Positions 1 through 64,000 of a DNA stretch of 64,000 bases are shown piece after piece; positions within the stretch are counted from its first letter, which is position 1, and every line of letters begins with the position of its first letter. The DNA is taken from contig JANQQJ010000033.1 in the NCBI GenBank assembly GCA_028284945.1, positions 1 through 64,000 of the forward strand. The letters are read 5' to 3'. Both the position numbers and the translations under genes were made by a program. The DNA comes from Alphaproteobacteria bacterium (GTDB taxonomy: Bacteria > Pseudomonadota > Alphaproteobacteria > SMXS01). A model generated the notes under the pieces. It was given only the letters and a program-made list of their open reading frames with translations. It had not been told where the DNA came from and did not search any database.

Positions 1-4
1 CAGG

Positions 5-101
5 CCGTTCGTGCTGAGGAGCCCGATTAGGGCGTCTCGAAGTGCGGGCGGCCGTTCATCCTTCGAGACGGCGCCTGACGGCACCTCCTCAGGTCGAACG
101 G
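5..101. repeat. Dispersed palindromic repeat element
   Basis: The outer arms at 5-21 and 85-101 match as reverse complements at 15 of 17 positions. An inner pair, CGTCTCGAAG at 33-42 and CTTCGAGACG at 61-70, matches perfectly. Together they would fold into a long imperfect hairpin. Elements with this CTGAGGAG...CTCCTCAG layout are common between genes in alphaproteobacteria; that is recalled knowledge, not a search result. It lies downstream of dctQ, where a TRAP large permease gene would normally follow closely. No coding sequence is visible in it. Confidence 0.7.
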
Positions 102-129
102 TGTTGTTCTGTCGTTGCATCACCACGCC

Positions 130-723
130 CTAGTCCTTCAACGGTTCTTCGCCGGCTTCAACCAGCTCGGCGTGGTGGGTTTCGGCGATAAAGGCGGCGT
201 GGCCGCGCAGGTGTTCAGGCCCGAAGAGATAGAGGATGCATTTCAGCGCAACTGCAAGGCCAGACAGCATCAAAAGAAAGAAGCCGATGGGGATCATGCT
301 CTTGATGATCCATCGGTCGCTCAGACCCGATTGCGGGGAGCCTTCGTTCAATGCATAGGCAAAGTCGGCAAAGATATAGCCCCAATAGACCAGGATCGCG
401 CAGTAGGGAATGACGAAGAGAACGGCGCCGATCAACTCGATCCACACCTTTGTGCGAGGTTTCATGCGATCGCGCAGAATCTCGATCCGCACATGAGCGT
501 CTTTCAGATAGGCATAGCCGAGACACAGCAGGAAGAGCGTTGCATGCAGATGCCATTCCAGTTCCTGCAGCTTGGTTGAGCTGACGATCTGCAGATTTTG
601 CGAGCGGGAGATCACGTCAAAAATGATCGCTGCCATCAAAAACAACGCCAGCCAGGCGGCAATGCGGCCGACACCGCTGACAAAGCGGTCGAGCCCGGTG
701 GTCAGTCGATCAATGAACTCCAT
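130..723 (-). CDS. dctQ: TRAP transporter small permease (DctQ type)
   Basis: The 197-residue protein has four hydrophobic stretches (about residues 20-40, 58-75, 90-115 and 142-168), the topology of the DctQ subunit of tripartite ATP-independent periplasmic transporters. The segment with WHL near residue 57 and the following KDAHVRIEI are typical of the family. It partners a substrate-binding protein and a large DctM permease to import organic acids using an ion gradient. It starts 9 bases after the dctP stop, so the two are one operon. No dctM is visible before the window edge. The substrate is unknown. Confidence 0.88.
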   Translation of the reverse strand: MEFIDRLTTGLDRFVSGVGRIAAWLALFLMAAIIFDVISRSQNLQIVSSTKLQELEWHLHATLFLLCLGYAYLKDAHVRIEILRDRMKPRTKVWIELIGAVLFVIPYCAILVYWGYIFADFAYALNEGSPQSGLSDRWIIKSMIPIGFFLLMLSGLAVALKCILYLFGPEHLRGHAAFIAETHHAELVEAGEEPLKD

Positions 724-732
724 CAGGCGGGC

Positions 733-1803
733 CTAGGGCAGGTAGCCGAGATCGCGCCAGATGGCGTTTTTCTCACGGAACGCGGCGAAAGATTCATGGG
801 CGCGTTTGAAGTCCTCGCTCTTGGCGGATTCCTCGACAATCACTTCTTCCCAGGCGTTGCGAAGCGCCTCAAGAACCTCGGGCGACCACTTCTGAATCTT
901 GACGCCTTTTTCCTTCAGGAACGTCAGGGCCTCTGCCTGGATGGCTTCACCCTCGGCGATGGAATAGCGCATGTTATCCCCACAAACGGCTTCGATCTGC
1001 GCCTTCTGCGTATCGTTGAGCGCGTCCCATTCGTCTTTGTTGATCATCAAGTCAAAGAACGTCGACTGCTGATGCCAGCCGGGGAAGTAATAATATTTCG
1101 CCGCCTGATAGAAGCCCAGATTGACATCGATGGCAGGCATCGAAAACTCGGTGCCGTCGATGGTGCCTAGCTCCAGCGCCGGGAAGATGTCGCCGGACGA
1201 CAGGAGTTGCGTGCTGGCACCCAGTTTCTCCAGCACTTTGCCGCCGAGGCCAAAGAAGCGGATTTTCAGTCCTTCCAGGTCCGCGGGCGTCTTGATCTCG
1301 TTCTTGAACCAGCCAGAAGCCTCCGGCGCGATCATGCCGCACATCACCGCATGGATGTTGTAGCGGTGATAGATCTCCTCGAAGATTTCCTGGCCGCCAC
1401 CGAAATAGTACCACGCCATATATTCATCGCCCCGCATGCCAAAGGGTACGGCGGAGAAAACCTGCAGCGCAGAAACCTTGCCGGCCCAATAGCCAGGTGT
1501 GGACCATGCAGCTTCCAGCGCGCCGACGGAGATGGCCTCAAACGCGTCCAGCGCCGGGACCAGTGCATTGGGCTGGTAGAACTCGATCTCGAAATCGCCT
1601 GCGGAAACGACTTCGAGCTGTTCGGCCAGCCGCAGGCCCAGTGTACCGATTTGCGGCAGCGTGCTGGGATAGGCGCTCGACAACTTCCATTTGACGGAGG
1701 GCTCACGAACGGGCTCATCACCAGCCGGTCCAGCCGCCTGTTCGCCAGCGCATGCCGCCAACATCAACGCCGTTGAGACGGCGAGTGCCTTAATACCCTT
1801 CAT
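733..1803 (-). CDS. dctP: TRAP transporter substrate-binding lipoprotein (DctP/TakP-like)
   Basis: This 356-residue protein is an extracellular solute-binding protein of family 7, which hands organic acids to the TRAP permease. Seen in the sequence: an N-terminal signal ending in the lipobox LAAC (Cys17), the conserved LKIRFFGLGGKVLEKLGAS stretch carrying the carboxylate-binding Arg, and the motif GTIDGTEF. The sequence is closest in style to the TakP class that binds 2-oxo acids, but the ligand cannot be read off. The lipobox is unusual because most TRAP binding proteins of Gram-negative bacteria are soluble in the periplasm. It is the first gene of the operon with dctQ. Confidence 0.88.
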   Translation of the reverse strand: MKGIKALAVSTALMLAACAGEQAAGPAGDEPVREPSVKWKLSSAYPSTLPQIGTLGLRLAEQLEVVSAGDFEIEFYQPNALVPALDAFEAISVGALEAAWSTPGYWAGKVSALQVFSAVPFGMRGDEYMAWYYFGGGQEIFEEIYHRYNIHAVMCGMIAPEASGWFKNEIKTPADLEGLKIRFFGLGGKVLEKLGASTQLLSSGDIFPALELGTIDGTEFSMPAIDVNLGFYQAAKYYYFPGWHQQSTFFDLMINKDEWDALNDTQKAQIEAVCGDNMRYSIAEGEAIQAEALTFLKEKGVKIQKWSPEVLEALRNAWEEVIVEESAKSEDFKRAHESFAAFREKNAIWRDLGYLP

Positions 1804-1967
1804 GTGACTGGTCTTCCCCTAGATGTCTTGGGGGTTCTTATAGGGGCTAAAAGTCATCCCCTCAACGGTGAGGCTGCGGGTTATTCTGGCGGTGAACGTC
1901 CGTCCGGCTTTCAGACATTGTCAAACCGGGTTAATCTTCGCCGCGGAGCCAACCGCCGGAGGGGCAG

Positions 1968-2684
1968 ATGACGAACCTCATCATCGCAAGTGCCATATTT
2001 TTTCTTATTCACTCGCTTGTTTCAGGCACGGGTCTGCGGTTTGTGCTGATCGATAAGATCGGGCAGGGCGCTTACATGGCGATTTTCTCGCTGATCTCGC
2101 TGGGATCGATTATCTGGATGTCGATGGCCTATGGCGACGCGCCTTATGTCCACATTCCGGTGCTGGGCGACCTGCCGCCGTCTATCGATTATGTCACCTT
2201 GGTAATCATGTTCGTTGCGTTCGTGTTGGCGGTGGTGGGGATTACAACCAAGAACCCGACCGCGACCGGTCAGGAAGCGATGTTGCAAGGCGATGACGTC
2301 GCTTACGGCATCGTGCGCGTGACGCGACACCCTTTCCTGTTCGGGGCGGCGCTTTGGGCATTTGCCCACATCCTCAGTAACGGCGAACTGGCGTCCCTTA
2401 TCTTCTTTGGCACGTTTTTCGTCGTTGTCGTGCGGGGCATGGCCAATATCGATCGAAAGCGCGCCCGGGTTGACCCTGAGGGGTGGGAAAAGTTTGCCGC
2501 ACAAACATCCCGGGTCCCGTTTCTGGCCATTGCGCAGGGCCGCAATACGCTGAAGGTGGGAGAGCTGGGCATCGTGCGCCTTGTGGCCGCTATTGTAATC
2601 TTTGTGGTCATTTTCTACTTCCATGCGGAGATCTTTGGCGCCGCTGCTGGTGCCTGGATGGTAAGCGCGACAAGCCTTGGCTAA
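1968..2684 (+). CDS. NnrU family membrane protein
   Basis: The 238-residue integral membrane protein has about six hydrophobic segments and the family motif RVTRHPFLFGAALWAFAHILSNG (about residues 110-132), which resembles isoprenylcysteine and phospholipid methyltransferase-like membrane folds. NnrU was first noted near nitric-oxide reductase genes, and its biochemical role is unsettled. No denitrification gene is nearby, so a nitrogen-oxide role is not supported here. A strong ribosome site, GGAGGGG, precedes the ATG. The gene is divergent from dctP across a 164-base gap. Confidence 0.85.
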   Translation: MTNLIIASAIFFLIHSLVSGTGLRFVLIDKIGQGAYMAIFSLISLGSIIWMSMAYGDAPYVHIPVLGDLPPSIDYVTLVIMFVAFVLAVVGITTKNPTATGQEAMLQGDDVAYGIVRVTRHPFLFGAALWAFAHILSNGELASLIFFGTFFVVVVRGMANIDRKRARVDPEGWEKFAAQTSRVPFLAIAQGRNTLKVGELGIVRLVAAIVIFVVIFYFHAEIFGAAAGAWMVSATSLG

Positions 2685-2722
2685 GCCCTGGGCTGCCACG
2701 TCGTCAGAAAAAGGGGAGACCA

Positions 2723-3304
2723 ATGCAGAAAATGTTGAGTGCATTTGCTGTTCTTCTGATCTTGGGGATCGGAACAGCAGCCCACGCGGACACGCGCGAA
2801 GGCGCGGTGACGCTGAAGGCAACCGCGGCGGCCGCGGACGGAGGTGCCATGGACGAGGCGGGACCGCCCAAGGATACCGCCGGCTTTACTTGCCATGATG
2901 AAGATGGTGACACCTTCTGTTCATGCACCAGTCTCAAAGACTGCAATGCGCTGATTAAATCCGGTAAGTGCACCGGCGACCTGGAAATTCACGAAGAGGA
3001 CCCACCGGACGCGACCTGTGATTCAGATAGCGCGGATCAGCCGGCCAAGCCCGGCGGACTCAAGCTGAAGGCGGCCAGCAGTTCTGAGACGACGGCGCGT
3101 GTCAGCCCGGCATCGGCAACGAATATGACGCTGAAGGCGACCGGCCCCGGTGGTACCGAATTCGATTGTGACTATGACGATGACGGCAACAAGACCGGCT
3201 GCAAGTGCCACAGCACCAAAGACTGCATCAATATGTTCAAGAAAAAAGCATGCGGCGATTGGGACGTTGATGATCAGGGCACCAAGGCAAGCTGCGGGCC
3301 TTAG
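2723..3304 (+). CDS. Secreted protein with two six-cysteine modules, function unknown
   Basis: The 193-residue product starts at the ATG preceded by AAGGGGAG. It has a Sec signal peptide (cleavage near AHA, residue 22), then low-complexity Ala/Asp-rich linkers and two homologous modules. Module 1 uses Cys57, 66, 68, 74, 83 and 99; module 2 uses Cys149, 160, 162, 168, 177 and 191. The shared spacing is C-x8-10-C-x-C-x5-C-x8-C-x13-15-C. Both contain an S-x-KDC core, and TLKAT occurs before each module. Even cysteine numbers in an exported protein suggest disulfides or metal binding. Asp-rich loops could bind cations. I do not recognise the family. Confidence 0.7.
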   Translation: MQKMLSAFAVLLILGIGTAAHADTREGAVTLKATAAAADGGAMDEAGPPKDTAGFTCHDEDGDTFCSCTSLKDCNALIKSGKCTGDLEIHEEDPPDATCDSDSADQPAKPGGLKLKAASSSETTARVSPASATNMTLKATGPGGTEFDCDYDDDGNKTGCKCHSTKDCINMFKKKACGDWDVDDQGTKASCGP

Positions 3305-3440
3305 CGGTGTTGCCATTCAAACACACTTCGGGAATTTCTGGCTTTAGGGCCTGAAATTCCCCGGAGCCAACTTTACTTAATAAGAGTTGCTCCTCTATAT
3401 TTTGACGAGGTGTTGGGAGCACATACCAAATGAGGTGGTC

Positions 3441-3680
3441 ATGAGGGTGGCCATGTCAAACGGGATGGAGACTCCGATGGACGATAATCTCGTCTTAGTG
3501 CTGACAACCTTGCCGAAATACTTGCTCGTGACGGCGATGATTGGTGCGCTGCTTGGGTTTGAGCTCGCGCGCACGAACGGCTTCAGCCGCCTGAAATCTA
3601 CCGTGCGCGGCGGATCGATCGGTGCCGTTATCGGTGGCGTCGTCGTTGGCAGCGTGACGACGGTTGTGAGCTATATTTAG
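3441..3680 (+). CDS. Small two-helix membrane protein, unknown
   Basis: This short product (about 79 residues from the ATG at 3441) has two hydrophobic segments: one around LLVTAMIGALLGFEL and a Gly/Val-rich one near the C-terminus (GAVIGGVVVGSV). The second looks like a glycine-zipper helix of the kind found in small envelope proteins. Other in-frame ATGs occur at 3453, 3465 and 3477. The first two each have a GAGG-like site about 5 bases upstream, so the start is uncertain. The stop lies 8 bases before the putative lipoprotein gene, which suggests co-expression. I do not recognise the family. Confidence 0.55.
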   Translation: MRVAMSNGMETPMDDNLVLVLTTLPKYLLVTAMIGALLGFELARTNGFSRLKSTVRGGSIGAVIGGVVVGSVTTVVSYI

Positions 3681-3687
3681 CCGCCGA

Positions 3688-4206
3688 CTGGCCCGGCACG
3701 GATTTGCTGTCGTTCTGACAGGTATTCTAACCGCGTGTCAGGCCGCACCTGCTTCTGATCCCAGGGTGCGGATCATCAATCCCGTCAATATTGCGATCTA
3801 CCAAAGTTTTGAATTCGCCCAGGCGGCGCCGATGGTGCGCCAGGCCATGGCGTTTCCAGACATGGACGCACGGGCTGTCGATCAAGCGGTCAGGGCAGCC
3901 GTGACGGACGAGCTTTCACGAAAGGGATATGCCCGTGCGCCGGGCGGAGAACTCTCCATCCGGTTCACGGTCGACATGAAGGAACTGGTCGATATCGACC
4001 GGGCCTATGGTCTCAGTGCGCGGGACGCCCGGGTGGAAGAGGGCGAGCTTGTCGCCGTATTCGCGGTCTATTTCAACGAGGCAGCGACCGGCACCAATGT
4101 CTGGCGGGTCGAGACCGAGGGGCCTTGGAATGAAGGCGAGGGCGAGCTGGCAAACGTCAGCCGTTTGGTGCAGGCTGCGCTGCGTCAGGTACCAAGACAC
4201 AAATAA
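3688..4206 (+). CDS. Putative lipoprotein with a non-AUG start
   Basis: The nearest standard start, GTG at 3766, would give a 146-residue protein without a signal. The frame stays open upstream to a stop at 3667-3669, and the extra codons read as a textbook lipoprotein signal: basic residues, then FAVVLTGILTAC (lipobox LTAC, Cys at 3736-3738). No ATG, GTG or TTG exists in that extension. CTG at 3688 is the best candidate start (172 residues), possibly coupled to the previous gene's stop. The mature part resembles small DUF4136-type lipoproteins, with little certainty. A sequencing error that removed an ordinary start is the main alternative. Confidence 0.5.
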   Translation: MARHGFAVVLTGILTACQAAPASDPRVRIINPVNIAIYQSFEFAQAAPMVRQAMAFPDMDARAVDQAVRAAVTDELSRKGYARAPGGELSIRFTVDMKELVDIDRAYGLSARDARVEEGELVAVFAVYFNEAATGTNVWRVETEGPWNEGEGELANVSRLVQAALRQVPRHK

Positions 4207-4240
4207 CGCTGCCGACGGCAGCTAGCCGGAAGAAGCCCCT

Positions 4241-5248
4241 ATGTACGTCACGCGAAACATCGCCATTCGAAACACGTTTTGGGATTCATGGCGTTTCCTG
4301 CTGGCGGTGGTCCTGTGGTCGTCGCTGATTGTCGTTCTGCATGAATGGTTTGGCTTTACGGCCTTGGCCGTTCCGGCCTTGCCTGTTGGAACCATCGGCA
4401 TCGCGGTGTCGCTCTATCTGGGGTTCAAGAGCAAGGCGTCCTATGACCGCTGGTGGGAGGCGCGGAAGATCTGGGGCCAGATCGTCAATGACAGCCGGAC
4501 ATGGGGAAACATGGTTAAGACCTATGCGCCGGATGATGTCGCGAAAGAACTGATCTACCGGCACATGGCCTGGATGAATGCGCTGGCCTTTCAGCTGCGC
4601 AAGACGTCCCGGCTCAAGCCCTCACAGCATCTCCACATGTTCGACTACCGCCTTACCGGGGGCGAAGACAAACACCACGGCGACCCGGAGAGTTACCTGA
4701 AATTTCTCGACGGCCCTGAGCGCGATGAAATGGCTGGCTACCAGAATCCGGCCACGCAGATTGTCATGCGTCAGGGTGACCGGCTGAAAGAGCTGGTGAA
4801 GGATGGCGCGCTGGACACGTTCCGCCATGTCAGCATGACTGAGCGGCTGGCGAGCCTCTATGACAATCAGGGTAAGTGCGAGCGGATCAAGAACACACCC
4901 TTTCCGCGGCAGGTGGCCTATTTCGGCGCTGTCTTTACCTGGATTTTTGTACTGCTGACGCCACTGGCGTTGGTCGATTCCATTGCCGCCGAAATTGAGC
5001 GCTTCAAGCTCACCGGGTCGGCAGAAGTCGAATATCTGCTTATCCTGGTGCCGTTCAGCGCGGTGATCGGCTGGGTCTTCATCATGATGGAGAAGATCAG
5101 CGACTCCCATGAAGACCCGTTCGAAGGCGGCCCCACCGACGTGTCGATCTCGGCACTCTGCCGGGTGATTGAAATTGATCTGCGGGAGGCACTCGGCGAA
5201 ACCGACATCCCGCCCAAACTGGAGCCGGTGAACGGGGTTCTTTATTGA
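4241..5248 (+). CDS. Bestrophin-family anion channel protein
   Basis: The 335-residue membrane protein belongs to the bestrophin/UPF0187 family. Seen: the N-terminal TRNIAIRNTFWDSWR, a first hydrophobic pair at about residues 20-65, the family signature YDRWWEARKIWGQIVNDSR (about 68-86), and a C-terminal membrane region ending in the acidic HEDPFEGGPTDVSI stretch, equivalent to the cytoplasmic calcium-clasp region of eukaryotic bestrophins. Bacterial members form pentameric ion channels, cation-selective in at least one studied case. Length is normal for the family. No partner gene is evident. Confidence 0.87.
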   Translation: MYVTRNIAIRNTFWDSWRFLLAVVLWSSLIVVLHEWFGFTALAVPALPVGTIGIAVSLYLGFKSKASYDRWWEARKIWGQIVNDSRTWGNMVKTYAPDDVAKELIYRHMAWMNALAFQLRKTSRLKPSQHLHMFDYRLTGGEDKHHGDPESYLKFLDGPERDEMAGYQNPATQIVMRQGDRLKELVKDGALDTFRHVSMTERLASLYDNQGKCERIKNTPFPRQVAYFGAVFTWIFVLLTPLALVDSIAAEIERFKLTGSAEVEYLLILVPFSAVIGWVFIMMEKISDSHEDPFEGGPTDVSISALCRVIEIDLREALGETDIPPKLEPVNGVLY

Positions 5249-5277
5249 GCTCCAGGCCTGCCGGAATGCTTGCTTGC

Positions 5278-5874
5278 CTACTTGATCATGCGGAAATGTT
5301 CGCTTGCTAGCCAACTGCGCATAAAGGTCGCATCGCAGATGTGATAGGCCCAAATTCTTGAGTCGACCGTTCCATACGTCACAGCGTGAATCTCACCTTC
5401 ATAATCAGAGAGCCACTCTTCGAGCTCCGGTTCTATGTCCCGCCAATCAGTTTTTCCATGCTCTATGGGTACCAACTCGCCCGGATTAAGCAATCCATCT
5501 AAATCTACTACGCCGTCAAACAGTTCTGCAAAGTAGAGTGCCAGCTCGCCGAGCACTCTATGGTCCTCCTCGTCGTTACACATTGCTGCCAAACCAATTT
5601 CATGTTTTGGCAAGAAGCCAACGTGATGCTCAATCTCCGTCAATTCTTCTTCGCCATACTCGGAGTCTTCGTTGCCGGTTTCCGTATGGGAAAAAAGGAA
5701 CGGTCTGGCATGCTGGTCCGTGGCGACTGTGTCTCCGATAGGAACGGTGGAATTGATCCAGATTTTGTTCTCGTCTTGAACCGAGCTAATAAGATCAAGC
5801 GCGTGTTGGATCTGCTTCAGCTGACGTCCAGTCGGTGCAGCTTGAAGCAAGACCATCGCAGTTGGCCCAGCCAT
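5278..5874 (-). CDS. Uncharacterised acidic protein, lower-GC gene coupled to the VWA gene
   Basis: The 198-residue protein is acidic and soluble with no signal peptide. It opens with MAGPTAMVLLQ, which I associate loosely with DUF6368-type proteins; this is unverified. Its ATG lies 4 bases after the VWA gene stop, so translation is probably coupled. Its base composition is visibly more AT-rich than its neighbours, a sign of recent acquisition. Small acidic orphan proteins of this kind are often immunity proteins, but no toxin partner is seen. The 3' end converges on the bestrophin gene. Confidence 0.65.
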   Translation of the reverse strand: MAGPTAMVLLQAAPTGRQLKQIQHALDLISSVQDENKIWINSTVPIGDTVATDQHARPFLFSHTETGNEDSEYGEEELTEIEHHVGFLPKHEIGLAAMCNDEEDHRVLGELALYFAELFDGVVDLDGLLNPGELVPIEHGKTDWRDIEPELEEWLSDYEGEIHAVTYGTVDSRIWAYHICDATFMRSWLASEHFRMIK

Positions 5875-5878
5875 TGCG

Positions 5879-7054
5879 CTACCGGCTCAGTTCCTTCATC
5901 GCGCGTTCCAGTCCTTCGAGCGTCATGGGGAACATGCGGTGGGACATGATCTGCTTGAGTATCTCAATCGACGGCGTTGAATCCCAATAGCCTTCAGGCA
6001 CCGGATTCAGCCAGACCGCCTTGGGATAGACGCTGAGCATGCGCTGCATCCAGCTTTCGCCCGATTCCTCGTTCCAGTGCTCGACTGATCCGCCCGGATG
6101 GACGATTTCATAGGGGCTCATGGTCGCGTCGCCGACAAAGATGACTTTGTAGTCGTGTGGATAGGTGTGCATCACCTGATAGGTACCCAGCTTGTCGGCC
6201 CGGCGGCGCACATTGTCCTGCCACACTTCTTCGTACAGGCAGTTGTGGAAATAGAAATATTCCAGGTTCTTGAACTCGGTGCGCGCGGCTGAAAACAATT
6301 CCTCGCAGACCTTGATATGCGGGTCCATCGAGCCGCCGACATCGAAGAACAGCAGCACTTTGACGCTGTTATGCCGTTCAGGGACCATTTTCAGGTCCAG
6401 ATAACCGGCGTTTTTCGCCGTCGAGCGGATGGTATCCGGCAGGTCGAGTTCCTCGGCATTGCCGTCGCGGGCCCAGCGGCGCAGGCGGCGCAGCGCCACT
6501 TTCATGTTGCGGGTGCCGATCTCCAGCCCGTCATCCAGATTTTTGAATTCGCGCTTGTCCCAGACTTTGACGGCCTTGTTGTTCTTGTTCTTGTCCTGGC
6601 CGATGCGCACACCGGCGGGGTTATAGCCGTGGGCGCCATAGGGCGACTTGCCGTTGGTGCCGATCCACTTGTTGCCGCCCTCATGGCGCTCGTCCTGTTC
6701 TTCCATGCGCTTCTTGAGGGTTTCCATGAGCTCGTCCCAGTCCATGGCTTCCAGCGCGGCTTTTTCTTCCTCGGTGAAGAACTTTTCCGTCAGCTGTTTC
6801 AGCCAATCTTCGGGAATTTCATGGACGTCGTCTTCGGCCGTGAACTCGATGCCCTCAAAGCACTTGCCGAACACCCGGTCGAATTTGTCGAGGTTCTTCT
6901 CATCCTTCACCAGCGCAGAGCGCGACAGATAATAGAACTCATTGACGTTGTAGCGGGCGACACCCTTGTCGAGCGCTTCCAGCAGGGTCAGATACTCACG
7001 CAAGGTGACAGGCACCTTGGCGTTGCGCAGTTCATAGAAGAATTCGGTGAACAT
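5879..7054 (-). CDS. VWA domain protein, CoxE-like
   Basis: The 391-residue protein has an N-terminal helical region that opens like CoxE proteins (FFYELRNAKVPVTLREYLTLLEAL), a charged linker, and a C-terminal von Willebrand factor A domain. The metal-site motif is DVGGSMD (Asp238, Ser242), with later partners GDATMSP. CoxE/VWA proteins act with MoxR-type AAA+ ATPases as chaperones in metal-cofactor maturation or complex assembly. Here the MoxR gene is immediately upstream, 41 bases away, on the same strand. No carbon monoxide dehydrogenase genes are in view, so the client is unknown. Confidence 0.88.
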   Translation of the reverse strand: MFTEFFYELRNAKVPVTLREYLTLLEALDKGVARYNVNEFYYLSRSALVKDEKNLDKFDRVFGKCFEGIEFTAEDDVHEIPEDWLKQLTEKFFTEEEKAALEAMDWDELMETLKKRMEEQDERHEGGNKWIGTNGKSPYGAHGYNPAGVRIGQDKNKNNKAVKVWDKREFKNLDDGLEIGTRNMKVALRRLRRWARDGNAEELDLPDTIRSTAKNAGYLDLKMVPERHNSVKVLLFFDVGGSMDPHIKVCEELFSAARTEFKNLEYFYFHNCLYEEVWQDNVRRRADKLGTYQVMHTYPHDYKVIFVGDATMSPYEIVHPGGSVEHWNEESGESWMQRMLSVYPKAVWLNPVPEGYWDSTPSIEILKQIMSHRMFPMTLEGLERAMKELSR

Positions 7055-7095
7055 GGTCTTTTCCTTATACCCGCTCGCCGGGAATGATGGAAATC

Positions 7096-7941
7096 CTATC
7101 GGTTCTCCCGGCGGGTCAGGAAGGCCAGACGCTCGAACAAATGCACGTCCTGTTCGTTCTTCAGCAGCGCACCATGCAATGGCGGGATCAGCTTATTGGG
7201 ATCGCGTTCGCGCAGGATCTCTTCTGGCATGTCTTCGGCCATGAGCAGCTTCAGCCAATCAAGCAGTTCTGACGTCGACGGCTTTTTCTTCAGGCCGGGC
7301 ACATCGCGCACCTCATAGAAGATTTTCAGTGCTTCCGAGACCAGGGTCTTTTGAATTTCCGGGAAGTGGACACCGATGATGTCGCGCATCGTGTCCGGGT
7401 CCGGGAACTGGATGTAGTGAAAGAAGCAGCGGCGCAGAAACGCGTCCGGCAGTTCTTTTTCATTGTTGGACGTGATCATCACGATCGGGCGGTTCTTTGC
7501 GACGATCTGTTCCTGCGTCTCGTAGACAAAGAACTCCATGCGGTCGAGTTCGAGCAGCAGATCGTTCGGAAACTCAATGTCGGCCTTGTCGATCTCATCG
7601 ATCAGCAGGACCGGGGACTCGTCGCCTTCGAAAGCCTCCCACAGCTTGCCCTTGACGATGTAGTTGGAAATGTCGTGGACCTTTTCGTCGCCGAGCTGCG
7701 AATCCCGCAGGCGCGACACCGCGTCATATTCGTAAAGGCCCTGCTGCGCCTTGGTGCTGGATTTGATATGCCACTGGATCAACGGCTTGTTCAGCGCGCG
7801 CGCAACCTCTTCGGCCAGCACGGTCTTGCCAGTGCCCGGTTCGCCTTTGATCAAAAGCGGACGGCCAAGGGTGATGGAGGCGTTGACCGCAACCATCAGG
7901 TCTTCGGTTGCGACGTAGGTATCTGTACCTTCGAATTTCAT
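7096..7941 (-). CDS. MoxR-family AAA+ ATPase
   Basis: I chose the ATG at 7941 (281 residues), because the family begins close to the KFEGTDTYVATEDL stretch; the open frame extends further upstream without conservation. Walker A is GEPGTGKT (33-40) and Walker B is VLLIDEIDKAD; the sensor-1 region is VMITSNNEKELPDAFLRRC. These hexameric ATPases remodel client proteins together with a VWA partner, and that partner follows directly downstream. The pair forms an operon with the lower-GC gene at 5278-5874. It is divergent from the ArfA-like gene. Confidence 0.9.
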   Translation of the reverse strand: MKFEGTDTYVATEDLMVAVNASITLGRPLLIKGEPGTGKTVLAEEVARALNKPLIQWHIKSSTKAQQGLYEYDAVSRLRDSQLGDEKVHDISNYIVKGKLWEAFEGDESPVLLIDEIDKADIEFPNDLLLELDRMEFFVYETQEQIVAKNRPIVMITSNNEKELPDAFLRRCFFHYIQFPDPDTMRDIIGVHFPEIQKTLVSEALKIFYEVRDVPGLKKKPSTSELLDWLKLLMAEDMPEEILRERDPNKLIPPLHGALLKNEQDVHLFERLAFLTRRENR

Positions 7942-8120
7942 GGGGCGTTCCCGGTTATCTTTGATTGCGGTGCAACCTAGAGCATGACGTGAGCAGATTG
8001 AAGCCCTTCTATATCTTGTTGTTCCATGGACATTGGCTATTCCGTCCCTATCTGTGCTAGAGCACCGCGTGTTCGCCCAATGGTGGGTGAGCGCCATGAA
8101 GGATGAATGGAACAACGGAT

Positions 8121-8264
8121 ATGAAACGACGCAACGCGGCCGCGAAGGCACTCAGCGACCCGCGCTATCGAAAGCGGGTCGTCAAATCCAAGAAAACATA
8201 TTCCAGAAAAGGGCGCCTGAAGTGGCGCCCTAAACATGTCGGGCTGACGCTTCTGGACTTCTGA
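8121..8264 (+). CDS. ArfA-like small basic protein (putative ribosome rescue factor)
   Basis: This 47-residue basic protein reads MKRRNAAAKAL, then SDPRYRKRVVKSKKTYSRKGR, then a short tail ending GLTLLDF. The middle resembles the E. coli ArfA core (DPLFRQRVEKNKK...YMRKGKH), which lets release factor 2 free ribosomes stalled on stop-less mRNA. As in E. coli, a strong hairpin (8211-8230) sits in the frame right after the RKG region, and the residues after it are dispensable-looking and hydrophobic. The E. coli gene relies on such a hairpin to make its own mRNA stop-less. The ribosome site is weak. An alternative is an unrelated short family with the same basic motif. Confidence 0.62.
   Translation: MKRRNAAAKALSDPRYRKRVVKSKKTYSRKGRLKWRPKHVGLTLLDF
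8211..8230 (+). promoter_or_regulatory. Hairpin inside the ArfA-like reading frame
   Basis: GGGCGCC at 8211-8217 and GGCGCCC at 8224-8230 form a perfect 7-bp GC stem with loop TGAAGT. It begins at codon 31 of 47, immediately after the conserved basic region. It is preceded by AAAA but is not followed by a run of T, so it looks more like an RNase cleavage or mRNA-truncating structure than a classical terminator. Its role is inferred from the arrangement in E. coli arfA. Confidence 0.55.
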
Positions 8265-8315
8265 CCGCATTCCAAAACCGGTCGCCGCGGGCTAGGCTGC
8301 AGGTTGGGGAGGACC

Positions 8316-9392
8316 GTGGAAGAACTCGATCTCATTTTCCGTGGCGCGAGCATGGGGCTGCTGGTGCTGTTTGCGTTAAAGCTGACCACGGCGCAGCAGA
8401 ACCGTTGGCTGGCTCTATTCGGAGCTGCTTTCGTCGTCAGCGTTCTTGGCTACCTCTGGGCGCCATTGGCATACAAAACACTCGGCGAAGTGGGGTGGGG
8501 AACGCCGTTTTTCTTTGCCGGACATTTTGTCGCTTGGTGCATCTGGATGTTTGCGCTCACACTGTTTGACGATGGCTTTAGGCCACGCTGGTATCACTGG
8601 GCTGTGGCGGGCGCGTTCTTGTTCTTCTTTGCTGCTCGTTTTGTGCCGGAGGATGTGCCGGGTGTCTTGTTCGGCGACAGCATTCAGCGGGACCGCTTTG
8701 TCCTTGACCATATGCTGTATCTGGTCGTCATTGTTGTGACCATGGTTCGGGTTGGGGCTGGCTTCTCGGCTGATATGGTCGAACCCCGGCGTCGAAGCCG
8801 GGTCTATGTCATCGCGGGCTCGGCGCTCTATGCCTTGCTTGTGGTGACGGTAGAACTGTCGATGGGCGCGGTGCCGGGTGGCCCGATGCTGGATCTGTTG
8901 AACGCACTGTCGATCTTTATTCTGACCCTGGCGATCATCGGCATGATCCTGACGCTACGGGACGACGGCCTGGTCGGTGCCGGGCCCAAAAACGGCGGGG
9001 AGAGCACATCGGAATCAGCCGATCAAGCCGACATGCTCAATATCGTAAAACTGAAGGCATTTTTTGAGGAGGATAAGGGGCACCGGACGGAAGGACTCAC
9101 GATTTCGGCACTCGCTGAATCGATTGGGCTTCCTGAATACCGGGCGCGAAAACTGATCAATCAGTCGCTCGGATTCCGTAATTTCAACGCGCTGCTGAAC
9201 GAATATCGTATTCAGGACGCGCGTTCGGCGCTGTCCGACCCGGAAATGGCCCGAACGCCAATTTTGACCATTGCTCTGGACTGCGGCTACGCGTCACTCG
9301 GCCCTTTCAATCGTGCTTTCAAAGAGTTAACGGATATGACGCCGACGGAATACCGCCGGAAAAAGCTGGGTGCCGGACTCGCCAAATCCTAA
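8316..9392 (+). CDS. AraC-family regulator with membrane-spanning sensor domain
   Basis: I chose GTG at 8316, placed after GGGGAGGA, giving 358 residues. The first about 210 residues contain six to seven hydrophobic segments, so the sensor part sits in the membrane. A linker (about 225-245) follows, then a C-terminal AraC double helix-turn-helix domain (LTISALAESIGLPEYRARKLIN and ILTIALDCGYASLGPFNRAFKELTDMTPTEYRR). Membrane-bound AraC proteins of this type probably sense a lipophilic or envelope signal. The gene sits directly upstream of a sterol desaturase-type gene on the same strand, its likely target. Confidence 0.85.
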   Translation: MEELDLIFRGASMGLLVLFALKLTTAQQNRWLALFGAAFVVSVLGYLWAPLAYKTLGEVGWGTPFFFAGHFVAWCIWMFALTLFDDGFRPRWYHWAVAGAFLFFFAARFVPEDVPGVLFGDSIQRDRFVLDHMLYLVVIVVTMVRVGAGFSADMVEPRRRSRVYVIAGSALYALLVVTVELSMGAVPGGPMLDLLNALSIFILTLAIIGMILTLRDDGLVGAGPKNGGESTSESADQADMLNIVKLKAFFEEDKGHRTEGLTISALAESIGLPEYRARKLINQSLGFRNFNALLNEYRIQDARSALSDPEMARTPILTIALDCGYASLGPFNRAFKELTDMTPTEYRRKKLGAGLAKS

Positions 9393-9502
9393 AAAACGGC
9401 GTCATTTTTGAAATCAGCAAGCATTTTTCATTCCCGGCGAGAGATCGTGTCGCGAATTGATCACCTTTGGCTCATCGACAACGCAATCCGATGGAGCCCG
9501 AC

Positions 9503-10492
9503 ATGGAAAGCCTGCTCTCTTCACCCGATGCCCTGATCGCCACGTGGCGGATGATCTTCATTCACGATACCGCCCGATACCTCATCGCCGCATCCCTGAT
9601 GGCAGCAATCCTCGCGGTTTTTTCGCAGCAGTTCGCCGCACGTAAGCTTCAGGACCGGCAACCCAAACCAGGACAGATAGGGCGGGAAATTCGGTACTCT
9701 CTGCTGACCGGCTTTATCTTCTCCATCAACGGGCTGTTGACTGCCATCGCAACCGAACTGGGTTGGACGCAAATCTATAGCAGCGTTGGCGACTATGGCG
9801 CCGGCTACCTGATCCTCAGCCTGGTGGTGATGGTCGTGTTGCACGATGCCTATTTCTATTGGTCGCACCGCGCGATCCACCATCCGGCCCTGTTCAAGTG
9901 GGTACACCGGACGCACCATCGTTCGCGTACACCAACGCCCTGGACCGCCTATGCGTTCGACCCGGCAGAGGCCATCGTCAACGCAGTCTTCATGCCGATG
10001 CTCGCGCTTTTGATGCCGCTGCATCCGCTGGTCATTTTCCTTTTCATGGCGCACATGATCATCCGCAATGTGATGGGACACTCAGGCCATGAGCTGTTTC
10101 CAAGAAACATGAAGCATCACCCGGTATTTGGCGCACTCACCAACGTGCTGCACCACGACCTCCACCACCGGGATATGAACCACAATTATGGCCTTTACTT
10201 CAGCTGGTGGGACCGCTGGATGGGGACCGAGCACCCGGATTACCGCAAAGGCCGGGACGGTGCTAAGCGCAGGGCAGGCAAGTTCCCCCTGCCGGTCAGG
10301 ATGAGCTTTGTCAGCCTGCTGATGCTGGCGGGGTCACCGGCGGCGAACGCGTCAACACCACCGACGACTGAAGTCCAAACGGTCACTGCCAATATCGAGA
10401 TCGCGCCCTGCGAGGCCGATCGGGAGAGGCTTTGCGCCAGCGTCCTGTGGGAGCCGGCCTGCGAGCAGGAAACCGCTGAGCGACGACCCTAA
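9503..10492 (+). CDS. Sterol desaturase / fatty acid hydroxylase family protein
   Basis: I chose the ATG at 9503, preceded by GGAG at 7 bases; an ATG at 9491 is the alternative. The roughly 329-residue membrane enzyme has the family's His clusters for a di-iron centre: HDAYFYWSHRAIHH, HRTHHRS and NVLHHDLHHRDMNHNYG. Such enzymes hydroxylate or desaturate lipids using O2. The C-terminus carries an extra hydrophobic segment followed by a short Cys-containing, probably periplasmic tail (about the last 50 residues), which is not part of the core fold. The substrate is unknown. It is probably controlled by the AraC-type regulator 110 bases upstream. Confidence 0.85.
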   Translation: MESLLSSPDALIATWRMIFIHDTARYLIAASLMAAILAVFSQQFAARKLQDRQPKPGQIGREIRYSLLTGFIFSINGLLTAIATELGWTQIYSSVGDYGAGYLILSLVVMVVLHDAYFYWSHRAIHHPALFKWVHRTHHRSRTPTPWTAYAFDPAEAIVNAVFMPMLALLMPLHPLVIFLFMAHMIIRNVMGHSGHELFPRNMKHHPVFGALTNVLHHDLHHRDMNHNYGLYFSWWDRWMGTEHPDYRKGRDGAKRRAGKFPLPVRMSFVSLLMLAGSPAANASTPPTTEVQTVTANIEIAPCEADRERLCASVLWEPACEQETAERRP

Positions 10493-10542
10493 GCCAAGTG
10501 TTTTTCCAAACTCCTCCGTCCCCAAGACGGATGATGACTGAG

Positions 10543-10584
10543 GGGGCGCCTGCTTTAAGCCGAAACAGGTGCCCCTTCTTTTTT
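10543..10584 (+). terminator. Rho-independent terminator after the desaturase gene
   Basis: GGGGCGCCTG (10543-10552) pairs with CAGGTGCCCC (10566-10575) with one wobble, followed by TTCTTTTTT (10576-10584). It fits a plus-strand terminator. It overlaps the last codons of the convergent DoxX gene, so the same DNA is both terminator and coding sequence. Confidence 0.75.
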
Positions 10585-11034
10585 CGCATCAGACTCGGAC
10601 TTCTTTTCCAGACCCAGAACATGGTCTAGCGAGAAACTGCCGGGACCCCGGCCCACCGTATAGAGCAGCAACGCAGCCCAAAGCAGATGCACAGCCCAGG
10701 CATTGGGATAAACAAAGATTTGAATGACCAACGTCATGCCCAGCAAGCCCAGCGCGCCGAAGCGGGCGAACAGGCCCAATACCAGCAGGACCGGGAAGAT
10801 ATGTTCGCCGAGCGATGACAGGGTCGCTGCTGTCTGTGGCCCGAGCAGTGGCACCTGATACTCGTACTCGAACAGAAAAACCGTGCTGTCCTTCACGTTC
10901 CAGATATCCCAGCCATCGACCTTGGTGCGCGCCGAATTCCAGAACGGGACTGCAGCGGCAATTCGAATGAGCAGGGCGATCAGCCATTCAGGCACATTGG
11001 CCAGCAGGCCGTTGAGGGTTCGGATCATATTCAT
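10555..11034 (-). CDS. bufD: DoxX family membrane protein of the bufferin operon
   Basis: Start ATG at 11034 follows GGAG, giving 159 residues. Four hydrophobic segments and the central ALLIRIAAAVPFWNSARTKVDGWD are typical of DoxX proteins; the C-terminus is a charged tail (LEKKSESDAKKEG). A DoxX-type gene commonly closes bufferin operons, where it is named bufD in Caulobacter. Its role there, perhaps redox or electron transfer in the membrane, is not settled. It starts 17 bases after the bufC stop in the same operon. Confidence 0.82.
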   Translation of the reverse strand: MNMIRTLNGLLANVPEWLIALLIRIAAAVPFWNSARTKVDGWDIWNVKDSTVFLFEYEYQVPLLGPQTAATLSSLGEHIFPVLLVLGLFARFGALGLLGMTLVIQIFVYPNAWAVHLLWAALLLYTVGRGPGSFSLDHVLGLEKKSESDAKKEGAPVSA

Positions 11035-11050
11035 GGGGAGCTCCAGAGCG

Positions 11051-11833
11051 TTATGGGGTGTCAGCAAGGGCAAAGGATGTGAAAACCCCGCCCGTGATGA
11101 AGTCGACAAGGGCCGACTGAAGGTCGAAGGCAGGATCGATTTTGACCGCCGCTTCGAACGCAGCGGTGATGGTGCGGTTGGAGTTAAGGGCGGCAAGAAA
11201 TTCGTAGCGGGCTTGTGTGAGTATTCTGACGTCGACTTTGTCTGCTGGCCGGATCACCAAAAGAAATTCAGCGCGCTGAGTGGCCTCTATTTTTGTGCCT
11301 TCGGCAGCGCCGGGTTGGTTGGCATACCAGATTTGTCCGGCTGGATAATCGGAACGCAGCAAGGTCGCCGATGGATGAAGGGTAAACGTTAGTGAGGGGA
11401 GGGCTTCCGGCGCGACGGCTGCGATCCCGTCTGCTGAGACCACGGTGGCATCTGCAGCCCGATAGGCTTTGAGCCAGGCACGTTCAATTGATGCGACATC
11501 GGCCAGATAAGGAAGCGAGCGGGCGGGCGCGAAGTTTTGCAGAAACGCAGGAAAGCCATCGCCATACTCGCCCAACCGGCCGCTGGCGGGTGGTTGCGTT
11601 AGGACAAATTCGCGCGCCATGGCTTTGAAGAACGCGTCGCCGACCAGCCTGCTGACGACCGGAAAAAGCTCGCCCAAAGCGCTGATCATGGATGACAGAA
11701 TGTTGTTTCGGTAAATGCGCAGGCGAAGGTCGGGGGCGATGTCACCTGGGGCGACCGCTCCTGCCAACCCGTCCTCGTCATGCCGCAGCATGGCGCTGGC
11801 GAAATTCTGCTGGAGCTTATGCAGCGCCGGCAT
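11051..11833 (-). CDS. bufC: BufC-type partner protein (DUF2063, putative DNA-binding annotation)
   Basis: The 260-residue soluble protein starts LHKLQQNFASAML and has the family pattern RLRIYRNNILSSMISALGELFPVVSRLVGDAFF (about 37-69) and ARSLPYLADVASIERAWLKAYRA (about 104-126). Databases often call this family a putative DNA-binding domain protein, but members next to DUF692 enzymes act as peptide-engaging partners in modification of precursor peptides. It overlaps the bufB end by 17 bases, which implies tight co-translation and supports a BufB-BufC complex. Confidence 0.87.
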   Translation of the reverse strand: MPALHKLQQNFASAMLRHDEDGLAGAVAPGDIAPDLRLRIYRNNILSSMISALGELFPVVSRLVGDAFFKAMAREFVLTQPPASGRLGEYGDGFPAFLQNFAPARSLPYLADVASIERAWLKAYRAADATVVSADGIAAVAPEALPSLTFTLHPSATLLRSDYPAGQIWYANQPGAAEGTKIEATQRAEFLLVIRPADKVDVRILTQARYEFLAALNSNRTITAAFEAAVKIDPAFDLQSALVDFITGGVFTSFALADTP

Positions 11834-12704
11834 AATCCGCCTCCATGGGGCTGCCCGTCAGGCCGGCGGCCCGCACGGCTTCTCCGTAAAGTGTGGAAAA
11901 GTCAGGGACATTGGTGTCCCATTCAATAAGCGTAACTGGGACGCCAAAGGCATCGGCATAGCGCTGGTAGAGTGACCAGACGGCCTCGCTGACCATGTCG
12001 CCGTGATCATCGATGCGGATTTCGGTGTCGCCGACTTGTTCAACGGCGTGTCCGGCGAGATGAATTTCCTGCACCGCGTGATGCGGGATGGCTTCCAGAT
12101 AGGCCCATGTATCGAACCCATGATTCGATGCACAGACAAACGCATTATTGATGTCGAGTAACAGCCCGCAGCCGGTTCGCCGGACCAGTTCGGCCAGGAA
12201 TTCCGGCTCGGTCAGCGCATCGTCGTTGTATTGCAGGTACGTCGACGGGTTTTCGACCAGAATTTGACGGCCCAGCGCTGTCTGCAGCCGGTCCACATTA
12301 GCGGCAATCGCTGTCAGGCTTTCGTCTGTATAGGGCAGGGGGAGCAGATCGTTGAGGAACGCGCCGTCAACCGCGCTCCAGGAAATATGGTCGGACACCA
12401 GAAATGGCTGATAGCGCTCGGTGAGCCGTTTCATCCATTGAAGTTGGTTTTCTTCAATCGGCTGAGCAGAGCCAAGCGAGCAGCCGACGCTGTGAAGCGA
12501 AAGGGCATAGTCCTGCCGAACCCGCTCCAGATAGCGATGTGGCGGACCGCCATCGAACATGTAGTTTTCCGGGTGGACTTCGAACCAGCCGAGTGGCGGG
12601 TTTGCCTCCAGCACATTCTGGTAATGCTGAGGCTTGAGCCCGACCCCGACGGATTTCGGGGGCGGGCTCGTTGTCTCATGAGCTGGTTGGGATGCCGAAC
12701 GCAA
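11817..12704 (-). CDS. bufB: Multinuclear non-heme iron oxidase, BufB (DUF692/MNIO)
   Basis: I chose TTG at 12704 because GGAGG lies exactly 5 bases upstream; a TTG at 12716 is the alternative. The roughly 295-residue TIM-barrel enzyme shows the DUF692 metal ligands: HPENYM, LSLHSVGCSLGS, VSDHISWS, LVENPSTY, LLDINNAF, EIHLAGH and DDHGD. MNIO enzymes oxidise cysteines in ribosomal peptides; the bufferin enzymes are reported to form 5-thiooxazole groups. The substrate gene, bufA1, lies immediately upstream. Confidence 0.9.
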   Translation of the reverse strand: MRSASQPAHETTSPPPKSVGVGLKPQHYQNVLEANPPLGWFEVHPENYMFDGGPPHRYLERVRQDYALSLHSVGCSLGSAQPIEENQLQWMKRLTERYQPFLVSDHISWSAVDGAFLNDLLPLPYTDESLTAIAANVDRLQTALGRQILVENPSTYLQYNDDALTEPEFLAELVRRTGCGLLLDINNAFVCASNHGFDTWAYLEAIPHHAVQEIHLAGHAVEQVGDTEIRIDDHGDMVSEAVWSLYQRYADAFGVPVTLIEWDTNVPDFSTLYGEAVRAAGLTGSPMEADYAGAA

Positions 12705-12729
12705 CTTGGCCTCCAATCCTCAGACCGGC

Positions 12730-13020
12730 TTAGGACGCGGGGTTGTCGCGGTCGATCGGCTCAAGCGAACCGACACGGTCGCCCGGCAGCTCGATATTCG
12801 CGCAGGTGCCCGACGGGACCAGCTTCCAGGCATTACCCTGATAATCGATGGTCGACGTGCCGGCACAGGTCGTGCCCGGGCCAGCCGCGCAATCATTTTC
12901 ACCGGCGAGCGAGACGCCATAGCATTTTTCCATGTCTGCGGCAGCGGCGGGAATCGATGCGGCAGCGGCGGACAGGGCTGTGGTCATGGCAGCGGCAACC
13001 AGTACGGCGGAATTTTTCAT
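12730..13020 (-). CDS. bufA1: Bufferin precursor BufA1 (DUF2282)
   Basis: The 96-residue precursor has a Sec signal peptide (about 1-28, Ala-rich, cleavage near AAA-D) and a small mature domain with four cysteines: Cys33 (EKCYG), Cys44 (ENDC), Cys52 (GTTC) and Cys73 (SGTC). This is the BufA1 pattern. After oxidation of cysteines by BufB and export, bufferins bind copper in the periplasm and protect against it. A good ribosome site, AAGGAA, precedes the ATG. It is the first gene of the operon, as expected for the most highly expressed product. Confidence 0.92.
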
Positions 13021-13392
13021 GATGTGTTCCTTACTCTTTGACTTACTGAACTGTGGTTAACGGGGCGAAGAAGCCCGGCGGCCGTCCTGGCCACGACGAA
13101 GAGATACCAGCTTCCCCGCTCCGCACAATTCACCCGGGATCACTAACGAGTGAGGCGCCCGTCATCAGCCATTCGCGCTGTTGATTTGAGCGCCGGATTC
13201 GGTGGGCTTCATGTCAGTGGCTCAAGGTGTCGGGGTTGGATTGGCAATCCAGCGGATTATCCCAGCCCGGTTTTCTGCGAGAATAATCGTTTAATTTAAC
13301 CGTCCGCGAAAAAACATTTGCACGTGCATGTTTCTCTGATTATGTTGCGGCCCAATCCGTTATCTTATTGGCATAGAACGAGGTAATCGCCC
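13021..13392. other. Intergenic region between bufA1 and dksA
   Basis: This 372-base divergent region should hold the promoters of the bufferin operon (leftward) and dksA (rightward). I see no convincing sigma-70 hexamer pair. A GTTAACC-like string near 13056 recalls the first half of ECF-type promoters, but I find no matching second element. A short palindrome TGCACGTGCA lies at about 13319-13328. No reading frame in it looks like a gene. Confidence 0.4.
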
Positions 13393-13860
13393 GTGGACAA
13401 AATTGTCGACTCCACCGACGAAGCGCTCAAACACCATATTGCCAGCGACGTTGACCTCCCCGAAGGCTACAAGCCTTCCGCGGATGAGGAATTCATGAAC
13501 CCGATGCAGCTGGCCTACTTCAGACACAAACTTCAAAGCTGGCGTGACGAGATTATGAGAGAATCTCGTGAGACCCTGGACCACCTTCAAGAAGGCGGTA
13601 TTCAGGAGCCGGACCTGGCCGACCGCGCCTCGACCGAGACCGATTGGTCGCTGGAGCTGCGGACGCGGGACCGTCAGCGCAAGCTGGTTGCGAAGATCGA
13701 TTCGGCGCTGCGCCGCGTTGAAACCGGTGACTATGGGTATTGCGAAGTGACCGGCGAGCCGATCAGCCTGAAACGGTTGGAAGCGCGCCCGGTGGCCACC
13801 ATGACGCTCGAAGCGCAGGAAGCGCATGAGCGCAACGAAAGAATTCATCGAGACGACTAA
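13393..13860 (+). CDS. dksA: RNA polymerase-binding transcription factor DksA
   Basis: The 155-residue protein starts at GTG with AGG upstream. It has the coiled-coil tip motif DLADRA (Asp74, Asp77, Ala79), which reaches into the polymerase secondary channel, and a C-terminal zinc-finger region. In that region only the first of the four usual cysteines is kept (Cys117 in [10 protein letters not shown]); the other three positions read Thr, Thr and Ala. This is common in alphaproteobacterial DksA and implies folding without zinc. It works with ppGpp to control rRNA and stress promoters. A terminator follows, so it is probably monocistronic. Confidence 0.92.
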
Positions 13861-13889
13861 GACGCTTGGGGAGAGGCGTTGTTTGAGAG

Positions 13890-13919
13890 GGCCGGTCTTC
13901 GGATCGGCCTTTTCTTTTT
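13890..13919 (+). terminator. Rho-independent terminator after dksA
   Basis: GGCCGGTC (13890-13897), a TTCG tetraloop and GATCGGCC (13902-13909) form an 8-bp stem with one wobble pair, followed by TTTTCTTTTT. Confidence 0.88.
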
Positions 13920-14052
13920 GTGCCGTGCCTTTGGCTGCAGGCATATCCCGTGAGTCTTGTTCCGTGCGATTGCAAAAGGTTGGGGTAAAAGAGGAACATG
14001 ACCTTTATTATGCACATAATATCAATAAGTTAACTAAGCCTCTTGCCAATGA

Positions 14053-14067
14053 GAACAAAACATGTAC
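14053..14067 (+). promoter_or_regulatory. Candidate LexA (SOS) box upstream of recA
   Basis: GAAC-AAAACAT-GTAC differs by one base from the alphaproteobacterial direct-repeat LexA operator (GAAC-N7-GAAC, equal to GTTC-N7-GTTC). It lies 53 bases before the recA ATG, in the right place to repress the promoter. Confidence 0.6.
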
Positions 14068-14119
14068 ATTTGGCGCATTGCAACGGTTTCAGGCGTATGG
14101 AATAACAGGAGGTAAGGCG

Positions 14120-15199
<1,080 letters not shown>

Positions 15200-15230
15200 G
15201 GCGCTAGCGTCAGCGGCGTTTTCAAAAAGG

Positions 15231-15261
15231 GGCGGTGCGGGTGACCGGGCCGCCTTTTTTT
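15231..15261 (+). terminator. Rho-independent terminator after recA
   Basis: GGCGGTGCGG (15231-15240), loop GTGA, and CCGGGCCGCC (15245-15254) pair with one wobble and one mismatch, followed by seven T. Confidence 0.8.
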
Positions 15262-15419
15262 GTCGGCCCGGCCCATTTTTGAATGGTGCATGGTTTCTGG
15301 ACACGGATTCGGCCAGACGGTAAAAGCGCCGGACGCCAGCAGCTTAACGGGGCAAAAGAGCTTTTTTCGGGCGACCCCAGTCCCCATTTTAGCTGCGACA
15401 GCAACCGGTGAGGGCAGTG

Positions 15420-18071
15420 GTGAAAAGCGCCAACGAAATCAGACGCGCATTTCTGGACTTCTTCGAACGGCACGGCCATACGGCGGTGGCGTCGGCGCCG
15501 CTTGTGCCGCACAACGATCCCACCCTGCTGTTCACCAATGCGGGCATGGTGCCGTTCAAGAATGTCTTTACCGGCGCCGAGACACGCGACTATGTGCGCG
15601 CGGCCTCGAGCCAAAAATGCGTTCGGGCCGGCGGTAAGCACAACGATCTGGACAATGTCGGCTATACAGCGCGGCATCACACCTTCTTCGAGATGCTGGG
15701 AAATTTTTCCTTCGGGGACTATTTCAAGGCCGATGCCATCGAGATGGCCTGGAACCTGCTTACCGATGATTTTGCGATCGATCCCGGCCGGCTGACCATC
15801 ACCGTCTTCCATGAAGACGATGAGGCGTTCGACCTGTGGAAGAAGGTCGCCGGATTGCCGGATGAACGGATCATCCGCATTGCGACGTCAGACAATTTCT
15901 GGTCGATGGGTGATACCGGGCCATGCGGCCCGTGTTCAGAGATTTTCTTCGATCATGGCGATCACATTCCCGGTGGCCCGCCCGGCTCACCGGATGAAGA
16001 TGGCGACCGCTTCGTCGAGGTCTGGAACCTCGTCTTCATGCAGTATGAACAGCGCGGGCCGGGCGACCGGATCGACCTGCCCAAGCCCTCCATCGATACC
16101 GGCATGGGGTTGGAGCGGGTGACCGCCGTGCTGCAGGGCGTGCACGACAACTACGATACAGACCTGCTGCGTAGCTTGATCGAGGCATCGGCCGATACCA
16201 CCAGCACCGATCCGGATGGTCCGGGCGCCACCTCGCACCGGGTGATTGCCGACCATCTGCGCGCCAGCAGCTTTTTGATCGCCGACGGTGTGCTGCCCTC
16301 GAATGAGGGGCGCGGCTATGTGCTGCGGCGGATCATGCGCCGCGCCATGCGGCACGCGCATATTCTGGGCGCCGATGAGCCACTGATGCACCAACTCGTG
16401 CCTGCGCTGACTGCCAAGATGGGCCAGGCGTTCCCGGAGCTCAATCGCGCGGCGCCCCTGATCACCGAAACGCTGAAGCTTGAGGAAACCCGCTTCCGCC
16501 AGACGCTGGAGCGGGGGCTGCGCCTCTTGGAGGACGAGGTTGCGTCATTGAGCGATGGCACGCCATTGCCGGGTGAGGTCGCGTTCAAGCTCTATGACAC
16601 ATACGGCTTCCCGGTCGACTTGACCGAAGACGTGCTTCGGCAACAGGGCCGACCCGTCGATATGGCCGGCTTCGAAGCCGCGATGGAGCGCCAGCGGGCC
16701 GAGGCGCGCAAAGCCTGGTCCGGTTCAGGCGATGCGGCGACCGACCGGGTCTGGTTCGAGATTCGTGAGGAGCACGGCGCAACGGAATTCCTAGGCTATG
16801 ACAGCACAGTGGCGGAAGGCCAGATTGTCGCCATCGTCGAAGACGGCGCGCAGGTTGGGGTGGCGGAGGCGGGCGCATCCGTGTCCGTCGTGGTCAATCA
16901 AACGCCATTCTATGGCGAATCCGGCGGTCAGATGGGCGATACGGGTACGTTGAAAGCGCCGACCGGGTCCGTGGCGGTCACCGATACCAAAAAGCTGGCC
17001 GGTGATCTTCATGTGCATGTCGGTCAGGTTGAACATGGCCCTGTCAGCGTCGGTGATGTTGTCGACATGCAGGTCGACGTCGTTCGCCGCAACAGCCTGC
17101 GGGCCAATCACTCGGCGACCCATCTGATGCATAAGGCGCTGCGCGATGTTCTTGGTGATCACGTCACCCAGAAAGGGTCGCTGGTTGCGCCGGAACGGCT
17201 GCGTTTTGATATTTCGCATCAAACCCCGCTTGAGGGGGCAGAAGTGGCGGCCGTGGAAACGGCTGTGAACGCACAGATCCGGGCCAATACCGATGTTTCC
17301 ACCCGGCTGATGACGCCCGATGAGGCGATCGAAGCGGGTGCTTTGGCGCTGTTCGGCGAGAAATACGGTGACGAAGTCCGCGTGGTCGGGATGGGTGAAG
17401 GAGAGGCGGTTCCGTTCTCGGTCGAACTGTGTGGTGGAACGCATGTGCGCCGCACCGGCGATATCGGGCTGTTCAAAATTGTCGGCCAAAGCGCGGTTGC
17501 CGCAGGCGTGCGGCGTATTGAAGCGCTGACCGGTGACGCTGCGGTTTCGCATATGATTGAACAGGAACGGTTGCTGGGGCAGGCCGCTGCCGAGATCAAG
17601 GCGGCGCCGGCGGAATTGGCTGACCGCGTTTCAGCGTTGCTGGACGACCGCAAGCGGCTGGAAAAGGAACTGGCCGACGCCAAGAAGGCGCTGGCGCTCG
17701 GTGGCGGTAGCGGTGCGTCGCAGGAAGACGAGGTCCGTCAGATCGGCGATGTCAAAGTCATGGCCCGGCGCCTGGATGGTGTCTCCGGAAAGGACTTGCG
17801 TGGCCTGATTGATGACGCGAAGAAGAAAATGGGGTCCGGCATCGCCGCCTTCGTGGCCGTCAATGACGGCAAAGCTGCGCTCGCCGTGGGTGTGACCGAA
17901 GACCTCACCGAACGGGTCAGCGCGGTCGACCTGGTGCGCGTTGGCGCCGAAGCCTTGGGCGGCAAAGGCGGCGGGGGCCGTCCCGATATGGCGCAAGCCG
18001 GCGGGCCTGATGGCGGCAACGCCGATCAGGCACTCAAGGCCATCGAAGCGCTGCTGGAAGAGGCTGCCTAG
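15420..18071 (+). CDS. alaS: Alanyl-tRNA synthetase
   Basis: I chose GTG at 15420, because family members begin with the KSANEIR stretch; GTG at 15417 and 15408 are alternatives. The roughly 883-residue enzyme is of normal length. Seen: the class II catalytic core ([26 protein letters not shown]), the editing-domain zinc ligands (HSATHLMH near residue 564, and CGGTH), and a C-terminal domain with a coiled coil and a Gly-rich DHHA1 end. It charges tRNA-Ala and clears Ser and Gly mischarging. The downstream channel gene starts 9 bases after the stop. Confidence 0.97.
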
Positions 18072-18080
18072 AGGCGAGCG

Positions 18081-19316
18081 ATGTCGAGCGACGCCAAGCC
18101 ATCGCTTCGCCGTCGACTGTTCGAAATCCTCGAGATCGGTGCGATCGATGACCGCAGGTCGCTGTGGTTTAATCGGTTTATGGTGGCGCTCATCCTGTTG
18201 AACGTCGTTGCCGTTGTGTTTGAGACGGTCGAGGCGGTCTACCGGCAGTATGAACCCTGGTTCTGGGCGTTCGAGATCATCACGGTCGCAATCTTCACAA
18301 TCGAATATGTCACGCGCGTTTGGGTCAGTCCGGAACATGTCCGGTATCCGCGCAACAAGCCGCTTCAGGCCAGGCTTCGTTATATGGTTTCGCCCTATGC
18401 GCTAATCGATCTGGCGGCAATTTTGCCGTTCTTCCTGTCGCTTTACGTAGATCTGCGCGTGTTGCGGGTGTTCCGCTTGTTGCGGCTGCTGAAACTTGTT
18501 CGCTATTCACCGGCGCTCAATACCCTCGCCAATGTGATCTATAGCGAACGCCGCGCCCTGCTCGGCGCGGGCGTTATCATGCTCGGCCTGATCGTGTTCT
18601 CCGCGGCGATCATTTTCTATATCGAACGCGGCCACAATGAGACAGCGTTTTCCAGCATTCCGCAGGCCATGTGGTGGTCGCTCGCTACGCTCACCACTGT
18701 TGGGTACGGCGATATGATTCCCGCCACGGCCGCCGGCAAGGTCTTTGGTGGCGTGCTGATGATCTTTGGCCTGGCTATGTATGCGTTGCCGGTCGGCATC
18801 ATCGCGTCCGGCTTTGCCAGCGAAATTCACCGCCGTGACTTTGTTGTCAGTCAGGAAATGCTGCGCCGGGTGCCGTTGTTTGAAGATCTGGACATGGCGT
18901 CGCTGACCCGCATCTCATCTTTGTTGAGATCGCGTATCTTTTCCCCCGGCGACGTGCTGGCCCGCCAAGGCGATCATGCGGATCACATGGTTTTCGTGCT
19001 GTCTGGAACGCTGGAGGCGAATCTGAATGGCACGGTACGGGAGCTGACACCGGGCGAGTTTTTTGGCGAGATCGCGCTGTTGAATGAAAGCCGATGGTAT
19101 ATGACCGTAACCGCGGCCACACGGGTGCAGGTCATGTTGCTGGACACGGCGGATCTCTATCACCTGATCAGCGAAAACCCGGTTATCGGCGACCATCTGA
19201 TGGAGCATGCCGCCACCCGCCTCGACGAAGCGGTTGCGGAGCTGGGAATCATCGACGAGGACCAAGCGAACCGCGTCCGCGAGTCCATTCGGGCTTCCAT
19301 AGCCCGTGTTCCCTAG
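18081..19316 (+). CDS. Cyclic-nucleotide-gated potassium channel (MloK1-like)
   Basis: The 411-residue protein has six membrane helices. S4 carries regular arginines (RVLRVFRLLRLLKLVR, about 126-141), the pore has the K+ filter TVGYGD (206-211), and a C-terminal cyclic-nucleotide-binding domain (about 255-370) contains the phosphate-binding cassette GEFFGEIALLNESR. This matches the Mesorhizobium MloK1 type, opened by cAMP. The C-linker is short, as in that family. It begins right after alaS and is probably co-transcribed, with no evident functional link. Confidence 0.93.
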   Translation: MSSDAKPSLRRRLFEILEIGAIDDRRSLWFNRFMVALILLNVVAVVFETVEAVYRQYEPWFWAFEIITVAIFTIEYVTRVWVSPEHVRYPRNKPLQARLRYMVSPYALIDLAAILPFFLSLYVDLRVLRVFRLLRLLKLVRYSPALNTLANVIYSERRALLGAGVIMLGLIVFSAAIIFYIERGHNETAFSSIPQAMWWSLATLTTVGYGDMIPATAAGKVFGGVLMIFGLAMYALPVGIIASGFASEIHRRDFVVSQEMLRRVPLFEDLDMASLTRISSLLRSRIFSPGDVLARQGDHADHMVFVLSGTLEANLNGTVRELTPGEFFGEIALLNESRWYMTVTAATRVQVMLLDTADLYHLISENPVIGDHLMEHAATRLDEAVAELGIIDEDQANRVRESIRASIARVP

Positions 19317-19427
19317 CGACTGGAAAGTTGCCGCCCAACGCTTTCCGGCCCCCTGAACGCCACGATCCGTGGACACGCGGGCCCCGGTGGGCTATGGCAT
19401 GCGCAAAATCAGCGAAGTACGGATATC

Positions 19428-21635
19428 ATGAACGCACAGAACACCCCTGACATCATCTACACTAAGGTTGACGAAGCGCCGGAGCTGGCATCTGCGTCCC
19501 TTCTTCCCATCATTCAGAAGTTTGCAGGGGCGGCGGGCGTCACCGTGGGAACACGGGATATCTCGCTCGCGGGACGCATTATTGCCGCCTTCCCGGAGGT
19601 GTTAACCGAAGAACAGCGCCAAAACGACGACCTGGCTGAGCTGGGTGAACTGGTCAAGACGCCACAGGCCAATGTCATCAAGCTGCCGAATATTTCAGCG
19701 TCCGTGCCCCAACTGGTCGAGGCCATCAAGGAATTGCAGAGCCAGGGCTATGCGCTGCCGGATTATCCTGAAGCGCCCGCGAGCGATGCCGAAAAGGATG
19801 CACGCGCGCGATATGACGCCATTAAGGGCTCTGCCGTAAACCCTGTGCTGCGTGAGGGGAATTCCGACCGCCGGGCAGCGATTGCGGTTAAGAAATTCGC
19901 GCAGGCCAACCCGCATTCCATGGGTGACTGGTCACGTGACAGCAAGACCCGGGTGGCGTCCATGTCAGGCGGTGACTTCCGCTCGAATGAAGTGTCAGCG
20001 ACGTTGGATGGCGAAGCGACGGCCAAGATCGTATTGACCGCGGCTGATGGGACCGAGACGGTGCTGAAAGAGGGGATCGCCTATCCCGCGGGCACGGTGG
20101 TCGACGCGACCTATATGTCCGCCAAGGCGCTGGACGCGTTTCTCGCTGAAGAGATTGAAAAAACCAAACAGGAAGGTGTTCTGTTTTCGCTGCACATGAA
20201 GGCGACGATGATGAAGGTCAGTGACCCGATTATCTTCGGCCATGGTGTCAAACAGTTCCTGGCGCCGGTCTTTGAGCAGTTTGGCGGAGAGCTCGACGCA
20301 CTGGGCGTTAATCCCAATTTCGGAATCGCGGACCTTTTGGACCGTGTCAAAGACAAGCCGGAAATTCTGGAAGCCATCGACCAGGTCATGGCGGACCGAC
20401 CGCCGATGTACATGGTCGACAGTGACCGGGGTATCACCAACCTGCACGTGCCATCAGACGTCATTATCGATGCATCCATGCCGGCGCTGATCCGGGCCGG
20501 TGGCAAAGGCTGGGGACCCGACGGCAAAGAGGCTGACACCAACTGCATCATCCCGGACGATTCCTATGCGCCTGTCTATGACGAGACCATCAAATTCTTC
20601 AAAGAGAACGGCAAGCTGGACCCGGCAACCGCCGGTACTGTGCAGAATATTGGCCTGATGGCGCAGAAGGCGCAGGAATATGGCAGCCATCCCACAACGT
20701 TCGAGATCCCCGCGGACGGCGTTGTACGTATGATCCTCGACGACGGCACAGTGTTGCATCAACACAATGTCGAGGAGGGTGATATCTGGCGGTCTGCTTC
20801 GGCCCGCAAGGCAGCCATTGAAGACTGGGTCAATCTAGCGATCGACCGGCAGGCGGCTGAGGGGTGTGAAGCCATCTTCTGGCTGGATGCGACCCGCGCC
20901 CATGACGCGCAGTTGATTGCCTATTTGAAGCCAATTCTTGAGGCGAGAGGCGTTGCTGAGAAATTCACGATCCTTGCGCCCCGTGAGGCGACAAGACGCA
21001 CGCTGGAGACCATTACCGGGGGTAAGAATTCCATTGCGATCTCGGGCAATGTGCTTCGCGATTATCTGACCGACCTGTTCCCGATTCTGGAGCTGGCGAC
21101 CTCTGCCAAGATGCTCTCCATCGTCAAACTGATGAAGGGCGGTTGCATGTTCGAGACCGGGGCCGGCGGGTCTGCCCCCAAGCACGTGCAGCAATTGATG
21201 GAAGAAAACCATCTTCGTTGGGACAGCCTGGGTGAGTTCTGCGCATTGGGTGAAAGTTTCAAATTCCTGGGTGATGCGCGCGGCAACCCCAAGGCCCATG
21301 TGTTGGGCGTCGCCGTTGAAGCCGCCACCCAGGGCATTCTGGACCACGGGCGGTCGCCGGGCCGCAAACTGGGGCTGCCGGACAATAGAGACAGTCACTA
21401 TTGGTTTGCGCGCTATTGGGCAGAGGCCCTGGCCGCCCAAAGTGAGGACGCTGATCTTGCAGCGCAGTTTGCTCCGATCGCACAGGCGCTGGCCGACAAT
21501 GAAGAAACCATCGTGGGTGAGTTTGCGGCAGCGCGCGGCAAGCCGGTTGACCTCGGCGGTTATTATCATACCGATAACGGTAAAACGGCCGCCGTAATGC
21601 GCTCGTCACAGACGTTGAACGGGATTGTCGGCTAA
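19428..21635 (+). CDS. icd: NADP-dependent isocitrate dehydrogenase, monomeric type
   Basis: The 735-residue protein is the large monomeric enzyme (about 80 kDa), unrelated in length to the dimeric type. Characteristic stretches include IIYTKVDEAP, NPHSMGDWS, KTRVASMSGGDF, LHMKATMMKVSDP and VDSDRGITNLHVPSDVIIDASMP. It oxidises isocitrate to 2-oxoglutarate and CO2 with NADP in the citric acid cycle. It stands alone with a 111-base upstream gap. The 86 bases after the stop hold no further gene that I can support. Confidence 0.97.
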   Translation: MNAQNTPDIIYTKVDEAPELASASLLPIIQKFAGAAGVTVGTRDISLAGRIIAAFPEVLTEEQRQNDDLAELGELVKTPQANVIKLPNISASVPQLVEAIKELQSQGYALPDYPEAPASDAEKDARARYDAIKGSAVNPVLREGNSDRRAAIAVKKFAQANPHSMGDWSRDSKTRVASMSGGDFRSNEVSATLDGEATAKIVLTAADGTETVLKEGIAYPAGTVVDATYMSAKALDAFLAEEIEKTKQEGVLFSLHMKATMMKVSDPIIFGHGVKQFLAPVFEQFGGELDALGVNPNFGIADLLDRVKDKPEILEAIDQVMADRPPMYMVDSDRGITNLHVPSDVIIDASMPALIRAGGKGWGPDGKEADTNCIIPDDSYAPVYDETIKFFKENGKLDPATAGTVQNIGLMAQKAQEYGSHPTTFEIPADGVVRMILDDGTVLHQHNVEEGDIWRSASARKAAIEDWVNLAIDRQAAEGCEAIFWLDATRAHDAQLIAYLKPILEARGVAEKFTILAPREATRRTLETITGGKNSIAISGNVLRDYLTDLFPILELATSAKMLSIVKLMKGGCMFETGAGGSAPKHVQQLMEENHLRWDSLGEFCALGESFKFLGDARGNPKAHVLGVAVEAATQGILDHGRSPGRKLGLPDNRDSHYWFARYWAEALAAQSEDADLAAQFAPIAQALADNEETIVGEFAAARGKPVDLGGYYHTDNGKTAAVMRSSQTLNGIVG

Positions 21636-21721
21636 CTGGGGCAGTGTTCTTAACCAGGAGACCTGCTTGAACCGTGACTCGATAAGGCGCTTTCTGGCGC
21701 TGTTCAGGCGAAGAGTTGTAG

Positions 21722-22357
21722 CTAGAAATCGAAGTCCGTCGGTAGTTTGCCCGCCGCACTGGGGCGTGCTGAAACCATTTCGTGCCATCTTTTCAGATTG
21801 ACCATGTCGTCCCCATAGGGGACGCCGACCAGATCGACCGCGAAATCCACGGTCGCCAGGCCGACGGCATCAGCGATTGAATAAGTTTCACCAGCGATGA
21901 AGGTTGCGTTGCCGAGTTGGTCATCCAGAACCTTGTAGCCAAAGGCAGCGGTGATCCTGGCTTGGTCTGCGGCGGGTTTGATCTGGTCGAACATGCCTGC
22001 TGTCAGCGGATGATCATGAATCCAGACCGTGCCGACCGGCGACATCAAGCTCAACTCGACACGCCGTAACCACATGTCGATGGTGGCGATCTCCAGCGGT
22101 GTGGTGCCAAACAGGGGCGGGTCTGGATGAAGCGCCTCGAAATAGCGGCAAATGGCGACCGACTCTGAAATGCAGGTGCCGTCATCCAGCTCCAGGATGG
22201 GGATGGAACCAACCGGGTTTTTCTCGGTATAGGGCGGCTTGCGGTTTTCCTGCGTCGTGATGTCAACGTGCTCACGCGGCACCTCGATGCCTTTTTCCAA
22301 CAGATAGATGTTCACCCTGCGCGGGTGAGGGGCACCCTGAAAGTCGTATAGTTTCAA
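21722..22357 (-). CDS. Glutathione S-transferase family protein
   Basis: The 211-residue protein has the thioredoxin-like N-domain (KLYDFQGAPHPRRVNIYLLEKGI, then NPVGSIPILELDDGTCISESVAICRYFE, with the cis-Pro and glutathione-binding Glu-Ser) and an all-helical C-domain ending in GETYSIADAVGLATVDF. It probably conjugates or reduces small electrophiles; the substrate is unknown. The start is TTG, with GGAG 7 bases upstream. The LOG gene lies upstream in the same direction with a 58-base gap. Confidence 0.9.
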   Translation of the reverse strand: MKLYDFQGAPHPRRVNIYLLEKGIEVPREHVDITTQENRKPPYTEKNPVGSIPILELDDGTCISESVAICRYFEALHPDPPLFGTTPLEIATIDMWLRRVELSLMSPVGTVWIHDHPLTAGMFDQIKPAADQARITAAFGYKVLDDQLGNATFIAGETYSIADAVGLATVDFAVDLVGVPYGDDMVNLKRWHEMVSARPSAAGKLPTDFDF

Positions 22358-22415
22358 GCCATGTCTCCGGTTGAAGGTGGCTGATGATTAGGCACGGTTT
22401 GGTCTGCCGATGCAA

Positions 22416-23000
22416 TCAGGTGAGGTTAGGAACCGCGGGTACGGTCGGTGGTCTCGCTTCCATGAGTGCGGGCAAAACCGCGTCAACGCCGGGTACAAGC
22501 TGGTAGAGCTTAGCATCATGGGTATAGGCAAAACCCGCTTTGTGGGCCTGTTTCATGAACGCCTCAAAGGTTTGCCAGTAGCCGTTGATATCGACCATGA
22601 TGATCGGGTGATCGTGAATACCCAGTTGCCGCCAGGTGATCAGTTCGATGGTTTCATCGAGAGTGCCCATGCCACCGGGCAGTGAAACAAATCCTTGGGA
22701 CAGTTCGAACATGGTGCGTTTACGGTCATGCATCGACCCGACCACGCGCATGTCGGTCAGTCCCTCAAGCATCAGTTCGCGCCGTGCGAGATGCTGGGGA
22801 ATAACGCCTGTAACGTCGCCTCCGGCGTCAAGAGTGGCACGGGCCAGCACGCCCATCAGCCCGACCCCGCCGCCGCCATAGACCACGCCAATGCCAGCCT
22901 CAGCCAGAATTCGCCCAAGTTTTGAGGCACTTTCGGCCATTATTGGGTCTGATCCGTGGCGTGACCCGCAGAACACGGCCACTGAGTCTGGTTTTGCCAT
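22416..23000 (-). CDS. LOG family protein (nucleotide 5'-monophosphate phosphoribohydrolase)
   Basis: The 194-residue Rossmann-fold protein has the LOG motifs VVYGGGGVGLMG and PGGMGTLDETIE, the second carrying the catalytic Glu. LOG proteins cleave the N-glycosidic bond of AMP or of cytokinin riboside monophosphates. In bacteria the physiological role is mostly nucleotide salvage and is sometimes linked to cytokinin. The length is standard. No IPT (isopentenyl transferase) gene is nearby, so cytokinin synthesis is not supported. Confidence 0.92.
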   Translation of the reverse strand: MAKPDSVAVFCGSRHGSDPIMAESASKLGRILAEAGIGVVYGGGGVGLMGVLARATLDAGGDVTGVIPQHLARRELMLEGLTDMRVVGSMHDRKRTMFELSQGFVSLPGGMGTLDETIELITWRQLGIHDHPIIMVDINGYWQTFEAFMKQAHKAGFAYTHDAKLYQLVPGVDAVLPALMEARPPTVPAVPNLT

Positions 23001-23162
23001 GGCTGACTTCTTTCAACAGGCGATGCCAGCCAATTTAATAGGAAATTGTGATTGCGGTACAATGAAACGAGCCAATATGTAAGCCGTTGCCGTGCTATAA
23101 TATGGTTACCGCACGTGGAACGGTCTGCTGCCGGCTCAGGGGCCCATCAAGGATAGTCTGAC

Positions 23163-24182
23163 GTGAACACAACCTCGATTATCGCTATCTCGGTTGCCGC
23201 CGTGCTTGCGGTGGCGCTGGCGGTAACGTTGTTATCGGGCGACGACCCAGCACCGGCACCTGTGGCCAGCGCGCCCGCGCCGGCGCAGGTGGAAACACCA
23301 GCCGATCCGGCGCCAGAGCCGGATGTGGCGGCTGATGTGGTGCCGCCAAGTTTCGATGTCGTCCGCATCAGCCGCGAGGGGACCGGTGTTCTGGCGGGGC
23401 GGTCGGCACCCGAGGCCTTTGTCGAAGTCCTGTCTGACGGCGTGTCCATTGGCAGGGTGCGTGCCAATCGCGATGGTGAATGGGTGTTGATTTTCGATAC
23501 GCCACTTGAGGTCGGTACGCGGGAACTGACACTAGCCGCAACTCTCGACTCAGGTGCAACAATCGAATCTGTGGATGTTGTTGTGATCGCGACCCCTGAA
23601 CGCGGCGATCCCACATTCGAGGAAGGCGGCAGCGATGGTGTCGTTGCCGTCTTGACACCGCGTGATGGCCGTGGATCCAGCCGCGTTCTGCAGCGGCCTG
23701 GCGCCCTGCAGCCCACTGTGGAATTGGGGCTTGATACGCTTGATATCGACGGCGATGGCATGGCGACGTTTAGTGGTTTTGCGCCGGCGCAGAGTGAGGT
23801 CCGTATCTACATTGATAATGAATTTGTCGCCTCGGTGATGGCCAATGAGGCAGGCCGATGGTCCATGTCTCCGGAAGCGCCGGTGGCGGCCGGTGACTAT
23901 GTCATGCGGCTTGATCAGATTGTTGAGGGTGACGCGGTGGAACTGCGGGTTGAACAGCCGTTCAACCCGGCCTCCGTTCTTGATATCACGTTGTCTGAGG
24001 CGTCGGTTCAAATCCAGTCTGGTGCTAATCTCTGGAATATTGCGCGCCGGGTATATGGCCACGGCGTGCTTTATACGCAGATCTTTCAGGCCAACCAGTC
24101 CAATATTGTCGATCCCGATCTGATTTATCCCGGTCAACGTTTCGTTCTGCCGCGCACGGATTCAGCGGACGCCGCGGAATAA
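23163..24182 (+). CDS. LysM domain protein with an N-terminal membrane anchor
   Basis: The 339-residue protein starts at GTG with AAGGA upstream. It has an N-terminal hydrophobic anchor (about 5-24), a Pro/Ala-rich linker, two similar Ig-like modules (for example VLAGRSAPEAFVEVLSDGVSIGRVRANRDGEW, and FSGFAPAQSEVRIYIDNEFVASVMANEAGRW) and a C-terminal LysM domain (about 285-333, GANLWNIARRVYG...IYPGQRFVLP) that binds peptidoglycan. It is likely an inner-membrane protein reaching the cell wall. It precedes the ABC exporter by 45 bases. Confidence 0.85.
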   Translation: MNTTSIIAISVAAVLAVALAVTLLSGDDPAPAPVASAPAPAQVETPADPAPEPDVAADVVPPSFDVVRISREGTGVLAGRSAPEAFVEVLSDGVSIGRVRANRDGEWVLIFDTPLEVGTRELTLAATLDSGATIESVDVVVIATPERGDPTFEEGGSDGVVAVLTPRDGRGSSRVLQRPGALQPTVELGLDTLDIDGDGMATFSGFAPAQSEVRIYIDNEFVASVMANEAGRWSMSPEAPVAAGDYVMRLDQIVEGDAVELRVEQPFNPASVLDITLSEASVQIQSGANLWNIARRVYGHGVLYTQIFQANQSNIVDPDLIYPGQRFVLPRTDSADAAE

Positions 24183-24227
24183 CCCGTCCGTTGGCAGCAT
24201 CGCTGCCGCCTATGCTATAGACGCGCC

Positions 24228-26078
24228 ATGCGACCGGGGTCTCACGAACTGCCAGAAATAGAAAATCGTCAGCAATGGCAGACGATCAAAACGCTGCTGC
24301 CCTATTTGTGGCCGCACGGCGAGCTGGATATGAAGGTTCGCGTTTCCCTGGCCATTGTGTTGCTGGCGGCGGCCAAGGCGATCACAGTCAGTGTGCCGCT
24401 GATTTACAAGGAAGCAGTTGCCTTACTGACGGACCAGGGTGGCGTCGTTGGCACGCCCGAATTCGCCGTGCCGGTCTTCCTAATCCTGGGTTACGGGATC
24501 GCAAGGCTGATGGCCCCCGCCTTTGGCGAGCTGCGGGACATGGTGTTCGCCAATGTAGGGCAGCGGGCGCTGCGTAGGATTGCTCTGCGGGTTTTTCATC
24601 ACCTGCATGGTCTGTCGCTGCGGTTTCATCTGGACCGCCGGACCGGCGGCCTCAGCCGGGTGATTGAGCGCGGGACGCAGGGCATCGACTTCATCCTGCG
24701 GTTCATGTTGTTCAACATTATTCCGACATTGCTGGAAATCATCTTTGTCGCGATCACCATGTGGATTGTGCTGGATTGGCGCTATCCAGTGGCCACGCTG
24801 GCGGCGATTGCCATCTATATCGGATTTACGTTTTGGGTGACCGAGTGGCGAATACAGTTTCGCCGCGAAATGAACAAACAGGACACCGAGGCCAACACCA
24901 AGGCGATCGACAGCCTGCTCAACTACGAAACGGTAAAGTACTTCGGTAATGAAGGGCATGAGGCGAACCGCTTCGACCGTGCGATGCAGCGCTATGAGCG
25001 TGCCGCAATCAAGAATCAGGTGACACTGTCAGGCCTTAACATCGGGCAGAACTCGATCATCGGCATTGGCCTGGTGGTCGTGATGCTCATGTCGGCCTAT
25101 GACATGGCGTCCGGGCGCCACAAGATCGACGATTTCGTCTTTGTGAACATGCTGCTGGCCCAACTGTTTATGCCCCTGGGTTTCCTGGGCTTTGTCTACC
25201 GGGAGATGAAACGGTCGCTGATTGATATGGAGGCCATGTTCAGTCTGCTTGACGAACCCGTGGAGGTTCAGGATCGACCCGGCGCCGCCTCAATCCATGT
25301 GACGGCAGGGGATGTCCAGTTCGACAATGTATCCTTTGCCTACGATCCGGACCGGCAGATCCTGTTCGATGTGGATTTCAGTGTCCCCGCGGGCAAGACC
25401 GTTGCGATTGTCGGTCACAGCGGCGCGGGCAAGTCGACGATTTCGCGACTGCTTTACCGTTTCTATGACGTATCCGAAGGCGCCATTACCATTGACGGGC
25501 AGGATGTGCGTGATGTGACCCAGGCGAGTCTGCGGGCGGCCATTGGGATCGTTCCGCAGGACACTGTACTGTTCAACGATACCATCGGCTACAACATCGC
25601 TTACGGTCGGCCGGGCGCCTCACAGGAAGAGATCGAGCAGGCGGCCAAACTGGCTGCGATCCATGACTTCATCATGTCTTTGCCGCAAGGCTACAAGACC
25701 AATGTCGGTGAGCGCGGGTTGAAGGTCTCAGGCGGTGAAAAACAGCGCATCGCCATTGCGCGGACGATCATGAAAAACCCGCCTATCCTGTTGCTGGACG
25801 AAGCCACCTCCGCGCTCGACACCAATACGGAAAAAGACATTCAGTCAGCGCTGAAGGCGGTCTCGCAGGATCGCACCACGCTGGTGATCGCGCATCGTCT
25901 TTCCACTGTGGTCGATGCTGATGAAATCATCGTGCTTGATCAAGGCCGGATCGTCGAGCGCGGTAGGCATGCAGAGCTTTTGACGAAACCTGACGGTCAT
26001 TATAAGCAAATGTGGCAGCGTCAGGCTGAAGCGGTGGAAGCCGCTGAAAAGCTGGAGACATTGGCACTGGACCTTTAA
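24228..26078 (+). CDS. ABC exporter of the Atm1/HMT type
   Basis: The 616-residue protein is a fused half-transporter: a six-helix membrane domain (about 35-320), then an ATPase domain with Walker A GHSGAGKST, signature VSGGEKQR and Walker B ILLLDEATSALD. The membrane domain has the Atm1 features TEWRIQFRREMNKQDTEANTKAIDSLLNYETVKYFGNE. The bacterial relatives export glutathione-bound metals or persulfides. It works as a homodimer. It is followed after 9 bases by psd, suggesting shared transcription. Confidence 0.92.
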   Translation: MRPGSHELPEIENRQQWQTIKTLLPYLWPHGELDMKVRVSLAIVLLAAAKAITVSVPLIYKEAVALLTDQGGVVGTPEFAVPVFLILGYGIARLMAPAFGELRDMVFANVGQRALRRIALRVFHHLHGLSLRFHLDRRTGGLSRVIERGTQGIDFILRFMLFNIIPTLLEIIFVAITMWIVLDWRYPVATLAAIAIYIGFTFWVTEWRIQFRREMNKQDTEANTKAIDSLLNYETVKYFGNEGHEANRFDRAMQRYERAAIKNQVTLSGLNIGQNSIIGIGLVVVMLMSAYDMASGRHKIDDFVFVNMLLAQLFMPLGFLGFVYREMKRSLIDMEAMFSLLDEPVEVQDRPGAASIHVTAGDVQFDNVSFAYDPDRQILFDVDFSVPAGKTVAIVGHSGAGKSTISRLLYRFYDVSEGAITIDGQDVRDVTQASLRAAIGIVPQDTVLFNDTIGYNIAYGRPGASQEEIEQAAKLAAIHDFIMSLPQGYKTNVGERGLKVSGGEKQRIAIARTIMKNPPILLLDEATSALDTNTEKDIQSALKAVSQDRTTLVIAHRLSTVVDADEIIVLDQGRIVERGRHAELLTKPDGHYKQMWQRQAEAVEAAEKLETLALDL

Positions 26079-26087
26079 GGAACACGC

Positions 26088-26804
26088 ATGGCCAACGACA
26101 ATCACACCATTCTGGACAGCATTACGGGGATGTTTGTGCCCATCCACCCGGAGGGGCACCGCTTCATCATTATAGCGGCCTTGGTCACGGTGCTGTTTTG
26201 GTGGATATGGACGCCGTTGGGATGGATCGGCACGCTGATTACGGCCTGGATGGTCTATTTTTTTCGTGATCCGGATCGGATCACTCCGGCCCGCGAAGGA
26301 CTGACGATCAGCCCTGCAGACGGGGTCGTATCCAGCGTCGAGTTCGTGCCGCCGCCGCCGGAACTTGATATGGGGGACGAACCCCGCGCACGGATCGGGA
26401 TATTCATGAATGTGTTCGATGTCCATGTGAACCGGGCGCCGATGGGCGGTACCGTCACCAAACGCGTCTATACGGAGGGCGCGTTTCTCAACGCGACGCT
26501 TGATAAGGCAAGCGAGCAGAACGAGCGCATGGCGCTTCGCATGACGACGGAGTCGGGCAAGGATATCGCCTTCGTTCAGATCGCCGGGCTGGTCGCCCGC
26601 CGGATCGTGTGTTTTGTCGAGCAAGGTGCCGAACTGAAGGCTGGTGAGCGGTTCGGCTTGATCCGGTTCGGCAGCCGGGTCGATGTTTATCTGGATGATG
26701 GGATGGTGCCGTTGGTCGCGGTGGGCCAGACCATGATCGCCGGTGAGACGGTGATCGCCGACGAACGGGCCAATGAGGTCCAGCGCTGGGGCGAGGTGCG
26801 ATAG
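26088..26804 (+). CDS. psd: Phosphatidylserine decarboxylase proenzyme
   Basis: The 238-residue protein is of the short, membrane-associated class: an N-terminal membrane hairpin (about 25-60), then PADGVVSSVE and MNVFDVHVNRAPMGG. The self-cleavage site is Gly-Ser in RFGSRVD (Ser196), which generates the pyruvoyl cofactor. It converts phosphatidylserine to phosphatidylethanolamine, taking its substrate from PssA, encoded directly downstream. AAGGA precedes the ATG. Confidence 0.95.
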   Translation: MANDNHTILDSITGMFVPIHPEGHRFIIIAALVTVLFWWIWTPLGWIGTLITAWMVYFFRDPDRITPAREGLTISPADGVVSSVEFVPPPPELDMGDEPRARIGIFMNVFDVHVNRAPMGGTVTKRVYTEGAFLNATLDKASEQNERMALRMTTESGKDIAFVQIAGLVARRIVCFVEQGAELKAGERFGLIRFGSRVDVYLDDGMVPLVAVGQTMIAGETVIADERANEVQRWGEVR

Positions 26805-26807
26805 AAT

Positions 26808-27587
26808 ATGCCCAGGCGACCGCGCATTCGGAACCCGCTGCCGTCGGAAATCCCGGTCCGCAGTCTAGTGCCCAGCATGTTGACCGTGCTGGCGCTGTGT
26901 TCCGGCGTCACGGCCATACGCTTTGCCTTTGCAGAACGTTGGGAAGCGGCAGTGGTTGCCATCCTGCTGGCGGGCGTTCTCGATCTTCTTGATGGCCGGG
27001 TGGCCCGCATGATCAAGGGATCGTCGCGCTTCGGTGCCGAACTGGACTCGCTATCCGATGTGATCTGTTTCGGCGTTGCCCCGCCCCTAGTGCTTTATCT
27101 GTGGAGCCTGAATGGCGTGCGGGGGCTTGGTTGGGCCGTCGTGCTGCTGTTTTGCGTCTGTTGTGCGCTGCGCCTTGCGCGGTTCAATATTCTCGATCAG
27201 GACGCCAATGAGGATGGCACCGTGCAGCGGTTCTTTGTTGGCGTTCCCGCGCCAGCCGCGGCGGGCCTGCTGGTGCTGCCGATGATCCTGACCTTCGAAT
27301 TGGGGTGGGAGATGTTTCAGTCTCCCTATCTGTGCGCTGTTTACGCCACCATTATCGCTCTGTTGATGATCAGCCGGCTGCCAACGGTGACCTTGAAATA
27401 TGTCCGCATTGACCGTGGCCTGGTAACGCCCGTTCTGCTTGGGATCGGTATTCTGGTTGCAGCGCTGGCCACCTATTTCTGGGCCACGCTGGCGCTGATC
27501 GGGCTGTTTTATTTTTTATCGCTGCCCGTTGCGGTCTATCAGCAGCGCCAGGTCGCCGCCAAAACCCAGACCGGCGACGACGTTTAA
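26808..27587 (+). CDS. pssA: CDP-diacylglycerol--serine O-phosphatidyltransferase
   Basis: The 259-residue membrane enzyme carries the CDP-alcohol phosphotransferase motif DGRVARMIKGSSRFGAELDS (D-G-x2-A-R-x8-G-x3-D-x3-D, continuing LSD). It makes phosphatidylserine from CDP-diacylglycerol and serine. It begins 3 bases after the psd stop, so the two consecutive steps of phosphatidylethanolamine synthesis are one transcription unit. Its end converges on the RND permease gene with a 2-base gap. Confidence 0.95.
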   Translation: MPRRPRIRNPLPSEIPVRSLVPSMLTVLALCSGVTAIRFAFAERWEAAVVAILLAGVLDLLDGRVARMIKGSSRFGAELDSLSDVICFGVAPPLVLYLWSLNGVRGLGWAVVLLFCVCCALRLARFNILDQDANEDGTVQRFFVGVPAPAAAGLLVLPMILTFELGWEMFQSPYLCAVYATIIALLMISRLPTVTLKYVRIDRGLVTPVLLGIGILVAALATYFWATLALIGLFYFLSLPVAVYQQRQVAAKTQTGDDV

Positions 27588-27589
27588 CC

Positions 27590-30500
27590 TTATTCGGCGG
27601 GCGCCGTGCGCCGCCGTCTGAAGCGTACTCTCATCCGTCTGATACGTTGTTTTAGGACGTATGGCGCCGCGATCAGGCACGGCGTCACCAATAGTGTCAG
27701 GACGGTCGCAAAGCTCAGACCGAAGACGACCGCGAGCGCAAGGTCGACCCAGAATTCCCCGGTTGGTGCGCCCAATGTGACTTCCCGGCCGACGAAATCG
27801 ATGCTCAGCATGGTGAACATCGGCATCAGGCCGATCACGGTCGTCACGGTCGTCAGCAGGACCGGTCGCAAACGCTGAGCGCCTGTCCGAATGATGGCGT
27901 CCAGCGGGTCCATGCCCGATTTCATCAGCCGCGAGAACGTATCGATCAGCACGATGTTGTTGTTCACAACAATGCCGGCGAGCGAGATGATGCCCACCCC
28001 GGTCATCACGATCACAAAGGGCCGTTCCATAACAATCAACCCGACAACCACCCCGATGGTGGAGAGTACGACCGCCGAAAGGATGAGGAAGGCGTGGTAG
28101 AAGTTATTGAACTGGGTGACCAGAATGATCGCCATCAAGAACAGGGCGACGATAAACGCGTTCATCAGGAACGCTTGCGCCTTGTTCTGTTCTTCAGCTT
28201 GCCCCCTAAAAGTGATGTCCACCCGCGGATCGAAATTCTGGGTTTCGATCCAGGCTGAAATCTCCTTTACTTTGGTGTCGGTCATGTATCCTGGGGCGAC
28301 GTTCGCGCTTAGCTTCAGTATGCGCGCGCCGTCAATCCGCTCAATAGTATTGACCTGTTGCCTTGCTGAACGGGTTACGAAGTTCGATATCGGAATCGGT
28401 CCTTCCAGCGTGTTGACTCGCAGCTCATCCAGCATGGCCATGCTGCGCTCGTCCTCCGGGAAACGGACCCGGATGTCGACTTCTTCGTCGGCGTCGTCAG
28501 GCCGGTATTCGCCAACCTTGATGCCGTTTGTGACCAGCTGAACCACACCACCAACGGTGGCCACGTCCGCCCCGAAACGTTCCGCTTGCGCACGGTCAAC
28601 GCTCAACTTCCATTCAATGCCGGGCAGGGGGCGCGTGTCGTCAATATCCAGCAGACCCTCAACTTCTGTTTCCATGTAATTCCGGATTTTGACGAGGGTT
28701 GGCTCGATCAACTGAGGTGAGGATGCCGAGATTTCCAGCTGAACGTCTTTGCCCTGATCCGGGCCGAAGTCGTTCTGAGACGGCGTGACATAAATGCCCG
28801 CAATCGGCTCCGTCTTCTCGCGCAGTTCCTCAATGATGACGTCAGAGCGGGGACGTGTACGCCAGTCACGCAGCTGCATCGAGATCATGCCGATCCGGTC
28901 GGCAGCCGGTTCGTTGCCAAAGCCGCCGCCACCGCCGCTGTTGCCGCCGACAACGGTATAGGTGGTGGAAATACCGTCAACCTCGGCGATTGCGGCTTCG
29001 ACCTCTTTGACCAGCTCATCTTTTTCCGCGATGGCCAGATTGCCCCGGGCGCGTACTTCGAGCTGAATGATGCTGGAGTCGCCCTCCGGGAAGAATTGAA
29101 CGCCATCGCCATGGGTTGCGTAGTATCCCCACACGGTAACAAGCATCATGAACGCGGCGGCCAGTACCCAGAACGGCCGCAGGATCAATCTGCTGAGCAG
29201 CCGGGCATAGGTGCCTGTCAGGCCGGGAAGGCTGCGCGTATCGCCGAATTCGACGGCGTTCAACCCAGCTAGTGTTTCGGCCTTGCGGGTTTCCGTACGT
29301 CCCATAAGGGCGCCCAGCGTTGGCAGGAAGATCAGCGCTGCCAGAAGTGAGCCTGTCAGCGTCGCGACCAGCGTCAGCGGCAGGTACTGCATGAACTCGC
29401 CCATAATGTCAGGCCAGGCCAGCAGTGGTAAAAAGGCAGCCAGCGTTGTGGCGACCGATGCCGTGATCGGCCAGGCCATGCGTTTGGCGGCGAGCGCATA
29501 GGCTTCGCGGCGGGGCAGTCCCTCTGCCAGTTTGCGGTCAGCATATTCTGTGACCACGATCGCTCCATCGACCAGCAGGCCGACGGCCAGAACGAGGGCA
29601 AAGAGGACGACCTGGTTAAGCGTAAGGCCTAGTGCGGCAAGGATCAAAATACCAAACAGGAATGATGTGGGGATCGCCATGCCGACCAGAATTGCCGGGC
29701 GCGCCCCCATCACGAAGACGATGACAATAACCACCAGCAGGATGGCTGTGATCACGCTGTTCTGAAGCTGCGACACCTGATCGACGACAGCATCCGCCTG
29801 ATTCTGCGAATAGAAGAAAGACAGACCGGTGGGCCAGCGTGCCTCGTGCTTGGCCACCACCTGTTTCACGGCGGCCACCGTATCGATGACATTGGCGCCC
29901 GACCGCTTTTTGATTTCAACGCCAACGGCAGGTCGGCCATTGAAGCGGGATATGCTGGCCGCGTCTTTGAACGTGCGGCGGATTTCCGCCACATCAGAGA
30001 GTTTGACAACGGCGTCGCCGTCTACCTTGACCGGGAGCTCGAGCACATCCAGCGCCGATTCAAACAGCCCGGGAACCTTGACAGCAAAACGCCCCTGACC
30101 GGTATCGAGCGTGCCTGCGGCGACCACCTGGTTGTTACGTTGAACGACGCGCAGCAATTCGTCCTGGGTGATGTTGTAGCTTTCCAGCTTGGCGGTATCG
30201 ATATTGACCTCAAGCACCTCTTCACGAATGCCGGTCAGGCTCGCCTCAAGCACGCTTGGGATGGCTTCTAGGTCGTCTTGAAGGTTCTGCGCCAGGTGAA
30301 GCAGGGTCCGCTCTGGCAGCGCGCCGAACAGGGTCACGACCACCGCGGGAAAATCGCTGGTCGCGATTTCCTGAACAACGGGTTCGTCCGCGTCGTCGGG
30401 CAGTTCGGCCTTGGCAATATCGACTTTGTCGCGAACTTCGGCCAGCGCGCGTTGAACATCAACGTCGCTCATGAACTCAATGGTGATTGAGGCACCGCCG

Positions 30501-30760
30501 ACCTGTGCGGTTGAGTTCAGTTTCTTGATGCCCGGTATCGCCCGGACTTCCTTCTCGATCGGCTTAATGATCAGCCGTTCGGAATCCTCGGGCGAAATGC
30601 CCTCATGATGCACATTAACGAAGATCAGCGGCAGCGTGATGTCTGGATCGGACTCACGCGGAATCGTCAGATAGGCTGACAGTCCGGCGATCAGGACCAG
30701 TGCAAGGCTCGCCAGAACGGTCCGGGACCGTGCCAGTGCCGCATCGATAAGTGCGTTCAA
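27590..30760 (-). CDS. RND efflux pump permease (HAE1-type)
   Basis: The 1056-residue protein has the 12-helix RND layout with two large periplasmic domains (about 35-330 and 560-870). TM4 reads GLLVDGAIVVTEY and TM10 reads VVNNNIVLID; compared with AcrB, the second Asp of the proton-relay pair is Gly and the TM10 Lys is Asn, as in a known subgroup of HAE pumps. It exports hydrophobic or amphipathic compounds by proton exchange. It overlaps the adaptor gene by 4 bases. No outer-membrane factor is in the operon, so a shared TolC is likely. Confidence 0.94.
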   Translation of the reverse strand: MNALIDAALARSRTVLASLALVLIAGLSAYLTIPRESDPDITLPLIFVNVHHEGISPEDSERLIIKPIEKEVRAIPGIKKLNSTAQVGGASITIEFMSDVDVQRALAEVRDKVDIAKAELPDDADEPVVQEIATSDFPAVVVTLFGALPERTLLHLAQNLQDDLEAIPSVLEASLTGIREEVLEVNIDTAKLESYNITQDELLRVVQRNNQVVAAGTLDTGQGRFAVKVPGLFESALDVLELPVKVDGDAVVKLSDVAEIRRTFKDAASISRFNGRPAVGVEIKKRSGANVIDTVAAVKQVVAKHEARWPTGLSFFYSQNQADAVVDQVSQLQNSVITAILLVVIVIVFVMGARPAILVGMAIPTSFLFGILILAALGLTLNQVVLFALVLAVGLLVDGAIVVTEYADRKLAEGLPRREAYALAAKRMAWPITASVATTLAAFLPLLAWPDIMGEFMQYLPLTLVATLTGSLLAALIFLPTLGALMGRTETRKAETLAGLNAVEFGDTRSLPGLTGTYARLLSRLILRPFWVLAAAFMMLVTVWGYYATHGDGVQFFPEGDSSIIQLEVRARGNLAIAEKDELVKEVEAAIAEVDGISTTYTVVGGNSGGGGGFGNEPAADRIGMISMQLRDWRTRPRSDVIIEELREKTEPIAGIYVTPSQNDFGPDQGKDVQLEISASSPQLIEPTLVKIRNYMETEVEGLLDIDDTRPLPGIEWKLSVDRAQAERFGADVATVGGVVQLVTNGIKVGEYRPDDADEEVDIRVRFPEDERSMAMLDELRVNTLEGPIPISNFVTRSARQQVNTIERIDGARILKLSANVAPGYMTDTKVKEISAWIETQNFDPRVDITFRGQAEEQNKAQAFLMNAFIVALFLMAIILVTQFNNFYHAFLILSAVVLSTIGVVVGLIVMERPFVIVMTGVGIISLAGIVVNNNIVLIDTFSRLMKSGMDPLDAIIRTGAQRLRPVLLTTVTTVIGLMPMFTMLSIDFVGREVTLGAPTGEFWVDLALAVVFGLSFATVLTLLVTPCLIAAPYVLKQRIRRMRVRFRRRRTAPAE

Positions 30761-31839
30761 GCGGCGCCTCCGGCGGTCACCGGCTCGACGTCCACCGCCT
30801 GGCCGGCGCGGACATATTCGTGGCCGACCGTAATCACCATTTCCTGATCATCAAGGCCGTTGACCCAAACGCCTTCGGGGCCATCGCCGATAATCGAAAC
30901 CGGCTTGAACTGAACGACATTGTTGTCGTTGACGGTGCGCACGCCGACGGTGCCATTGTCGTCGAGCACCAAATATGCAGGAGACAACAGATGCGCTGAG
31001 GTCTCGCGCACGGCGACCCGGGTGATAGCCGTTACGCCATCGCGCAATGACAGGTCTTCATTTGGGACAACGAGCTCGACGCGGAAAGTCCTGGTGGTCT
31101 CGTTAGCGACCGCGGAAATGAAGCGTACCTTACCTTCCAGCTGCTGGCCGGTTGTCAGTTGAACAAGACCAACGTCGCCGACGCGGACGGATTGGACATC
31201 CTGTTCTGAAATGTCGCCGACGACGAGATAGGGGTTTTGCTCGACCAGGGTGGCGCAAATATCGCCTTCTTGAAGATAGGCGCCAATTTCGACGGGCCTG
31301 CTGTTGATCACACCGGCGAAGGGGGCCCGGATCTTGGTGTTTTCCATCTCCACCTTGATCTGTGCGACCTGCGCTTTGGCCGCATCGAGCTGGGCGATGG
31401 CGGCTGCTGTTTGGGTTTCAGAGCGGTGACCTTTTTCCATGAGCCGCTTCGCAGCATTGGCCTCAAGCTCCCGCTGACGCGCCAGCGCTTCGGCCTCAGC
31501 TAGCCGCGCCGTCCGGTCATCGGCCGACAGGCGGCAAACGACGTCGCCGGCCTTGACCCGCTGGCCCTTCTCGACCGGCAGGGATTCAATCTGGCCCTTC
31601 AGCTCGCTGCGCAAATCAACCTTGCGGATGGCTTCAGTACGCCCCCTGATCACCACATCGCTGGTGTAGGACTGCGCGGTCACGGCAGACGCACGAACAG
31701 AGGTCAGCGCCGGTTCGGACGTCAAGGCGAGCTTGTCCTCCTCCGTGGGGACCTTGCTTTCCAGTAAGCCCGACAACAACCAAAGCGACATCAAGCCGAC
31801 GATGGTGAACGCAGTAATGTGAGATCTTTTCAGGGTCAT
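30757..31839 (-). CDS. RND efflux periplasmic adaptor subunit
   Basis: The 360-residue membrane fusion protein has an N-terminal signal anchor (about 8-27), a split lipoyl domain (LKGQIESLPVEKGQRVKAGDVVCRL, and RAPFAGVINSRPVEIGAYLQEGDICA) around a coiled-coil hairpin (about 105-160), then beta-barrel and proximal domains. It bridges the RND permease to an outer-membrane channel. It overlaps both neighbours (padR and the permease) by 4 bases, so the three are translated together. Confidence 0.93.
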   Translation of the reverse strand: MTLKRSHITAFTIVGLMSLWLLSGLLESKVPTEEDKLALTSEPALTSVRASAVTAQSYTSDVVIRGRTEAIRKVDLRSELKGQIESLPVEKGQRVKAGDVVCRLSADDRTARLAEAEALARQRELEANAAKRLMEKGHRSETQTAAAIAQLDAAKAQVAQIKVEMENTKIRAPFAGVINSRPVEIGAYLQEGDICATLVEQNPYLVVGDISEQDVQSVRVGDVGLVQLTTGQQLEGKVRFISAVANETTRTFRVELVVPNEDLSLRDGVTAITRVAVRETSAHLLSPAYLVLDDNGTVGVRTVNDNNVVQFKPVSIIGDGPEGVWVNGLDDQEMVITVGHEYVRAGQAVDVEPVTAGGAA

Positions 31840-32378
31840 TCTGCAGCCTCGGCCTGTTGGACCACCACGCCGTCTTCAAGAACGTCGCGATTGTCGGCAA
31901 TGAATTCGATGCACAATTGGTTGATCCGGCGGCCCCATTCCATCAGGAACGCTTCACCGGGGGTTTGATCGCCTTCGCTTAGCTCGTCGATTAGCTGAAG
32001 TTCCGATTGGTGTTCACGGATCCGGTCATCCAGATACTTTTGAAGCAGGGCAGGCGGCAGGGAATCGGAAAAGTAGATCATCGCCAGAAAGTCTGACCGG
32101 TAGCGGTCCGGCGTTAACGGTTTCAGCAGTGATTGACTGAAAGCCTGGTCGCCTTCCGGTGTGATGCTATAGACCTTGCGGTCGGGGCGGCCGACCTCCG
32201 TCTCTTCCCGGCACGTAACCAGGCCTTCGTCAGTGAGTTTGGCGAGGGCCGGGTAAATCGAGCCGTAGCTCGCCTCAAAGAACAGGCTGGGCCAGCCTTC
32301 CTTCATGGCTTTTTGAATTTCATAGCCCGTCGCGCTTCCCCGAGAGAGAATGCCTAGGCAAACAGTCCTGACGTCCAT
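31836..32378 (-). CDS. PadR-family transcriptional regulator
   Basis: The 180-residue protein has a PadR winged helix at the N-terminus (LGILSRGSATGYEIQKAMKE, then SYGSIYPALAKLTDEGLVTC and KVYSITPEG) and a long helical C-domain for dimerisation. It is the first gene of the padR-adaptor-permease operon and most likely represses it, being released by a pump substrate. A 21-bp inverted repeat lies 7 bases upstream of its start. Confidence 0.93.
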   Translation of the reverse strand: MDVRTVCLGILSRGSATGYEIQKAMKEGWPSLFFEASYGSIYPALAKLTDEGLVTCREETEVGRPDRKVYSITPEGDQAFSQSLLKPLTPDRYRSDFLAMIYFSDSLPPALLQKYLDDRIREHQSELQLIDELSEGDQTPGEAFLMEWGRRINQLCIEFIADNRDVLEDGVVVQQAEAAE

Positions 32379-32385
32379 ATGCTAT

Positions 32386-32406
32386 TTCGATCCGCTATAT
32401 ATCGAA
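32386..32406. promoter_or_regulatory. Candidate PadR operator
   Basis: TTCGAT-N9-ATCGAA is a perfect 6-bp inverted repeat with an AT-rich centre (CCGCTATAT), directly in front of the padR start. The placement fits autoregulation of the efflux operon. It is not a classical ATGT-N8-ACAT PadR site, so this is an inference from position and symmetry. Confidence 0.5.
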
Positions 32407-32544
32407 CTGATAGGTTTGTTGCAGTGCATATATTGGTGTTTACGCAGCGAAGTCCAGTCTGGAGGGTTGCAAAAATGCCGGGTCGGCTTTGCGTGGCAAT
32501 TGGGGTAAATGAGAGGGCGTCGCGAGGATATCGCTAATCTGGGC

Positions 32545-32565
32545 TATTATAAAACTTCTATAATA
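32545..32565. promoter_or_regulatory. AT-rich inverted repeat upstream of the toroid-protein gene
   Basis: TATTATA (32545-32551) and TATAATA (32559-32565) form a perfect 7-bp inverted repeat around AAACTTC, inside an unusually AT-rich patch (about 32540-32590). It could be an operator, or part of a promoter for the gene at 32687. The rest of the 308 bases between padR and that gene holds the candidate PadR operator, the tiny reading frame listed separately, and nothing else that I can identify. Confidence 0.4.
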
Positions 32566-32576
32566 TTCTGAAAAAC

Positions 32577-32687
32577 ATGAAGAAATTATCTATTCTCGAA
32601 GCCGGGAAGCGCGTTATGATCGCCAGTCGCCCCAATCGCGCCGCAGAAGGGCGTTTTGCAATTACCGCTGGTCGGCGGACAGATTGA
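32577..32687 (+). CDS. Possible short upstream reading frame
   Basis: An ATG at 32577 opens a 36-codon frame (beginning MKKLSILEAGKR, ending AGRRTD) whose TGA overlaps the ATG of the next gene (TGATG). The overlap suggests translational coupling, which is the only support. There is no clear ribosome site and I do not recognise the peptide. It may be chance. Confidence 0.25.
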   Translation: MKKLSILEAGKRVMIASRPNRAAEGRFAITAGRRTD

Positions 32688-33820
32688 TGCGGTCTTTTGC
32701 CCGATCGCTTTGGCGTCACTTGGCGCTGCCACGGGCCGCCCGGCAGGCGCGGGCATCTGATAGACAGGGGCTGGCCGGCTTAGACCCTGGTGCCGAGGTT
32801 GCCTGTGCGGCAGTCCTCGACTGGCTTCATCAGGCGCAGGATTCAATGGCCATTGGCGGGATATCTGCCGGGTTCAGTTTGATCGACGGATGGGCTGCAC
32901 CGGATGCTGTTGCGACGGCAGCGGCGCTTCCCGTCCTCGCTGGCGATCCAGATCGTATTGGCCAGGCTACGGCGTGGCTTCGGGCCACTCAGCAGGAGGG
33001 TGGAAGTTTTCCAATCCCAGGCTCGGAACACAGCAAAATTCCCACTCTGACCCGAATCCTGTCGGGAATGATCGAAGCGCAGCAGGTCTTCGGCGGCTTT
33101 GATGATGTCATCGGGCCGCTCGCCTCGTTCTTGGTGGCCGGGCAGGGTGATGACGGTGACTGGGGCAGCGGGTCCAGCGCAGGCGTTGCGCTGGACACCT
33201 ATACCGCCTGGGCGTTGATGGATGCCGATAGAGTGCTGCCAGACGCTGGATTCGGCGATGCCGGACTGCGTGGGGCGGTTCGAATCCTCCAGCGCATTCG
33301 CAGGAACGGATGGATCGTAAATTGCTCTTATGAGGGCGAGCCGACTCCGTCCAGTTTCAGCCTTGGGTCTGTCCTGCATGGCAAGATCGGCGCCTATCGG
33401 CACACTGGTGACATCCGATTTCTCGATACGGCGCTCCTGACCGGATGGTCGCTTGTCGCGGCACGCAGAGCCGATGGCGCCCTGCCGGGGCGGATGGATA
33501 GCCACTGGGCGGCTACGGTCCCCTGGACCAGTCTGACTGGCAATGCCCAGATTGCGATTTGTTGGCTCCAACTGTTTCAGGAGACATCCGAGCCTGAATT
33601 TCTTGAGGCAGCCAAAGCCACAAACGCTTTCTTGCGGCGAAGCCTGTCGATGACCGGTGAGGCGGCAGAGGTTGGCGCCGTTCGGGCCAGTTTCCCGATC
33701 AATCGGGGGGACAAACCCTATACATATTCGGCGTTGGCAGGCCTTCTTACGCTGAAATCACTTAAGCTGGAATCGGCTGTCGATGCTCAACAAATCAGCC
33801 GGTTGGTTGAGGCGCGGTAA
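32687..33820 (+). CDS. Alpha/alpha-toroid (terpene cyclase/prenyltransferase-fold) protein, unknown
   Basis: The 377-residue protein has repeating helical units with QW-like motifs: QQEGGSFPIPG, GQGDDGDWGSG and RADGALPGR. Such repeats occur in squalene cyclase, prenyltransferase and related alpha/alpha-toroid folds. The length is about half that of a squalene-hopene cyclase and no DxDD motif is seen, so cyclase activity is doubtful. There is no signal peptide; the N-terminus is Arg-rich. Its 3' end overlaps the convergent lipoprotein gene by 26 bases. Its function is unknown. Confidence 0.62.
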   Translation: MRSFARSLWRHLALPRAARQARASDRQGLAGLDPGAEVACAAVLDWLHQAQDSMAIGGISAGFSLIDGWAAPDAVATAAALPVLAGDPDRIGQATAWLRATQQEGGSFPIPGSEHSKIPTLTRILSGMIEAQQVFGGFDDVIGPLASFLVAGQGDDGDWGSGSSAGVALDTYTAWALMDADRVLPDAGFGDAGLRGAVRILQRIRRNGWIVNCSYEGEPTPSSFSLGSVLHGKIGAYRHTGDIRFLDTALLTGWSLVAARRADGALPGRMDSHWAATVPWTSLTGNAQIAICWLQLFQETSEPEFLEAAKATNAFLRRSLSMTGEAAEVGAVRASFPINRGDKPYTYSALAGLLTLKSLKLESAVDAQQISRLVEAR

Positions 33821-34265
33821 ACTTGATCGTCAGCCGTTCCGCGCACGCATCGCCGATCAATGGGTCGGCATTACACCGCAGCACGTCACGAAACCCCTGA
33901 AAGGAAATCTCGGAGCAACGGCCGAAAATCGGATCGGTTGTGGTGGTCCTGGAGGCCGCATTGCTAGGGAGCGCATTTGTAAGAAGGATGATGGTATTCA
34001 TCGGGCGGTCCAGGCTGTCATGCCATGCCATGGTGACGCTAAGCTGGTTTACCGTATGGCCCGAATTATTCAGCAATTTGTAGTGGACCGTACAGGCACG
34101 ATTGCCGTTGCCGGTCCAATGGTCGGTTTCACTGAACTCCACGACTTCAATTTCCAGCAACCCGCTCGGGCTACACCCCGTGATCATCAGAACGGCGACA
34201 AGAATCGATAGCGCTTTCGACCGCAGAATTGTTGCCGCTGAATGTGGTGGGGAACCCGTTTGCAT
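33795..34265 (-). CDS. Putative lipoprotein, unknown
   Basis: The 156-residue product carries an internal signal (LSILVAVLMITGC) with a lipobox near residue 31. The N-terminus before the hydrophobic stretch is long, so the true start may be later, but no better start codon is seen. The mature part is a beta-rich domain (TVHYKLLNNSGHTVNQLSVTMAWHD) of the type seen in small binding or adhesion modules, with three further Cys. It starts 19 bases after the 3' end of tRNA-Gln on the same strand, so it may be read through from the tRNA promoter. Confidence 0.55.
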   Translation of the reverse strand: MQTGSPPHSAATILRSKALSILVAVLMITGCSPSGLLEIEVVEFSETDHWTGNGNRACTVHYKLLNNSGHTVNQLSVTMAWHDSLDRPMNTIILLTNALPSNAASRTTTTDPIFGRCSEISFQGFRDVLRCNADPLIGDACAERLTIKFTAPQPTG

Positions 34266-34284
34266 CAGGTGAGCTTATCACGAT

Positions 34285-34358
34285 TGGCTGGGGAACCTGG
34301 ATTCGAACCAGGACCGACGGAGTCAGAGTCCGCTGTACTACCGTTATACTATTCCCCA
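34285..34358 (-). tRNA. tRNA-Gln (anticodon CTG)
   Basis: The 74-nt minus-strand sequence folds as a cloverleaf: acceptor TGGGGAA/TTCCCCA, anticodon stem GCGGA/TCCGT around loop CTCTGAC with anticodon CTG, and T arm CCTGG-TTCGAAT-CCAGG. The CCA end is encoded. The TGGGGAA acceptor start is typical of tRNA-Gln. It reads the codon CAG. Confidence 0.95.
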
Positions 34359-34496
34359 ACGGGCTAAACGCGGCGGACCATAAGAAGCAGGATGGTTCCT
34401 TGTCAACGCCTTGCGCGGGCCCGCAGGGTCGCTACACTGCGTATGACAATTTGGTTGCAGTCAAGCCGTGGGGCTTCCTTGGCGCCGGACAAGCAC

Positions 34497-35519
34497 ATGT
34501 CATCCTTGCAGAATGCTGAAAAACGAAGTGGACGCTGGGCGCACGTCTATGCTGCTGTTGATCTCGGCACCAACAATTGCCGACTGCTGGTCGCGAAACC
34601 GGCGCGCAAGGGATTTCAGGTGATCGATTCCTTTTCCCGCATCGTTCGGCTGGGTGAGGGGATGTCTGGCCGTGCCGCGCTCAGTGAGGCGGCGATGCAG
34701 CGGACCATCGACGCGCTGAAAGTCTGCGGTGAAAAAATGGCCCGGCGCGGCGTGACCAAACAGCGGCATGTCGCCACGGCGGCCTGCCGCGGTGCTGAGA
34801 ACCACCTCGAGTTCATCGAACGCGCCCGTTGCGAGACCGGTGTTCGGCTTGAGGTCATCAGTGCCCGGGAAGAAGCGCGGCTTGCTGTGGCGGGGTGTGT
34901 CTCGCTCTTCGACGACGGATCTGACCACGCCTTTGTCTTTGATATTGGCGGCGGCAGTACGGAATTGATCTGGACGCGGATTGAACCGGATAGAAAGTGC
35001 GAGATCCTTGCCTGGACATCCTTGCCCTGCGGTGTCGTGACGCTAGCTGAATTGTTTGGCGGCCATACCGTGGGCGCCGAGGCTTATGCGGCCATGGTTC
35101 GCTATGTGGAGGATCAGCTCGCGCCATTTGACCAGGAACACAATCTTGCCAAGACGCTCGCGCAGCATCGTGTGCAGATGATCGGCACATCGGGCACGGT
35201 GACCACGGTTGCGGGCGTCCATCTGGGTTTGGAGCGATACGATCGAAACCGGGTCGACGGCATGTGGATCAGCCGCGACGACGTTTACCGGGTGTCTCAG
35301 GAGCTGGCGTCCATGACGTACGAGCAGCGCGCGGCCACCCCCTGCATCGGGACGGAACGGGCTGACCTTGTGGTTGCAGGTTGCGCGATTTATGAGGCGA
35401 TTGCCAATACCTGGCCGTCGGACCGGATCCGCGTCGCCGACCGGGGCCTACGTGAGGGTCTGTTGCTTGAACTAATGGCGGATGCTGACCGAGAAGCGGC
35501 CCATGGCACGCCAGGATAG
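34497..35519 (+). CDS. Ppx/GppA family phosphatase
   Basis: I chose the ATG at 34497 (340 residues), just before the family's first conserved strand (YAAVDLGTNNCRLLVAKP). The upstream open frame crosses unconserved sequence. The ASKHA-fold phosphate loops are DLGTNNCRL and FDIGGGSTELIW; GTSGTVTT is the third. Such enzymes hydrolyse polyphosphate and/or pppGpp. At this length it is the short form without the HD domain. The rlmE start lies inside its last codons. Confidence 0.92.
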   Translation: MSSLQNAEKRSGRWAHVYAAVDLGTNNCRLLVAKPARKGFQVIDSFSRIVRLGEGMSGRAALSEAAMQRTIDALKVCGEKMARRGVTKQRHVATAACRGAENHLEFIERARCETGVRLEVISAREEARLAVAGCVSLFDDGSDHAFVFDIGGGSTELIWTRIEPDRKCEILAWTSLPCGVVTLAELFGGHTVGAEAYAAMVRYVEDQLAPFDQEHNLAKTLAQHRVQMIGTSGTVTTVAGVHLGLERYDRNRVDGMWISRDDVYRVSQELASMTYEQRAATPCIGTERADLVVAGCAIYEAIANTWPSDRIRVADRGLREGLLLELMADADREAAHGTPG

Positions 35520-36192
35520 GGGCCGGGGGCGTGGCGGCGGTGCCCGGGATCTGAAGGTTCGGGTCAAGACCGCCTCGGGACGAAAAATTTCATCGACCCG
35601 GTGGCTACAACGTCAGCTCAATGACCCCTATGTTGCTGCTGCCAAGCGAGAGGGCTATCGGTCACGCGCGGCGTTCAAGCTGAAAGAACTCGACGAGCGG
35701 TATAAACTGATCCGCAAGGGAAGCCGGGTGATCGATTTGGGTGCGGCCCCGGGCGGATGGAGCCAGGTTGCCATGGCCAAGGTCGGGCCCTCGGGCAAGG
35801 TGATCGCGATCGACAAGGACCCGTTCGAGGCGATCCCCGGTGTTGAGATGGTCGAGCTGGATTTCCTGGCCCCTGAGGCGCCGGATATTCTTAAAGACAT
35901 GGCAGGCGGGCCCGTCGACCTCGTAATGAGCGATATGGCGGCCTCGAGCACCGGCCATAAGTCGACCGATCACCTGAAGATCATGGCGCTATGCGAAGCT
36001 GCGCTGGACTTTGCCTGCGAGGTGCTGAAGCCTGAAGGCGCATTCGTTGCCAAGGTTCTAAAAGGCGGGACAGAGAACGCATTGCTGACCACAATGCGCA
36101 AACACTTTGCAAGCGTGCGGCATGCAAAACCGAAGGCGAGCCGCGCTGAATCCGCCGAAGCCTATGTTGTTGCAACAGGATTCCGGCGCTAG
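35503..36192 (+). CDS. rlmE: 23S rRNA 2'-O-ribose methyltransferase RlmE (FtsJ)
   Basis: I chose the ATG at 35503 (229 residues), overlapping the ppx/gppA end by 17 bases. SAM-binding motif I is VIDLGAAPGGWSQV. The K-D-K-E catalytic set is visible: Lys in KREGYRSRAAFKL, Asp in VMSDMA, Lys in VAKVLKGG and Glu in ESAEAYVV. It methylates the ribose of U2552 of 23S rRNA in late 50S assembly. The basic N-terminal tail rich in Arg and Gly is longer than in E. coli. Confidence 0.95.
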   Translation: MARQDRGRGRGGGARDLKVRVKTASGRKISSTRWLQRQLNDPYVAAAKREGYRSRAAFKLKELDERYKLIRKGSRVIDLGAAPGGWSQVAMAKVGPSGKVIAIDKDPFEAIPGVEMVELDFLAPEAPDILKDMAGGPVDLVMSDMAASSTGHKSTDHLKIMALCEAALDFACEVLKPEGAFVAKVLKGGTENALLTTMRKHFASVRHAKPKASRAESAEAYVVATGFRR

Positions 36193-36201
36193 CGAACGTG
36201 A

Positions 36202-37728
<1,527 letters not shown>

Positions 37729-37729
37729 C

Positions 37730-38989
37730 ATGCGCCCGGGTGCTCGGGTTCAGGCGGCGATCGATCTGGTCGCGGCGATAGAACAGGCGCAGGTGGACGG
37801 CCGCGATGCTGCCGACGCCCTGATCCAACACTATTTTCGAACCCGGCGCTATGCGGGCTCCAAGGACCGGCGTGCGGTGATCGAGATGGTCTATGGCGTT
37901 CTGCGGGATCGCGGCATGCTGACCTGGCGATTGGGCGGTGACGGAGCGGCGACGGCGCGCTTGAAGGTCTTTGCAAGTCTGGACCAACCGCTTGACCAGA
38001 CTGTTTTCGATGGCGAGCACGCCCCTGAAGCACCGACGTCTGAGGAAGTGCAGGCGTTGGGTCAAAGCCAAAATCAGAACGTCGATAGCGCGCCTGATTG
38101 GGCCCGCTTCAATGTTTCCGAATGGTTGATTGCCAAACTCGAAGGTCGGTTTGGTGATCGCCTGGAGGCCGAAATGGCTGGGCTGTCCGGGCGCGCCCCG
38201 CTGGATCTGCGGGTAAATCTGCTGCGCGGCTCCGTGGAGGAGGCGCAAGCAGCCTATCCCGATGCGCTGCCGGCCACATGGGCCGCGCAGGGCCTGCGTT
38301 TCGATCAGCCACGGCCTTTGCAAAACGATCCAGCCTATCAAAACGGTCTGGTTGAAATACAGGATGAGGGATCGCAGATTGCCGCGCTTTTATGCGGCGC
38401 AAAGCCGGGTATGCAGGTGCTGGACCTATGCGCGGGCGCGGGCGGCAAGAGCCTCGCATTGGCGGCGCAGATGGAGAATTCCGGGCAGATCTATGCCTAC
38501 GACATCGATCACAAACGACTGTCTTCGCTGCGCAGCCGGGCGAAGCGGGCTGATGCAAGGAACATTCAATCCTTCAAAACGTTAGAAGGTCTTTCTGAGA
38601 AGTTTGATCGTGTGGTTCTGGATGTGCCTTGTAGTGGGTCAGGCACGTGGCGGCGAAGTCCTGACCTGCGCTGGCGGTTGATGCCGGATCGCCTCAAAGA
38701 CCTCACAGAAACTCAGGCGGCTTTGCTGCGTCAGGGCGCTGGTTTTGTAAAATCGGGCGGCCAGCTGATCTACATCGTCTGTTCGATCCTGCGCGACGAA
38801 GCGGAGGATCAAGTCGACACATTTTTGTCCGACCATGCCGAATTCAGCCTGAAACCCTATGTATCAAACTGGCCGGAGGCCGGACCCGTGCCGCCGACAC
38901 TGGCGCAATCTGATGAAATGCTTTTGATGACGCCGGCAAGCCATGGAACCGACGGGTTTTTCGTTGCTGTGCTGGAGCGCGCTGAGTAG
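37730..38989 (+). CDS. RsmB/NOP family RNA (cytosine-5) methyltransferase
   Basis: The 419-residue protein has an N-terminal NusB-like helical domain and a C-terminal SAM-dependent methyltransferase: motif [13 protein letters not shown], motif [21 protein letters not shown] and motif [18 protein letters not shown]. The two Cys in the PCSG and VCS motifs are the catalytic pair of m5C enzymes. It probably modifies rRNA or tRNA. Its place between guaB and guaA is a conserved alphaproteobacterial order; it may or may not be the strict RsmB orthologue. Confidence 0.9.
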
Positions 38990-38999
38990 TTTGCCCGCC

Positions 39000-40547
39000 A
39001 TGCAGGAAAACGTTCTTATCGTCGATTTTGGCTCGCAGGTGACCCAGTTGATCGCGCGCCGGGTGCGCGAATCCGGCGTCTATTCAGAGGTTGTACCCTT
39101 CAACAAGGTCGCTGAGATGATCGACGGGTTTGCCCCCAGAGCGATCATCCTGTCCGGCGGCCCGGCATCAGTGACCGAAGCCGATACACCGCGTGTGCCT
39201 CAGGCCGTATTCGACCGGGGCGTCCCGGTGTTGGGGATCTGTTATGGCGAACAGGCAATGTGCGACGCCCTTGGCGGTGCGGTCGAAGCCGCAGACCACA
39301 GGGAATTCGGCCGTGCTTTTCTGACCATTACCGATAGCTGCGCGCTGTTCGACGGCATCTGGTCGCCGGGCGAGCGGCATCAGGTGTGGATGAGCCATGG
39401 CGACCGGGTGATGGATATTCCAGAAGGGTTCCGGGTTGTCGGCACCAGCGACAATGCGCCTTTTGCAGCGATTGCCGACGATGACCGTCAATATTACGGC
39501 GTCCAGTTCCACCCGGAGGTGGTTCACACACCCGACGGTGCGCAATTGCTGGCCAATTTCGTCCATAAGGTGGCCGGCTGTGGCGGCGACTGGACCATGG
39601 CGGGGTTCCGCGAAACCAAAATTGCCGAAATCCGTGAGCAGGTCGGCGACGGCACGGTCATCTGCGGGCTGTCCGGCGGCGTCGATTCCTCAGTTGTCGC
39701 GGTGTTGCTGCACGAGGCGATTGGCGACCAACTGAACTGTGTCTTCGTTGATCATGGGCTTTTGCGGGAGGGCGAAGCAGAGCAGGTCGTCGATGTCTTC
39801 CGGGGCCATTACAACATTCCGCTGGTCGATGTGGATGCCAGCGAGCTTTTCCTCGGCAAGCTGGATGGGGTCACTGACCCGGAACAGAAGCGCAAGATTA
39901 TCGGGGGTACCTTCATCGATGTGTTCGAGGCCGAGGCCAAAAAGGTCGGTGACGCGAAGTTCCTGGCCCAGGGCACGCTCTATCCCGATGTGATCGAATC
40001 CGTGTCATTCCACGGCGGGCCCAGCGTGACCATCAAGTCGCACCATAATGTGGGCGGCCTGCCCGAACGCATGAATATGGAACTGGTCGAACCACTGCGG
40101 GAGTTGTTCAAGGACGAAGTCCGCGAACTCGGCCGTGAACTGGGCCTGCCGGAGGAACTGGTCGGGCGGCATCCGTTCCCGGGGCCCGGCCTGGCGATCC
40201 GTCTGCCCGGTGAGATCACCCGCGAGAAGGCGGACATTCTGCGCAAGGCTGATGCGGTCTATCTCGATGAAATCCGCAACGCCGGGCTTTACGACGCGAT
40301 CTGGCAGGCTTTTGCGGTGCTGTTACCGGTCCGCACCGTTGGTGTGATGGGGGATGAGCGCACGTATGATTATGTCTGTGCGCTGCGGGCCGTGACGTCG
40401 ACCGACGGCATGACGGCGGACTATTACCCCTTCGACCATGAGTTCCTGGGCCGGGTTTCCGCCCGGATTATCAATGAGGTCCGCGGCATCAACCGGGTGG
40501 TCTATGACGTCACCTCAAAACCCCCCGGCACCATCGAGTGGGAGTAG
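39000..40547 (+). CDS. guaA: GMP synthase (glutamine-hydrolysing)
   Basis: The 515-residue enzyme converts XMP to GMP. The N-terminal class I glutamine amidotransferase has nucleophile Cys81 (LGICYGEQ) and the His/Glu pair in [11 protein letters not shown]. The ATP pyrophosphatase domain has the P-loop [10 protein letters not shown], and the C-terminal dimerisation domain ends [10 protein letters not shown] chose the ATG at 39000 at the family's usual N-terminus, 10 bases after the methyltransferase stop. Confidence 0.98.
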
Positions 40548-40567
40548 GGGGCTAGACTAGGAGCCAA

Positions 40568-41947
40568 ATGGTCAAGCGGCGCACAGCTCTGACGGTTCTT
40601 GGCGCGATTGCCGCGCTGGTGACCTTTGGGCTTTGGCGGGGTCGCAAACCTGAACCGGTTTCAGCAACACCTATCAGTGGCAGAGTTGTGATTATCGGTG
40701 CGGGCATGTCGGGTGCCAAGGCAGCGCATGATCTGCGCAAGGCCGGCGTTGACGTCACGGTTTTGGAGGCGCGCGACCGGATCGGGGGGCGTGTCTGGTC
40801 TAATCGCAGCATGGGCGTTTCCGCTGACCTCGGTGCCAGTTGGATTCATGGCCGGCGCGGCAATCCCATCTACAAACTGGCGCGCCGCCTGGGTGTTCCG
40901 CTTTATGAGTGGGACTATGAAGACATGCGCTACTTCGGTGCCGGTGGTGACGACGGTGAACAGGCGTTCAAGGCCATGGTGCGCCTGGAATACGCGCTAT
41001 GGTCCAAGAGCGAAGACATTCATGAACGCGATCCCGATGCGACGGTTCAAGATGCCCTGGATAGCGACGACTTGAAGCCGATTCTCGCCGGACTGACCGA
41101 CGCGGAGTTGGCGTTTGTCAAAAAGGTGATGATCGAACAGGATTTTGCGGCTGATACGGACCAGCTTGCGCTGGAGGCGTATCTCGAAGGCGACGGCTTT
41201 GGAGGCCCAGACATGCTGTTTCCTGATGGGTATGACGCCTTGGTCCGGCACTTGCTGGAGGGGGTGGATGTTCGCCTGGGGGAAACCGTGACGGACATCC
41301 GCTATGTCAGCGAGGGTGCCTCAATCGTTACCGAAAACACGGTTTACGATGCAGATGCGCTGCTCATCACCGTGCCACTGGGTGTTCTGAAAGCCGGAGC
41401 AATCTTGTTCGACCCTCCGCTTCCGCCAGCCAAGCTTGCAGCGATAGAAGCGCTTGAAATGGGCGTGCTCAACAAAGTCTTCCTGAAATTTGATCAGATA
41501 TTCTGGGACAAAGACGTCAATCTGCTTGCCCGGGGAATGAGTCCAGAGGGCGCGTGGTCGACTTGGTTCAATATGGCAGACGTTAGCGGCGAGCCGGTGT
41601 TGATGGCCCTGAATGGTGGCCGTTTCGGGCGCTCCCTGGAAGACCTTGATGATAAGACAACAGTGTTGGAGGCGTTGGCGTCACTTCAATCCATGTATGG
41701 AGAGGCGGTCGGCGAGCCGACTCAGACGCTTGTAACACGTTGGGACAGTGATCCTTTTGCACGGGGGTCCTATTCCTATCTACCGCCGGGGGCGCGTTCA
41801 GAGATGCGTGATGATTTGGCGAGCGCCCTGGAAGGCCGGGTGTTCTTCGCCGGTGAAGCGACGACGCGCGACTATGCCGCGACCGTTCATGGAGCGTTTC
41901 TGACCGGTGAACGTGCCGCAGGCGAGATCATTGCGCGGTTGAGCTGA
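40568..41947 (+). CDS. Flavin-containing amine oxidase
   Basis: The 459-residue protein has an N-terminal hydrophobic anchor after Lys-Arg-Arg (KRRTALTVLG, possibly a Tat-type signal), then the FAD-binding GxGxxG stretch VVIIGAGMSGAKAAHDL, EARDRIGGRVWS and DLGASWIHG. The C-terminal FAD motif is VFFAGEATTRDYAATVHGAFLTGERAA. It belongs to the monoamine/polyamine oxidase family. The substrate is not evident. AGGAG precedes the ATG. It stands 20 bases after guaA and may be transcribed with it. Confidence 0.9.
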   Translation: MVKRRTALTVLGAIAALVTFGLWRGRKPEPVSATPISGRVVIIGAGMSGAKAAHDLRKAGVDVTVLEARDRIGGRVWSNRSMGVSADLGASWIHGRRGNPIYKLARRLGVPLYEWDYEDMRYFGAGGDDGEQAFKAMVRLEYALWSKSEDIHERDPDATVQDALDSDDLKPILAGLTDAELAFVKKVMIEQDFAADTDQLALEAYLEGDGFGGPDMLFPDGYDALVRHLLEGVDVRLGETVTDIRYVSEGASIVTENTVYDADALLITVPLGVLKAGAILFDPPLPPAKLAAIEALEMGVLNKVFLKFDQIFWDKDVNLLARGMSPEGAWSTWFNMADVSGEPVLMALNGGRFGRSLEDLDDKTTVLEALASLQSMYGEAVGEPTQTLVTRWDSDPFARGSYSYLPPGARSEMRDDLASALEGRVFFAGEATTRDYAATVHGAFLTGERAAGEIIARLS

Positions 41948-42011
41948 GATAATCGCCGGTTTCGGCAGTTCAAAGTCGATTTTTGCCGCCTAACGCGCTA
42001 TTCCTCAGGCC

Positions 42012-42827
42012 ATGTCAAAATTTGAACGACAACGTGCCGTTACGGTGCGCGATATCGCCGCCCGCAAGGGCAAGGAACCGGTGGTTTGTCTGACCGCCTA
42101 TACCGCGCTGGTGGCCCAGTTGCTGGATCAACATGTTGATCTGCTGCTTGTCGGCGACTCGGTCGGCATGGTGATCCATGGCCTGCCCAATACGGTCGGC
42201 GTCACCATGGAAATGATGATCCTGCACGGCCAGGCGGTGATGCGTGGCGCACCACAAGCGTGCGTCGTCGTCGATATGCCCTTTGGCAGTTATGAGGCGT
42301 CTAAAGAACACGCCATGGCGAATGCGGTGCGGTTGATGCAAGAAACCGGCTGTGCCGCGGTCAAACTTGAAGGCGGCGCCGAAATGGCCCCGACCATTGA
42401 GTTTCTGGTCAAGCGTGGTATTCCGGTGATGGGCCATGTCGGTCTGCAGCCGCAGTCGGTCAACATGCACGGCTATGCGGCCAAGGGGCGCAAACGCGAG
42501 GAGTGGGACGGCATCATTGCAGACGCCCAGGCGGTTGCCGAGGCCGGCGCGTTTGCGACGGTTGTTGAGGCGGTTGCCGCCGATCTGGGTGCGGAACTGA
42601 CGGCGGCCGTGCCCAATGTCACCATTGGCATCGGCGCCTCAGCCGCGTGTGATGGCCAGATTCTGGTCACGGAAGACATGATCGGCCTGTTCGCCAGCAC
42701 GCCGACATTCGTCAAACGCTACGCCGAATGGGGCTCTGCAATTGACGAAGCCGCGGCAAATTACGCGTCTGAGGTAAAAGCCCGGCGATTCCCGGCTGAA
42801 GAACATACATATTCTATGCGGGACTAA
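42012..42827 (+). CDS. panB: 3-methyl-2-oxobutanoate hydroxymethyltransferase
   Basis: The 271-residue enzyme adds a hydroxymethyl group from methylene-THF to 2-oxoisovalerate, the first step to pantothenate. Seen: [33 protein letters not shown] with the Mg-binding Asp, VKLEGG with the Lys-Glu pair, and [11 protein letters not shown]. The length is standard. A GC-rich inverted repeat (42835-42865, 9-bp arms with one wobble, no T-run) follows and may be a weak terminator. No panC is in the window. Confidence 0.97.
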
Positions 42828-42909
42828 TTGAATTCCCGGCGTTCTTGGCGTTTGCGAATGCCGGGGGCGAAGGCTAATGTAGCGCCGCTTTCACGGTCAG
42901 GAGGCTGTA

Positions 42910-43578
42910 TTGAGCGATATCTTTCGCGAGGTGGATGAAGAAATCCGCCAGCAACAAATCATCGATTTTGTAAAACGCTACGGCAAATATGTCGCGGCGG
43001 CTGCGGTTTTGGCGATCATCGTCTTCGCTGCGGTCCGGTATTTCGACCAACAGGATAGGCTGGAGCGAGAGGCGACTGGCGAGCGGTTTGCCGCAGCGAT
43101 GAGCCTGATGGTCGACGAAAAGGTGGCCGACGCCATCGCAGAATTTGCCGTTATTGCGGAAGAAAACGGCGATGACGGCTATGGCCTTCTGGCGCGGTTC
43201 CGGCAGGCCGAGGCGCTTTACGAGACGGAAGAAGTGCAGGCGGCCATCGGTGTCTATGACGCCATTGCCGATGACGGGTCGGTGGACTCGGTCTGGCGCA
43301 ACCTTGCCGGGGTTTATGCGGCGATGTTGACGCTGGAAGCGGCCAGCGACGCCGACATTTCCGACCGGCTTGATGAGCTGTCAGGCAATCACGCATGGCG
43401 CCTGTCCGTGCTGGAACTGGAGGGGCTCAATCAGTTCCGCCAGGGTGACCGCGAGGGTGCGCAGCAGAGCTTCCGCCAATTGTTTGAAGAAGCGCCCGAC
43501 GGTACCGGATTCAAGGCGCGCTCAGCACAAATGCTGTCTATTCTGGGTGTCTCAGTCAGCGATTTAACGACGGAATAA
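42910..43578 (+). CDS. YfgM-like membrane-anchored tetratricopeptide protein
   Basis: The 222-residue protein starts at TTG with GGAGG upstream. It has a short cytoplasmic N-terminus (IFREVDEEIRQQQIIDFVKRYGKY), one membrane helix (about 29-45) and a periplasmic helical region of TPR-like repeats. This is the YfgM / ancillary SecYEG translocon type, a periplasmic chaperone. The order with bamB and der directly downstream matches the E. coli yfgM-bamB-der cluster, which strongly supports the call. Confidence 0.9.
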   Translation: MSDIFREVDEEIRQQQIIDFVKRYGKYVAAAAVLAIIVFAAVRYFDQQDRLEREATGERFAAAMSLMVDEKVADAIAEFAVIAEENGDDGYGLLARFRQAEALYETEEVQAAIGVYDAIADDGSVDSVWRNLAGVYAAMLTLEAASDADISDRLDELSGNHAWRLSVLELEGLNQFRQGDREGAQQSFRQLFEEAPDGTGFKARSAQMLSILGVSVSDLTTE

Positions 43579-43591
43579 CGGAGCCGCCTTG

Positions 43592-44920
43592 ATGAATATG
43601 CGCCGCCTGACCAAGGCCGCCCTTGTCGTATCGGCACTCAGCCTGACCCTGGCAGCGTGCGGCGGTGACGACGACGAAGTCATTATCCTGGAAGGCGAGC
43701 GCATCGCCGTGGTTGAGCTGGAAGATCAGCTGCTGATCGATCCGGATCTTCGTGATGTCACAGTGCGCCTGCCGCGTCCCCACCGCAACACCGCCTGGCC
43801 ACAAGCCGGCGGCTATTCGCACCATGCCATGCAGCATCTGGCGCTGGGGGCGTCGCCCCGGATTATCTGGCGACGGGATATCTCTGGCTCGACCAAGAAC
43901 CGGAAACTGGTCGCCCAGCCCGTCGTTGCCGACGGAATGATCTTCTCCATGGGGTCAGCCTGGCAGATTGTTGCTCTTAGTGAAAATGACGGGCGTGTCA
44001 TCTGGCGGGTCGACCTGCGTGACGGCAAGGAAAAGCGGGATTCGCACGCAGGCGGTGGTATCGCCTTTCACGATGGCAGGCTCTATGTCTCAATGGGCTC
44101 CGGGTTTGCCGCGGCGTTGGATGCGCGGACCGGCAACGAGCTCTGGCGTACGAAATTCGATGTCGGTCTGCGCGGGTCGCCCACGGCAGACGACAGTCAG
44201 GTCTACATCACGACCATGGATAATCAGTTGATCGCGCTGCGGGCATCCGACGGCGAGATCGAATGGAGCCATGTGGCGATTGCCGAGGCGGCGGGCCTGA
44301 TGGGCAGTTCCAGCCCCGCCGTCGTCGGTGGCACGGTCGTGGCCGCGTTCTCCTCAGGCGAGTTATTTGCACTGGATTCCATTAATGGCCGGGTTGCCTG
44401 GGCGGATTCGCTGACCCGGACCGGGCGGCCGACGCCGTTGTCCACGCTTAACGATATTGATGGCCATCCGGTCGTCGACCGGGGGCAGGTCTTTGCTATT
44501 GGCCATAGCGGCCGTATGGCGGCAATTGACCTGCGGACTGGTACACGTGTCTGGGAAAACAATATTGGCGGGTCGCAGACGCCTTGGGTGGCAGGCGACT
44601 ACATATACGTCCTCACCGTCGACAATCAGGTGCTCTGCGTGTCACGGCGCAATGGCCGCGTCCGCTGGATGTATGAGCTGGAGCGCTGGAAGAAAAACAA
44701 GCGCACCAAAGGCATCGTTGTCTGGTCCGGTCCGGTTCTCGCCGGTGACCGGCTGTTGCTGGTTTCCAACAGCGGATTCGCGGTGTCGCTGTCGCCCTAT
44801 ACCGGCGATTTCCTGGGTGCAATCGACCTGCCGGATGAAAAGAACTACCTCTCCCCCGTTGTCGCTAATGGCACGCTTTACCTGCTGAGCGACAAGGGCG
44901 AACTGGTGGCGATGCGTTAG
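43592..44920 (+). CDS. bamB: Outer membrane assembly lipoprotein BamB
   Basis: I chose the ATG at 43592 (ATG at 43598 is the alternative). The roughly 442-residue lipoprotein has the lipobox LAAC (Cys23) and an eight-bladed beta-propeller with PQQ-like repeats such as [26 protein letters not shown] and GTRVWENN. BamB assists BamA in inserting beta-barrel proteins. It lies between the YfgM-like gene and der, the conserved order. The region before the propeller (about 25-75) is acidic and longer than in E. coli. Confidence 0.93.
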
Positions 44921-44934
44921 CCGATGCCGGGTCG

Positions 44935-46275
44935 ATGCCGTTTACAGCCGCCATCATTGGCCGACCGAACGTCGGCAAATCGACCCTCTTTAACCGTCTA
45001 ACCGGGCGGCGTCAGGCGCTTGTCGATGACCGGCCGGGTGTGACCCGGGACCGGCGCGAGGGCGAAGCGCGGATTGGCGACTTCAAATTTCAGTTAATCG
45101 ACACGGCCGGCCTGGACGAGGGCGGCCCCGACAGCCTCGAAACCCGCATGCGGCAGCAGACCGATATGGCGGTCGCCGATGCCGATGTCGCCTTGTTCCT
45201 GATCGATGCGCGGGCGGGTGTGACCCCGATGGACCAGCATTTCGCCGACTGGCTTCGATCGACCGGTACGCCGGTGATCTTGGTCGCCAACAAATGTGAG
45301 GGCAGGGGCGGCGAGGCCGGCCTGTTAGAGTCCTTCTCTCTGGGCCTTGGCGATCCGGTGCAGTTTTCGGCAGAGCATGGCGAGGGCCTGAGCGAACTCT
45401 ATGACCGGTTGCGGGCAGAGGCAGAGATTACCGTTATAGAGGCAGAGGCCGAGGACGATACAGAGGGCGGTCCGCTGCATATGGCGGTGATCGGCCGTCC
45501 CAATGCGGGTAAGTCCACCCTGATCAACCGTTTGATCGGTGAAGAGCGTCTATTGGCAGGGCCTGAAGCGGGCCTGACCCGGGATTCAATCTCGGTCGAC
45601 TGGTCTTATGAGGGCATGCCGATCCGGCTGTTTGACACGGCGGGCATGCGCCGCAAGGCCAAGGTGGTCGATAAGCTGGAACGCATGTCGGTTGCCGATG
45701 GGCTACAGGCGATCCGCTTCGCGCATGTGATTGTGCTGCTGATCGATTCAATGTCGCCGCTCGACCGGCAGGACCGGATCCTTCTCAACATGGTCGCAAG
45801 GGAAGGGCGCGCGTTGATTGTTGCTCTTAACAAGTGGGACCTTATTGAAGACAAGGACGAGGTGCGCCGTGAGGTCGAACAGCACCTGGACCGGGACTTG
45901 CCCGAAGTGCGCGGCGTCGAAATCGTCCCTATTTCAGCGCTCACCGGGCGCGGGCTGGACAAGTTGATGCCTGCTGTCCTGAAAGCGCAAGCGGCCTGGG
46001 ACACGCGGATCGCCACCTCGCCGCTTAATCGCTGGCTCGATGCCATGGTAGGGGCGCACCCGCCGCCCGCGGTCAAGGGCCGCCGCATCAAGCTGCGCTA
46101 CATCACCCAGGTCAAAAGCCGGCCGCCGACCTTCATGGTGTCCTGCAGCCGCCCCAATGATCTGCCGGCCGCCTACCAGCGCTATCTGGTGAATGGCCTG
46201 CGTGAGACGTTCGATCTCTGGGGCACGCCGATCCGCCTGCGATTCAAGAAGGGCGATAACCCCTACGCGAGCTAG
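44935..46275 (+). CDS. der: Ribosome assembly GTPase Der (EngA)
   Basis: The 446-residue protein has two tandem G domains: G1 motifs [11 protein letters not shown] (about 8-18) and [11 protein letters not shown] (about 187-197), G3 motifs DTAGLDEGG and DTAGMRRKA, and G4 motifs NKCEG and NKWD. A C-terminal KH-like domain ends KKGDNPYAS. It is essential for 50S subunit maturation. Its stop is embedded in the first of two hairpins that follow. Confidence 0.97.
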
Positions 46276-46335
46276 ATCATCATCTGTTGAGTTGGAAGCG
46301 CCTGGCGGTCAAACTCAACAGATAAAGATGATCTA
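46273..46335. repeat. Long inverted repeat after der
   Basis: TAGATCATC plus ATCTGTTGAGTT (46273-46293) pairs perfectly with AACTCAACAGAT (46312-46323) and GATGATCTA (46327-46335), giving a 21-bp stem broken by a 3-base bulge, with an 18-base loop. The TAG at its left edge is the der stop codon. There is no T-run, so it may act as an mRNA-protecting or Rho-blocking structure rather than a simple terminator. Confidence 0.75.
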
Positions 46336-46347
46336 ATCTATTGGTTT

Positions 46348-46410
46348 CTAGAGCAAATTTAACACCTTAGTTGGAACCTCTCGATTCCAACGATGGTGGT
46401 TTTGCTCTAG
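46348..46410. repeat. Nested inverted repeat between der and the phosphotransferase gene
   Basis: The outer arms CTAGAGCAAA (46348-46357) and TTTGCTCTAG (46401-46410) and the inner arms GTTGGAA (46370-46376) and TTCCAAC (46385-46391) are perfect. The right edge contains the stop codon of the leftward gene. CTAGAGC...GCTCTAG palindromes recur between genes in many alphaproteobacteria (recalled, not searched). It probably terminates or insulates the two convergent genes. Confidence 0.7.
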
Positions 46411-47294
46411 TCGGCGTCTTCGGCCAGTCTTTCGAGCATCAGCCAAGCCGCCTCGGCGTGTCTGGTATCGTCCACTCTGCCGGCCAGAAGAAGTGCGGTG
46501 CCAATGAGAACGGCCCAGCCCTTTGCCCTCAAAACTTGTTCTTCGCTAGCGCCATAGTCGCGCAGAACAGTCTCGCGGGCCGACTTCTCAGCGAACAAGG
46601 CCCAGGCGAAACCCAGATCCGTGGCGGCATCGCCGGTGGTCATGTCGCCCCAGTCGATAATGCCCACGATACGCCCATCCCGGACAAGGACATTGCGAGT
46701 GTGCAGGTCGCCATGGAGCCAGCGTCGCTCGTCAGCGGCCGGCGCGGCCAATGCTTTGTCCCATATGTTCGGGATGACATCCGGAATTGCAGGTGTGGCA
46801 CCGCTGAGCGCTTCCAGACGTTCTGTTGCCGTATCGGCAAGGTCCGCAAGCGGGATACCGCGAAATGGCTTTTGGGGGGCATCCTCAGGGGCTGGTTGGT
46901 GAAGCGATTTGAGGAATTTCGCGAATAGTGGCGCCTGATCAGCGGCGGGTGGTGACCGATCAGCTTCTTCCCCGTCAATCCATGGGACAACACTCCAGTG
47001 CCAGGGATAGCCGTTGCCAGGGATTCCGTTGCGAATGGGAATCGGCGCAGGAAAAGTGATGGTAGGGGCAAGGACCGGCAGCCACTTTTGTTCGCTTTCG
47101 ATAAGCGAGGCCCCCATTTGCCGGCGCGGCAGGCGTACAGCAAGGCTGTCGCCCAATCGGAGCATCTCATTATCCCAGCCGCTTTCAACGCGTTTGAGCG
47201 GCAGGTCGGCGAGGTCGGGATGCTGGTCCCGCAACAGGCTGCGGACAAGCGCCTCGTCGATCTGAACCTCAGCAGGTGGTGTTCCGGTCGACAT
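46407..47294 (-). CDS. Aminoglycoside phosphotransferase-family kinase
   Basis: I chose the ATG at 47294 (295 residues). The protein-kinase-like fold shows the catalytic loop WLHGDLHTRNVLV (HGDxxxxN) and the metal motif GIIDWGDMTTGDAATD. Chromosomal members of this family phosphorylate sugars, choline or other small molecules as often as antibiotics, so a resistance role is not supported. It begins 2 bases after the stop of the upstream flavin-barrel gene, in a long leftward operon. Confidence 0.85.
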   Translation of the reverse strand: MSTGTPPAEVQIDEALVRSLLRDQHPDLADLPLKRVESGWDNEMLRLGDSLAVRLPRRQMGASLIESEQKWLPVLAPTITFPAPIPIRNGIPGNGYPWHWSVVPWIDGEEADRSPPAADQAPLFAKFLKSLHQPAPEDAPQKPFRGIPLADLADTATERLEALSGATPAIPDVIPNIWDKALAAPAADERRWLHGDLHTRNVLVRDGRIVGIIDWGDMTTGDAATDLGFAWALFAEKSARETVLRDYGASEEQVLRAKGWAVLIGTALLLAGRVDDTRHAEAAWLMLERLAEDAD

Positions 47295-47296
47295 GC

Positions 47297-47803
47297 TTAG
47301 TCCGATGCGCCCGGCATCCAGCTTGCGTAAAGCCGCCGGGGCTCGATCCAGACAAACGGAAAATTGCCCCAATAGCCCCAGTTGTCATAATCGGGTCCGT
47401 AAACGGTGCGAAAGCAATCGTGCAGGTCCGAAAGCCCGCCTCGGCTGGTATCGACTTCGCGCGCCTGCCCGTGGATGATGACCGAGAGCTTTTCGCCCCG
47501 TGTATAGGCCGCGCTGATTTGCGGGTTGTTTCTGATGTGCTTGATTCGCAGCGAGTCAGGCGCAGTAGCAAACCAGAATTGGCCTTTGAACAGAACGCCG
47601 TCAACCGGTGCAACATAAGGCGCATGTGTTCTGCTGACGGTTGCCAGATTGAGGATCGAGATACCGTCCAGTTCCTTGCAGAACTCTTCGGCAGTGAGCC
47701 GCGTACCGTCGCCGTGGACAGACCTCAGGTGCGGTCCGGCTTCTGCGTAGCTGGTATCAAGAAGCTGCTGCAGCGCTTCTAGGTCTTCAGGGGTTTCCTG
47801 CAT
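47297..47803 (-). CDS. Pyridoxamine 5'-phosphate oxidase-like flavin-barrel protein
   Basis: I chose the ATG at 47803 (168 residues), which gives a 17-base overlap with the SDR gene. The split-barrel core reads ISILNLATVSRTHAPYVAPVDGVLFKGQFWFAT, then LRIKHIRNNPQISAAYTRG and LSVIIHGQARE. Family members bind FMN, F420 or haem. The actual cofactor and substrate are not evident. The N-terminal helix (about 1-45) is unassigned. Confidence 0.82.
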   Translation of the reverse strand: MQETPEDLEALQQLLDTSYAEAGPHLRSVHGDGTRLTAEEFCKELDGISILNLATVSRTHAPYVAPVDGVLFKGQFWFATAPDSLRIKHIRNNPQISAAYTRGEKLSVIIHGQAREVDTSRGGLSDLHDCFRTVYGPDYDNWGYWGNFPFVWIEPRRLYASWMPGASD

Positions 47804-48527
47804 CTGCCGACTCTGCCCATTCCCGGTAGTCCACAAGCCTATCATTGGCCGTCCATGCGGGGGAGACCATCTGCAGCACCAGCGGCGCGATGGCGTCGGG
47901 AGTGGGGAGCGTTTCCGGGTCTTCACCGGGCCGTGCTTTTGCGCGCATGGCGGTTCGCGTTGCACCGGGATTCAGCAGGTTGACCCTTAGATTGGATTTC
48001 TCGATTTCGTCGGCATAGGTGTGCACCATTGCCTCAAGCGCAGCCTTGCTGACCGCATAAGCGCCCCAATAGGCGCGGGGCTGGCTGGCGACAGTCGATG
48101 TCAGGAACAGCGCCCGTCCAGCGTCGGAAGCGTGCAACAGTGGATCAAGGGTTCTAAGCAGACGCCAATTGGCCGTCAGGTTGAGCGCCAGCACGTCGTT
48201 CCAAAGCTTAGGGTCCTGATGGGGCATCGGCCCCAGTTCACCCAGGATGGCGGCGTTGCCGACCAGAATGTCGAGTTTGCCCCAGCGTTCGGCTATCGCG
48301 CCACCAAGGTGGTCAACGGCGCCTGTATCGCTGAGATCAAGGGGTACCAGAGTCGCCGTGCCGCCGGCGTTCTGGATTTCATCGTCAAGTTCTTCAAGGC
48401 CGCCCACCGTGCGCGCAACCGCCAGAACGTGGGCACCCGAACGGGCGAGGGCCTTGGCAACAGCATAGCCAATGCCGCGCGATGCGCCGGTAACCAGCGC
48501 AATCCGTCCCGTCAAATCTGTGGTCAT
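47787..48527 (-). CDS. Short-chain dehydrogenase/reductase
   Basis: I chose the ATG at 48527 (246 residues), which overlaps the purF stop by 4 bases (ATGA). Cofactor motif TGASRGIG, structural motif NAA and active site STVASQPRAYWGAYAVSK (Ser, Tyr, Lys) are present. It resembles YciK-type oxidoreductases. The substrate is unknown. It is translationally coupled to purF. Confidence 0.88.
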   Translation of the reverse strand: MTTDLTGRIALVTGASRGIGYAVAKALARSGAHVLAVARTVGGLEELDDEIQNAGGTATLVPLDLSDTGAVDHLGGAIAERWGKLDILVGNAAILGELGPMPHQDPKLWNDVLALNLTANWRLLRTLDPLLHASDAGRALFLTSTVASQPRAYWGAYAVSKAALEAMVHTYADEIEKSNLRVNLLNPGATRTAMRAKARPGEDPETLPTPDAIAPLVLQMVSPAWTANDRLVDYREWAESADAGNP

Positions 48528-49987
48528 GCCTCGGTCAGCAGCGACAATTGTGACTGCCGCCCGCCTTCCTGATCTTCCAGTCCCGTGGGATAGTCGCCGG
48601 AGAAACAGGCATCGCAATATTGCGGCACCTCATTTCGTCCGTGTTCTCCCACCGCGCGGTAGAGCCCGTCGATGGTCAGATAGGCGAGCGAATCAACGCC
48701 GATCAGCTTGGCCATTTCGGTATGTTCCATGCGCGCGGCCAGCAGTTTTTCCCGCTCCGGCGTATCGACCCCGTAAAAACAGGGATTGGTGGTCGGGGGA
48801 CTGGCGATCCGCATGTGGACCTCGCTAGCGCCTGCTGCGCGCACCATCTCGACAATTTTGATCGAGGTCGTGCCCCGTACAATGCTGTCATCCACCAGCA
48901 CGACTTTTTTGCCTTTGATCTCGGCGCGGTTGGCATTGTGTTTTAGGCGCACGCCCAGATGCCGGATCGAATCAGTCGGTTCGATAAAGGTCCGCCCGAC
49001 ATAGTGGTTGCGGATGATCCCCAATTCGAAAGGAACGCCCGACGCCTGCGAATACCCAATCGCCGCCGGCGTGCCTGAGTCGGGAACCGGGATCACCATG
49101 TCGGCGTCCACACCCGATTCCATCGCTAGCTCGCGGCCGATCCGCTTGCGGATTTCATACATGCTGGTGCCGTTGGACTGGCTGTCGGGCCGTGAGAAAT
49201 AGACGTGCTCGAAGATGCAGGGCCGGGGCTTGACTGGCAGGAACGGATGCAGCGTTTCGGTGCCTTCCTCGGTAAAGACAACCATTTCGCCGGGTTCGAT
49301 CTCACGAACGAATTTGGCGCCGATAATATCGAACGCGCAGGTTTCTGAAGCCAGCAGCGGCACGCCGCCATCCAGTTCGCCCAGAACCAGCGGGCGAACG
49401 CCCATTGGGTCCCGGACCGCGATCATCTTTTTCTGGGTCAGGATTACCAGGGAATAGGCACCCTGAACTTGAAGCAGGGCATCGACAAGACGGTCGACCA
49501 GGCGCGGTTTGCGGCTCAGGGCCACCAGGTGGATGATGACCTCGGTGTCCGAAGTCGATTGAAAGATCGCGCCCTTGCGAATCAGGTCGCGGCGAAGCGT
49601 TAATGCATTTGTGATGTTGCCATTATGCGCGATCGCAAAGCCGCCGCCCGAAAGCTCGGCAAATAAGGGCTGAACGTTGCGCAGCACCGTGTCACCGGTG
49701 GTCGAATACCGGTTGTGGCCGATGGCGCTGTCGCCGGGCAGGCCGCTGATCACGTCTTCAGAGGTCAGGTTATCGCCGACAAGGCCCAGGCAGCGTTGGG
49801 AGTGAAAGCGCTGGCCGTCATAGCTGACGACACCGGCGGCTTCCTGGCCGCGGTGCTGTAGCGCATGCAGACCCAAAACCGTATGGGCCGCTGAATCCGA
49901 ATGGCCGTAGATACCGAACACCCCGCACTCTTCGTGAAGGGAGTCGTCATCGAACGGCGTTTGGGCCCTGGGCAAGGGGTCTGTCAC
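48524..49987 (-). CDS. purF: Amidophosphoribosyltransferase
   Basis: The 487-residue enzyme makes phosphoribosylamine from PRPP and glutamine, the first step of purine synthesis. The N-terminus is a propeptide ending before the nucleophile Cys21 (EECGVFGIYG). The phosphoribosyltransferase motif is KVVLVDDSIVRGTTS. Four further Cys (PRPCIFEH, NPCFYG and YCDAC) match the Bacillus-type 4Fe-4S cluster ligands, so it is probably the oxygen-sensitive form. It overlaps both cvpA and the SDR gene by 4 bases. Confidence 0.97.
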   Translation of the reverse strand: MTDPLPRAQTPFDDDSLHEECGVFGIYGHSDSAAHTVLGLHALQHRGQEAAGVVSYDGQRFHSQRCLGLVGDNLTSEDVISGLPGDSAIGHNRYSTTGDTVLRNVQPLFAELSGGGFAIAHNGNITNALTLRRDLIRKGAIFQSTSDTEVIIHLVALSRKPRLVDRLVDALLQVQGAYSLVILTQKKMIAVRDPMGVRPLVLGELDGGVPLLASETCAFDIIGAKFVREIEPGEMVVFTEEGTETLHPFLPVKPRPCIFEHVYFSRPDSQSNGTSMYEIRKRIGRELAMESGVDADMVIPVPDSGTPAAIGYSQASGVPFELGIIRNHYVGRTFIEPTDSIRHLGVRLKHNANRAEIKGKKVVLVDDSIVRGTTSIKIVEMVRAAGASEVHMRIASPPTTNPCFYGVDTPEREKLLAARMEHTEMAKLIGVDSLAYLTIDGLYRAVGEHGRNEVPQYCDACFSGDYPTGLEDQEGGRQSQLSLLTEA

Positions 49988-50592
49988 TCCGGTGTTCGGC
50001 TCTCGATCAGATCTTGAATCTGGCGATTCACATCGGGTGTATAGCCGGTTCCTTCAAGCGTGTCTTGCGGGTTTTCAATTAGCTCACGCGCTTCGCCGAC
50101 TCGCGCGGGAATCAACGATTCCAGGATGACACCGGCGCGTTCCACATAGGGCATCAGTTTCGATTGGGTGAGCCAGTCCGGCTCATATTGCGAGTCGGTG
50201 ATCAACTGCAGGGTCAACAAATAGGCAAGACCGAGAAATACCGCCCCGCGCAAAAAACCGAAACCCAAGCCGAGCGTCCGGTCCAGGGGGCCCAGTATGG
50301 ACGCTTTTTTGATGCCGCTGGCGAGAAGTCTGGCAATGATCATCAAGATCACCAGGGAGACGATGAACAGGCCGCCGCCCGCGGCTGCTGAAACAAAGAA
50401 CGGGTCTTCAAGCTGTGTCGCGACATAGGCTTTGGCGTCCGCGTAGAAGGTCAACGTCACCCAGGCAGCACCGATCCAGGCAGCGACCGACAGAACCTCT
50501 TTCACAAATCCACGTGCAAGCCCGACCAGTGCAGAGAGCGCAAGGATCGCAATGATGACGATGTCGAGAATGTTAACCGGCAGGTCGTTCAT
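49984..50592 (-). CDS. cvpA: CvpA family membrane protein
   Basis: The 202-residue protein has four hydrophobic segments in the first about 145 residues, with the family start ILDIVIIAILALSALVGLARGFVKEVLSVAAWIGA. It was named for colicin V production; its cellular role concerns envelope stress. It lies directly upstream of purF, the same pairing as in E. coli. It overlaps radA and purF by 4 bases each. Confidence 0.93.
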   Translation of the reverse strand: MNDLPVNILDIVIIAILALSALVGLARGFVKEVLSVAAWIGAAWVTLTFYADAKAYVATQLEDPFFVSAAAGGGLFIVSLVILMIIARLLASGIKKASILGPLDRTLGLGFGFLRGAVFLGLAYLLTLQLITDSQYEPDWLTQSKLMPYVERAGVILESLIPARVGEARELIENPQDTLEGTGYTPDVNRQIQDLIESRTPE

Positions 50593-51950
50593 GAACTCAG
50601 GTTGATAAACAGGTCACTTAAACCCTGCAACTTTTCGAATTCTATGTATTCGAGCGTCGTTTTGGCCGATTTGGGCATAGGCGGGCCCCAGGCGCGCTTG
50701 AAACCCAGTTTTTCTGCTTCTTTGAGACGTGCGTTCGCCTGGGCGACGGGGCGGACCTCTCCGGCCAGGCTTATTTCGCCGAACAGGGCAGTTTCCGGCG
50801 GGATGGGAACCTCTGACAGGGCCGAGATCAGCGCCGCGGCAACCGCAAGGTCGGCGGCGGGCTCGTTCACTCTCATGCCGCCAGCGACGTTCAAGTAGAC
50901 GTCGTGCCCGCCGAAACCGAGGCCGCAGCGGGCATCAAGCACCGCCATAATCATCGCCAGCCGGCCACCATCCCAGCCCACAACGGCGCGACGGGGGGTG
51001 GCCAGCGGCGATGAGGCGACCAGCGCCTGTATCTCCACCAGCATGGGGCGTGACCCCTCGATCCCGGCGAAGACCGCTGCACCCGTAACCGGTTCGCTGC
51101 GGTTGGTGAGGAATAGGGCCGACGGATTGGGCACTTCTTGAAGGCCCCGGTCGGTCATTTCGAAGACGCCGATTTCATCGGTGCCACCGAAGCGGTTCTT
51201 CACGGCGCGCAGGATCCGGAACTGATGGCCGCGTTCGCCCTCGAAATAGAGCACTGTATCGACCATGTGCTCCAGCACCCGGGGGCCCGCAATCTGGCCT
51301 TCCTTGGTGACGTGCCCGACCAGCAACATGGCGCAACCCCGCCGTTTAGCGAAGCGAATTAATTCCTGCGCGCTGGCCCGGACCTGGCTGACCGATCCCG
51401 GCGCCGATTCAACCGTGTCGACAAACATGGTCTGTATCGAATCGATCACGACAAGGCCGGGGCGCCGCTCTTCCAGGGTGGTAATAATGTTGCGGACATT
51501 GGTATCGGCGCCCAGCACCAGCGGTGCCTCGCTCAGCCCTAATCGTTCCGCGCGCATGCCGATCTGGGCGGGCGCCTCTTCGCCGGAAATGTAGACACAG
51601 TCAATCGATTTGGACGATAGCGAGGCTGTGGCCTGAAGCAGAATGGTGGACTTGCCGATGCCGGGATCACCGCCAATCAGCACAGCAGACCCGGGGACGA
51701 GGCCGCCGCCCAAAGCACGGTCCAGTTCACTGATGCCGGTGACCATTCGCGGTGGAGAAGGGGCGTCGGACCGCACAGGCGTCAGCACGATCACCTGGCC
51801 CTTGCCGCGGCCCAGTCCTTTCGGTGCTGACTCGGTAGAGGCCTCTTGAACGATGGTGTTCCATTCGTTGCAGGATTCGCATTTGCCCTGCCATTTGCGG
51901 TAAACGGCACCGCAGCTTTGGCAAACGAATTGTTCAGCAGCGCGGGCCAT
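50589..51950 (-). CDS. radA: DNA repair protein RadA
   Basis: The 453-residue protein has an N-terminal zinc finger (CQSCG...CESC), a RecA-like ATPase with Walker A GGDPGIGKST, the RadA-specific KNRFG motif (about 250) and a C-terminal Lon-like domain (GGMRVNEPAADLAVAAALIS). It drives branch migration of recombination intermediates. It starts 2 bases before the mlaF stop region and overlaps cvpA by 4 bases, so it is part of the leftward operon. Confidence 0.97.
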   Translation of the reverse strand: MARAAEQFVCQSCGAVYRKWQGKCESCNEWNTIVQEASTESAPKGLGRGKGQVIVLTPVRSDAPSPPRMVTGISELDRALGGGLVPGSAVLIGGDPGIGKSTILLQATASLSSKSIDCVYISGEEAPAQIGMRAERLGLSEAPLVLGADTNVRNIITTLEERRPGLVVIDSIQTMFVDTVESAPGSVSQVRASAQELIRFAKRRGCAMLLVGHVTKEGQIAGPRVLEHMVDTVLYFEGERGHQFRILRAVKNRFGGTDEIGVFEMTDRGLQEVPNPSALFLTNRSEPVTGAAVFAGIEGSRPMLVEIQALVASSPLATPRRAVVGWDGGRLAMIMAVLDARCGLGFGGHDVYLNVAGGMRVNEPAADLAVAAALISALSEVPIPPETALFGEISLAGEVRPVAQANARLKEAEKLGFKRAWGPPMPKSAKTTLEYIEFEKLQGLSDLFINLSS

Positions 51951-51951
51951 C

Positions 51952-52728
51952 CTAACTGACCTTCACGTCCATGCTGATCGGCCCATCGGCCTTGCCGTTG
52001 ATGAACTGGTCGACATAGTCGTTACCCGACCGGTCAATCTCGCTGACCGGGCCGCTCCAGATGATCTTACCCTGATAGAGCATACCGATGCGGTCGGCGA
52101 TGGTGCGCGCGCTGGCCATGTCATGGGTGATGGAAAGGGCGGTGGCACCCAAATCGCGGACCCGCTCGACGATCAGCCTGTCGATCACATCGGCCATAAT
52201 GGGATCGAGGCCTGTGGTCGGCTCGTCAAAGAAGATGATCTCCGGGCTGGTGGCGATGGCGCGCGCCAGCGCCGCACGCTTCTGCATCCCACCAGACAGT
52301 TCGGATGGAGCCAGTTCGCCGACCTTTTCACCAAGGCCCACCTTCGCCAGCGTCTCAATGGCGATGGCTTTGGCGTCGCGCCGATTCATGCCCTGCGCTG
52401 AGATCAGGCCAAAGGCGACGTTGTGCCAGACCGGCAGACTGTCAAACAGCGCACTGCCCTGGAACAGCATGCCGAAGCGGCGCAGAACCGCCTGACGGTC
52501 CCGCCCTTTAAGGTGCGTAATGTCTTCGCCATCCACCAGGATCGCGCCTGAATCGGGCTGAATGATGCCCAGTACACATTTCAGCATCACGGATTTGCCT
52601 GTCCCGGACCCGCCGATCACGACGAATGATTCGCCCGCGGCGATGTCCAGGTCGAGGCCATCAAGCACGACAGTACTGCCGAACTTTTTTGATACCTGCC
52701 GGAGGCTGAGTTTGGGCGTATCCATCAC
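51952..52728 (-). CDS. mlaF: ABC transporter ATPase MlaF (phospholipid transport)
   Basis: The 258-residue ATPase has Walker A GGSGTGKSV, signature ELSGGMQKR and Walker B IIFFDEPTTGLDP. The sequence style (VLDGLDLDIAAGES, and FQGSALFDSLPVWHNVAFG) is that of MlaF, which powers retrograde phospholipid transport between the membranes. It overlaps mlaE by 4 bases. The MlaD-type substrate protein is not next to it in this window. Confidence 0.93.
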   Translation of the reverse strand: MMDTPKLSLRQVSKKFGSTVVLDGLDLDIAAGESFVVIGGSGTGKSVMLKCVLGIIQPDSGAILVDGEDITHLKGRDRQAVLRRFGMLFQGSALFDSLPVWHNVAFGLISAQGMNRRDAKAIAIETLAKVGLGEKVGELAPSELSGGMQKRAALARAIATSPEIIFFDEPTTGLDPIMADVIDRLIVERVRDLGATALSITHDMASARTIADRIGMLYQGKIIWSGPVSEIDRSGNDYVDQFINGKADGPISMDVKVS

Positions 52729-53498
52729 GAGGTAAAGATGACCGACGTCATCACATAGTTGGTGGCCAGAATCAGGATCGAGGCAGAAACCACGGCATTG
52801 GTGGTTGCACGGCCCACGCCCTGCGCGCCACCGCCGCTCTTGAAGCCGTGATAGCAGCCCATTATCGACAGGACGAAACCGAAGACGGCGGCCTTGATCA
52901 GGCCGGAGATCACATCAGAAGCCTCCAGGAAATCGACCGTGTTCTGCAGATAGGTGCCTTCGTTGAAGCCAAGGACTTGCGTGGAGACCAGGTAGCCGCC
53001 CATCACGCCGATCACGTCGCTGACCAGGACCAGCAGCGGCATCATCAGCGTTGCTGCCAGAACACGGGGTACAATCAGATAGTTGAACGGATTGGTTGCC
53101 AGGGTGATCAGCGCATCGATCTGTTCGGTAACGCGCATGGTGCCCAGTTCTGCCGCCATTGCCGCGCTGACCCGGCCCGCAACCATCAGCCCGGCAAGGA
53201 CCGGCCCTAATTCGCGGGTGATGCCAAAAACAACGATGGTTGGCACAGTCGACTCCGCATTAAAGCGGCCCGTTCCGATATAGATTTGCTGTGCCAGCAC
53301 CGCGCCGGTGAAGACGGCGGTCAGCCCGACCACCGGTAGTGAGAAATATCCAACGGATATCAGTTGGCGCAGCAACAGCCGAAAATAAAATGGCGGCACG
53401 AAGATGCTGTAGACCGCATGGCCCGCAAAGAGCCCCAGCCTGCCGGCCTCGGCAAAGAACCCCAGCGTCGTGCGCCCAATGACCGCGAGCGGGTTCAT
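52725..53498 (-). CDS. mlaE: ABC transporter permease MlaE
   Basis: The 257-residue permease has five to six hydrophobic segments and the MlaE signature LGPVLAGLMVAGRVSAAMAAELGTMRVTEQIDAL (about 96-129). It forms the membrane core of the lipid transporter with MlaF. Near the C-terminus, GFKSGGGAQGVGRATTNAVV is the conserved ending. It lies 23 bases after dnaB in the same direction. Confidence 0.95.
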   Translation of the reverse strand: MNPLAVIGRTTLGFFAEAGRLGLFAGHAVYSIFVPPFYFRLLLRQLISVGYFSLPVVGLTAVFTGAVLAQQIYIGTGRFNAESTVPTIVVFGITRELGPVLAGLMVAGRVSAAMAAELGTMRVTEQIDALITLATNPFNYLIVPRVLAATLMMPLLVLVSDVIGVMGGYLVSTQVLGFNEGTYLQNTVDFLEASDVISGLIKAAVFGFVLSIMGCYHGFKSGGGAQGVGRATTNAVVSASILILATNYVMTSVIFTS

Positions 53499-53521
53499 GA
53501 GTTAGCCAATGATTTCATGGA

Positions 53522-55024
53522 CTAAAAAGTTTGCTCCGGAAGGCGGGCCGAATCGACCAGGTCGCCGAACTTGGTGGTTTCACGGTTGAAGTGTAACCGG
53601 GCGATGCCGGTGGGGCCATGGCGCTGTTTGCCGATGATGACCTCGGCAATGCCGCGAATCCGTTCGCCCTTTTCCTGCCAGGTCTGGTGCTCCGGAGTGC
53701 CATGTTCGGGCTCGCGGCGCTCGTGATAATACTCCTCTCGATAAACGAACATGACGACGTCGGCGTCCTGTTCAATCGAGCCCGATTCGCGCAGGTCCGA
53801 CAGCAGCGGGCGCTTGTCCTCGCGTTGTTCGACGGCACGGCTGAGCTGCGACAGCGCCAGGACGGGCACATCGAGGGTCTTGGCGAGGGCTTTGAGCCCT
53901 TGCGTGATTTCAGAAATCTCCTGTACGCGATTGTCGTTGTTGGACCGGCCTGACGGGCGAACCAGTTGGAGATAATCAACCACGACCAGTGAAAGCCCAT
54001 GCTGACGCTTCAGCCGCCGGGCGCGCGACATGATCGCCGAGATGGACAGCGCCGGGGTGTCGTCAATGTAGAAGGGGACCTCTTCCAGTTCCGCCGCAGC
54101 ACGGGCAAGGTCGCGGAACTGGTCAGCGTTCAAAAGGCCCCGCCGCAGTTTCTCGGAGGGAATATTGGCCTGTTCGGACAACATACGCGTGGCCAGTTGA
54201 TCGGCCGACATTTCCAGCGAAAAGAACCCGACGACGGCTCCGCCGGATGCGGCGGCATCGGTGCCTTCCTGAATGGCTTTGATGTATTTGCGCGCCGCGT
54301 TGAAGCCGACATTGGTCGCCAGTGACGATTTGCCCATGCCGGGGCGGCCGGCAAGAATCAGCAGGTCGGACTTGTGTAGGCCGCCCAACAACTCATCCAG
54401 CTGGGCCATGCCGGTGGCCACGCCGGTTAACTGGCCGTCCCGCTGATAGGCGGCTTCAATGCCTTCGATAGCCATATTGATTGACCGCGCGAAGGGGATG
54501 AACCCCTGATCGGTCTGGCCGCTTTCGGCCAGGGTAAACAGGGCTTTTTCCGTGTTCTCGATCTGGTCGGTGGCGCTCAGTTCCGTATCTGCGTGGCTTG
54601 CTTGATCGACCGTCTCTTCACCGATCTGGATCAGCGCGCGCCGCATGGCCAGATCATAGATCGCCCGGCCATATTCTTCGGCGTGCAGCACCGACGTGGC
54701 CGATGCTGCAAGACGCGCCAGATATTTCGGTCCGCCCACTTCACGCAGGCCTTCATCATCGTCCAGATAGGTTTTCAGCGTGGCAGGCAGCGCCAGTTGG
54801 CCGCGCTCGATAAGCTTCAGCGCCGTCTCGAAAATCCGCTGGTGCAGCGGATCGAAAAAGTGCTCCTGCGCCAGGAATGACACCCGGTTGGCCGCCTCGT
54901 TATTGACCAGAATGGCACCGAGCAGCGCCTGCTCAACCTCAAGATTATGCGGCAGGCTGACATAATCGGGTTCACCCGAATCAACGGGCGTAAGATGCGA
55001 CGCTTCCGGAGCTTGCGTTGACAT
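53522..55024 (-). CDS. dnaB: Replicative DNA helicase DnaB
   Basis: The 500-residue hexameric helicase has the N-terminal DnaB domain (LPHNLEVEQALLGAILVNN) and a RecA-fold motor with Walker A AGRPGMGKSSLA, Walker B LVVVDYLQLV and ALSQLSRAVEQREDKRPLLSDLRESGSIEQDADVV. It unwinds DNA at the fork and loads primase. It has a normal length and no intein. It is the first gene of the leftward run to the phosphotransferase gene. Confidence 0.98.
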   Translation of the reverse strand: MSTQAPEASHLTPVDSGEPDYVSLPHNLEVEQALLGAILVNNEAANRVSFLAQEHFFDPLHQRIFETALKLIERGQLALPATLKTYLDDDEGLREVGGPKYLARLAASATSVLHAEEYGRAIYDLAMRRALIQIGEETVDQASHADTELSATDQIENTEKALFTLAESGQTDQGFIPFARSINMAIEGIEAAYQRDGQLTGVATGMAQLDELLGGLHKSDLLILAGRPGMGKSSLATNVGFNAARKYIKAIQEGTDAAASGGAVVGFFSLEMSADQLATRMLSEQANIPSEKLRRGLLNADQFRDLARAAAELEEVPFYIDDTPALSISAIMSRARRLKRQHGLSLVVVDYLQLVRPSGRSNNDNRVQEISEITQGLKALAKTLDVPVLALSQLSRAVEQREDKRPLLSDLRESGSIEQDADVVMFVYREEYYHERREPEHGTPEHQTWQEKGERIRGIAEVIIGKQRHGPTGIARLHFNRETTKFGDLVDSARLPEQTF

Positions 55025-55422
55025 GCCGTGCTAGTCCTTGTTGGGGCCTCGATGGGAACTGCCTATTGGGCATTCTCAGAGGCCAAGCCACAATGGGAAC
55101 ATAGCATGAACCGGCGATCTGCCCCCAGCTAAGTTTTCCACAGGGGAAGAACATTGGGGGTAAGTCTGTGTCAGGCTGATTGCCTGGGGCCCAACCACCG
55201 TCATTGCGAGGCGCGGTTAGCGCCGAAGCAATCCAGAACCGTTGGTTCATACGGCCCCAGTCCTGGATTGCTTCGCTCCGCTCGCAATGACGGCGGGGAT
55301 ATCGCATATTGTAAGTTGAGAGGTCGAGAATCCCATAACCCAAGTTATGAGTTGGTGTTCACCGATAGAAATTTTAAGTAACAGACCGTCAATTCGCAAA
55401 GAGATCTTCTGCTAGGAAAGTC
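55025..55422. other. Intergenic region upstream of dnaB
   Basis: These 398 bases hold the dnaB promoter side, an imperfect hairpin GGCCTC...GAGGCC (about 55044-55084) that could lie in the dnaB leader, and the dispersed repeat at 55198-55293. The part after the repeat (about 55305-55420) is visibly AT-richer and runs into the orphan gene at 55423. I see no other gene. Confidence 0.6.
55198..55293. repeat. Dispersed inverted repeat, copy 1
   Basis: The left end starts CCGTCATTGCGAGGCGCG and continues to GAAGCAATCCAG; the right arm is CTGGATTGCTTCGC...CTCGCAATGACGG. The ends pair as a long hairpin. A second copy with the same ends is at 61956-62059. This CGTCATTGCGAG...GAAGCAATCC family is widespread between genes in several bacterial groups (recalled). 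It has no coding capacity. Confidence 0.85.
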
Positions 55423-55770
55423 ATGACCTGCGTTATAGAGATCACAAATCAAATACGAGGCGGGGGCCTCTCTTGGGAGGAACTTTCGGACTATTCGCGG
55501 CACTCCAACATGAGCGTTCGTGGCAGTGCGATCTACCAGATCTCCGATCAGTACGGGGATGAGAATCGGACGGCATTCAAGTTGGCGGAGCTTGCTTCCG
55601 GTTATGATTCTATGGAGCCAGTAATGGGTACCATTCGACTTGGTCACATCTGCATAAAGCTACTGAACGCAATTGATGCTCCCGTGTCCCAGCAGCTATA
55701 TCAGGAGCTGCTTTCGTCTTGGCCAGATCATGATCGAGACGACCTCAACTGGTTTGTTAAGACCGGTTAG
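55423..55770 (+). CDS. Orphan small protein, possible immunity-type, unknown
   Basis: The 115-residue acidic, probably all-helical protein (MTCVIEITNQIRGGGLSWEELSDYSRH..., ending WFVKTG) has a good ribosome site, AGGAAAG, before the ATG. Its composition is less GC-rich than its neighbours. The central part (VRGSAIYQISDQYGDENRTAFKLAELA) looks like a HEAT-type repeat. Small HEAT-like proteins standing alone are often immunity proteins of contact toxins, but no toxin is near. It interrupts the usual closeness of rplI and dnaB. Confidence 0.6.
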   Translation: MTCVIEITNQIRGGGLSWEELSDYSRHSNMSVRGSAIYQISDQYGDENRTAFKLAELASGYDSMEPVMGTIRLGHICIKLLNAIDAPVSQQLYQELLSSWPDHDRDDLNWFVKTG

Positions 55771-55950
55771 GCGCTGAATCCTGAATAAACAGCTTGTCGC
55801 CTTTTCCAGAGTTGGCGACCTTTAACGTCTTAGGTCGAAGCGCTACGTACATGAGGCAACCAGTTGCACTAGGTCACACCCGACCGCCCAATGGATTGTC
55901 GCAGCCCCTACGGCTCTGTACCGACGAAAAATACGCGCTTGTAGCCCAAA

Positions 55951-55972
55951 AGAAAAGGCGGCTTGCGCCGCC
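55951..55972 (-). terminator. Rho-independent terminator of the rpsF-rpsR-rplI operon
   Basis: Read on the minus strand: GGCGGC, loop GCAA, GCCGCC, then TTTTCT. It lies 39 bases after the rplI stop. Confidence 0.85.
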
Positions 55973-56010
55973 CTTCGTGAGTTTCCTTGATTATTATTAT
56001 TTGTTTGTCG

Positions 56011-56688
56011 TTAGGACTTTTCCGGATCGTTTTCGGTGTCCGGGTTTTCGTCGTCCGATGCCGATTCTGTGCCGGCTTCCGGATCTTCTGCAGCGTCGGG
56101 CGCGTCGCCCGCAGCTGAATCTTCTTCGTCACTTTCGGTGAGCGTCTCGACAGCCTGCTGGGCCAGTTCCTCGCTTTCGAAGACGGCTTCGGCTTCGGCC
56201 AGCAGTTGTTCTTCGCTGGCGGTCTCTGCAGCTTCTGCTTCTTCAGCAGAACGGGCGACATTGACGCTGACGCCGATTGACACTTCAGGATGCAGGACAA
56301 CCCGCACCGGGAAGATGCCGATGGTCTTGATCGGCTTGTCCAGGGCGACCTGGCTTTTGTCAACGCCGAAACCGGCTTCGGTGAGGCCCTCGGCAATATC
56401 GCGAACACTGACCGAGCCATAAAGCTGATCGTTTTCACTGGCCTGGCGGACGATGACGATCTTGACGCCTTCGATTCTCTCGCCGACCGCTTCGGCTTCC
56501 TTGCGAAGCTCCAGATTACGGGCTTCAAGGTGGGCCCGCTGGGCTTCAAACTGGGCGATATTGTCCGGCGTGGCCCGCAGCGCTTTTTTCTGCGGCAACA
56601 GATAGTTCCGGGCAAAGCCATCCTTAACGGTGACCACGTCGCCCATGATCCCCAGCTTTTCGATACGTTCTAGCAGCACGATTTCCAC
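56011..56688 (-). CDS. rplI: 50S ribosomal protein L9
   Basis: Residues 1-148 are normal L9: [36 protein letters not shown], a long connecting helix (about 45-75), and a C-terminal domain with [12 protein letters not shown]. An added tail of about 75 residues, almost entirely Glu, Asp, Ala and Ser, follows. Acidic L9 tails are seen in some alphaproteobacteria. The tail should be disordered and lie outside the ribosome. It is the last gene of the operon, 9 bases after rpsR. Confidence 0.96.
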
Positions 56689-56697
56689 AGCCGGCTC

Positions 56698-56940
56698 CTA
56701 TTGTACGATGTAGGGAAGCAGCGCGATGTTGCGCGAGCGCTTGATGGCGCGGGCCAGTTCACGCTGTTTCTTGGCAGAAACGGCCGTGATGCGGCTGGGC
56801 ACGATCTTGCCGCGTTCAGACACGTAGCGCAGCAGCAGCTTGGTGTCTTTGTAGTCGATCTTCGGCGCGTTGGGGCCGGTGAACGGGCAGGTTTTGCGGC
56901 GCCGGAAAAACGGGCGGCGCGAGGGTCCGGGGCGTGCCAT
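56698..56940 (-). CDS. rpsR: 30S ribosomal protein S18
   Basis: The 80-residue protein has a basic N-terminus ([18 protein letters not shown]) and the S18 core [50 protein letters not shown]. It binds S6 and 16S rRNA in the platform of the small subunit. Its ATG overlaps the rpsF stop by 1 base. Confidence 0.98.
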
Positions 56941-57299
56941 TAGCGATCCCTCCTGTCAGAACGGTCTTCACGACCTTCGCGGGCGCGCATTAGCGGGGAG
57001 GGTTCCTCGCTCAGCTCGTCAACGCGGATGGTCATGGTGCGCAACACATCTTCGTTAATGCGTTCATTGCGTTCCAATTCGGCGACTGCTTCATGCGGCG
57101 CGTCGATATTCATCAGAACGTAGTGACCTTTGCGGTTTTTCTTGATCCGGTAGGCAAGGGTCCGCAGGCCCCAGCTTTCTGTCTTGGTGACTTCGCCACC
57201 ATTGTCCCGGATGATGCCCGCGAATTCTTCGGTCAGCGCTTCAACCGCCTGTCCCGAAATATCCTGGCGAGCAATAAGGATATGCTCGTAGTAAGCCAT
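56940..57299 (-). CDS. rpsF: 30S ribosomal protein S6
   Basis: The 119-residue protein has the S6 fold pattern [52 protein letters not shown] and [20 protein letters not shown]. It pairs with S18 on the small subunit. A ribosome site AAGGAG precedes the ATG. A hairpin 18 bases upstream may be an S6:S18 autoregulatory leader. It ends in a short charged Arg/Asp tail. Confidence 0.98.
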
Positions 57300-57316
57300 C
57301 TGAACTCCTTCTGGCT

Positions 57317-57346
57317 GTTCAATGCCCGCCGCCGGTTTCGTTGAAC
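57317..57346 (-). promoter_or_regulatory. Candidate S6:S18 autoregulatory leader hairpin
   Basis: On the minus strand GTTCAA pairs perfectly with TTGAAC around an 18-base loop that contains CCGGCGGCGGG. The hairpin ends 18 bases before the rpsF ATG. rpsF leaders in many bacteria contain a CCG-bearing hairpin bound by the S6:S18 complex. The match here is by position and CCG content only. Confidence 0.4.
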
Positions 57347-57533
57347 CTTTGGCCGCACGGGCTTAGCCGGCTGGGCCGGCAAGGAGTGGTTCTTTTGTTA
57401 AGGCGGCGCACTATACGCAGAAAGCTTGCGAAAGCAAGCGTTACAAGTGGCCGGGTGGCGGGCTGCTTGACAGGCTGGTTTCAGGCGTTATCTGTGGCCG
57501 CACGATCAAGGCCGCGAATGGGGAGCCATAGAG

Positions 57534-58475
57534 ATGAGCAGAGCATTCACTTTTCCCGGACAGGGCAGCCAGGCCGTGGGCATGGGCCAGGCGCTCGCCG
57601 AAGCGTCGGCAACCGCACGGGAAGTCTTCGAAGAAGTCGACGACGCGTTGGGCCAGAACCTGACCAAGCTGATGGCAGAAGGCCCCGAAGACGAGTTGAC
57701 GCTGACCGAAAATGCGCAACCGGCGCTGATGGCGGTCAGCATGGCGGTGATGCGGGTTCTGGAAAAAGACGGTGGAATCAGCCTCGCAGACAAGGCGTCC
57801 TTTGTCGCCGGCCATTCGCTTGGAGAGTATTCAGCGCTGGCGGCCGCGGGTAGCCTGACGCTCGCCGATACTGCGCGTGTCCTCAAACGCCGCGGTCAGG
57901 CCATGCAGCGTGCCGTGCCAGTGGGAGAGGGCGCCATGGCCGCCGTTCTGGGGCTTGACCTGGATGTGGCGCGCGAGGTGGCAGAGGAAGCGTCTCAGGG
58001 AGATGTCTGTACCGCGGCCAATGACAATGCACCGGGACAGGTGGTGTTAAGCGGCGCGCGGGCAGCCATCGAACGCGCGGTCGATATCGCCAAGGAAAAA
58101 GGCGCAAAGCGCAGCATGTTGCTGCCGGTCAGCGCCCCGTTCCATTGTGCCTTGATGGCGCCAGCCGCTGACGAGATGGCAGAGGCCCTGGGCGCCATCG
58201 ATATCAACGCGCCAGTAGTGCCATTGGTTGCCAACGTCACGGCTGAGGCCGTTTCCGATCCCGATACCATTCGCGACCTACTAGTCCAGCAGGTGACGGG
58301 TGCCGTCCGTTGGCAGGAATCGGTAGGATATATGGCTGAAAATGGGGTCACAGAGATTGTCGAATTGGGCGCAGGCAAGGTGCTCACCGGTATGGCCAAG
58401 CGGATCAACCGTGATCTGGTCGGTGTGTCCATTCAGTCACCCGAGGATATCGAAGAATTTCTCAAGAACGCTTGA
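57534..58475 (+). CDS. fabD: Malonyl-CoA--ACP transacylase
   Basis: The 313-residue enzyme moves malonyl from CoA to ACP. Seen: FTFPGQGSQAVGMGQ, nucleophile Ser95 in AGHSLGEYSALAA and catalytic His in PVSAPFHCALM. GGGGAG precedes the ATG. It heads the fab cluster and is divergent from rpsF across 234 bases, which also contain a perfect GCTTGC-GAAA-GCAAGC hairpin (57424-57439). Confidence 0.97.
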   Translation: MSRAFTFPGQGSQAVGMGQALAEASATAREVFEEVDDALGQNLTKLMAEGPEDELTLTENAQPALMAVSMAVMRVLEKDGGISLADKASFVAGHSLGEYSALAAAGSLTLADTARVLKRRGQAMQRAVPVGEGAMAAVLGLDLDVAREVAEEASQGDVCTAANDNAPGQVVLSGARAAIERAVDIAKEKGAKRSMLLPVSAPFHCALMAPAADEMAEALGAIDINAPVVPLVANVTAEAVSDPDTIRDLLVQQVTGAVRWQESVGYMAENGVTEIVELGAGKVLTGMAKRINRDLVGVSIQSPEDIEEFLKNA

Positions 58476-58486
58476 AGGAGCGCGAC

Positions 58487-59224
58487 ATGTTCGATTTGAC
58501 AGGGAAATGCGCGCTGGTGACAGGCGCCAGTGGCGGTATTGGCGGCGCGATTGCCACGGTATTGCACGGCCAAGGGGCTACTGTTGCGCTATCGGGCACC
58601 CGTAAGGAGGCGTTGGACGCGTTGGCATCCGATCTGGGCGACCGAACACATGTTCTGCCGTGTAATCTGTCGGATATGGATGCCGTCGATGCTTTGCCGG
58701 GTGACGCAGAAGCGGCAATGGGGCAGCTCGACATTCTGGTCAATAATGCCGGCCTGACCCGCGATAATCTGGCCTTGCGCATGAAGGACGAGGATTGGGA
58801 CGATGTTCTGACCGTTAATCTGAAAGCCGGGTTCAAACTGTCGCGCGCCTGCCTGCGCGGTATGATGAAGCGGCGGTTTGGCCGGATTATCAATATCACC
58901 TCTGTCGTCGGCGCCATGGGCAATCCGGGACAAGCCAACTATGCAGCATCCAAGGCCGGCGTGGTCGGCATGACCAAGTCGCTGGCTCAGGAAGTGGCCA
59001 CCCGGGGCATCACGGTCAATGCGGTTGCGCCCGGCTTTATCGCGACGGCGATGACCGATGAGATCGAGGGCGCCGCGCGTGAGGCGTTGCTTTCGCGCAT
59101 CCCGACCGGCCGCATGGGTGAAGGGCTTGATGTGGCCGCCGCGGTTGCCTATTTGGCCTCTGACGAGGCTGGATATGTCACCGGCCAGACACTGCACGTC
59201 AATGGTGGGATGGCGATGATCTAA
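58487..59224 (+). CDS. fabG: 3-oxoacyl-ACP reductase
   Basis: I chose the ATG at 58487 after AAGGAG (245 residues). The SDR motifs are TGASGGIGG, NNAG, and the Ser-Tyr-Lys triad in ITSVVGAMGNPGQANYAASKAG. It reduces 3-oxoacyl-ACP with NADPH in fatty acid elongation. It lies 11 bases after fabD. The 140-base gap to acpP contains a GC hairpin (GGGTTGGCT...AAGCCACCC, 59233-59254) without a T-run. Confidence 0.97.
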   Translation: MFDLTGKCALVTGASGGIGGAIATVLHGQGATVALSGTRKEALDALASDLGDRTHVLPCNLSDMDAVDALPGDAEAAMGQLDILVNNAGLTRDNLALRMKDEDWDDVLTVNLKAGFKLSRACLRGMMKRRFGRIINITSVVGAMGNPGQANYAASKAGVVGMTKSLAQEVATRGITVNAVAPGFIATAMTDEIEGAAREALLSRIPTGRMGEGLDVAAAVAYLASDEAGYVTGQTLHVNGGMAMI

Positions 59225-59364
59225 ACGGTTCCCGGGTTGGCTGGTCAAGCCACCCGATATATGATACGAACCGGCAGCATTTGACCGATCTTTGGTCAAC
59301 AGATCAGGTAGAAATCTACTTGATTTCAATGGGTTAACGGCAAGTCTTCGAAGGGAAAAAGAGC

Positions 59365-59598
59365 ATGAGCGACGTTGGTGAACGCGTAAAGAAAGTAGTC
59401 GTAGAGCATCTGGGTGTTGACGCTGACAAGGTCACTGACGCGGCCAGCTTTATCGACGATCTGGGCGCGGACAGCCTCGACACGGTTGAGCTTGTGATGG
59501 CGTTTGAGGAAGAGTTCGGCATCGAAATTCCCGATGACGCCGCTGAAAAGATTCTCACGGTTAAGGACGCGATCGACTTCATCGGTCAGAATGGCTAA
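59365..59598 (+). CDS. acpP: Acyl carrier protein
   Basis: The 77-residue acidic four-helix protein carries the phosphopantetheine site Ser37 in [32 protein letters not shown] precedes the ATG. Its own promoter probably lies in the 140-base gap after fabG, since ACP is needed in large amounts. Confidence 0.98.
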
Positions 59599-59631
59599 CG
59601 CCTTCGGGCGCTTCACTGCGGAGTAGTGGGC

Positions 59632-60897
59632 ATGCGGCGTGTCGTCGTCACGGGGATTGGTCTCGTAACACCACTTGGTTCCGGCCTGGATGTTCCCTGG
59701 CAGCGGTTGCTTGAGGGACAGTCCGGCGCGCGGCCTATCACCAAGTTTGATGCATCGGACATGGCGGCACGGATCGCCTGCGACGTCCCGCGCGGTGATG
59801 GCTCCGATGGAACGTTCAACGGCGATGCGCATATGTCGCCCAAGGAACAGCGCAAGGTCGATGACTTCATCCTGTTCGGACTGGCCGCAGCCGATATGGC
59901 GATTGATGACGCGGGCTGGCATCCGACGGATGAGGAAAGCCTGGTCCGCACCGGTTGTATGGCCGGGTCGGGCATCGGCGGACTGCCGGGCATTGAAGAT
60001 GCAGTGACGACACTGAATGAGCGCGGTCCCCGCCGGGTTAGCCCGTTTTTCATCTCCGGGCGGCTGATCAATCTGGTTTCCGGCCAGGTTCAAATCAAGC
60101 ACGGCTTCAAAGGCCCGAACCATGCCGTCGTAACGGCGTGTTCCTCCGGCGCCCATGCCATCGGCGATGCGGCGCGCCTCATCATGCTGGATGACGCCGA
60201 CGTCATGGTTGCCGGTGGCGCTGAGGCGGCGATTTGCCCGATTGGTATTGCCGGGTTCGCGCAGGCCAAGGCGCTGTCGACCAATTTCAATGACGAGCCA
60301 CACAGGGCGTCCCGCCCGTATGATCAGGACCGTGACGGTTTTGTCATGGGCGAAGGCGCCGGCATGGTGGTGCTGGAGGAACTTGAGCACGCCAAGGCTC
60401 GTGGCGCAAAAATTTATGCCGAAGTCGTCGGCTATGGCATGTCGGGCGATGCGCACCACGTGACGGCGCCGGCACCAGACGGTAATGGTGCGTTCCGGGC
60501 CATGCAGGCCGCGCTCAAGCGGTCAGGCCTGTCGCCGGAGGATGTTGACTACGTCAATGCGCATGGCACCTCGACCCCGTTGGGCGATGAAATTGAGCTG
60601 GGGGCGGTCCGCGATCTGTTCGGGTCCGCAGCCAGTCAGCTTTCGATGTCGTCGACCAAGTCGTCGATTGGACACTTGCTGGGAGCAGCTGGTGCGGTCG
60701 AAGCCATCTTCTGCATTCTGGCGATGCGCGACAATATCGTGCCGCCGACGCTTAATCTGGATAACCCGTCGGAAAACTGCCTGGGTATGGATCTTGTGCC
60801 GCACAAGGCCAAGGAGCGTGAAGTGCGCGCGGCCATGTCGAACTCGTTCGGCTTTGGTGGCACCAATGCAAGCGTGATCTTCGCCAAGAACGTTTGA
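59632..60897 (+). CDS. fabF: 3-oxoacyl-ACP synthase II
   Basis: I chose the ATG at 59632 (421 residues). The condensing enzyme has the Cys-His-His triad: Cys170 in VVTACSSGAHAIG, His in NAHGTSTPLGD and His in SSIGHLLGAAG. It extends acyl-ACP with malonyl-ACP. It follows acpP by 33 bases and precedes mltG by 9. Confidence 0.97.
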   Translation: MRRVVVTGIGLVTPLGSGLDVPWQRLLEGQSGARPITKFDASDMAARIACDVPRGDGSDGTFNGDAHMSPKEQRKVDDFILFGLAAADMAIDDAGWHPTDEESLVRTGCMAGSGIGGLPGIEDAVTTLNERGPRRVSPFFISGRLINLVSGQVQIKHGFKGPNHAVVTACSSGAHAIGDAARLIMLDDADVMVAGGAEAAICPIGIAGFAQAKALSTNFNDEPHRASRPYDQDRDGFVMGEGAGMVVLEELEHAKARGAKIYAEVVGYGMSGDAHHVTAPAPDGNGAFRAMQAALKRSGLSPEDVDYVNAHGTSTPLGDEIELGAVRDLFGSAASQLSMSSTKSSIGHLLGAAGAVEAIFCILAMRDNIVPPTLNLDNPSENCLGMDLVPHKAKEREVRAAMSNSFGFGGTNASVIFAKNV

Positions 60898-60906
60898 TGG
60901 ACGCCG

Positions 60907-61947
60907 ATGGCGGACGATCCTGCGACCTCCGGCCCGGCCCCTGACGACCCGATACCCAAGAAGAAATCCAAGTCCCGAACGCTGATCAAGTGGGCGGTTG
61001 CACTCTTCTTGTTGATTGGCATCGTGGTGGCGGCTTTGGCCGGCTATGGCTATTGGCTGTTCCAGCACGAACCCGGCAATCAAGACGAAATCGTCATTGT
61101 CGTCCCAAAAGGCAGTGGTGTGCTCAAGACGGCAGCCCTGCTTGAGGAAGCCGGGGCCATCTCCGACCGCAGACTCTTTGCGGTTGGTGTCCGGCTGCAC
61201 GGCACCGATCGATATTTGAAGGCGGGTGAGTACAGAATCCCAGCCGGTGCGACCATGCAGCAGGTTATGCAATTGCTGCACGATGGCCGGACCGTGGCCC
61301 GCCTGTTGACTATTCCCGAAGGATTGAGCGTCAAGCAGATTCTGGCATTGGTGGATGCTGAAGAGGCCCTGACTGGCGAAATAACCAAAACGCCGCCAGA
61401 GGGGGCCTTGTTGCCGGAAACCTATCACATCAGTCTGGGCGACAGCCGGGATGAGCTTGTCCAGCGTATGCAGCAGCACATGACCGACGCGATTGAGACC
61501 CACTGGCCGAACCGGGCAGAAGGGTTGCCGATCAACACGCCGGACGAGGCGATCATTCTGGCTTCCATCGTGGAAAAAGAAACCGCCGTAGCCTCGGAAC
61601 GGCCGCGTGTCGCGGCTGTTTTCGTTAATCGGTTGCGGCTTGGCATGATGCTGCAGTCCGATCCCACCATCATTTATGGCCTGACAGGCGGCGAACCGCT
61701 GGGGCGTCGAATCAGACAATCCGAACTGGATCGGAAAACCCCGTACAACACTTACCACTTCGCCGGTTTGCCGCCGACGCCGATTGCCAATCCGGGAATT
61801 GAGTCTATTAAGGCGGTGCTCAACCCGCTGGAAACCAAGGAGCTCTATTTCGTGGCTGATGGAACGGGCGGCCACGCGTTTGCCAAGACCTATAGAGAAC
61901 ATCAGGCCAATGTTCGGAAATGGCGCCGGCTCAACAAAAACCGCTGA
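60907..61947 (+). CDS. mltG: Endolytic transglycosylase MltG (YceG)
   Basis: The 346-residue protein has a short cytoplasmic N-terminus with a KKKSKSR patch, one membrane helix (about 28-50), a LysM-like subdomain, and the YceG catalytic domain with Glu223 in ILASIVEKETAVASERPRVAAVFVNRL and LQSDPTIIYGLTG. It cuts nascent glycan strands and sets their length. fabF-mltG is a frequent alphaproteobacterial arrangement. Confidence 0.95.
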   Translation: MADDPATSGPAPDDPIPKKKSKSRTLIKWAVALFLLIGIVVAALAGYGYWLFQHEPGNQDEIVIVVPKGSGVLKTAALLEEAGAISDRRLFAVGVRLHGTDRYLKAGEYRIPAGATMQQVMQLLHDGRTVARLLTIPEGLSVKQILALVDAEEALTGEITKTPPEGALLPETYHISLGDSRDELVQRMQQHMTDAIETHWPNRAEGLPINTPDEAIILASIVEKETAVASERPRVAAVFVNRLRLGMMLQSDPTIIYGLTGGEPLGRRIRQSELDRKTPYNTYHFAGLPPTPIANPGIESIKAVLNPLETKELYFVADGTGGHAFAKTYREHQANVRKWRRLNKNR

Positions 61948-61955
61948 CATACAAG

Positions 61956-62059
61956 CCGTCATTGCGAGGCGCGCTGGATAGCGCAACGAAGCAATCCAGA
62001 AAGTTGCTACGCGACAGGACTATGGATTGCCGCGCTCCCTGGGGTCGCTCGCAATGACG
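61956..62059. repeat. Dispersed inverted repeat, copy 2
   Basis: Begins CCGTCATTGCGAGGCGCG, includes GAAGCAATCCAG, and ends with GGATTGC...TCGCAATGACG. The outer 18 bases match copy 1 at 55198. The central part differs. It lies between the convergent mltG and SDR genes. Confidence 0.85.
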
Positions 62060-62087
62060 CATTGATTACCCGCTGAGGTCTTCAAGT

Positions 62088-62843
62088 CTAGTCGCGCGGG
62101 ATCCGGCGGCTGATGAAGTCGATCACCCCCATGGGCAGCGCCCGAAGGGTCCAGACCAGTGCAACCATGGGCCAGGGAAAGCTGATCCGTCCTTTGTTTT
62201 TGGCGAGCCGATGAGCAATCACGCGGGCCGCTTTCTCGCCCGGCCACTTGAACGGCATGGCGTGGTCGTTACGGTCGGTCATCCGGCTTTTGACGAATCC
62301 CGGATTGATCACGCTGACTTCGATCCCCTCGGGTTCCAGGGTGCCGCGCAGCGCTTCGCCATAGGATTTGACCGCCGCTTTGCTGGCGGCATAGGCGCCG
62401 GTTCCCGGGCTCGGTACATAGGCAGCCAGCGACGCGACGATGGCAATCTGGCCGCGGTTCCGGCTGCGCATACGATCCACCGCCGGGAAAACCGTGTTGA
62501 AAACCCCATCGACATTGATGGCAAAGGTGTCTCGCGCGGCTGCTTCTATGCCGACCTCTGCCTCCCTGATTCCGACACCCGCATTGGCGATGACCAGGTC
62601 CAGTGGGGCGGTTTCGTCGCAACCGTCAATCCATGCCCGCATACTGGTCTGATCCGCCACATCCTGAACAGCTTGATGGACATTGGCTCCAAGATCGCTG
62701 CACGCCTGAGCGACGGCGTTCAGCCGCTCTGCGTTGCGCCCGCAGAGGAACAGCGTTGCGCCACCTCCCGCATAGTGCAGCGCCAGCGACTCACCGATAC
62801 CGCTCGAGGCGCCGGTGATCAGAATCGTTTTTGGGTTTTTCAT
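62088..62843 (-). CDS. Short-chain dehydrogenase/reductase
   Basis: I chose the ATG at 62843, preceded by GGAGGAAG (251 residues). Cofactor motif TGASSGIGES, NAGVG, and the active site with Ser in ASLAAYVPSPGTGAYAASK (Tyr, Lys). The C-terminal segment (FPWPMVALVWTLRALPMGVIDFISRRIP) is hydrophobic and basic, suggesting membrane association as in lipid-acting SDRs. The substrate is unknown. It sits inside the otherwise rightward fab-gmk cluster in opposite orientation. Confidence 0.87.
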   Translation of the reverse strand: MKNPKTILITGASSGIGESLALHYAGGGATLFLCGRNAERLNAVAQACSDLGANVHQAVQDVADQTSMRAWIDGCDETAPLDLVIANAGVGIREAEVGIEAAARDTFAINVDGVFNTVFPAVDRMRSRNRGQIAIVASLAAYVPSPGTGAYAASKAAVKSYGEALRGTLEPEGIEVSVINPGFVKSRMTDRNDHAMPFKWPGEKAARVIAHRLAKNKGRISFPWPMVALVWTLRALPMGVIDFISRRIPRD

Positions 62844-62907
62844 CGACGCTTCTTCCTCCACGGCGATATAGTGCGCCGCAATCACAACCAACGTCCAGAA
62901 GGCGCCG

Positions 62908-63795
62908 ATGACCCTATCCAGTATGACCGGCTATGCCCATGTCGACGGCGTGTGCGGCGATGATCGCTGGAGCTGGGAGTTGAAAAGCGTCAACAGCAAG
63001 GGGCTTGATCTGCGGCTGCGCATGCCGTCTGGCATGGATGGGTTGGAAGCGGAGATTCGTAAATGCGCGGCAAAAAGCCTGAGCCGCGGCAATGTCTCGT
63101 GCAATCTTCAGATTGAAACGGCGTCGACCGGAAGGTTGCAGGTCGATGAGGCGGCGCTGGACGCGCTGGTGAAATCTGCCAAGCGCGCCGCCAAGAAACA
63201 CGGCCTGAAGAAACCGCGTGTCGAGAATCTGATGGGACTGAAAGGGGTGCTGTCGACCGAAGAAAGCGTCCGCTCCGAAGAGGCACTGGCCGAACGCAAT
63301 GCCGCCGTGGTGGCGGGTTTTGCATCGGCGATTGAAGCGTTGGCTAAAATGCGCGCCCGGGAAGGCGCTCAGTTGTCGCAGATGCTGATTTCAAACCTGA
63401 ATGAAATCGCCGCACTTGTTGAAAAGGCGCGCGTCTGCGACAGCGCAATGCCAGAGGCTATCCATGCGCGGTTGGGCCAGCAAATAGACGAGCTGTTGGA
63501 GAAAACAGCGGCATCAGGAGAACGGGACCGCATCTCACAGGAAGCAGCCTATCTGGCGGTCAAAGCCGATGTTCGCGAAGAACTGGACCGGCTGGACGCG
63601 CATGTCGATGCCGCGCTGGCCCTGATTGCAGGAGGCAGCCCGGCGGGGCGCAAGCTGGATTTTCTGGCGCAGGAATTCGCCCGAGAGGCCAACACGCTGT
63701 GTTCCAAGGCGGGTGACCAGGCGCTGTCGCGCATCGGGCTCGACCTCAAAGCCGTCGTCGACCAAATGCGCGAGCAGATCCAGAATGTGGAGTAG
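62908..63795 (+). CDS. yicC: YicC family endoribonuclease
   Basis: The 295-residue protein has the family N-terminus [31 protein letters not shown], and the C-terminal [49 protein letters not shown]. YicC proteins are metal-dependent endoribonucleases that form hexamers. It lies 2 bases before gmk, as in most proteobacteria. Confidence 0.95.
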
Positions 63796-63797
63796 GC

Positions 63798-64000
63798 ATG
63801 GGTGAGAGCATTCATCGTCGCGGCCTGATGCTGGTGCTGTCGTCTCCATCTGGGGCGGGCAAGACGACATTGTCGCGCCTTTTGCTTGATGCCGATCCGA
63901 ACATCTCCCTGTCGGTCTCTGCAACCACGCGGCCACCGCGGCCGGGCGAGGTCGACGGCAAGGATTATAGCTTTGTCGATCGGCCAACCTTCGACCGGAT
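63798..64000 (+). CDS. gmk: Guanylate kinase, 5' part (cut by window edge)
   Basis: Only the first about 67 residues are visible. The P-loop is [15 protein letters not shown], followed by the GMP-binding start [19 protein letters not shown]. It phosphorylates GMP to GDP, continuing the path from guaB and guaA. It starts 2 bases after the yicC stop and runs off the right edge. Confidence 0.96.

Follow-up and report, generated by a model that had tools for sequence, protein, structure and literature searches.

Within the 64,000-nucleotide stretch of DNA analysed here (hereafter the window), an open reading frame on the forward strand runs from an ATG at position 2,723 to a stop codon ending at 3,304 and encodes a protein of 193 amino acids; its frame, coordinates and translation were all checked and found correct. 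The ATG is preceded by a probable ribosome-binding site region (AGAAAAAGGGGAGACCA, 2,706-2,722, forward strand) seen in the sequence. Judged by eye, residues 1-22 (2,723-2,788, forward strand) resemble a signal peptide, MQKMLSAFAVLLILGIGTAAHA|D, with cleavage probably after AHA (AHA|D). Such a start agrees with the secretion announced in the original prediction, and on it we regard the protein as probably exported, to the periplasm or the cell exterior. Overall the protein is net acidic (32 D+E vs 18 K+R). Just 3' of the frame lies a 13-nucleotide inverted repeat (3,330-3,361, forward strand; 92 % complementary), a possible transcript end that carries no T run and is missing from the list returned by the terminator scan.

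Upstream, nnrU (PF07298) ends 38 bases ahead of the frame on the same strand. On the 3' side follow, in order, a small membrane ORF, a gene for a DUF4136 protein (a marginal match, 32.9 bits vs a cut-off of 32.8), a bestrophin gene, an oppositely oriented gene for a DUF6368 protein, and VWA/CoxE-like and AAA genes.

Repeated modules and their relatives

All 12 cysteines of the protein are located inside two modules, on the forward strand, and none elsewhere: residues 57, 66, 68, 74, 83 and 99 in module 1 (F55 to C99; 2,885-3,019) and residues 149, 160, 162, 168, 177 and 191 in module 2 (F147 to C191; 3,161-3,295). The gaps between them (8-1-5-8-15 and 10-1-5-8-13) give the pattern C-x8/10-C-x-C-x5-C-x8-C-x15/13-C, exactly the tandem six-Cys spacing that had been predicted, and the S-x-KDC core named along with it was recovered in both modules (TSLKDC and HSTKDC). 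The linker repeat TLKAT likewise stands ahead of each module as described (residues 30-34, 2,810-2,824, and residues 136-140, 3,128-3,142, forward strand), the DNA of the repeat being identical at 17 of 18 bases (94 %); LKLKAA (3,060-3,077, forward strand) is a partial further copy, with 72 % identity to the reference copy.

The protein was shuffled 200,000 times from residue 23 on, with spacing scored from C1 to C5 only and a C1-C2 gap of 6-12: at least one module arose by chance in 44 of the 200,000 shuffles and two modules in none. Aligned with each other, modules 1 and 2 are identical at 18 of 47 positions and score 66; shuffles in which the Cys were kept fixed (n = 1,000) scored 21.3 +/- 12.4, and none reached 66. 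Because no Cys-fixed shuffle matches this score, the modules are alike beyond their Cys, which supports, at the level of sequence, the internal duplication of one module that the original prediction had proposed.

The genome that carries the window holds a single copy of the Cys-module gene (two module matches in one ORF). At the family level, 2 of 10 genomes were positive at E up to 0.1, namely this genome and G007, a MAG ('Sphingomonadales bacterium isolate Bin_23_8') whose homologue on JALHLV010000010.1 (L039 5,938-6,411) was also recovered in a contig pattern scan. This homologue shares with the window protein a signal-like start, two modules, 12 Cys, the C-x-C-x5-C-x8-C core and an alanine-rich linker ahead of each module; it differs by its non-acidic loops, its shorter linkers and its other genomic place, and the two proteins are 26-29 % identical. 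Since a homologue with the identical two-module layout exists, we consider 2,723-3,304 a real gene rather than a chance frame. Module 1 of the window is identical at 18 of 47 positions to G007 module 2, just as it is to its own partner, and the remaining window/G007 pairs reach 13/47, 12/45, 13/48 and 13/45. In Cys-fixed comparisons with G007 module 2, none of 1,000 shuffles reached the score of window module 1. These modules show no clear positional pairing, and the duplication may have come before or after the split of the two species.

A profile built from the two window modules and the two G007 modules led to G012 and G245, which belong to a different family of the same class (of 289 genomes, five matched at E up to 0.01, three of them judged true including the genome of the window). 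Their E-values are weak (2.8e-4 and 1.0e-3 per genome); we find these relatives convincing because each match adjoins a neighbour that the search had left unreported and that has the same pattern, keeps the core spacing exactly and begins with a signal-like stretch. Each genome carries an adjacent pair of one-module paralogues, at L046 3,736-4,443 and 4,497-5,183 in G012 and at L047 456-1,031 and 3-446 in G245 (the latter cut by the contig end). The one-module homologues that the original prediction had suggested looking for are thus present, with the Cys spacing kept, in 2 of the 3 genomes of this order. They resemble the window protein in their aromatic-x-C start, the C-x9-12-C-x-C-x5-C-x8-C spacing, C6 and the signal-like start; unlike it, they have one module only, of an eight-Cys type with a further C-x-C 6 to 11 residues past C6, and C-terminal tails, and their genes lie in adjacent pairs. 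When the window modules were compared with the four eight-Cys modules with Cys fixed, z ranged from 0.2 to 2.3 and 17 to 400 of 1,000 shuffles reached the score; the link to these relatives is one that rests more on spacing and gene layout than on other residues.

Wider sampling, in genome sets that overlap with one another, showed the module to be rare among the genomes covered. Among 385 genomes of the class, nine matched at E up to 0.05 and only three were true; in the phylum sample, 5 of 398 matched at E up to 0.01, the genome of the window alone being true; and in a sample of relatives of G012, the two matches among 289 genomes (E up to 0.001) were G012 and G245 themselves. One further order gave 0 of 269 genomes at E up to 1e-4 in each of two draws, searched with no positive control; the draws apparently comprised almost identical genomes and amount to about one sample. 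Protein searches detected no relative of the window protein in plasmids, phages or viral contigs, and no relative of one G012 protein in plasmids. Searched directly with the window protein, 15 of 60 genomes matched at E up to 1, including its own genome and two segments in G007; the other matches (E 0.01 to 0.7) were set aside as weak and put through the Cys-pattern scan alone, in which one locus (L018) matched with an Arg-rich frame and was taken as chance. The contig pattern scan yielded 46 pattern stretches and one confirmed relative; its patterns, derived from two sequences, could not be expected to pick up distant relatives. Weak profile matches at 11 loci were rejected after their frames had been read for stops, missing Cys order and missing signal peptide; among them, a frame of 113 amino acids (G110) was discarded despite its C-x-C-x5-C-x8-C, as it has several extra Cys and no signal peptide and ends four residues past C5.

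A variable slot between nnrU and the VWA/CoxE-like gene

In the window, the Cys-module gene and four other genes lie between nnrU and the VWA/CoxE-like gene (2,685-5,878, without strand), the same two neighbours being near-adjacent in G007 and G001. The nnrU-VWA distance is about 40 bases in G007, 20 in G001, 690 in G003 and 3.2 kb in the window, where the compared genes of these three relatives are 48-56 % (nnrU) and 84-85 % (VWA) identical to those of the window; five other genomes of the same family gave no VWA match in the 1.5 kb after nnrU. Because this spacing differs between relatives, the Cys-module gene sits in a variable slot, and since the slot shrinks to 20-40 bases in two of them, the upstream nnrU gives no clue to function. 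NnrU was also considered as an operon partner and rejected, as in G007, G001 and G003 nnrU is followed by VWA without the Cys-module gene. The G007 copy lies on a different contig from nnrU and VWA, beside PAP2 and YjbR genes. In G012, a PEMT/ICMT-type methyltransferase gene (L046 3,221-3,673), which we take to be of the same broad kind as NnrU, faces the Cys-module pair; this parallel is probably a coincidence, no such gene being named beside the G007 copy.

Comparison of the window ORFs with the regions around the G012 and G245 copies revealed nothing in common besides the Cys-module gene. With the region of the G007 copy, two ORFs matched in addition: one at L048 6,103-7,017, 25-27 % identical to three distant window ORFs, and a glutathione S-transferase about 1.3 kb from the Cys-module gene, whose 39.5 %-identical window counterpart is 18 kb away. 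Glutathione S-transferase genes are common, and for this reason we do not read the shared one as linkage. Neither a ligand nor an operon partner nor a conserved neighbour indicates a function. The GC content of the Cys-module gene (0.584) equals that of the window (0.590), and therefore gives no compositional sign of recent foreign origin. In the same slot, the DUF6368 gene (5,278-5,874) has a GC content of 0.503, below that of the window, and the small membrane ORF (3,480-3,680), rich in glycine, has a weak, sub-threshold match to microcin V (E 0.081 and 0.19).

Patchy distribution and a variable slot are usual for competition genes, and the occurrence of the gene (two of the ten genomes of its family, with one-module relatives in two of three genomes from another order) together with its location would suit a small secreted Cys-rich protein of antimicrobial or toxin-like type directed against other cells, as would the microcin V resemblance of the next ORF. 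We hold such a role to be very unlikely: the microcin V match is far under its cut-off (13.9 vs 27 bits) and other glycine-rich families match similarly weakly, neither an immunity gene nor a dedicated exporter was seen among the neighbours scanned, the N terminus resembles an ordinary Sec signal, and the protein is acidic overall.

Comparison with named families and conservation of the cysteines

The window protein matched no family at E up to 1 in Pfam or in NCBIfam. Searched singly, the eight modules of the window protein and its relatives gave best E-values of 2.1 (Pfam), 0.12 (NCBIfam) and 0.11 (PHROGs); three homologues compared with curated families reached at best E 0.025, under the cut-off; and against PDB sequences the best E was 1.2 with the window protein and 3.4 with a four-row profile, an eight-row profile giving none. 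No curated Pfam-A or NCBIfam family exceeded its curated cut-off. The motif, which the original prediction could not assign to a known domain, matched no named family in Pfam, NCBIfam, PHROGs or PDB sequences, and the best reading of these searches is that the module is undescribed in the curated libraries consulted. A literature search of limited scope found no description of it; we do not claim its absence from print.

The window module has its size, export and several disulfide-type Cys in common with small disulfide-rich extracellular modules such as Kazal, WAP, EGF and CS-alpha-beta defensins, and some of these also combine a hairpin with a helix, as predicted here. They nevertheless differ in that none is among the Pfam matches of the window protein, the three homologues or the eight modules. 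Their Cys spacing is, to our knowledge, unlike that of the window module. Tandem inhibitors are generally built from repeated small Cys modules that are exported and carry variable loops. The window protein fits this design and could be read as a secreted protease inhibitor, in which a two-headed scaffold stapled by disulfides would present a variable reactive loop. With no inhibitor family over cut-off, no PDB sequence match and no protease gene named in the subset of neighbours scanned, we judge this improbable.

Across the eight modules, which come from six proteins, C2-x1-C3-x5-C4-x8-C5 is exact in all eight. The spacing is therefore kept in the modules of all relatives, where its loss would have told against the predicted motif. 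The loops C1-C2 (6-12) and C5-C6 (12-18) vary in length, F or Y stands two residues ahead of C1 in 8/8 modules, and D precedes C4, more loosely, in 4/8. Outside the signal-like stretch the six proteins contain 12, 12, 10, 10, 8 and 8 Cys (the last in the protein cut by the contig end), an even number in every case; in one of the G245 proteins there is also a ninth, at residue 15, within that stretch. The genome of the window encodes DsbB (E 1e-35, over cut-off). Even Cys numbers, an exact Cys core and DsbB in the genome favour disulfides, and with even, position-conserved Cys in exported proteins (export judged by eye) and a host disulfide pathway the family has the traits of disulfide-stapled proteins in general. 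We infer from the sequences that the six Cys pair as three disulfides per module.

Asp-rich loops had been taken to suggest metal or cation binding, and a periplasmic cation buffer or sensor that binds metal or calcium through these loops or through Cys was weighed. The C1-C2 loops of the window protein are indeed acidic, with D or E at 4/8 and 4/10 positions, and the second module contains DYDDDG, which is like the start of the EF-hand loop. In the nearest homologue, G007, however, D+E amount to 1/6 and 1/10, and the D-x-D-x-DG string of an EF-hand-type calcium-binding loop occurs in only one of the eight modules; Pfam gave nothing for the window protein at E up to 1. As the Asp-rich loop is not conserved, a metal site as a conserved feature is not supported and was rejected, the acidic loops not being common to the family; exported Cys in a genome with DsbB are also more likely oxidised. 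A metal-binding role for the protein is accordingly unlikely in our view, though the acidic loops of the window copy could bind cations in its own species.

Predicted fold and proposed role

An AlphaFold model of module 1, computed with four aligned modules as rows, reached a pLDDT of 70.6 and predicts a hairpin-helix-strand arrangement (strands 4-9 and 12-17, helix 20-29, strand 35-38). In this model C1 lies in the first strand, C2 and C3 in the second, C4 in the helix and C5 just past it, and C6 falls in an end of low confidence (block mean 54). With both modules, the full-length model is poor (pLDDT 42.4); in each module a helix again follows a hairpin, at low confidence. Fold searches stayed within noise: the best E-values were 1.1 against the PDB (Foldseek) and 0.41 against viral structures, and the best VIA-align Z was 3.2, to PrgH. 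These PDB and VIA-align values are also the best that bear on a likeness to Kazal, WAP, EGF or CS-alpha-beta folds.

Taken as a whole, we see about even chances that the window protein is a rare, exported, Dsb-oxidised and two-headed pair of disulfide-stapled binding modules acting outside the cytoplasm. The protein would be exported beyond the cytoplasm and oxidised by the Dsb system, its six Cys forming three disulfides per module after export (four in the eight-Cys relatives). Each module is predicted to begin with a beta hairpin that has C1 on strand 1 and C2-x-C3 on strand 2, after which come a helix bearing C4 and a short strand, in a model that rests on four rows; the disulfide staples, with the pairing inferred above, would hold the hairpin against the helix. 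The C1-C2 and C5-C6 loops, variable in length and sequence, would then provide the contact surface, and two modules on flexible low-complexity linkers may form a two-headed binder of an extracytoplasmic partner, either a protein or an envelope polymer. Other tandem small-Cys proteins provide the analogy on which this suggested binding role rests.

An envelope stabiliser or stress-response protein that has no specific ligand and serves as structural filler would also be expected to show low-complexity linkers, a weakly conserved sequence and no conserved neighbour. The Cys core, exact across two families, shows on the contrary that the frame has been kept, and we regard the filler role as rather unlikely.

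Extending the reading as a binding module beyond the window, we tentatively put forward, as a possibility below even odds, that the module represents a new family of disulfide-rich domains folded as hairpin-helix-strand, which a few bacterial lineages use singly or in pairs for binding by secreted proteins and encode in an accessory gene. If true, such a family, with its fixed Cys frame and variable loops, would be a bacterial counterpart of animal tandem small-Cys binders and inhibitors. The module, absent from the curated libraries searched, would be entered as a new domain whose disulfide pattern can be tested, and natural one- and two-module and six- and eight-Cys versions are available for comparison. 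Its reach is modest: the module occurs in few of the genomes sampled, and nothing links it to a function.

The G012 module continues into a C-terminal region with a weak resemblance to fibronectin type III, an arrangement shared with other extracellular proteins: of the two tails in the adjacent pair (L046 3,736-5,183), one matched fn3 at E 0.011, under the curated cut-off. A G012 protein also has a weak match (E 0.1) to an FN3-annotated gene of a Planctomyces plasmid.

Follow-up and report, generated by a model that had tools for sequence, protein, structure and literature searches.

A Buf1-type bufferin operon in an alphaproteobacterium without sigma-F/NrsF control and with a CenR-like palindrome upstream

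The 64,000-nucleotide stretch of alphaproteobacterial DNA analysed here (the window) contains on its minus strand, at positions 10555-13020, what by its sequence is a complete four-gene Buf1-type bufferin operon of the ordinary kind, whose product is very probably a peptide that is chemically modified, exported and able to bind excess copper. The operon itself is of a known kind, and what is new is its control: the known sigma-F/NrsF switch is missing, and a repeated CenR-like element is found instead. We put at about 0.88 the probability of the main reading, that is, a Buf1 bufferin operon with thiooxazole modification, Sec export, periplasmic copper buffering and sigma-F-independent control, of which we infer the modification chemistry, the export and the copper binding from characterised relatives. 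The features concerned are the following:

12730-13020, minus strand: bufA1, Buf1 (DUF2282) precursor, 96 aa, ATG start
11817-12704, minus strand: bufB, MNIO (DUF692) bufferin maturase, TTG start
11051-11833, minus strand: bufC, DUF2063 and RRE-like partner protein, 260 aa
10555-11034, minus strand: doxX, DoxX-family membrane protein, 159 aa, assigned by PF07681 and by the gene order kept in relatives
13021-13392, no strand: intergenic region between bufA and the divergent dksA (13393-13860, plus strand)
13140-13153, minus strand: TCACTCGTTAGTGA (TCAC-N6-GTGA), candidate operator, approximately 120 nt 5' of the bufA start codon

The original prediction placed bufA1, bufB, bufC and doxX in this order with short gaps or overlaps and read them as a bufferin operon. 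The open reading frames and Pfam searches confirm the order, with a gap of 25 nt between bufA and bufB, an overlap of 17 nt between bufB and bufC, and a gap of 16 nt between bufC and doxX. The reading as a bufferin operon holds as well: the DUF2282 precursor, the BufB-type MNIO, the DUF2063-RRE partner and DoxX are all present, and the Pfam matches all pass the curated cut-offs (DUF2282, PF10048, 2e-25; MbnB_TglH_ChrH, PF05114, 2.5e-99; DUF2063, PF09836, 2.4e-24; DoxX, PF07681, 9.5e-17). Of the 80 BufB relatives with a long enough contig, nearly all keep this gene order: bufA precedes bufB, which is followed by bufC and usually by doxX. The arrangement is not due to chance.

The same prediction attributed to BufA1 a Sec signal and four cysteines at positions 33, 44, 52 and 73; the positions are exact, and our by-eye reading of the sequence bears out the signal, a Sec-like peptide spanning residues 1 to about 28 with a lysine at position 2, a hydrophobic stretch rich in Ala and, ahead of residue 29, an AxA-type end. 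All four cysteines are conserved in 92-93 of the 93 aligned homologues; E31, G35, N42, W65 and G84 are conserved too, and the motifs EKCYG and NDC are, together with W65 and G84, near-invariant in that alignment. When roles are assigned after Fig. 3 of PMC12452194, Cys33 and Cys73 are the predicted disulphide pair, and Cys44 and Cys52 the predicted modification sites. No NCBIfam profile matches BufA1 above its cut-off, the BufA2 model giving a weak, sub-threshold match only, and a sequence search of solved structures with BufA returned nothing. A single homologue in the alignment, the BufA of genome L036 (4726-4962), has Tyr in place of the first cysteine (EKYYG) and is the only one of the 93 without the presumed disulphide cysteine; this substitution may be either a variant or an error.

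BufB scores 369 bits against the NCBIfam equivalog model MNIO_BufB (NF050167), the cut-off of which is 310. Its start is most likely the TTG at 12704, which is directly preceded by an SD-like GGAGG, with an alternative TTG at 12716. BufB is homologous by sequence to the solved MNIOs 3bww, TglH and MbnB, and its MNIO iron-ligand positions are conserved across 96 homologues, the conserved residues being H71, H106, E151, D184, N187, H215, D232, H234 and E261. Two functionally important residues of HvfB, D242 and H244 (PMC13419390), have their counterparts in D232 and H234 of BufB, as we read the 3bww alignment. The length of BufC, 260 aa, is typical for a DUF2063-RRE partner (PME type 1). A sequence search of solved structures with BufC gave no match; its predicted structure (pLDDT 89.7), when compared with the PDB, matches at E < 0.001 only TglI (8hci/8hi7) and NGO1945 (3dee), both MNIO partner proteins. 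BufC and DoxX fall below the NCBIfam cut-offs for HvfC and HvfX, respectively, as expected because they belong to a different subfamily.

MNIO and DUF2282 genes occur exactly once each in the genome, which is 99% complete, and the operon is therefore its sole recognisable bufferin system of this type; neither a second bufferin locus nor a stray MNIO was found. Buf1 operons are common, and the present one joins thousands of Buf1 clusters. DUF2282 is found in 111 of the 289 sampled alphaproteobacterial genomes and NrsF in 59, and NrsF is absent from approximately two thirds of the sampled genomes that carry bufA.

Based on the relatives described in PMC12452194, PMC13097082 and PMC13419390, the system would work as follows. 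The Sec signal peptide of BufA1 would double as a leader, and a complex of BufB, a diiron MNIO, with its RRE partner BufC would oxidise Cys44 and Cys52 to 5-thiooxazoles in the cytoplasm. By established MNIO chemistry, this is a four-electron oxidation that would lower the mass by 4 Da for each cysteine modified. The modified BufA1 would then be exported via Sec, after which the outer pair, Cys33 and Cys73, would form a disulphide, and the mature peptide would bind periplasmic copper and buffer an excess of the metal. DoxX would be an accessory membrane protein with an undefined role. Transcription would depend on a factor reading TCAC-N6-GTGA and not on sigma-F/NrsF, with CenR being the best candidate as judged from motif statistics.

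The closest known counterpart is the Caulobacter vibrioides Buf1 operon CC3254-CC3257 (bufferin 1), which agrees with the present operon in all four genes and in their order: a DUF2282 precursor with a Sec signal and four cysteines, an MNIO, a DUF2063 protein and DoxX. It differs in being under sigma-F/NrsF control with a GTAACC-N16-CGAA promoter, whereas the present genome lacks both NrsF and a promoter of this type and carries TCAC-N6-GTGA. The Buf2 bufferins, with 6 or 12 cysteines, share the MNIO-DUF2063-DoxX cluster and a precursor with a Sec signal, but the present precursor has four cysteines and a DUF2282 domain and stays below the threshold of the BufA2 model. The EGKCG captophorins, i.e. 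oxazolin/HvfABC, fontiphorin and gonophorin, likewise combine an MNIO and DUF2063-RRE pair with 5-thiooxazoles in a secreted peptide; however, EGKCG repeats are absent from our precursor, and the HvfB model, which has a cut-off of 360, gives a score of 212. Methanobactin (MbnABC) is also a copper-binding peptide modified by an MNIO, but the present operon has no MbnC-type partner, its precursor has a Sec signal instead of a classical leader, and its role would be sequestering and not scavenging.

In Caulobacter, sigma-F drives the buf operons from GTAACC-N16-CGAA promoters, and NrsF keeps them in check (PMC3511200). A profile search for NrsF (PF06532) in the window's genome gave no match, and the best match to a sigma-F-like promoter in 13021-13392 has three mismatches, which is the same as in shuffled DNA; sigma-F control of the present operon is rejected on these two counts. 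The original prediction had pointed to this region as the place for a promoter conserved among relatives: a sigma-F promoter is not there, but a palindrome common to many relatives is. The contrast extends to other genomes. With at most one mismatch allowed, the sigma-F motif lies upstream of bufA in 25 of 45 cases in NrsF-bearing genomes vs 1 of 68 in NrsF-less ones (Fisher p ~8e-12, an optimistic value because the sequences are related). The window's own family is divided in this respect: three genomes of genus g3 (G002, G006 and G007) have NrsF and exact sigma-F promoters, and both are lacking in the window's genome (G000) and in G003, the genome of genus g2 that carries bufA. It should be noted that 20 of the 45 bufA upstream regions in NrsF-bearing genomes (e.g., L101, L116, L130 and L136) are without the sigma-F motif, and that several of these regions belong to second bufA copies.

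When the bufA upstream regions of NrsF-less genomes were searched for spaced pairs that are enriched, TCAC-N6-GTGA ranked at the top, with 13 of 55 sequences carrying it and 0.1 expected. The spacing is specific: among 57 NrsF-less alphaproteobacterial regions, N6 occurs in 13, and every other spacing between 0 and 15 in none or one. The window's genome contains 36 such palindromes in 3.56 Mb, vs 16 for a reversed control, and the probability of finding one in the 372-nt gap between bufA and dksA is therefore only about 0.4%. A second genome of the same family (L012) shares the bufA-dksA neighbourhood and also has the palindrome. With a refined matrix, TCAC(A/G)-N4-(C/T)GTGA, set to 3% false positives, sites were detected in 42 of 110 unique regions; in a set of BufB relatives that partly overlaps with these, it detected sites in 16 of 35 alphaproteobacterial regions and in none of 22 gammaproteobacterial ones. 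Because the motif had served as the seed of the matrix, which was also made symmetrical, there is some circularity in these counts, but none in the spacing test or in the test with published CenR sites described below. In our view, the element is probably functional. In the bufA upstream regions of several alphaproteobacteria (L026, L037, L086, L088, L089 and L096), the palindrome is followed, about 20-45 nt downstream, by a second element similar to TNATTTCC-N2-4-TTGA; GTGATTTCC was observed five times with 0.2 expected, and this second element is not evident in the window.

Which factor reads the palindrome is a matter on which the evidence points in two directions. A literature text search for the palindrome led to the srlA promoter of Sinorhizobium meliloti, which carries AGTCAC-N6-GTGACT and requires CenK-CenR (PMC9561847). 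When the 31 published CenR sites of Rhodobacter sphaeroides, obtained by ChIP-seq (PMC9275681), were scored with the matrix derived from bufA, 30 exceeded the 95th percentile of shuffles, and the column correlation between the bufA matrix and these sites is 0.92. Conversely, a matrix built from the published sites detects 14 of 56 NrsF-less bufA regions (1.1 expected), 9 of 39 NrsF-bearing ones (0.8 expected) and 1 of 22 gammaproteobacterial ones (0.4 expected), and it ranks TCACTCGTTAGTGA 24th among the approximately 128,000 positions of the window. The occurrence of the motif in alphaproteobacterial and not in gammaproteobacterial buf operons would be expected if CenKR, which is confined to alphaproteobacteria, reads it. 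These data make CenR a possible reader of the element, which we hold at somewhat less than an even chance, cenR itself not having been located in the genome. A different regulator, such as a metal sensor of the ArsR family, may equally well be proposed: the S. meliloti ArsR-family gene SMc01226 is preceded by the same repeat as srlA (PMC9561847), and members of the OmpR family, including CenR, usually bind direct repeats. The published CenR site is described as the direct repeat TGA-N8-TGA, although the sites of the R. sphaeroides regulon and the srlA repeat, of the form T(C/G)ACR-N4-YGTGA, resemble the bufA palindrome. Moreover, tolQ and msrA, which are CenR targets elsewhere, have no CenR-type site in the window's genome, and because of this the CenR assignment is unproven. 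One of the three rpoH genes has a borderline site, TCGCGAACTTGTGA, at a score reached by 2% of shuffles. Other strict palindromes in the genome lie upstream of two TonB-dependent receptor genes, a redoxin gene and others, and some are intragenic. The R. sphaeroides CenKR paper mentions neither DUF692 or DoxX genes nor copper, and for a literature search joining CenR with bufferin, the matches listed were all unrelated.

Turning to function, the physiological signal of this Buf1 bufferin might be mainly something other than copper, e.g., cadmium, chromate, gold, mercury, or redox or envelope stress. Chromate and cadmium induce the sigma-F-dependent buf operons of Caulobacter (PMC3511200), fusions of MerC with bufferin are known (PMC12452194), the candidate operator is similar to the site of an envelope-stress regulator, and copper genes were not seen in the neighbours scanned. 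Nevertheless, we consider this unlikely: both copper binding and better growth under copper stress are documented for characterised bufferins (PMC12452194), and the association with copper is general among 5-thiooxazole peptides (PMC13097082). That the operon is silent or decaying seems very improbable, given four intact frames, conserved ligand and cysteine residues, SD-like sites and the retention of the sole genomic copy; what would speak for it is that a classical sigma-70 promoter was not found, in a scan that covers alphaproteobacterial promoters poorly.

Returning to the reading of a copper-buffering operon independent of sigma-F, the close match of the palindrome to published CenR sites makes a second, envelope-stress control of bufferins plausible. 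We tentatively suggest that there might be at least two regulatory classes among the Buf1 operons of alphaproteobacteria, the known one controlled by sigma-F/NrsF and another, including the present operon, by CenKR via TCAC-N6-GTGA, though we would not bet on this division at even odds. If true, these bacteria would buffer copper as one component of their general envelope homeostasis. For bufferins in NrsF-less genomes, the conserved palindrome provides a concrete site that can be mutated and a named candidate regulator, and a CenR link would tie copper buffering to a cell-envelope stress system.

An RNA switch in the bufA leader was considered and rejected: Rfam gives no match upstream, and the folding energy equals that of shuffles. 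A weak RsmY-like Rfam match at 13804-13911, far below the gathering score, covers the end of dksA and the dksA-recA gap and is probably due to chance. Membership of the AraC-type gene (8304-9392), the fatty-acid hydroxylase gene and dksA in the cluster is unsupported; dksA lies beside bufA in only one genome of the same family, L012. In the product of 8304-9392, a DNA-binding domain of the AraC type is fused to an N-terminal half that is hydrophobic and probably spans the membrane. Elsewhere in the window, genes for a MoxR-like AAA ATPase (with weak similarity to MadB), a CoxE-type VWA protein and a DUF6368 protein lie consecutively at 5278-8151 on the minus strand, and a PadR-type regulator, an HlyD-type adaptor and an AcrB-type pump make up an RND efflux operon at 27590-32378, also on the minus strand.
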